Positions 1-22,549 of a stretch of DNA of 22,549 nucleotides are shown in pieces. The stretch is from a virus, in IMG/VR virus record IMGVR_UViG_3300007346_000276, positions 1 to 22,549 of that record. The stretch is one strand, 5' to 3'. A program made the translations under genes and the position numbers. The notes under the pieces were generated by a model. It ran no database searches and was not told the DNA's origin. It saw only the letters and a list, made by a program, of their open reading frames with translations. The number at the start of each line of letters is the position of its first letter. Positions within the stretch are counted from its first letter, which is position 1.

Positions 1-723
1 AGTTAAATTTTGTACATAATCTCCTGTTGTATTAGTTCCTAAAGCAGCAGTATTTAAAGTTGCAAGAGATCCTAATCCTAAAGTCGTTCTTTGGGCTGCA
101 GCATCTGCATCATCTAATAATGCTTTACCTGCAGTTGTTAAATCAAAAGTTCCTGCAGTTCCTGACCCTGTAAATTGAATACCTTTATCTGCTGCTGAAG
201 TTAATCCTCCAATTGCAGCAAGGTCTGCGTCTAGTCTTGCATTATCTACGGTTCCACTTGCAAGGTTACTTGCATTTAAATTTGTTAAATTAGCACCGCT
301 GATTGCTGGTAAAGTAGCTGGAAATCTTGCGTCAGGTACCGTGCCTGAAGCTAAATTTGTAGCATTTAAATTTGTTAAGTTAGATCCATTGTTTGCAACA
401 ATGTTTCCACTTGAATCAAGGATAACGGCTTTGGATGCTGGAAGGGTACAAAATACATTTTTAGTTCCTCCAGTAAATACTACTGGAGAATCACTGTTAG
501 ATGAAGAAATAATTGTATCTCTTGATAAAGTACCTGCACCAACTGTTCCTAAACCAACTTCAAATTCACCGTTACTATTAACGATTGCATAATAAGTTTC
601 GTTTGTATTTCCAATCGCAGATGAAAAAGTTTCAAAACCAGATACTGCACCATCTAGGGTAAATGTACCCGTGCCTGTTGTAGCCGAAGTTTCTTTTACT
701 CTATCATTTACTACCAAAGCCAT
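1..723 (-). CDS. Tail fibre protein, N-terminal part (runs off left edge)
   Basis: This open frame of 241 codons starts at ATG 723 after a GGAGG site and is still open at base 1, so the C-terminus lies outside the window. Residues 1-50 ([12 protein letters not shown], then [21 protein letters not shown], then ETYYAIV) are the type of N-terminal module found on tail fibre or tail appendage proteins of many marine phages, thought to attach the fibre to the virion. From about residue 130 there is a 30-residue repeat with cores [15 protein letters not shown] and [15 protein letters not shown], then Ala/Gly/Thr-rich sequence typical of elongated trimeric fibres. It probably forms the receptor-binding appendage. 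The fibre class is clear; the receptor and the tip are not visible. Confidence 0.8.
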
Positions 724-736
724 TGTTTAATCCTCC

Positions 737-1180
737 TTACGATATTCTTATAATCGCTTGTGTATCGTTTGCATCAGGGAACTGAATTGTAAAAGTTCCT
801 GCTGTTGCTGTTTTATCTCCTCCAAAATCTAAAACTGCGACTGATGGATCACCAGTTGCTGTGTCATTATAAATTAATGCACCTCTTGCAGTTAAAGTAA
901 CTCCAGTAAAGGATAAGTCATCAAAATCAACAAAAGCTGTTGTTCCGTTAACTGATACTAAAGCATTAACTAATGTTCCGCCACCTGCAACATACTGACC
1001 AGTATCACCAACTTGTCCTGTGATACCAACTGCGTATGAAGTAGTGTCTGCACCAATAGATGCAGTGTTATCGTATAATGCTAGTTTAAAAGTGTTACCT
1101 GTTGAAGGTGTAAAATCATGCACGCCTTCCAGAATTTCTTCTTTAAAAGTATTGCATATTGCGTTTGTTGTAATTGCCAT
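737..1180 (-). CDS. Conserved virion-associated protein upstream of the tail fibre
   Basis: This 147-aa protein starts at ATG 1180 behind AAGGAG. It is rich in Gly, Thr, Val and Asp, has no membrane segment or Cys pair, and looks all-beta. The N-terminus MAITTNAICNTFKEEILEGVHDF and the segment NTFKLALYDN are conserved in many uncultured marine phage genomes, normally beside tail-fibre or adaptor genes. No enzymatic motif is visible. The position, 13 bp from the fibre gene and directly after the adaptor gene, suggests a tail or appendage structural protein. Family membership is from memory; the structural role is inferred from context. Confidence 0.7.
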   Translation of the reverse strand: MAITTNAICNTFKEEILEGVHDFTPSTGNTFKLALYDNTASIGADTTSYAVGITGQVGDTGQYVAGGGTLVNALVSVNGTTAFVDFDDLSFTGVTLTARGALIYNDTATGDPSVAVLDFGGDKTATAGTFTIQFPDANDTQAIIRIS

Positions 1181-1203
1181 TTTGTAGCTCCTTATTTAAT
1201 AGT

Positions 1204-1857
1204 TTATGGAGATGGACTAGGCACTTTAATCCTAGGCACTCCATCTGAATATTCATCTCTTCTTCGTCTTCCCATTTGCTGTAAAGCAAAAAGTTGTACT
1301 TCCTCATCATACTTTGTTTTATAGAGATTGTACATATCTGCAGGGCCTTTTAGATATGAAAAAGCCTCTGTTAAAACCCCATGTAATAACATTGATTCCT
1401 GATATTGTGCCAAATAAGTATTATTAGTTGACGTAAAATGAGGTGGATCAATGATGTAATTTAATTGCACTTGATAAGCCTGATCAGGAGTAGGTGCAAC
1501 TAAAAATGTATTTTCATTCCAGTTTGCATAATAAAGTGGCAATCCTGTAGAGCCATTATTATTGTATTCTGAAATAAAACTCGTATCTCTTTTTTCTAAA
1601 AACGTTCTGTTTCCAGATCCATCAATAACTTGAACTGATCTGATTATAATTTCATCTCCTGGTCTATTAATATATCTTTGACCTGTTACAAAATTAGCCG
1701 TCGCATATTTTCTTAAATCATCATAATCCACTTTATTAGCAACATCGAGTTCAATAATTCTAATAAATTGATCTAATAAACTATCTGATAAAACATTAGA
1801 ATCTACTTCTGTGTAATTTCTAACTTGAGTTAAAAAATTTGCGTAAGTTATAGCCAT
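1204..1857 (-). CDS. Head-tail adaptor protein (SU10-adaptor-like)
   Basis: This 217-aa protein begins MAITYANFLTQVRNYTEVD and has a helical N-terminus, a beta middle (residues about 60-135, including RSVQVIDGSG and LEKRDTSFISEYN) and a helical C-terminal part (HGVLTEAFSYLKGP). This matches the layout of the phage SU10-type adaptor family, which forms the ring under the portal in short-tailed phages. The C-terminus is basic, then Pro/Ser-rich. The start shares one base (TAATG) with the stop of the gene before it, so translation is probably coupled. The adaptor call rests on remembered family resemblance and on the neck-gene neighbourhood. Confidence 0.72.
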   Translation of the reverse strand: MAITYANFLTQVRNYTEVDSNVLSDSLLDQFIRIIELDVANKVDYDDLRKYATANFVTGQRYINRPGDEIIIRSVQVIDGSGNRTFLEKRDTSFISEYNNNGSTGLPLYYANWNENTFLVAPTPDQAYQVQLNYIIDPPHFTSTNNTYLAQYQESMLLHGVLTEAFSYLKGPADMYNLYKTKYDEEVQLFALQQMGRRRRDEYSDGVPRIKVPSPSP

Positions 1858-2216
1858 TATGATATTACCACTGTTACTTGACCCGCTAGGGAGTTTATAT
1901 TTCTTCTTCTATTTTGTTCTGATCCATCATCAGGTTGCATGCCATTCGATTCAAAAGCAAAATCCCCTGGTAACGTTAAACTTACGGTTGTAAAGTTTTT
2001 ACCACCAGAATTAATATTAAAATCTTGTGCTCTTGAATTTTGTAAAGCAATAGCATCCGCAGTTACTTTTTTACGTCTAATTTGAGGATGTTTAGATTCA
2101 TATTCAGATATATGAACAAGTGAACCATTCCATTCTCTAACCATTTCTACATAGGGAAATGCCTGACCTGAACGATCAGATATTGCCATAGATCTTTTTC
2201 CTCTAGCCCAAGCCAT
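1857..2216 (-). CDS. Conserved neck/structural protein of unknown function
   Basis: This 119-aa protein has a diagnostic N-terminal stretch (AISDRSGQAFPYVEMVREWNG, then HISEYESKHPQ) that recurs in short-tailed marine phages beside the adaptor gene. The C-terminal half (residues 65-119) is beta-like, with GKNFTTVSLTLPGDFAF and GQVTVVIS. There is no membrane segment and no obvious catalytic motif. It overlaps both neighbours by one base. The position between two neck proteins suggests a connector component or an assembly factor, which is an inference from gene order only. Confidence 0.68.
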   Translation of the reverse strand: MAWARGKRSMAISDRSGQAFPYVEMVREWNGSLVHISEYESKHPQIRRKKVTADAIALQNSRAQDFNINSGGKNFTTVSLTLPGDFAFESNGMQPDDGSEQNRRRNINSLAGQVTVVIS

Positions 2217-2911
2217 TATACACCATCTCCAAAATAAGTTTGTGGCGAAATATACAAAGATGTTCTTGATCCATCTTCATCTAACGCTCTTTTCATTTCA
2301 TCTTCATATGCTAATTTTAACATTTGAGATCGGTCAATTGCATATTGAAAAGATAAATAATAAGCTAGCCCTGCTACCATACAAGGTAAAAATCTATAAA
2401 CTGCATCTGGATTATTAGAATAAGCTCCAGCATCTTCAATTCTTTTAACCACATAATATTTTAAATAAGTGTACGTATTTAAATCAGGTGCCTGATATAA
2501 ATAAATTTTAGGAGTGGTTAATCTAGAAACATAATATTGTGACGGTTGGCCAACAGAAAGTTTATTAGGAAGAGCAGCATAAGCAGATCTATCTATTTTA
2601 GTTAAAGATACATCTTGAGTATTTATCGTATCACTTCCTCCGCCTGTAGATGAAACAAATGCTTCTAACACATCGGAAACATCACTCGCCACTGTGTACT
2701 CAGCTTGTCCTGATACTAAAGCTACTTCATCTAATTCTATTTTCCAAAGATGAACTCCTCTATTTCCCCATTCAGAAAATAATATATTAAGATTTCTTCT
2801 AGCTCGTTTTAAATCATTCCCTGAATTAGGTCTTAATCCGCATCTGTTAAATGCTTCATCAATAACTTCTTCAATGGTTAAATTAAATGATGTAGTTCCT
2901 GATGTTGCCAT
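2216..2911 (-). CDS. Head-tail connector / neck protein
   Basis: This 231-aa protein opens with MATSGTTSFNLTIEEVIDEAFNRCG and continues with RARRNLNILFSEWGNRGVHLWKIE, a beta segment (residues about 60-140) and a helical C-terminus containing FLPCMVAGLAYYLS and LAYEDEMKRALDEDGSR. This combination is characteristic of a widespread family annotated as connector, tail-tubular-like or virion structural protein in podovirus-like phages, usually next to the adaptor. The start is the one-base TAATG overlap with the preceding gene. The exact ring it forms (second adaptor or nozzle) cannot be decided from sequence. Confidence 0.7.
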   Translation of the reverse strand: MATSGTTSFNLTIEEVIDEAFNRCGLRPNSGNDLKRARRNLNILFSEWGNRGVHLWKIELDEVALVSGQAEYTVASDVSDVLEAFVSSTGGGSDTINTQDVSLTKIDRSAYAALPNKLSVGQPSQYYVSRLTTPKIYLYQAPDLNTYTYLKYYVVKRIEDAGAYSNNPDAVYRFLPCMVAGLAYYLSFQYAIDRSQMLKLAYEDEMKRALDEDGSRTSLYISPQTYFGDGV

Positions 2912-3300
2912 TAAATTAATCCTTTATAATAATTCATCATTCCACCTTCTGATTTTTTTGCAAAGGTTGATACATTAGTAGGTTTAGGACCTACATTCCC
3001 TGCAGCTCTTTTTCTTGCAACAGCAGAACGCTTTTGTGCTTTTGTCATACGTGCAGCTTTTGCGGCAGGAACACATTTTGGGTAACTTCTTTTTGATCCA
3101 GTTGCTGATTTTCTTCCACATTCTTTATAACCTCCACCTTTTTTAGGAGCTGATATATCAACCCATTTTTCTTGAAACCATTTAGTTAGTCCTCCACTTT
3201 TCATACCAGTAGCAGGAACACAATTAGGAACCATTTTGTTTCCTTTCTTTTTCATTCCTTTTTGAACATAACCTTCCCAACATGTACCTCTTTTACTCAT
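2911..3300 (-). CDS. Small basic Cys-containing protein with DYYKG-type C-terminal tail
   Basis: This 129-aa, strongly basic protein has two related Cys segments: GTCWEGYVQKGMKKKGNK followed by MVPNCVPATG, and YKECGRKSATG followed by YPKCVPAAKAARM. Between them lies LTKWFQEKWVDISAPKKGG. I recall the W-EKWVD plus CGR plus YPKC arrangement from marine phages and giant viruses, but cannot name the family with certainty. Four Cys suggest metal binding or disulphides. The C-terminus reads EGGMMNYYKGLI, matching the ends of the next two genes. One-base overlaps join it to both neighbours. It could be a packaged nucleic-acid-binding protein, an inference from charge only. Confidence 0.68.
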   Translation of the reverse strand: MSKRGTCWEGYVQKGMKKKGNKMVPNCVPATGMKSGGLTKWFQEKWVDISAPKKGGGYKECGRKSATGSKRSYPKCVPAAKAARMTKAQKRSAVARKRAAGNVGPKPTNVSTFAKKSEGGMMNYYKGLI

Positions 3301-3527
3301 TACAAAATATCCTTATAGTAATCATTCTTACTCATAAAGCCACCCATACTTTTTTTATAAATGTCTTTATGAATCTCTCTTGTTTCTTTTTTAGCTTGTT
3401 CAAAAGCAGAGTCCTTTGACATGTTTACACTCATCTCATCATAAAGTTTTTTAAAAGTGCTTTGAACTTTTTTAGAAGCACCAGGGAAAGCTTTTTTAGC
3501 CATATCTAAAATAAGTCTTCCAGCCAT
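3300..3527 (-). CDS. Small helical protein of unknown function, shared C-terminal tail
   Basis: This 75-aa protein is highly charged and predicted helical over residues 5-58 (LILDMAKKAFPGASKKVQ, then KKLYDEMSVNMSKDSAFEQA). The end, MGGFMSKNDYYKDIL, resembles those of the genes on either side (NYYKGLI and DYYKGMI). It has no signal peptide, membrane segment or catalytic motif. It overlaps the genes on both sides by one base in the TAATG form, so the three proteins are probably made from one message in similar amounts. I do not recognise a named family. Confidence 0.6.
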   Translation of the reverse strand: MAGRLILDMAKKAFPGASKKVQSTFKKLYDEMSVNMSKDSAFEQAKKETREIHKDIYKKSMGGFMSKNDYYKDIL

Positions 3528-3859
3528 TAAATCATTCCTTTATAATAATCTTCGTAACTTTTATTAGAAACGTATTCTCCGTCACCTATTTCTGATTTAA
3601 TATATGAACCATTGTATTCTGTTCGCTTTGAATACTCTGAAGAAGTTTCAGTTTCCATTTTTGGTCTATGCATTTTAGCATGATCCATAATGGTTCCTTT
3701 AGAAGCTTTCTTTGGTCCCCAGTCTTTTCTTTTTACTCCAGATGGATCTTTTATTTTACCAGCGCATATTTTAGACGCATAAGCGTTTGCATAGGCACTT
3801 GGATATACCTTAAATTTTCGTTTTGCCGCAGCTTTGCCACGTGCACATAACTTGGTCAT
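3527..3859 (-). CDS. Small basic protein with RGKAAAKRKFKVYPSAYANA motif
   Basis: This 110-aa protein starts at ATG 3859 behind GAGGAG. Residues 4-35 carry the motif CARGKAAAKRKFKVYPSAYA followed by NAYASKICAGK, which I recognise from many marine phage and giant-virus proteins of unknown function. The two Cys flank the motif. The rest is a hydrophilic linker with KRKDWGPKKASKG, then Ser/Tyr/Glu-rich sequence, ending YEDYYKGMI. That tail resembles those of the next two genes downstream. It may be a minor virion or DNA-associated protein; nothing in the sequence proves this. Confidence 0.68.
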   Translation of the reverse strand: MTKLCARGKAAAKRKFKVYPSAYANAYASKICAGKIKDPSGVKRKDWGPKKASKGTIMDHAKMHRPKMETETSSEYSKRTEYNGSYIKSEIGDGEYVSNKSYEDYYKGMI

Positions 3860-3862
3860 ATT

Positions 3863-4021
3863 TTACTCCTCTGTAGCGGCCGCTTTGAGAGTGTCATTTC
3901 TCTCCTTTTGGCGGTTGTACAACTTCTTAGATTGTACCACTTGAGGCCTGTATTTTCTAGACCTTACGTCTTTTGCGATTGGATTTTTTAGGTTTTTTAG
4001 CTTTTTGTTTTCTAGCCCCAC
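3863..4021 (-). CDS. Tiny basic protein nested in a second frame (KNPIAKDVRSRKY type)
   Basis: This 52-codon gene starts at GTG 4021, nine bases after GGAGG, and stops at 3863, just before the next gene. Its core KNLKNPIAKDVRSRKYRPQV followed by QSKKLYNRQKERND matches a small conserved protein type (KNPVAKDL-RSxKYRxxVV) seen in marine phages, so the frame is probably real despite the GTG start. Its first 65 bases overlap the MGRSQM gene in another frame. The protein is very basic, with no Cys. I infer a nucleic-acid-binding or structural role from charge only. Confidence 0.66.
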   Translation of the reverse strand: MGLENKKLKNLKNPIAKDVRSRKYRPQVVQSKKLYNRQKERNDTLKAAATEE

Positions 4022-4064
4022 GGAGTTGTCCCTCCACTTGTTTGGTCATTTGTGATCTTCCCAT
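3957..4064 (-). CDS. Tiny basic protein, MGRSQM type
   Basis: This 35-codon gene begins at ATG 4064 in a TAATG junction with the stop of the endolysin gene and ends at TAG 3957-3959. The start MGRSQMTKQVEGQLRGARKQ recalls a family of short marine-phage proteins beginning MGRSQMxxQL. The C-terminal half is almost all Lys and Arg (KAKKPKKSNRKRRKV). An in-frame ATG two codons upstream would add MV, but the TAATG coupling favours the position given. It overlaps the next gene in a different frame. Function unknown; a DNA- or RNA-binding or packaged peptide is possible. Confidence 0.6.
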   Translation of the reverse strand: MGRSQMTKQVEGQLRGARKQKAKKPKKSNRKRRKV

Positions 4065-4522
4065 TACCATGGTTTATACCTCGTTTTTTTGTTTTCGTCT
4101 TTATAAGCCAATAAATTCTGTTTTCTATTTTCATTTCCATTGTAAGATATATGCACCCAACCTGAATCTGGTTCTCCGTCTTTATAGAACTCTAATATTA
4201 ATTGATCGTATTCTAGGTTGTGTCTAATCCATTCAGCAAGTTCTTTATTATCAACTCCTGGCACTTCTATATCTGCGGCTTTTCCCTCGGTATGCTGTGA
4301 ATCAATACTGCTTCCAATGGCTATGCATAATTCTGCAGATCTATATCCAGAAGAAACAATAACTGGTTTATCAAAATTAGAACGTATAGGTTGTAATACA
4401 TTCATGCATAATTCTTTTAAATTATCAATTTGACCTGGAGAAGGGTTGTTTGAAATTCCTCTTCTTTCGGCTGTTTGTGATTTAGTTAATTCGGATAAAT
4501 TAAAATTAGCTGAAAGTTTCAT
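4064..4522 (-). CDS. Endolysin, peptidase M15 (VanY/D-Ala-D-Ala carboxypeptidase type)
   Basis: This 152-aa protein has the hallmarks of the M15_3 zinc peptidase family: ELTKSQTA near residue 11, SSGYRSAELC at 57-66, the zinc motif SQHTEGKAADIE with H77 and D84, and GWVHISYN with H124 as third ligand. Such enzymes cut peptidoglycan stem peptides and serve as phage endolysins. It has no signal peptide, so release to the cell wall would need a holin. The full-length domain is present with no added binding domain. Its start overlaps the preceding tiny gene by four bases (ATGA). The small lipoprotein and membrane protein genes just upstream support a lysis cluster. Confidence 0.88.
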   Translation of the reverse strand: MKLSANFNLSELTKSQTAERRGISNNPSPGQIDNLKELCMNVLQPIRSNFDKPVIVSSGYRSAELCIAIGSSIDSQHTEGKAADIEVPGVDNKELAEWIRHNLEYDQLILEFYKDGEPDSGWVHISYNGNENRKQNLLAYKDENKKTRYKPW

Positions 4523-4647
4523 GATGTATATCTAAAAGGATTACAATTATCTATTGTTTCATTTGAATTTTTATCAATCTTATTACATTTGCAATCTTTT
4601 AACAAGAGACAGAAACCTTTATATACCCAATAAATACAACGTTTCAT
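4519..4647 (-). CDS. 42-aa Cys-rich small protein in the lysis cluster
   Basis: This short frame starts at ATG 4647 (ATGA overlap with the lipoprotein gene) and ends at TGA 4519 (ATGA overlap with the endolysin). The sequence begins MKRCIYWVYKGFCLLLKDCK and then CNKID, with five Cys in 42 residues and an aromatic/hydrophobic N-terminal half. Small proteins of this form (MKRxIYWxYKxxCL) recur in marine phages near lysis genes, as far as I remember. The hydrophobic stretch is too short and charged for a confident membrane segment. The tight four-base overlaps on both sides are the main support for its being expressed. Confidence 0.58.
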   Translation of the reverse strand: MKRCIYWVYKGFCLLLKDCKCNKIDKNSNETIDNCNPFRYTS

Positions 4648-4790
4648 TTTTTTATTTTAGATAAAGCTTCCGCTATAGTGTTTAATTTATTAGGATATTT
4701 TTCTTTATTTGTACAGCTTGTTGCCATTAAAAAACAAAAAATAATAATGATCCATAAAACTAGAATAGTATATTTTGGTTTTATTTTCAT
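4644..4790 (-). CDS. 48-aa small lipoprotein; o-spanin candidate
   Basis: This small gene starts at ATG 4790 (TAATG junction) and ends at TGA 4644. The protein has a short basic start (MKIKPKY), a strong hydrophobic segment (TILVLWIIIIFCFLMA) and then ATSC at residues 23-26, which fits a lipobox with Cys26 as acylation site. The mature part would be only 23 residues, Lys-rich. Its position two genes before the endolysin, after a membrane-anchored coiled-coil protein, suggests an outer-membrane spanin (Rz1-like). It lacks the Pro-richness of classic Rz1, and the lipobox lacks the usual Leu at -3, so the call is tentative. Confidence 0.6.
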   Translation of the reverse strand: MKIKPKYTILVLWIIIIFCFLMATSCTNKEKYPNKLNTIAEALSKIKK

Positions 4791-5005
4791 TAATGTCCCT
4801 CAATCTTTTCTATTCGTTTAATCCCATGTTGGTCCACATATACTTTTGCTTTCACGACAGCGCATTTGACATGAGAATTACCACTATCATTATGTCGTTC
4901 TATTTTTCTTTTCGTCTCTAGACACTCTGATAGCGATTCTTTATATGAATGTTCTATCATCTTGTCATTCAAAAATAAACATAAAGCTACAATCATTTCG
5001 ATCAT
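4790..5005 (-). CDS. Small protein of unknown function in the lysis cluster
   Basis: This 71-aa protein has a short hydrophobic start (MIEMIVALCLFLND), then a charged helical stretch (MIEHSYKESLSECLETKRKI) and a beta-like end (HVKCAVVKAKVYVDQHG). The pattern MIE-hydrophobic-EHxYxxSLSxCLxxKR is one I recall from marine phages, always as a small protein near endolysin or spanin-type genes. Two internal Cys (28 and 48) might pair if it is exported. It overlaps its two neighbours by one base each. A spanin subunit or holin regulator is possible; no direct evidence decides. Confidence 0.6.
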   Translation of the reverse strand: MIEMIVALCLFLNDKMIEHSYKESLSECLETKRKIERHNDSGNSHVKCAVVKAKVYVDQHGIKRIEKIEGH

Positions 5006-5382
5006 TAATGTTTACCATTTCCATTTGCAAATTTAATATCACGTGTTGCATCCTTTAATCTCTCAACATCTTTTTTGAGTTTTTCTATTTCTTTTTCATG
5101 CATTTCTAACATAACATTAGTGTGTAAATTTTCTTCTAATATCTTTTGTTGTTTTTCTAATTGTTTTGTTAGATATTCAATAAGCATAAACTGTTCTTGA
5201 TCAATAGGTTTTTGAACAGAAGCCTCCAGTAAATCATTTTCAAATAGTTTATTTTTAGTCTCTAATTGATTAAGTCTTTCAATAACACCAAACGCAAACC
5301 ATATTCCAGCACCTACAGCTCCAATAATGGCAATAAGATTACGTAGTGGCAGTGCCACAGATGTTGAATCACTAATCTTCAT
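5005..5382 (-). CDS. Membrane-anchored coiled-coil protein; i-spanin candidate
   Basis: This 125-aa protein has one clear transmembrane segment at residues 15-34 (LIAIIGAVGAGIWFAFGVIE), followed by heptad-rich sequence (ERLNQLETKNKLFENDLL, then LTKQLEKQQKILEENL, then EKEIEKLKKDVERLKDA). An N-terminal anchor plus periplasmic coiled coil is the layout of inner-membrane spanins, and a small lipoprotein gene lies 215 bp downstream. Similar proteins (LPLRNLI, VIERLNxLETK, VDQEQFMLxE) are common in marine phages without proven function. A holin or assembly role is not excluded. Confidence 0.65.
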   Translation of the reverse strand: MKISDSTSVALPLRNLIAIIGAVGAGIWFAFGVIERLNQLETKNKLFENDLLEASVQKPIDQEQFMLIEYLTKQLEKQQKILEENLHTNVMLEMHEKEIEKLKKDVERLKDATRDIKFANGNGKH

Positions 5383-5385
5383 CGT

Positions 5386-5583
5386 TTACCAATTACTAGT
5401 TGATTTAGTTACTTTGTGTGCTAATACTTTTCCTTTGTTAGAACCATGTTTAACAACATATCCTGAAGTACCATTTGCATTAATATCTACTTCATGTCTC
5501 GCACTAAATAATGCTTTAGCTTTAGAAAGTAATGATTGTTCTTTATTTCTGTTTTTAAATAAATGAGTAAATCTATTTATCAT
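5386..5583 (-). CDS. Small basic protein of unknown function
   Basis: This 65-aa protein begins MINRFTHLFKNRNKEQSLLS, continues KAKALFSARHEVDINANG and ends VLAHKVTKSTSNW. It is basic, has no membrane segment and no Cys, and looks like an N-terminal amphipathic helix followed by a small beta segment. It overlaps the end of the preceding gene by four bases (ATGA) and lies 3 bp from the next gene, so it belongs to the same message. I do not recognise a family. Confidence 0.55.
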   Translation of the reverse strand: MINRFTHLFKNRNKEQSLLSKAKALFSARHEVDINANGTSGYVVKHGSNKGKVLAHKVTKSTSNW

Positions 5584-6236
5584 ACATCCTCCTTTTTTAT
5601 TTCTTCCACATTATAAAACATATTATCCGTATCTTCTACTTGGAAATCAGAATCTTCTACCGACCACTCGGTAGTTTGGACATGATAGTCAGGCCAATTG
5701 TTTTTAACAGTATAATTAGAAGCATGCCAAAGAATGCGATTATTAGGCTGAATAGCAAAATTCCCGTTATCAAGTTGGATAACATGGCCACACTTATGTT
5801 CTTGAGGGATTTCACTATGTTCTGTATTAAGAATATTATTATCTGGATGCGCCCAATCAATCGTAAATAAATACGATCCATGATAAAATTTTTTATCTTT
5901 TCCAAGATATTTACCTTTGATTCCGTTTAAAAAATCAAACTGATGGACACTAGGATAATAACTAAAGCAATCCCACAGTTCCAAGGAGTCAAGCGACATA
6001 TCGGGCACTTCGGCTCTTTGTAAATGTTTTTGGAAAAAAGCTGAGATAGGCAGGCGATAGTAGACCGCACCGTTAGGGAGCATCGCGTGAAATAAGACTG
6101 CACGTCCTGGTATCGATGCAAGACCGAAGATAACTGCGTCTTCGCTTTCTCCATGATGTTTTTTAAAATCATAAAGATATTCCTTTCTTATTTGACAATA
6201 AATTGTCGGTGTATTTGCATTGAGATAAGTTGCCAT
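5580..6236 (-). CDS. Conserved marine-phage protein of unknown function (218 aa)
   Basis: This 218-aa soluble protein is rich in aromatic residues, His and Asp. Segments include AVIFGLASIPGRAVLFHAML, GAVYYRLPISAFF, LELWDCFSYYPSVHQFDFL, GSYLFTIDWAHPD, HKCGHVIQLDNGNFAIQPNN and RILWHASNY. The Trp/Asp/Asn-rich middle and end resemble a family I recall from marine phages in which the protein is always hypothetical. No nuclease, kinase or peptidase motif is evident. The acidic C-terminus contrasts with the basic neighbours. It begins directly after the stop of the DUF6321-like gene (TAAATG). A beta-sandwich binding protein is a guess. Confidence 0.65.
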   Translation of the reverse strand: MATYLNANTPTIYCQIRKEYLYDFKKHHGESEDAVIFGLASIPGRAVLFHAMLPNGAVYYRLPISAFFQKHLQRAEVPDMSLDSLELWDCFSYYPSVHQFDFLNGIKGKYLGKDKKFYHGSYLFTIDWAHPDNNILNTEHSEIPQEHKCGHVIQLDNGNFAIQPNNRILWHASNYTVKNNWPDYHVQTTEWSVEDSDFQVEDTDNMFYNVEEIKKEDV

Positions 6237-6545
6237 TTAACATTTCCACCTTCTCCTTGCAGCACAAATTCTTTTATCTGGAGTTTTACTACAATTAACA
6301 TTGTGCATTTTCATTTGACCAGCACTCCTTGCACAATAAGATTTTCTTCTTGCTGCACGTTTTGGTCCTGGTTTGTCTTCTGTAACTGCAGTTTTTAATT
6401 TACTTCCAGGGTTTTTTCTTCTGTAAGCCATGACACCCGCTTGTGTCATACCCGCTCCACTTTTAGTGGAGCGATAGTATTTTTTACTTCGAGGAGGCAT
6501 GCCTCCTTTTTTGAATCCTAAGATATCCGCGTAGTAACTATCCAT
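6237..6545 (-). CDS. Small Arg/Cys-rich protein, DUF6321-like
   Basis: This 102-aa, very basic protein contains MTQAGVMAYRRKNPGSKLKT followed by AVTED, then KRAARRKSYCARSAGQMK and a C-terminal DKRICAARRRWKC. The order AYRRxNPGSKLKTAVT, RRKSxCAR, ALRRWxC is what I remember as the DUF6321 family of marine phages. Four Cys (72, 85, 94, 102) suggest a small metal-binding fold. The N-terminus MDSYYADILGFKKGGMPP repeats the YY-x-DIL and GGM elements seen at the C-termini of other small proteins here. It overlaps the preceding gene by 8 bp. A DNA-binding or packaged role is plausible but unproven. Confidence 0.7.
   Translation of the reverse strand: MDSYYADILGFKKGGMPPRSKKYYRSTKSGAGMTQAGVMAYRRKNPGSKLKTAVTEDKPGPKRAARRKSYCARSAGQMKMHNVNCSKTPDKRICAARRRWKC
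6430..6507. repeat. Three consecutive perfect inverted repeats inside a gene
   Basis: Within the first third of the DUF6321-like gene there are three adjacent perfect inverted repeats: atgacac/gtgtcat (6430-6436 and 6443-6449), cgctccac/gtggagcg (6453-6460 and 6466-6473), and the 16-base palindrome aggaggcatgcctcct (6492-6507). The first two have loops of 6 and 5 bases. They could fold as serial hairpins in the message near the start of the gene. They lie in coding sequence, so coincidence of codon choice is possible. Confidence 0.5.
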
Positions 6546-6867
6546 TCTGACCTGTTAGTCTAGGCGCATTGTATACATCAGTAAACAATGTGTATGCTGC
6601 AACATTAGTTTTAGTTTTACAAAAAATTCCTGCTGGGAAAACAATTCCATCTTCAGGTAAATTTAATGTGTAAACATCTCCTTGTGGAACATCTACAACT
6701 AAAAGAGTTGTTCCTGTATTAGATGTTGTGGTTAATTCTAAAACACCTGCTCCAACATTATCGGAAGCAACAGAAATAGCTCTAAGCCTAACTGGAGGTG
6801 CAATAACGGCAGTTGCTCCAGCAGCAGCGGTTGATCTTGTTGCTTGTATATCACTTTTATAACTCAT
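6538..6867 (-). CDS. Conserved small beta-type virion protein
   Basis: This 109-aa protein starts at ATG 6867 after AAGGAG. The sequence (MSYKSDIQATRSTAAAGATA, then VIAPPVRLRAISVASDNVGA, and DGIVFPAGIFCKTKTNVAAY) is dominated by beta-prone, Gly/Ala/Val/Thr-rich segments. It ends APRLTGQNG. I recall close counterparts in marine phages just downstream of the capsid gene, unnamed. Its placement directly after another beta-type protein and the capsid suggests a minor capsid, decoration or tail component. There are no catalytic motifs or membrane segments. Confidence 0.66.
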   Translation of the reverse strand: MSYKSDIQATRSTAAAGATAVIAPPVRLRAISVASDNVGAGVLELTTTSNTGTTLLVVDVPQGDVYTLNLPEDGIVFPAGIFCKTKTNVAAYTLFTDVYNAPRLTGQNG

Positions 6868-6883
6868 TTTAACTCCTTACTTT

Positions 6884-6903
6884 GTGGCTCCCGAAGGAGC
6901 CAC
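6884..6903 (-). promoter_or_regulatory. Intergenic hairpin with UUCG tetraloop on the minus strand
   Basis: The bases gtggctcc (6884-6891) and ggagccac (6896-6903) are perfect reverse complements. In minus-strand RNA they form an 8-bp stem closed by C-G around a UUCG loop, one of the most stable hairpins known. It lies 13 nt past the stop of the 151-aa gene and before the Shine-Dalgarno of the 109-aa gene. No U-run follows on the minus strand, so it is more likely a stability or processing element than a terminator. On the plus strand a short U-run does follow, but no gene there would use it. Confidence 0.6.
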
Positions 6904-6916
6904 TAATTTTTAATTA

Positions 6917-7372
6917 TTAGCTTAAGTTATTATTTTGTATATACAAAACAGTAACTGTAGCAGCACCTGTTGATCCATCACCATTCTGTGGAGTGAAATC
7001 AGCTAATACCTGAATATCAGTTGCTCCAACATCAGTTGCTTCAGTATCTAAAGTTCCTCTAGTTGTACCCAGTGCTTTAACGTTTACCGCTGCTAAAAAA
7101 GCATCCGCATCTCCAGCTGTTCCCACAGAAACAGTTGCTGTTCCAGTGTCGTTGTTAACTGTAGTTACGTTTAAAATTACATCTACGATTTGTGAATTAG
7201 CTGGTATGGTAGCTATTACCTGATCGTTAGCTGCTGCACCTATAATATCAATTACTTTTGATTGTGCCATTACTACTGAACCAACGTTAGAAACATTTGT
7301 TCCTACTGTAGTTCCAGTTGTGTTAAAAATATTTCCAGCTTTAATTGGACCTGAAAAAGTTGTGTTTGCCAT
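6917..7372 (-). CDS. Conserved beta-type structural protein (151 aa)
   Basis: This 151-aa protein begins MANTTFSGPIKAGNIFNTTG and is rich in Thr, Val, Ala, Gly and Asn. Residues 45-75 read AANDQVIATIPANSQIVDVI then LNVTTVNND, and residues 80-88 read VSVGTAGDA. The NTTFSGPI start, IPANSxIxDV and VSVGTAGDAD motifs recur in marine-phage structural proteins located just after the capsid gene. It ends with two short beta strands (GAATVTVLYIQ). It is the first gene after the terminator that follows the capsid gene, and may be transcribed from its own promoter. Likely a head fibre or decoration protein; the class is inferred. Confidence 0.7.
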   Translation of the reverse strand: MANTTFSGPIKAGNIFNTTGTTVGTNVSNVGSVVMAQSKVIDIIGAAANDQVIATIPANSQIVDVILNVTTVNNDTGTATVSVGTAGDADAFLAAVNVKALGTTRGTLDTEATDVGATDIQVLADFTPQNGDGSTGAATVTVLYIQNNNLS

Positions 7373-7461
7373 AAGTATATTCTCCTAGTTTATTTAACAC
7401 AGTCTCTAGGCCGTCTGCTGAACTCAGTCTGTGTCAAATATTAGTTATGTTCAGTATTTCT

Positions 7462-7467
7462 ATTATA
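7462..7467 (-). promoter_or_regulatory. Possible -10 element (TATAAT) after the capsid terminator
   Basis: The minus strand reads TATAAT at this site, five bases before it would meet the terminator's U-run. It would give an 80-90 nt leader for the 151-aa protein gene. No good -35 box is found 16-18 bases upstream (TTTATG, inside the terminator hairpin), so the call is weak and depends on the need to restart transcription after the terminator. Confidence 0.25.
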
Positions 7468-7470
7468 CAC

Positions 7471-7501
7471 AAAAAAAGGGCGGCCATAAAGACCGCCCTT
7501 T
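7471..7501 (-). terminator. Rho-independent terminator after the major capsid gene
   Basis: On the minus strand a 9-bp stem (AAAGGGCGG and CCGCCCTTT) with a 9-nt loop is followed at once by a run of T residues (seven in all, counting those within the stem). It lies 24 bp past the stop of the major capsid gene. GC-rich stem plus U-run is a textbook intrinsic terminator and should end most transcription coming through the capsid gene, keeping capsid expression separate from the genes further down. Confidence 0.9.
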
Positions 7502-7524
7502 AAATTGATCATTAATCAATAAGA

Positions 7525-8442
7525 TTAACTAGTTGGTAAGTTTCCGTTACCAAATACACATCTTGGATCAGAGAATCCAAAAGAGTATCTTTCTCTAGCT
7601 TTGAATCTTACGTTACCTGTATCGAAGTCACCTTCCATAGCAGTTTTGATCGGTGATCTTACGAAATGCTTGAATCCGTTAGGAGCATCTGTAAGGATAA
7701 AGAATGAATCAGTGTCAGTTAAGAAGTTGTTCACTCTGTAACCTTCAGGAATCATTCCCATGTTCACCAATGCATTAATGTCATTGTCAGCTGTGCCGAC
7801 TCTTTGAGGTGATTTCATCAATCTCTCTGCAGTAAATTGTAATTCTTTTGGAATTATCATTTTTTTACCTTGAAGAGCGATTTTTAATCCTCTTTCGTCA
7901 ACAAAACCAGCAATATCGATTAACGACTGCTCTAGTGATGTTTCGTTCAAGTCAGCAGCAGTTGCTAATACGTTTGAGAACGTACCGCCTGTTGCTAATG
8001 GATGCGCACTGTTGATTAAAGACACACCGTCACCACCGATTGCAGTAGTAACTTGCGCGTTGTTTAATACAGCCGCAGCTTTGACTTGTTTTGTGTTAGA
8101 CATAGATCTTGCTAATGCTCTAGTATATCTAGCTGCAAGTCTGTCATACAGATTATCTTCGATAGCTTCTTCAGTAATTGAGAATGCTAAAGCGATAGTT
8201 TCGTGTGTGTATCTAGCAGTGAAAGTTTCAGTTGCTTGATCGAACACAACGCCCGCACCTTCTTGTTTAGTTGGTGCAGAACCGAAACCAGCTAACATTA
8301 CTTCTTCTTCAAAAGCTCTGTCAGATGTTTCAGCTGGGAAAATTTCCGCATGCTGATTTTCGTATCTGTTATATTCCAGGCCGAATAGTGCATTCAATCC
8401 TGGCTCTAGTTCTTTAACTAGCTGTGATCGTGAAATAGCCAT
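7525..8442 (-). CDS. Major capsid protein (HK97 fold)
   Basis: This 305-aa protein is the size of a compact HK97-fold major capsid protein without delta domain. Features seen are an N-terminal arm (residues 1-35), an extended loop region rich in beta strands (40-80, with VFDQATETFTARYTHETI), a long spine helix (about 88-125, AFSITEEAIEDNLYDRLAAR onward), the P-domain with GLKIALQGKKMIIPKELQ, and the C-terminal beta part with ERYSFGFSDPRCVFGNG. The start has a GGAG-type site. It follows a decoration-like gene and the scaffold, as expected for a head operon, and is followed by a strong terminator. Base composition is slightly less AT-rich than its neighbours, as is common for highly expressed genes. 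Confidence 0.9.
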   Translation of the reverse strand: MAISRSQLVKELEPGLNALFGLEYNRYENQHAEIFPAETSDRAFEEEVMLAGFGSAPTKQEGAGVVFDQATETFTARYTHETIALAFSITEEAIEDNLYDRLAARYTRALARSMSNTKQVKAAAVLNNAQVTTAIGGDGVSLINSAHPLATGGTFSNVLATAADLNETSLEQSLIDIAGFVDERGLKIALQGKKMIIPKELQFTAERLMKSPQRVGTADNDINALVNMGMIPEGYRVNNFLTDTDSFFILTDAPNGFKHFVRSPIKTAMEGDFDTGNVRFKARERYSFGFSDPRCVFGNGNLPTS

Positions 8443-8456
8443 AATTTATTCTCCTA

Positions 8457-9032
8457 TTATATGCCTGCACCACTTCTATAGAAGTGATTGTTGATTCTAA
8501 CAAGAATATTTGCGTTAGCAGAAGATACGTCTGAGTTATCTGGATCTTGCGAAATATCAATCGCTTGTACTACATAAGTAGTATCAGTTCCAGAAACACT
8601 TACATCTAATTGCTGTAAAGATATTCCTGTTTTTGTGTTTCCACTAACTGTTGTCAACGAGTAGTTCTGAAACAGATCTGCTCTTGCGAAAGTCGCATCA
8701 GCGTCCACTAAAAATACTGCGTCAGGATCATCAACTACGAACGCTGTAATATCGCTCGCTGCAACTGAACCTGGGTAGTAGTTTTTATAGGTCGGCTTTT
8801 GAGTAGTAGGATCTGTATAGAAACAACCGTTGAACACGCCCACTACAGCATCACTTGTATTACCAGGATATCTTTCGACATTTCCGCCTGTTACTGGAAT
8901 AACCAAGTCTCCTTGGAAGATCGCAGTAGCATATGAACTAGCAATTGTGTATCTGTTTTGAGCTCCAACTAATGGTGTACCGTCTAGTTTTCTGTATGGT
9001 CTTAGACCAAACTTTTCTACGACATTTGCCAT
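8457..9032 (-). CDS. Capsid decoration / minor head protein candidate
   Basis: This 191-aa protein begins MANVVEKFGLRPYRKLDGTP and contains repeated beta-prone segments: NRYTIASSYATAIFQGDLVI, AVVGVFNGCFYTDPTTQKPT, then SDITAFVVDDPDAVFLVDAD and ADLFQNYSL. The MANVxxxFGLRPxRxLDG start, the IFQGDxVxPVTGG motif and the VVGVFxGC motif recur in marine phages and cyanophages immediately before the capsid gene. It is often treated as a virion structural protein. There is no membrane segment. Placement between scaffold and capsid genes supports a head protein, probably a decoration subunit or a vertex protein. Confidence 0.72.
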   Translation of the reverse strand: MANVVEKFGLRPYRKLDGTPLVGAQNRYTIASSYATAIFQGDLVIPVTGGNVERYPGNTSDAVVGVFNGCFYTDPTTQKPTYKNYYPGSVAASDITAFVVDDPDAVFLVDADATFARADLFQNYSLTTVSGNTKTGISLQQLDVSVSGTDTTYVVQAIDISQDPDNSDVSSANANILVRINNHFYRSGAGI

Positions 9033-9091
9033 ATTGTTTTTCTCCTATTTAGTTTTTATTTTAGCCGCCTTGGGTAGTTATCGTCAAAAAA

Positions 9092-9562
9092 TTATTTTTT
9101 CGAATTACCGCCAAAGGTCACACGAGATTGCCTCTCAATATTGATTGGCATCTCTGGTCGCTGCTCCTTCATTAGATCGTTATCAACCGCGGTTATTTGA
9201 TCTTGAGTAAGTTTTCTAAAATACTCAGCGCGTGACTTCAATATCTCTTCGGGTATCCTTGCCAGCACAAGGCCTCCAATTCCGATGCATCCTTCGTATT
9301 CACCTGATTTAATTACAGGGTACTTCGCTAGATCGGGGTTAGACATGATTTCATCAGCTCTGACGAAATCCCATCCTTCTCTAAGTTTCTTTGTTACGTT
9401 TGCCGTATCCTCAAAACCTGTTACAGATGTTCTAATCCATCTATGCGCGTATCCTTGTGGCGCAGGTGGGGCATCCAAACTGGACGGTGGAGTCCAAGTA
9501 GTTTTTTTCATATTTAATTTTCTACTCTCTGACTCGCGTGAGGTTCTTTTTATATTATCCAT
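9092..9562 (-). CDS. Conserved capsid-module protein of unknown function
   Basis: I place the start at ATG 9562, ten bases after AAGGAG; another ATG three codons upstream is too close to that site. The 156-aa protein has TWTPPSSLDAPPAPQGYAHR, WIRTSVTGFEDTANVTKKLR, EGWDFVRADE, YEGCIGIGGLVLARIPEEIL and DNDLMKEQRPEMPI followed by RVTFGG. These blocks are highly conserved in marine phages between scaffold and capsid genes. The function is unknown; a role in head assembly is inferred from this position. No enzymatic site is recognised. It overlaps no neighbour after the start is adjusted. Confidence 0.7.
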   Translation of the reverse strand: MDNIKRTSRESESRKLNMKKTTWTPPSSLDAPPAPQGYAHRWIRTSVTGFEDTANVTKKLREGWDFVRADEIMSNPDLAKYPVIKSGEYEGCIGIGGLVLARIPEEILKSRAEYFRKLTQDQITAVDNDLMKEQRPEMPINIERQSRVTFGGNSKK

Positions 9563-9563
9563 T

Positions 9564-10526
9564 TTATGCATTCTCCTTCACGTATTTTGCGTATTCCTCT
9601 AGTGGCACTCCTAATTTTTTAGCGATAGCTATTTGTGAACGAGTGAGTTTCACTGATCGGCGTCCGCTTTGGTTTCTTTGTGCAGATGCGACAGTTTGGA
9701 CGGGTTTCTGTAGCTCCTGTTTCTTGCCAAATTTATGAGGGAAATTTTCTCTCATAACTTTGTCTATCTCATTATAGTACTCATCGCTTTCCGCGTCAAA
9801 CCCTTGGTCCACGAGGTCTTGATGTACTTGGAATGCAGCACTTGTCATTATTTTATCCGCTCCAAACCATTCGTTTTTCTCTGCCCAAGATTTCGCTCTG
9901 ACAGATGGTTCTGGATAGGTTGGATTCTGAGGTGCTTGAGTAGGTTCCTGAGAAACTTGTTTTTGTCGAGTATTTTCTTTTTCATCTTCTTGTTCAGCAG
10001 TCATTTTAGCTTTTTCAGCCTCTACTGCTAACTTAGCGATTAAAGAATTTGCATCAGCTATTTTATCTGCATCTTGTTCTGCAATGGCATCTCTTAAAGC
10101 AACCTTTGCTTTCTCTTGTTCTGCAGCAACTCTAGCCGAGTATTGCTCAACATAACTTTTACTTGTTTTAGAAAACCTAGAACTTGTATCTTCAAGTTGT
10201 TTTTTAAGAGACTTAGCATAATCTAAAGCTGCTTTTTCTCTTCTTTCATGTTCTCTAACTTTAAAAGTTAATTTATTGATTCTTTTTTGTACAGATTCAG
10301 AAATAGAACCTAAGTCATCCTTAACTTCTTCTTTCTTGTCTTCTGTTTCCTCAACGGAAATTTTTTCAATGCCTTGAGGTTTAGATTCAGTATAACCTAA
10401 ATCTACTTCCTCTCTTGGTAATTGAGGTTCTTTTGATTCTTCTGTTGTGTTTTCTACCTCAACAGATTGTTCTTGAATACCATCTGTGTCTAATTCCACT
10501 TCTGGTGATTTGTTTTCTTCTAACAT
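9564..10526 (-). CDS. Head scaffolding protein
   Basis: This 320-aa protein is highly charged. Residues 1-80 are very acidic (Glu-rich), residues about 85-200 form a long helix/coiled coil with many Lys, Glu, Ala and Gln (VQKRINKLTFKVREHERREK, AARVAAEQEKAKVALRDAIA), and a Pro/Gln-rich linker follows. A more conserved end includes SAAFQVHQDLVDQGFDAESD, EYYNEIDKVMRENFPHKFG and the C-terminal LTRSQIAIAKKLGVPLEEYA. That order, and its place before the capsid gene, fits phage scaffolding proteins, which drive prohead assembly and bind capsid through a C-terminal helix. No protease motif is seen, so removal of the scaffold would need a host or other protease, or exit without cleavage. Confidence 0.8.
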   Translation of the reverse strand: MLEENKSPEVELDTDGIQEQSVEVENTTEESKEPQLPREEVDLGYTESKPQGIEKISVEETEDKKEEVKDDLGSISESVQKRINKLTFKVREHERREKAALDYAKSLKKQLEDTSSRFSKTSKSYVEQYSARVAAEQEKAKVALRDAIAEQDADKIADANSLIAKLAVEAEKAKMTAEQEDEKENTRQKQVSQEPTQAPQNPTYPEPSVRAKSWAEKNEWFGADKIMTSAAFQVHQDLVDQGFDAESDEYYNEIDKVMRENFPHKFGKKQELQKPVQTVASAQRNQSGRRSVKLTRSQIAIAKKLGVPLEEYAKYVKENA

Positions 10527-10554
10527 TTATAGCTCCTGTTTTTTGCGTATGTGT

Positions 10555-11019
10555 TTAATACTGGTGATGAATATCCTCTGGGTTTTCTATCTTAGCAATG
10601 ATTTCATCATCGTTAAGAATACGAACTTCTCCACCATCTATTTTAAATCTTGAACCTGCATATCTTCCAAAGATTACCCAATCTCCTTTTTGACACCATG
10701 GTCCATCTGGAAATTTTTCTTTGTCTTTGTAGGCAAGATCCCCAACTTTTAATACATATGCACATACGGTTGTCATCTGTATTGTTTCGCTGGTTGTATC
10801 GGTAAGAATAATCCCACCTTTAGTTTTCTTTGGTCCTGCGTAAGGCAATACCAAAAGTCTCCATCCTGTTGGATCTGGAAGTCTATCTAAAAGTGATTTG
10901 TTTTCTGATACAGATTTTGCATCTAGAAAAGTTTGGACTTTTTCTCTTTCTTTGTAAGCGTCTAGTAACGCTTCTGTTTTATTAGGTACTTCTTTCGAAG
11001 CCTCTAAGTTCTCCGTCAT
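10555..11019 (-). CDS. GroES-like co-chaperonin
   Basis: This 154-aa protein carries a clear Cpn10 domain at residues about 50-146: GWRLLVLPYAGPKKTKGGII with the GGI(I/V)L mobile-loop motif at 68-72, YVLKVGDLAYKDKEKF, then WCQKGDWVIFGRYAGSRFKI and VRILNDDEIIAKI. GroES caps the GroEL folding chamber. The GGIIL mobile loop that contacts GroEL is intact, and no chaperonin large subunit is seen here, so it probably works with host GroEL to fold capsid proteins. About 50 extra charged residues precede the domain. The start has AGGAG seven bases upstream. Its position just before scaffold and capsid genes fits a head-assembly role. Confidence 0.9.
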   Translation of the reverse strand: MTENLEASKEVPNKTEALLDAYKEREKVQTFLDAKSVSENKSLLDRLPDPTGWRLLVLPYAGPKKTKGGIILTDTTSETIQMTTVCAYVLKVGDLAYKDKEKFPDGPWCQKGDWVIFGRYAGSRFKIDGGEVRILNDDEIIAKIENPEDIHHQY

Positions 11020-11212
11020 TTAATCGCTCCTGTTTAAGCTGCAGGTCTTTAAGATCCTGAAGCAAATCCTCTAGGGATTTGATTTGTCCTCTAATATAGT
11101 GAAGTTGCTCCACATTGTCAACGGAGTACACTAGAGTGTCTTTGAGCGTTTCAATTCTTTTATTAGCTACTTTTTTTACGGTAGAATAACCTTCTACGAT
11201 TTCTTCTTGCAT
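10982..11212 (-). CDS. Small coiled-coil protein of unknown function
   Basis: I use ATG 11212, ten bases after AGGA; a TTG two codons upstream is less likely. The 76-aa protein reads MQEEIVEGYSTVKKVANKRI, then ETLKDTLVYSVDNVEQLHYI, and ends with a charged helix (SLEDLLQDLKDLQLKQERLN). It looks all-helical, probably an oligomeric coiled coil. I recall the EIVEGYSTVxKVxNKRIxTLKD motif from marine phages, unnamed. It overlaps the GroES gene by 38 bp and the 36-aa gene by 19 bp, unusually deep overlaps. Confidence 0.65.
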   Translation of the reverse strand: MQEEIVEGYSTVKKVANKRIETLKDTLVYSVDNVEQLHYIRGQIKSLEDLLQDLKDLQLKQERLNDGELRGFERST

Positions 11213-11304
11213 GTACAATATTTCCTACGTCTATATAATTTTTGCCAACATTTGTTAGATAACCACGTAGCAAATTTATCAGCTATTGTCCAGAAAAGTC
11301 TCAT
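11194..11304 (-). CDS. 36-aa basic aromatic peptide (MRLFWTIADKFA type)
   Basis: This tiny gene begins at ATG 11304 inside an ATGA overlap with the holin-like gene and ends at TAG 11194. The sequence MRLFWTIADKFATWLSNKCW followed by QKLYRRRKYCTCKKKS combines an amphipathic aromatic helix with a very basic, Cys-containing tail. I recall similar short proteins (MRxxWTxADxxAxxxxNxAWxK) next to holin-like genes of marine phages. Its ATGA start favours real translation. It could act at the membrane, for instance as a holin partner, because of its Trp/Phe-rich helix; this is inferred. Confidence 0.6.
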   Translation of the reverse strand: MRLFWTIADKFATWLSNKCWQKLYRRRKYCTCKKKS

Positions 11305-11690
11305 TTTTGTTTATTCATGTTTATTACGTCAGTTGCTTTAAGTCCATATATGGCAGCCACAACTGAAACCCAAAGGCCAACAATCCACCAAGGCATTTCT
11401 TGTAATTTTTGAAAATAAAGATCGATTTTTTGTTGCATCTTTTCGTCTTCTGCAAATACAGAATACGCTAATAAAAACAGAGGTGATGAAATTGTCAAAA
11501 GTACGAATTCGTCCTTCCAATCGTTTTTCTGATTTTCAAAAACTTTACCCGTGTATTCAATTTCTCCACGCTTCATCTTTTCTGCATGTAATAATGCAGC
11601 TTCAGACATAGCTACTTCTGATTTTTTCTTATTTTTGTAAATATCTAGACCTGCTTTAAGTCCTTGTCCTAATAAACCCCACGGAAACAT
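11301..11690 (-). CDS. Probable holin (GTA 3TM-holin-like)
   Basis: This 129-aa protein has an amphipathic start (MFPWGLLGQGLKAGLDIYKN), a charged helix (SEAALLHAEKMKRGEIEYTG, then KVFENQKNDWKDE) and two strong hydrophobic segments at residues 62-80 (FVLLTISSPLFLLAYSVFA) and 99-117 (MPWWIVGLWVSVVAAIYGL). The KDEFVLLxxSxPL block before the first segment and the PWW..GL..SV.AAIYGLK block match the family named for holins of gene transfer agents. Such a protein would permeabilise the inner membrane and time lysis. It is some 7 kb from the endolysin gene, which is acceptable since both are late genes. Only two segments are certain. Confidence 0.68.
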   Translation of the reverse strand: MFPWGLLGQGLKAGLDIYKNKKKSEVAMSEAALLHAEKMKRGEIEYTGKVFENQKNDWKDEFVLLTISSPLFLLAYSVFAEDEKMQQKIDLYFQKLQEMPWWIVGLWVSVVAAIYGLKATDVINMNKQK

Positions 11691-12043
11691 TATTTAACTC
11701 CTGTAAATTTAAATCCTTTAATTTGAATTCCATTATTACCAGGATACATATTTTTTAATGAACTGTCTCTATAAGGACATCCACCTTTATTTAAATCTTG
11801 TGTTCGTATAGTTTTTTTACTTTTATTCTTTAACATAATTTCAGGTGTTCTGTAAATTTGAATATCTTTTTCTCCTGAAAGCTGTCGATTTGTTTTAAAA
11901 TCATGCAGTGTAAGAACTTCTTTTTCTGTATAAGATTTATCTATAAATGCTTTTTGAGTTGGATCTATTCCTTGAGGGTTAGGGCCTCTTAGGGGAGGAG
12001 GCCCTGATCTTTTGCCAGAAATTTTATGCTTTTCGTTTGCCAC
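11690..12043 (-). CDS. Small basic protein with GGCPYR and IKGxKFTGV tail
   Basis: A longer reading frame is open upstream but would run 128 bp into the preceding gene. I place the start at GTG 12043, a 20-bp overlap. The 117-aa protein begins VANEKHKISGKRSGPPPLRG and contains YTEKEVLTLHDFKTNRQLSG, then GGCPYRDSSLKNMYPGNNG, and ends IQIKGFKFTGVK. The end resembles that of another protein here (18290-18490: GGECRGSKAIKGKKFSGVF). I recall short marine-phage proteins with CPYRE and IQVKGKKFIGV ends. It shares one base with the holin gene. Function unknown. Confidence 0.62.
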   Translation of the reverse strand: MANEKHKISGKRSGPPPLRGPNPQGIDPTQKAFIDKSYTEKEVLTLHDFKTNRQLSGEKDIQIYRTPEIMLKNKSKKTIRTQDLNKGGCPYRDSSLKNMYPGNNGIQIKGFKFTGVK

Positions 12044-12785
12044 TTTTTTGCTTCTTTCTCGCTTCAGAAAGCGCAATAGCAATTGCTTGTTTTCTATTTT
12101 TAACTTTTTTCTTAGACTTACCAATATTGAGTTCGCCTTTTTTATACTCACCCATTACTTTTTTAATTTTACTTTCTCCACCTTTACTAAACATTCCTTT
12201 TTTCTTAGCTAACATACCTAGACCAAGTAACCCTGCTCCAGCAATTTTTTTATTAGCCATTAGTAATCCAAGGTTGGCTTTTTTTACTTTCATTCCTTTT
12301 TTCTTTGCTTGTAACATTTTAAAATCTTCTCCAGTAATTTTTCCATCTTTGTTAGCATCAATTTTAGCTTGACCACCGATTAACATTTTTTTCATAACTT
12401 TACCGCCATATTTTTTTCCCATGGTTTTTGATTTTTCAATAAATTCTTTTGTTGTTTTTGCTAATTTATTTAAACCATCATTTTTTCCTATTTCATATCC
12501 AGCATAACCTGTGGCACCCATAATATTAGCTTTTTTAAATGTTTCTTTTACAGAAGATTTTCCTGCTTTTTCTAAAAGAGAGGAAGCGTTTTTTGATCCT
12601 GCTCCTAATATAGCTCTTCTCGTTAAAAAAGCACCTGTAGTTCCCATACCCATGCTTTTATTAAAATCATCTTGCATAGGATTGATTGAAAGTGTATTTT
12701 TATTTCCAGACGCTGCTGGAAGAGTTCCAATTGATTTGTAAAAATTTTTATACTTACCCTCTAGGCCCAGTTTTTTTCCCGACAT
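12024..12785 (-). CDS. Internal virion-type protein with EF-hand loop and DUF6496-like end
   Basis: The start is set at ATG 12785, six bases after GGAG; nine codons of an upstream TTG-initiated frame are discarded. The 253-aa protein is very rich in Lys, Gly and Ala. It has Gly/Ala-rich stretches (ILGAGSKNASSLLEKAG, NIMGATGYAGYEIG, IAGAGLLGLGMLA), an EF-hand-like loop at 143-154 (DANKDGKITGED, with D143, N145, D147, G148 and D154 in the usual positions), and a C-terminal block KKVMGEYKKGELNIG then VKNRKQAIAIALSEARKKQK that matches what I remember as DUF6496. It overlaps the portal gene end by 32 bp. It may be a packaged internal protein; calcium binding is predicted, not shown. Confidence 0.65.
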   Translation of the reverse strand: MSGKKLGLEGKYKNFYKSIGTLPAASGNKNTLSINPMQDDFNKSMGMGTTGAFLTRRAILGAGSKNASSLLEKAGKSSVKETFKKANIMGATGYAGYEIGKNDGLNKLAKTTKEFIEKSKTMGKKYGGKVMKKMLIGGQAKIDANKDGKITGEDFKMLQAKKKGMKVKKANLGLLMANKKIAGAGLLGLGMLAKKKGMFSKGGESKIKKVMGEYKKGELNIGKSKKKVKNRKQAIAIALSEARKKQKSGKRKA

Positions 12786-15087
12786 TTTGTTTCTCCATTT
12801 TTTCTCTCGCAACTTTCAATCTTTCATCCGATTGATCGTCTTGAGTTTCTAATTTTAATCTCTCAAAGTCTAGTTTCTCATCAAATTGATCAGAATTCAA
12901 CTCCATCTTCTCTGCAGCCTCTTGAGCTTTTCTTTGCATATCCATAGCTCTTAAATCAAGCTCTCTTTGCTTTAACATAATCAAAGGATCTTGTTTTTGT
13001 TGTTGATCACCCATCATTTCAGCTTGCGCAAGCTCAGAAGTGATTTGTGCAACTCTTTTAGCTACTTCTGAATTAAATAATTGTTGAACTGCTTGAGGAT
13101 TTTGTTGCATCATCTGCTGCATTTCAGGGTTTTGTTGCATCATCTGCTGAACTTCCATTTGTGCTTTAAAAGACACGTGTTGAGAGATATGTCCTTGTAA
13201 CAAAGCATACACTGGAGGGTTAATTTGTACCATTCTTGTTCTAATAAACGCAGAATGCGCTGCAATATGCGCATCATGGTCTTGATCTGGGTAAGCTTGA
13301 GGAATTTGCATCTGTAAAGCCTCTGCATTTTCAATTGCAGGGTCTTTTGGAGTCGGAACTGGCTCTGGTTTTAGTAAATCTGGTATTTGTTTAGTCCCTA
13401 ATGACTCATAAACACGTCGATAAGCCTCATGTATGTTGTGAATTTGAGGATTTGACTGTGCAATTTGCAATTGTGTCTGTGCAAGAGTCACTCTTTGTGC
13501 CATTGAGAAGATATTTGGGTCTGCAACAGGTAAAACATCGACTCGATCGTCAAAATCCATCTGTTTTATCATCTGATCTGCGCCATAAACTGCGTATGGA
13601 TACTCAGGTGGCAGGTAATCAGCAATAACTTTTGCTAAAAGTTTAAATTCTTGACGCATTGCATAGTAACAACGCTTGTGAATTGCACTCATCACACGAC
13701 TTCCACGCTCTAAAAGAGCAACCGTAGTGCCTACAGCTGCCATTTGATTGCCTTCACCGACTTGTTGATCAGCAATTGCTGCAAATCTTTGTCCTGCAGA
13801 AACACAAAATCCTAAAAGATTAAATAAAGTTGCACTTGGTTCCTTAAATGGAAGCAATTGAAACTGATCTCTGATGTTTCCACCAGGTGCATCGACGTCT
13901 CTAAACTCTCCAGGTTGAATGGGTTGATCATCATCTCTAACTCTCATCCCTCTAGACTTAAATCCAGCAGGTAAATTGGATAATGTACCTGCATCGAGTA
14001 GCTGTCTTAACGCAGCCGTTGCTGTTCGTGACAGGCCACCGATCATGTGAATTAAACCAAATCCATAAAAACCTAATCCTGGTAAAAATTTAAAGTGTAC
14101 AAAATAATCTTGTTTAACAAATTTAGGATCACCTTCTTTGTAATTTCTTCTAATAGCTAAAACTTCTCTGGAAGATTCTTCAATAGTTACAATGTATGGT
14201 ATTTTAATTCCTAAACTATCTTCTTCGTTCTCTGCTATGTAGTCCGATAAATCTAAATCAACATGCATTTCTAAAACATTATAAAGCATGTCGGTAGATT
14301 CTACTTTTTTAACTCCATCAATCTCGTTATATTTGTCTTGAATCTTATTATCTTTTTCTGCTGGCTTCATTAAATCTACTTCTCTGTAGAATCCTGAGGC
14401 CATCTTTTTTAATAAATCATTTTCTGATTGTTTTAATACGTGAGTAATTCTTGATGCTTCTTTTAAATCCGTTGCATAGTAAGGAACCACTAAATCTTCC
14501 GCAGGAACAAATTTAGAAACTGCTCTTTCTAACATTGCATCATAATAAACTTTTTTAAATGTAGATCCTGCAAGTGGTAAATAAAATAACATTTGATCAA
14601 ACTCTGGAGTATATTCTTCCATACGATCCATGATCATAAAATTCATAAAATCTTTAACTCGTTGTGCTTGTAATTCTACGGCTTGATTTTTTGCACCCAT
14701 GATTTGAGTTCGTACAGGACCATCACTGGGTAATAATTCTTTGTAAGCTTGTGCTTGAAATTGTGTTACAGCTTCTGCAAGCATTGGGTGAGTAACACCT
14801 GCTGCTCCTCTGAAAGGTCTGTTTTGTTCTACGTATTTAAATCCTAAAAGATCTAAACCTTTAACGTAGCCATCTTCCCAATCTTTTCTAGATTCTCTGT
14901 CTTTTTGATATTCGTTGATTAAGTCAGAAGATAACTGTTGCAGGGCTCTTTCATCAATCTCTTCTGCAAGATTGCCATAAAAATCCTGTTCAGGTGCTTC
15001 GTCTGCACCTTCTTCATCAAAGTTAACAGTTACTTCTTCCTCCACATCAACTTCATCGTTGATCGGATTATCTTTTTCAATTGCCAT
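12754..15087 (-). CDS. Portal protein
   Basis: This 777-aa protein begins with a very acidic leader (residues 1-45), then WEDGYVKGLDLLGFKYVEQN, RPFRGAAGVTHPMLAEAVTQ, FQAQAYKELLP and further blocks (FLPGLGFYGFGLIHMIGGLS, ATAALRQLLDAGTLSNLPAG) typical of portals of SU10-like and related marine podoviruses. It forms the 12-fold ring through which DNA is packaged. Residues 640-680 contain a Gln/Met-rich repeat (MQQMMQQNPE), and the end is a long charged helix. The length is in the range for the barrel-bearing portals of podoviruses. Its start overlaps the preceding stop by one base (TAATG). Position between terminase and scaffold is as expected. Confidence 0.88.
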   Translation of the reverse strand: MAIEKDNPINDEVDVEEEVTVNFDEEGADEAPEQDFYGNLAEEIDERALQQLSSDLINEYQKDRESRKDWEDGYVKGLDLLGFKYVEQNRPFRGAAGVTHPMLAEAVTQFQAQAYKELLPSDGPVRTQIMGAKNQAVELQAQRVKDFMNFMIMDRMEEYTPEFDQMLFYLPLAGSTFKKVYYDAMLERAVSKFVPAEDLVVPYYATDLKEASRITHVLKQSENDLLKKMASGFYREVDLMKPAEKDNKIQDKYNEIDGVKKVESTDMLYNVLEMHVDLDLSDYIAENEEDSLGIKIPYIVTIEESSREVLAIRRNYKEGDPKFVKQDYFVHFKFLPGLGFYGFGLIHMIGGLSRTATAALRQLLDAGTLSNLPAGFKSRGMRVRDDDQPIQPGEFRDVDAPGGNIRDQFQLLPFKEPSATLFNLLGFCVSAGQRFAAIADQQVGEGNQMAAVGTTVALLERGSRVMSAIHKRCYYAMRQEFKLLAKVIADYLPPEYPYAVYGADQMIKQMDFDDRVDVLPVADPNIFSMAQRVTLAQTQLQIAQSNPQIHNIHEAYRRVYESLGTKQIPDLLKPEPVPTPKDPAIENAEALQMQIPQAYPDQDHDAHIAAHSAFIRTRMVQINPPVYALLQGHISQHVSFKAQMEVQQMMQQNPEMQQMMQQNPQAVQQLFNSEVAKRVAQITSELAQAEMMGDQQQKQDPLIMLKQRELDLRAMDMQRKAQEAAEKMELNSDQFDEKLDFERLKLETQDDQSDERLKVAREKMEKQNVGKKTGPRG
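13100..13149 (-). repeat. 30-bp tandem repeat inside the portal gene
   Basis: The 20-base unit ttttgttgcatcatctgctg occurs at 13100-13119 and 13130-13149, a period of 30 bp. It encodes two copies of a 10-residue unit, MQQMMQQNP followed by E or Q, near residue 650 of the portal. The repeats could expand or contract by slippage without breaking the frame. Confidence 0.85.
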
Positions 15088-15533
15088 TATACAATTCTAG
15101 TTTTTTTATTTCTGCCCATCTTACATTTAGCTGTGACGTAAGTTCCTTTAGCCGCTTTCATCATTCCACCTTTTTTGGCTCCTCCTACTGGTTCTAGACC
15201 ATACATTTCACTTGAAGATGAACCTTTAAAACTTGGTAAAACGTCTCTAAGTTTTGTTTTTGGATTCGTTGTAAAAACTTCTTCTTTTAAAAACTTCTTA
15301 GTTCTACCTAAAAGACTATTAGCTTCTTTTGCTTTCTGTGTTGCAATTCCAGCTTCATAGTTTTTTCTTGTACCTTGAGCTAACACAGTGTCGTTCTCCA
15401 TTTGAGATCCAAAATCTGCTGTATCAGTTTGTGCTGCTGCTAGTTTAGCTTTATTAGAAGCACCGAGCATTTTACTTGCGCCATAAGCTGCAAGACCTGC
15501 TGCAATTGCTTTTCCTAGTTTTTTCTTAGACAT
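15087..15533 (-). CDS. Small Ala/Lys-rich protein with GGMM-type C-terminal end
   Basis: This 148-aa protein starts at ATG 15533 behind GGAGG. The N-terminus MSKKKLGKAIAAGLAAYGAS continues KMLGASNKAKLAAAQTDTAD, an Ala-rich amphipathic helix. The middle contains NSLLGRTKKFLKEEVFTTNP. The end reads GGAKKGGMMKAAKGTYVTAK, then CKMGRNKKTRIV. I recall the KGTYVxxKCKxGRNKxT tail from small proteins of marine phages located by the portal. The Ala-rich helix recalls proteins ejected with DNA, but this is a guess. It is followed by the portal with a one-base overlap. Confidence 0.62.
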   Translation of the reverse strand: MSKKKLGKAIAAGLAAYGASKMLGASNKAKLAAAQTDTADFGSQMENDTVLAQGTRKNYEAGIATQKAKEANSLLGRTKKFLKEEVFTTNPKTKLRDVLPSFKGSSSSEMYGLEPVGGAKKGGMMKAAKGTYVTAKCKMGRNKKTRIV

Positions 15534-15588
15534 GATTTCCTCCTATATACGTATATGGAAATAGTGTAAACTATTATGATTAATAAAT

Positions 15589-17916
15589 CTACAATATTGG
15601 TTTGAATATGTTGGTTTTATCTACAAAACCACCCTCATACATATAAGCTTTAAAAGGCAATAAAAACTTCTTTAATACTTCATTGGGAGCAACTAAAGTT
15701 GGAACCATTTCATAATTTTTAGGACTATCAGGACTAAGTTCAATTACTTGTAGCTTTCCTCTCATGCTATTTCTAGACTCTGTTTGAGCTTTAATCATAT
15801 TAATAGTTTCTAAGTCATCCGCAGCTGCAAGATGATTTTCATAAATATATTTTTTCCCTTTTTTTGTATTAAAATGTTTTCTTCCTAATTGAATAGCTGT
15901 ATTATCTGGTTGTTCCGTAGCCACTTCTATTTCTTCAATTAATTTAAATCTTTTATTTGGATTAGATTTTGGCATAGGCATAATTTCATACTTTGCTCCA
16001 TACTGTTTTGCAATTCTTTTTAAAGATTCATTTAAATCAGAAAGTTTAGAAGATTTTATGATGGATCCCTCTTGGCCTCTTCCAAGTTGAGCTCCTTTAG
16101 CATCTACTCTAGTTAATCTTGTACCATCCATCAATCCATAATTAATTTCATTTCCAATTTTTCCAGAACTGAACAAACCTTTTATGTTTTGATTTATAGG
16201 TGCAGGAACTACAGAGATGGCATTAATATTTTTCTCCGCCATCGTTCTTAATAAATCTTTAATCACATAATCATTCATGTTTACACCTAAAGGACCATAA
16301 GTGGTATCCTCAATAGTTCCTCTTTTAGATAATGTGCTTAAGGCATTTTTATCCAGTTGTTGTAATTGATACATCAATCGACTCTTAGCTTGTTCTTGAT
16401 TTCGTGTTAATGCACCTCGTCCAATTTCTGTATACGGAGTGAGTTGATCTAAAATTTTTTGACGTTTCATTTTCATATCTTGAATCTGAGCATCTGCATT
16501 AAACGTATTAACTCGGTTCCTAAAAAATTTTTCTCTTGTATCTTGGCTACTTGCTTTACCACTTGAGTGTAAATCCGATTGAACTTCTGATAATCTAATA
16601 TGTCTTACTCCTCCTAATTTAGGATTAGGTAAATCATCAAATCGTGCAAACACTAATTCTTTATTATCAAAATAATGTGGAGAACCTTCTACGTATTTAA
16701 AAGCATCTTTGGTTGTGTTAGGAATTTTAGAATCTAATACATAAACATTTTCTGTAAAATTTTCTCCTCCAAGAAGATTATATTGACCTTCTCCATATCC
16801 TTTATATCTTGGATAATAATCTGGTTTACTTCTTCCCCCTTTTGGATTCCAAGTAATATTCCCTGATTTAAAGATGTTAGGTGGATACAATGAAGTTGCC
16901 CTTAAATTATATTCTCCAACCGTTGCATTAAAGTTTCGTAAAAATTCTCTTGCGTCGCTAGAAACTTCTGGAACCTTTCTTGATAAATCTATTACTTTTT
17001 GTTGTAGTGTATTAATATCTTGAGGAGAAAAAGGTGCTCCTCCAAACTGATAATTTGAAAAATTCTCATCAAAGATATTATCGATAGATTGTTGGTAAGA
17101 AATTTTTGCTGCACTTCTTTTTCCTTCATCAGGTATCTTTTCAATAATATTTCTAAAACTTGTTTGAAGTTTAGTAATATCGGATTCAGGAGCCCCTGGA
17201 ATATCTAATACTACTTTTTTAATTTTATTAATCGGACTGTTTTTAATGGTGGTTAATAACATATCTCGATCTATTTCTAGATTGTTATCTAAAGCGTATT
17301 GCAAAAAGCCTGAAGGCTGACCATCGGGTCCTTTTAAATATAAATTCAGGTCTGCCAGTTCCTCTCTTTGAACTTGTCGCGAAACTCCTGCTAAGGGTCC
17401 TGATGTAACTCGTAGGTCTCCTCGGTTTGCATCATCTAACCATTTAATCCATTGTTTCGCTGGAGCTTTATCAAAAGGAGCTTCCATGACTCGATCAAAG
17501 GCAGGGGAACCTACTAGTGGATTGGTTGCTTTGTATCCTGCACCATAAGAAAATGGAATGTCTTGTACTTCTCCCATTCGTGATTTCGATACCACTAAAT
17601 CTCTTCCTGTCGTTACTAACTCTGAAGCTTGTCCAGTGGCCGTTGGTAGGTTTCCTGTTTCCACAGGTTTATTGATACTGTAAGTATTTATTTTAGGAGG
17701 TGCTTTGGAAACTTTAAAATAATTTCGTACACCAGGTATTCTTCTTCCAAGAGCAGTTGCTCCTAACACGGTAGCACCGAGCGCCATCAACCCGCCAACC
17801 GCCGACGGATCCGAATCCTCTACTGGAGTAACAACAGTTGTTTGTTGTTCTACAGGAGCTGCGGAACCTTTCTTGATGGACTCAATAAAAGTTTGTGGGT
17901 TGATTAGATCTGCCAT
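15589..17916 (-). CDS. Large internal/polyvalent-type protein (775 aa)
   Basis: The start is placed at ATG 17916 (TAATG junction); a TTG three codons upstream is discarded. Residues 39-57 are a Gly/Ala-rich hydrophobic stretch (AVGGLMALGATVLGATALG). Residues 150-240 (PAKQWIKWLDDANRGDLRV, then EELADLNLYL and LQYALDNNLEIDRDML) and 380-455 (SPHYFDNKELVFARFDD, RHIRLSEVQSDLH with E444-x-Q-S-D-x-H450) resemble two linked modules in very large phage and plasmid proteins called polyvalent proteins. Residues about 540-570 (MNDYVIKDLLRTMAEKNINA) fit the segment that normally follows. The C-terminus is EGGFVDKTNIFKPIL. It is probably a virion-packaged, possibly ejected protein; its activity is unknown. 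Confidence 0.72.
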   Translation of the reverse strand: MADLINPQTFIESIKKGSAAPVEQQTTVVTPVEDSDPSAVGGLMALGATVLGATALGRRIPGVRNYFKVSKAPPKINTYSINKPVETGNLPTATGQASELVTTGRDLVVSKSRMGEVQDIPFSYGAGYKATNPLVGSPAFDRVMEAPFDKAPAKQWIKWLDDANRGDLRVTSGPLAGVSRQVQREELADLNLYLKGPDGQPSGFLQYALDNNLEIDRDMLLTTIKNSPINKIKKVVLDIPGAPESDITKLQTSFRNIIEKIPDEGKRSAAKISYQQSIDNIFDENFSNYQFGGAPFSPQDINTLQQKVIDLSRKVPEVSSDAREFLRNFNATVGEYNLRATSLYPPNIFKSGNITWNPKGGRSKPDYYPRYKGYGEGQYNLLGGENFTENVYVLDSKIPNTTKDAFKYVEGSPHYFDNKELVFARFDDLPNPKLGGVRHIRLSEVQSDLHSSGKASSQDTREKFFRNRVNTFNADAQIQDMKMKRQKILDQLTPYTEIGRGALTRNQEQAKSRLMYQLQQLDKNALSTLSKRGTIEDTTYGPLGVNMNDYVIKDLLRTMAEKNINAISVVPAPINQNIKGLFSSGKIGNEINYGLMDGTRLTRVDAKGAQLGRGQEGSIIKSSKLSDLNESLKRIAKQYGAKYEIMPMPKSNPNKRFKLIEEIEVATEQPDNTAIQLGRKHFNTKKGKKYIYENHLAAADDLETINMIKAQTESRNSMRGKLQVIELSPDSPKNYEMVPTLVAPNEVLKKFLLPFKAYMYEGGFVDKTNIFKPIL

Positions 17917-18290
17917 TACTTCCAACCTTTCTTAGCTAACTTAGGATATCCTTTAATTAAACCGCCTGTAGATTTATCATCTACAAATTTAGACAAATCA
18001 GGTTTTGCTTTTTCCCCGAACTTTTTACTATATTTAATTTGTATATTCCATTCATCAGGAATTTTTGCATTCCAACTTTCAGAACCACCAGGGAAATTAA
18101 CTTTACCTTTATCAAATTGTTTTCCTAGCATGCCAGATATACTAAAGCCTTTACCTAAATCTGCTTCTCCTTGTAAACCATACATACCTGCTTTTCCTTT
18201 TACACTAACATTTTTTGCGGGAGTAGATTTATAAGAACTTATGTTAGCAATAGGTTTAATTTTTATGTTTGGTTTACTTTTTTCAACCAT
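17916..18290 (-). CDS. Small beta-type protein with GGLIKGYPKLAKKGWK tail
   Basis: This 124-aa protein is Lys/Gly-rich. The middle alternates like beta strands (NVSVKGKAGMYGLQGEADLG, KGFSISGMLGKQF, NIQIKYSKKFG), resembling a small porin-like or beta-sheet repeat. The end, DKSTGGLIKGYPKLAKKGWK, is a recurrent tail (GGxIKGYPKxAKKG) that I recall from marine phages. It overlaps both neighbours by one base in TAATG form. No membrane helix or catalytic motif is present. It sits between a tiny protein and the 775-aa protein, so it probably acts with them in the virion or in head assembly. Confidence 0.64.
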   Translation of the reverse strand: MVEKSKPNIKIKPIANISSYKSTPAKNVSVKGKAGMYGLQGEADLGKGFSISGMLGKQFDKGKVNFPGGSESWNAKIPDEWNIQIKYSKKFGEKAKPDLSKFVDDKSTGGLIKGYPKLAKKGWK

Positions 18291-18490
18291 TAGAATACTC
18301 CGCTAAATTTTTTTCCTTTAATAGCTTTGGATCCTCGACACTCTCCACCCATGTTCATTTTAGGTGCTTCATAACTAATCGTTTGATCCTCTTGTTCGTA
18401 AGCTTCTTGTGGAAGACCTTTAGTTCTGTCGTTTTCAAATGATTCAATCATTTCTTCCATTTCGGATTTCTTTTTCTTTTTATCAGGCAT
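18290..18490 (-). CDS. 66-aa acidic/Lys protein with GGECR and IKGKKFSGV tail
   Basis: I use ATG 18490, an 8-bp overlap with the end of the terminase gene; the longer frame from TTG 18511 is rejected because its extension only reads the terminase gene end in another frame. The protein reads MPDKKKKKSEMEEMIESFEN, a charged helix, then a linker, then NMGGECRGSKAIKGKKFSGV and F. The end resembles that of the protein at 11690-12043. Proteins with CRGxGxAIKGxKFxGV ends are, in my memory, common in marine phages, often beside the terminase. Function unknown. Confidence 0.62.
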   Translation of the reverse strand: MPDKKKKKSEMEEMIESFENDRTKGLPQEAYEQEDQTISYEAPKMNMGGECRGSKAIKGKKFSGVF

Positions 18491-19952
18491 AGTATTTATA
18501 TTCTCCTTCAATTTTCATTGGTTCTGGTTCATCCATATAAGTTGATACGAAATTACCTTGACGATATCTTAACACAGCTTGTGTTGTACTATCTACAAAA
18601 TCATCATACTGACCATAAGGAAATGCTGCGCATTCTTCAATAACTTCCTCTGCAAAATGCTCTCCATGAGGATAGTAAACATTACCTGACTCAAATACAG
18701 GAGCACAAGCATTTACTCTAGAATGTTTATCTTTACCACGGGTAGGTACGAAATCCATTACAGGAATACCTGCTCTACGCATCTCTTGAATGAGCGGTTG
18801 GCCAGTGGCCTTTGCCTCTACAATAATGGACTCTGGTTCCCAATACTTATATGCTTCCATAGCGACTGCTTTTAGTTCTGGAAAATCCCAACGACCTTTT
18901 TCTGCGTCTAATAAAATTAAAGCATTCTCCCCTGGACTAGGTTCAAATATCCCCCATGTTGTAATGGCAGAATAGTCTGCAGTTTCTTTTTTAGAAAATG
19001 CTGTATCATAACTTTGGATAATATGTTTTAAATCTGGAACCTGTCCTTTCCAAGGCTGCCACCATTCACGTTTTAAGATTGCGCCTTCCTCGGCCACTGG
19101 GTCCTGCATGTACTGTGCATTCCAGTTTCTAGGTGAGATAGATGCCTTAACACCTTCTAGTTCTTCGAGTGACCAATACTCTGGCCAAACAGGATTACCT
19201 GATTGTAAGATGGCAGGAAATTCTATTAACTTCCATTTATCCGCTTTAGGTTCACTTTGTGCTTTGATGAGTCTTCCTGTAATATCGTCTTGAGCCCAAC
19301 GGGTCATAACAACGACAATGGTTCCTCCTGGTTGCAAACGTTGTCTGGGTCCTGAATTGTACCAGTCATACGCTCTCTCCATAGCTGAATCGGATAATGA
19401 GTCTTGTTCGGTATGTGGATCGTCGATAATAAGTAAGTCCGCCCCTCGTCCTGTGATAGAACCGCCTACACCCGCTGCAAAATATTCCCCACCATGATTG
19501 GTCTCCCATCGGCCTTTTGCCTTACTATCTTCTCGTAGTTTAACATCTCCGAAGATCTGTTTATACTCTGGGCTATCAATTAAGTTACGAACCTTACTTC
19601 CGAACCTTCCTGCAAGTTCTGCGTTGTGAGATACCTGCATAATTTTTTTCTTAGGAAACTTCCCTATGAACCAAGCTGGAAATAAATAGGATGCAAATTC
19701 AGATTTAGTATGACGTGGGGGCATATTAACAATGAGCCTCTTATTCAAACCTTTTGAAATTTTAGTAAGTTCGTCGGCAATATGTTGATGGTGGCCCCAT
19801 TTCTTTGGGTCCTTTTCTTTTCTACAAATAAAATCTGGCCAAACAGTTTGAACAAAATACAAGAAATTATCTTGGCACAGTTTAATGTGTTCAATATATA
19901 ATTTTTCGACTCTATCGCGCAACTGTTCAGTTGTAAGTAATTCGTGCGACAT
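18483..19952 (-). CDS. terL: Terminase large subunit
   Basis: I place the start at ATG 19952 (MSHELLTTEQ); the frame is open 24 codons further up, without a better site. The 489-aa protein has the packaging ATPase at residues 70-230: Walker A-like MPPRHTKSE (77-85), Walker B LLIIDDP (173-179) and the coupling motif VVVMTRWAQDD (213-223). The RNase-H-like nuclease follows, with acidic residues in QSYDTAFS (D316), IIVEAKATG (E379) and YDDFVDSTTQA (D451, D454). It cuts concatemers and drives DNA into the prohead through the portal. No small terminase is recognised in this window; one of the unknown upstream genes might supply it. Confidence 0.93.
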   Translation of the reverse strand: MSHELLTTEQLRDRVEKLYIEHIKLCQDNFLYFVQTVWPDFICRKEKDPKKWGHHQHIADELTKISKGLNKRLIVNMPPRHTKSEFASYLFPAWFIGKFPKKKIMQVSHNAELAGRFGSKVRNLIDSPEYKQIFGDVKLREDSKAKGRWETNHGGEYFAAGVGGSITGRGADLLIIDDPHTEQDSLSDSAMERAYDWYNSGPRQRLQPGGTIVVVMTRWAQDDITGRLIKAQSEPKADKWKLIEFPAILQSGNPVWPEYWSLEELEGVKASISPRNWNAQYMQDPVAEEGAILKREWWQPWKGQVPDLKHIIQSYDTAFSKKETADYSAITTWGIFEPSPGENALILLDAEKGRWDFPELKAVAMEAYKYWEPESIIVEAKATGQPLIQEMRRAGIPVMDFVPTRGKDKHSRVNACAPVFESGNVYYPHGEHFAEEVIEECAAFPYGQYDDFVDSTTQAVLRYRQGNFVSTYMDEPEPMKIEGEYKYYA

Positions 19953-20005
19953 ATCTATTTTGCATACTATACATGTATGTAATCGGCTGTAAAGTCTTCG
20001 TCGCT

Positions 20006-20078
20006 GGTACCATAAATCAAGCAAAAGGGGGTGGGGGTTGCCGATCGCCGATCCTAATTCCAGATCGGCGATGGTACC
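20006..20078. repeat. Nested inverted repeats and G-run upstream of terminase
   Basis: In the 141-bp spacer between terminase and the GIY-YIG gene, an outer pair ggtaccat (20006-20013) and atggtacc (20071-20078) encloses an inner perfect 10-bp pair atcgccgatc (20044-20053) and gatcggcgat (20063-20072) with a 9-base loop. A G-tract (five G, T, five G, 20027-20037) lies between the outer left and inner left arms. A further 10-bp palindrome atacatgtat is at 19969-19978. The site could be a packaging (pac/cos) signal, terminator or regulatory site. No U-run follows the inner hairpin on the minus strand. Confidence 0.6.
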
Positions 20079-20093
20079 TCTATCGGTATAGAT

Positions 20094-20351
20094 TTATCTA
20101 ATAGAGTTTAATCTAGGTCTAAACATATTGGCTATTCTTTTTTGGTAGTACCGCAAGTTATTCCATGAGCATTGTAATACTCTTAACTTATGTATCTTGG
20201 GGTTTAAGTGATAACTACCCATAACACATTGATACACATTCCTCGAACACCCAACATAATCAACTCTATTATTCTTTGAGTTAATGAGTAGATACACCCC
20301 CGAAACAATCGGGGGAATATCATCAGTGTATTTAATGTTTATCTTGCTCAT
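20094..20351 (-). CDS. GIY-YIG-like protein with altered catalytic positions
   Basis: I place the start at ATG 20351. The 85-aa protein has the GIY-YIG layout: SGVYLLIN (GVY at 18-20), VDYVGCSRNVYQCVMGSYH (YVG at 32-34, N38) and a C-terminal MFRPRLNS matching the usual PxxN. The length suits a minimal nuclease domain. In GIY-YIG nucleases an Arg normally sits ten residues after the second Tyr and a Glu about nine before the Pro; here these are C42 and Q70. It may be inactive or use other residues. It overlaps the preceding gene by 20 bp and is the last gene of a three-gene operon. Confidence 0.7.
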   Translation of the reverse strand: MSKINIKYTDDIPPIVSGVYLLINSKNNRVDYVGCSRNVYQCVMGSYHLNPKIHKLRVLQCSWNNLRYYQKRIANMFRPRLNSIR

Positions 20352-20622
20352 CAGCAACTTTGCCAGTTAGTAACAAGTTCAACACATCACCCATTTTATT
20401 AACAACTCTATTTCTAAAGTCATCAGCAAGTGGGTTGCCATTGTTAGTAAGTATAAATTCCTCAACAGCACTCTCAAGGAATTTATAAAGTATCTCATAA
20501 TTTAATGATTTGAATTTTTCATTCTGCATTAAACTATGTACTCGATTTAAGTCGATATTTTTACTATCAACTTTTTCACTTAACATAGCACTGAATAAAG
20601 AAGGTAAGTTTTTATTTGACAT
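20332..20622 (-). CDS. Small acidic-helical protein of unknown function
   Basis: The start is ATG 20622, six bases after AGGGGG. The 96-aa protein begins MSNKNLPSLFSAMLSEKVDS and is predicted mostly helical (NYEILYKFLESAVEEFILTN, then ADDFRNRVVNKMGDVLNLLL). There are no Cys, no membrane segments and no clear DNA-binding motif. It overlaps the preceding gene by 11 bp and the GIY-YIG gene by 20 bp. Its size and helical character would fit a small terminase or a regulator, but nothing proves either. I do not recognise a family. Confidence 0.55.
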   Translation of the reverse strand: MSNKNLPSLFSAMLSEKVDSKNIDLNRVHSLMQNEKFKSLNYEILYKFLESAVEEFILTNNGNPLADDFRNRVVNKMGDVLNLLLTGKVADEQDKH

Positions 20623-20998
20623 CAAAACCCCCTAAATCTTTTTTCATGGCTAAATCATAATCAGCATTAAATGGTTTAAACTCTACTGTATCAACTGACT
20701 TATAGAATTTATTAACCATGTCGATTAATTCACTGTCGCCACTTTTATTTACATACTCAATAAAAGAAGTGGAATCGAATCGCCTTTGATTACGATTTAT
20801 TTTTTGAACAAAAGATTTGTTATCAAGAATTATGATATTGATTTTTGCTCTATCAAAAATTCCCGATACAATTTCTTTAGTATCAGTTCTTAACTTACTA
20901 TACTTTTTGTATAAGTAAGATTGAGCAACGTATGAATTAAGCACACGTTTATCTGCTTGACTTACTGTCGGCAGATTTTTTTGTTTTACTGTTGTCAT
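20612..20998 (-). CDS. Small basic protein of unknown function, first gene of operon
   Basis: This 128-aa protein starts at ATG 20998 behind AGAGGAAACA. It begins MTTVKQKNLPTVSQADKRVL and has a helical, Tyr-rich part (SYVAQSYLYKKYSKLRTD), a hydrophobic beta segment (AKINIIILDNKSF) and RRFDSTSFIEYVNKSGDSEL, then MVNKFYKSVDTVEFKPF. The last block resembles a motif (RFDxxxF...Y..F.K....F) I recall from phage proteins whose role is unknown. The 5-prime leader holds alternating ATAAGATAA repeats, so the operon may be autoregulated or subject to a repressor. It could be the small terminase or a repressor; I cannot decide. Confidence 0.6.
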   Translation of the reverse strand: MTTVKQKNLPTVSQADKRVLNSYVAQSYLYKKYSKLRTDTKEIVSGIFDRAKINIIILDNKSFVQKINRNQRRFDSTSFIEYVNKSGDSELIDMVNKFYKSVDTVEFKPFNADYDLAMKKDLGGFDVK

Positions 20999-21020
20999 TG
21001 TTTCCTCTTTGTTAAGTTAA

Positions 21021-21059
21021 ATAAGATAAATTATTTTATCTTATCTTGGATAAGATAAG
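21021..21059. promoter_or_regulatory. Alternating ATAAGATAA repeats (operator or iterons)
   Basis: The 9-mer ataagataa occurs at 21021-21029, inverted (ttatcttat) at 21036-21044, and again direct at 21050-21058. The first two form a perfect 10-bp inverted repeat (21021-21030 and 21035-21044, loop ttat). A second pair, cttatctt and aagataag (21040-21047 and 21052-21059), overlaps it. They lie 23-60 bases upstream of the start of the 128-aa gene. The pattern fits a binding site for a dimeric repressor or replication initiator. Confidence 0.6.
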
Positions 21060-21119
21060 TATTTTTTTACAAATTACAATAGTTATAAAAAATAAATTTT
21101 AATTATTTTTTACTTGGTT

Positions 21120-21128
21120 TGTGGATAA
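21120..21128 (-). promoter_or_regulatory. DnaA-box consensus match in AT-rich tract
   Basis: The minus strand reads TTATCCACA, identical to the bacterial DnaA-box consensus. It lies in a very AT-rich tract (21010-21165). One 9-mer match in 22.5 kb is not strong evidence alone (about 0.17 expected by chance at even composition). The context of AT-rich DNA and nearby repeats makes it worth noting as part of a possible origin. Confidence 0.35.
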
Positions 21129-21301
21129 AATTTTTACATTTTTATTTTTTAGATTTTCTGCAATCCTGCCATTTTGGGTGCTGCCTGCTTAAAAAAGTCT
21201 TCCATAGATGCCCGAGAATTGACGAAACGAGGTTGCGAGGTATCCTAGTACCCCCAAGATTTTAAGAAATGTTTGATAACGAGAAAGAACGAGATTAGGG
21301 C

Positions 21302-21499
21302 GAGTGGTCTAAAACAGGAGCTACTCTGACAAAAGACCACTCATATTGTGGTCAGCTTTGGGAAACTCCCCTTGGTGCTGACCGTACCGTGCTTCCAACC
21401 GAAGCGATGTTATCTTTTTCCGTACGAGCTTGGTTGGTGAATTCTGCTATCCGAGAATTCATCAGCCAAGAACGGTGGCGAGAGTGCTACTCGCCACCG
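21302..21499 (+). ncRNA. Structured RNA or DNA element with four stem-loops (candidate)
   Basis: Four stems follow one another: 21302-21310/21334-21342 (9 bp, gagtggtct); 21350-21356/21377-21383 (7 bp, ggtcagc, extendable to 10 bp using two G-U pairs on the plus strand, and enclosing a small ggga/tccc stem); 21429-21445/21454-21470 (17 bp with two G-U pairs, 8-nt loop); and 21473-21482/21490-21499 (10 bp, cggtggcgag). The wobble pairs in stems two and three are G-U only in plus-strand RNA and would be A-C mismatches on the minus strand. This suggests transcription opposite to all genes. No plus-strand promoter or terminator was found, so a DNA-level site is possible. Confidence 0.45.
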
Positions 21500-21509
21500 A
21501 GAAACTTAA

Positions 21510-21917
21510 TTACCACCAACTTGAATAGTACACAAAGCGACCAGCTTCAAGTTCTTTTTTTGCTTTATCAATGATGTCCAAGTCATATTTTTTCTGCTCC
21601 TCATGTTCATCATACGAGTAACTATCATTGCCAAAGAAGAAACCTTGCGTGGCGGGCAACTTTTCTTCCTTAATATCTTTTTCCAAATTCAGCAACTCAT
21701 CACGAGAAAGGTAATACCGAACACAGTTGAAATCGGTGTCAACATCACTATGACGATTACACCACTTTTCCTCAAACCAACCATGCAAACGATTGTGCTT
21801 TCGCCAATATCCTAACTCCCTTTCTTGCTCTTCTTCTCCCTCTTTCTTTTCTCTGTTTTCCACTTCCAAACTTTCTATACGTTTGTCAGTGCTGTACATG
21901 TACATATCTAACCCCAT
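21510..21917 (-). CDS. MGLDMY-family protein of unknown function
   Basis: This 135-aa protein begins MGLDMYMY and has the blocks RELGYWRKHNRLHGWFEEKW, DFNCVRYYLSRDELLNLEKD, LPATQGFFFGNDSYSYDEHE and a C-terminal FVYYSSWW. I recognise this as a family found in many phages and some bacteria (start MGLDMYLY, LGYWRK.NxIHxWF, NC..Y.VS...L..L, GFFFG, YYSSWW end), without an assigned function. Its conserved Trp, His and Cys suggest a binding or enzyme site but no known catalytic motif. The start has AAGGAG six bases upstream. Its message may end at the 10-bp hairpin 12 bases downstream. Confidence 0.75.
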   Translation of the reverse strand: MGLDMYMYSTDKRIESLEVENREKKEGEEEQERELGYWRKHNRLHGWFEEKWCNRHSDVDTDFNCVRYYLSRDELLNLEKDIKEEKLPATQGFFFGNDSYSYDEHEEQKKYDLDIIDKAKKELEAGRFVYYSSWW

Positions 21918-21950
21918 TGTAACTCCTTTGTTAAAGTTTTGTTTTCTTCT

Positions 21951-21978
21951 GTCTTATCATAATAAGAGAACTTGTCAA
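21951..21978 (-). promoter_or_regulatory. Weak promoter candidate before the MGLDMY gene
   Basis: The minus strand carries a perfect -35 box TTGACA (21978-21973) followed after 16 bases by TAAGAC (21956-21951), which matches the -10 consensus at only three positions. It lies 35 to 60 bases upstream of the start codon, in the untranslated gap after the 41-aa gene. It could drive a separate message for this gene. Confidence 0.3.
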
Positions 21979-21996
21979 CTAACTTTTTGGTTGTAT

Positions 21997-22122
21997 TTAA
22001 AAAAAGTTCATCAGCCCATCTGCCATCGCCAGAGCCAGCAGTCCGACGCCGAAGGTTACCCAATCGGCATCGGTTGTCAACGAGACGCTGACGATTAACA
22101 GTACGAGAATTAGAAACCACAT
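21997..22122 (-). CDS. 41-aa two-segment membrane protein
   Basis: This gene lies in a different frame from the longer open frame over the same DNA. From ATG 22122 it reads MWFLILVLLIVSVSL, then TTDADW, then VTFGVGLLALAMADGLMNFF and stop at 21997. That is two hydrophobic segments joined by a short acidic turn, an ideal small integral membrane hairpin. The overlapping longer frame (73 codons) gives an Arg-rich, low-quality sequence with no family resemblance. The start is three bases past the stop of the 94-aa gene. It may be a small holin-like or regulatory membrane peptide; the function is unknown. Confidence 0.62.
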   Translation of the reverse strand: MWFLILVLLIVSVSLTTDADWVTFGVGLLALAMADGLMNFF

Positions 22123-22125
22123 TCA

Positions 22126-22410
22126 TCATTCTTCCACATCGAGAACCTCAACCGCCTGACGCTCCACCACCTCTTCGCTTTCTACATCTGCAGGCAGCTC
22201 CCACTCACCGTAGTCCGCAGCCTCCAGAGCTTCCTTCTCCGACGAGGCCTCAACGTAGACCCTACGAGCAACGACATCTGATACGAGAACGAGGTAACGT
22301 TTCTTCACCTTACTCTCCGCCCAGCTGTTGCCGTTGGCAATGCATTTATCTTTGGATCCCCCAACCAAGAGATATTCCTGTCCCGCTTCTGGTGCATCCA
22401 TCTTAGTCAT
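22126..22410 (-). CDS. Small acidic protein of unknown function (94 aa)
   Basis: I place the start at ATG 22410 (MTKMDAPEAGQEYLLVGG), seven bases after AGGA and overlapping the stop of the upstream partial gene by 8 bp. An ATG eleven codons further up is possible but lacks a ribosome site and overlaps deeper. The protein has KKRYLVLVSDVVARRVYVEA then SSEKEALEAADYGEWELPAD, a beta strand pair followed by a helix as in small domains of many phage proteins with the pattern V.V.A.SEEEAL, then an acidic tail (VESEEVVERQAVEVLDVEE). It is clearly GC-richer than the genes downstream. Function unknown. Confidence 0.6.
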   Translation of the reverse strand: MTKMDAPEAGQEYLLVGGSKDKCIANGNSWAESKVKKRYLVLVSDVVARRVYVEASSEKEALEAADYGEWELPADVESEEVVERQAVEVLDVEE

Positions 22411-22549
22411 GAAGAATCCTGCTCCAAGTTGTGTTGTCGGCATTCAAACGCAGCAGCGCCTGTTTGCTGTAGATAGATCCTACTTCATCAAACAATCCTA
22501 GCTGAGTACCGTGGACTTCACACAGAAGTGTTTTCTTGACTCCTTTACC
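22403..22549 (-). CDS. Partial gene at right edge (C-terminal 48 residues)
   Basis: The frame is open from the right edge to TAA 22403-22405. It reads GKGVKKTLLCEVHGTQLGLF, then DEVGSIYSKQALLRLNADNT and TWSRILHD. It looks like genuine protein (balanced composition, codon use like the GC-rich 94-aa gene) and overlaps that gene's start by 8 bp, a typical coupled junction. The N-terminal part lies outside the window. I do not recognise the family. Confidence 0.55.
   Translation of the reverse strand, partial: GKGVKKTLLCEVHGTQLGLFDEVGSIYSKQALLRLNADNTTWSRILHD

Follow-up and report, generated by a model that had tools for sequence, protein, structure and literature searches.

What raises the question here is a shared ending on proteins that otherwise look unrelated. 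Three adjacent minus-strand genes (3859-2911) in the window, i.e. the whole stretch of 22,549 nucleotides analysed here, end YYKGMI, YYKDIL and YYKGLI, exactly as an earlier note on this DNA had recorded. That note had proposed for the common tail a sorting tag, a binding peptide for one partner or a protease recognition site. We asked how the tail is distributed, whether it is the peptide or the underlying DNA that is conserved, and which role could best account for it. In the open-access literature searched for conserved end motifs in pelagiphages, for the DUF names and for HTVC023P, nothing was found on these tails, and by that search the end tag has not previously been described for these phages.

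The window and its phage group

The closest relative of this 22.5-kb virus record is Pelagibacter phage HTVC023P (blastn 73.7% across 52% of a 5.7-kb stretch). Profile matches identify a terminase, a portal, an MCP and an SU10-type adaptor; the MCP and a putative scaffold are encoded at 7525-8442 and 9564-10526. The window falls among the HTVC023P-type pelagiphages, an ocean phage group whose members carry the tagged proteins and have SAR11 bacteria as hosts. Most of the tailed genes are located between the portal/MCP and the head-tail adaptor genes. The features under study are listed in Table 1.

Table 1. Tailed proteins, their motif copies and the adjoining adaptor gene in the window
Feature	Position	Strand	Remarks
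Head-tail adaptor (SU10_adaptor)	2216..2911	-	E 1.3e-9; often the next gene after a tailed protein
Protein C, 129 aa	2911..3300	-	phrog_23735, E 3e-28; ends ...GGMMNYYKGLI
Tail of C, YYKGLI	2914..2931	-	Followed by the gene of the SU10-type head-tail adaptor (2216-2911)
Protein B, 75 aa	3300..3527	-	Ends ...SKNDYYKDIL
Tail of B, YYKDIL	3303..3320	-	
Protein A, 110 aa	3527..3859	-	phrog_27331, E 8e-19; ends ...SYEDYYKGMI
Tail of A, YYKGMI	3530..3547	-	AAAGGA ahead of the following ATG; stop and start overlap in TAATG
Protein N, 102 aa, DUF6321 domain	6237..6545	-	E 2.3e-14
N-terminal motif copy, MDS-YYADIL	6519..6536	-	Followed by the linker GFKKGGM

Some annotations in this group deserve attention in their own right. 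For the gene at 5580-6236(-) of the window, the PHROG match is 3704 (ferredoxin; E 1e-77), which conflicts with the annotation of its HTVC023P and HTVC027P relatives as phosphoribosylaminoimidazole synthetase. The product of 6917-7372(-) is an Rz-like spanin according to PHROG (E 3e-6); a DSL-LC04 protein found in the same place, with the same C-terminal end (TVLYIQNNNLS), is annotated as a cement protein, and the spanin label is apparently mistaken. In HTVC023P, another C-terminus, GGSG[IV]V[IV]IRYKFQ, is common to four putative fibre-like proteins encoded in a row (gp59-gp62; L141 6241-11937).

Unrelated bodies with a common end

Protein A consists of an invariant basic core, MTKLC.RGKAAAKRKFKVYPSAYAN (aa 1-55), a disordered linker and the tail. 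Protein C is composed of two Cys-containing modules (CWEGYVQKGMKKKGNKMVPNCVP and GLTKWFQEKWVDI..SYPKCVP..), a GG linker and the tail, its two halves matching each other weakly (E 0.04-0.12, BLASTP), and close homologues of protein B were retrieved in five contigs only. The families phrog_27331 and phrog_23735, both of unknown function, cover the bodies of A and C respectively and not the end motif, and the score of C against DUF5872 (PF19197), 23.3 bits, is below the Pfam gathering cut-off of 27.5. A PDB sequence search with A, C and N returned no significant relative. In the AlphaFold model of A, helices are predicted at 6-32 and the linker is disordered, with low confidence; a short terminal helix is placed over the motif, also at low confidence. 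The models of A and N suggest a layout combining an ordered domain with a flexible terminal anchor.

The best BLASTP cross-hit among the cores of A, B, C, N and the g53 type described below has an E value of 1.4 over 14 residues. The bodies are thus unrelated, as the earlier note had stated, and the duplication of one gene, which it had considered as a trivial origin of the tails, is excluded.

Chance was the other trivial origin. Across related viral contigs, the density of the tail YY[KG][DG][LMI][ILM] at C-termini is about 500 times that within proteins. Counts were based on the motif class [YF][YF]x[GD][ILMV][ILMVFY], for which composition predicts 4.8e-5 per position; in the fetched loci (1,814 unique proteins), its non-C-terminal rate is close to this expectation, and a large share of the few non-C-terminal occurrences is accounted for by the N family and its N-terminal copy. 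The class ends 152 proteins, for 0.03 expected by the internal rate and about 0.35 by composition, in a set biased by the use of the tailed A, B and C as homology queries for its loci. Over the whole of IMG/VR, a DNA pattern for YYKD[hydrophobic][I/M]-stop was present in at least 120 stretches, versus 17 for the permuted control YKYD..-stop of the same composition; the tail is therefore commoner than composition predicts, and a composition-level frequency is excluded.

Tail classes and their exchange

Bodies were assigned to families by their core. In related viral contigs, the tail defined above (class I) is carried by at least six unrelated bodies: A, B, C, the N-terminal module of C alone, the g53 type (HTVC023P gp53, ending ...LIPGKSLDYYKDIM), the CPPGF[IV]N family (L177, L214, L235 and relatives) and small proteins (L086, L123, L190, L244). 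The other tails were grouped into class II (RGxGAAIRGTNF[KQ]GV[FK]), class III (TK[MF]K[YI][VL]) and class IV (KRKxTK).

The core of A is near-invariant for about 50 residues; beyond it come a variable linker and one of several tails, with 104 A-core ORFs in class I, 42 in class II, 3 in class III and 2 in class IV. The same core occurring with three or four tail types indicates that tails are exchanged, and identical A-core peptides have different tail classes in six cases. A quick tree of the A core DNA, weak since it relies on ~160 bases, needed 17 switches between classes I and II, where shuffled labels needed 36 on average, suggesting that tails are partly inherited, yet often switched; switching is more firmly documented by the identical cores. 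A strict genome-wide co-variation of the tail classes of A and C was not seen, classes I and II coexisting in one genome, and class III alone was paired between A and C, in three loci.

Homologues lacking the tail, a further objection anticipated in the earlier note, were indeed found: none of the recognised tails ends 55 of the C-core and 15 of the A-core ORFs, and in HTVC106P, CRP-207 and DSL-LC04, which are outside the group, as well as in many C homologues, the modules occur without a class I tail. Modules without the tail count against the docking role proposed below; in some lineages the tail is thus either not needed or exchanged for one of another type.

Class II tails are also found in the window, at the end of the proteins encoded at 18290-18511(-) (...KAIKGKKFSGVF) and 11690-12151(-) (...IQIKGFKFTGVK), and they end HTVC023P gp32, gp51 and many A homologues, this class being common to unrelated bodies too. 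The 778-aa protein encoded at 15589-17925(-) has no family match, and its end, YEGGFVDKTNIFKPIL, resembles the class III tail (GGIINQTKMKYV).

The N-terminal copy in protein N

The segment MDSYYADIL at the start of the protein encoded at 6237-6545 had been read as a reversed form of the tail. This reading has to be corrected: the order YY-x-D-I-L is kept, at the other end of the protein. Protein N scores 54.2 bits for DUF6321 (PF19846), above the Pfam gathering cut-off of 28.5. A Gly-Gly linker separates MDSYYADIL from its folded domain, and the N family has the N-terminal motif in the same residue order with GG next. The AlphaFold model of N displays an ordered core (mean pLDDT 79), a low-confidence linker and, again at low confidence, a short helix over the motif; a fold search with this model gave no match.

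The N-terminal motif of N and the class I tail of C tend to go together: of 47 loci, 28 contain both and 14 lack both, with 2 and 3 mixed (Fisher 2e-7). This value ignores common descent and is based on an N-motif pattern widened after seeing the data. The corresponding count of independent pairs, with 4 supported and means of 2.5 same and 0.5 opposite, is underpowered.

A putative docking peptide for loading proteins into the head

The motif is common to unrelated bodies, conserved at the protein level, exchanged as a module and used at either end of proteins. Together with the Gly-rich linker, these properties favour the sorting tag or binding peptide of the earlier note, and its third proposal, a protease site, finds no support, the motif being at the extreme end and no cleavage consensus being seen. 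We propose, with a probability of roughly 45%, that YY[KG][DG][LMI][ILM] is a terminal docking peptide loading small basic proteins into or onto the head, by analogy with the systems compared below. It would act as a short linear motif on a flexible, often Gly-Gly linker, carried C-terminally by A, B, C, g53 and other proteins and N-terminally by N, and would dock these small basic proteins onto one common partner during head assembly. The partner would be a head component, either the scaffold or the capsid protein; the tag would be required for loading, and the cargo might act on the packaged DNA or after ejection.

Support for head loading comes from the location of the genes between portal/MCP and adaptor and from cyanophage relatives of N. 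In T4-like cyanophages, the N module ends longer proteins or stands alone. Two of the stand-alone proteins start MKTYSQFIEE (P-SSM7_194) or MKTFKQYITE (S-SZBM1 gp084), close to the capsid-targeting sequence of T4, the IpII propeptide MKTYQEFIAE (PMC9026906), at the position occupied by MDSYYADILGFKKGG in the pelagiphage N proteins. Moreover, the C-terminus of S-CREM2 ORF137 has 72% identity to N over 71 aa, and MS of CsCl-purified virions detected this protein through 4 unique peptides (PMC10665884 Table 3). On the other side, S-SZBM1 gp084 is absent from the 30 detected proteins of that phage (PMC9146016).

Both S-SZBM1 gp084 (L276 3704-4201) and P-SSM7_194 (L277 2186-2704) are annotated as hypothetical and begin with a T4-like capsid-targeting sequence; in several cyanophages, neighbouring genes start MKSFxxFLSE or MKTYQELM. 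Modules similar to C, to the N-terminal module of C, to N and weakly to A are also found in one 699-aa protein, of the S-CAM9 gp114 type of T4-like cyanophages, where, unlike in the window, they are fused in one chain whose end has no YY tail. A linker motif, YEPEGE[QLV]I, is repeated in S-CAM9 gp114 (L274 2981-5080).

Like the motif described here, the T4 capsid-targeting sequence (IPI-III, Alt) is a short terminal peptide common to divergent small basic proteins of one phage. It is however N-terminal, about 10 residues long (MKTYQEFIAE) and removed by the gp21 protease at [LI]xE, whereas the pelagiphage motif is a YYx[DG]-hydrophobic pair and mostly C-terminal. The T4 consensus was found only in the cyanophage homologues, N starting with MDSYYADIL and A, B and C being tagged C-terminally, and the [LI]xE cleavage site is absent from the three tails and from MDSYYADIL. 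The scan of window proteins showed no separate prohead protease, the MCP itself giving a weak match to head protease families. By consensus and cleavage site, the motif is not a T4 capsid-targeting sequence, and the likeness would be one of function, by analogy and not by membership.

The encapsulin cargo-loading peptide (CLP) offers a second comparison. This end peptide of ~10 residues occurs on unrelated cargo, usually at the C-terminus and on some at the N-terminus, and its binding site is a hydrophobic pocket on the inside of an HK97-fold shell (PMC7355545). The arrangement is the same in the pelagiphages, where one terminal peptide is carried by unrelated proteins, mostly C-terminally and sometimes N-terminally, and the window encodes an MCP of a head-protein family. 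The two differ by their sequence and by the shell, a nanocompartment for the encapsulin and putatively a tailed-phage capsid here.

Alternative explanations

The peptide-level evidence would fit equally well a genuine docking peptide whose partner is outside the head, such as a host protein, the membrane/lysis machinery or a replication/transcription complex. An M15 endolysin gene adjoins genes A and C in the window, HTVC023P and HTVC106P, and this proximity makes such a role possible; among isolate records, a single one gave an A-family match at E 1e-5, and its host is SAR11. We consider this explanation rather unlikely, given the position of most tailed genes between head and adaptor genes, the homologous module in S-CREM2 virions and the T4-type targeting sequence of the stand-alone cyanophage homologues.

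The extensive shuffling of tails and bodies, and the near identity in DNA of some A and g53 tails, could also suggest that the conserved end is a DNA boundary, or linker, where homologous recombination swaps gene modules and which is kept for the exchange itself. This is improbable, because the amino acids do not share the free variation of third codon positions, tails such as YYGGMID and YYKDLM follow the same pattern with different DNA, and the N-terminal copy sits in another DNA context.

The tail could finally be a by-product of translation, the Shine-Dalgarno and overlapping start of the next gene being read as protein, or the tail hitch-hiking with the downstream initiation region. In the window, the bases of the tails do double as a Shine-Dalgarno: all three contain AAAGGA or AAGGA (Lys-Gly/Lys-Asp codons), with an overlapping TAATG start a few bases further on, and the adaptor gene directly follows many tailed genes. 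In the wider set, however, a listed Shine-Dalgarno motif is correctly placed before an overlapping start in only 53/237 distinct tails. A gap precedes the next start for 37/37 g53-type and 46/88 C-type genes, 44 of these having a separate Shine-Dalgarno after the stop. Tails in YYKD are usually encoded with AAAGAY, a poor Shine-Dalgarno, the genes downstream of tails are of several different kinds, and the N-terminal copy in N cannot serve this purpose. The codons themselves vary, freely for Tyr (TAT/TAC) and Asp (GAT/GAC) and also for Lys, and this variation, together with the gaps, points to selection on the peptide. A Shine-Dalgarno as the cause of the tail is thus largely refuted and retains very little probability.

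C-terminal hydrophobic residues can act as protease recognition signals, and it is just as improbable that the tail is a degradation or anti-degradation signal for the host ClpXP or another protease, its invariant YY being several residues from the end, with up to five variable residues after it, and the motif being N-terminal in N.

Conclusions

If the proposed docking onto the head is correct, a tentative extension is that the interchangeable terminal tags (the YYx[DG]-hydrophobic pair, RGxGAAxRGxxFxGVF and TKMKYV) form a general cargo-loading code of HTVC023P-type pelagiphages, which would bring a changing repertoire of small basic proteins into the heads and could act from either end of the cargo. 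For a head-loading tag, virion cargo would be recognisable from the last few residues of a protein, unknown proteins would be given a testable role, and the peptide could serve for packing proteins of choice into the head of a podovirus.
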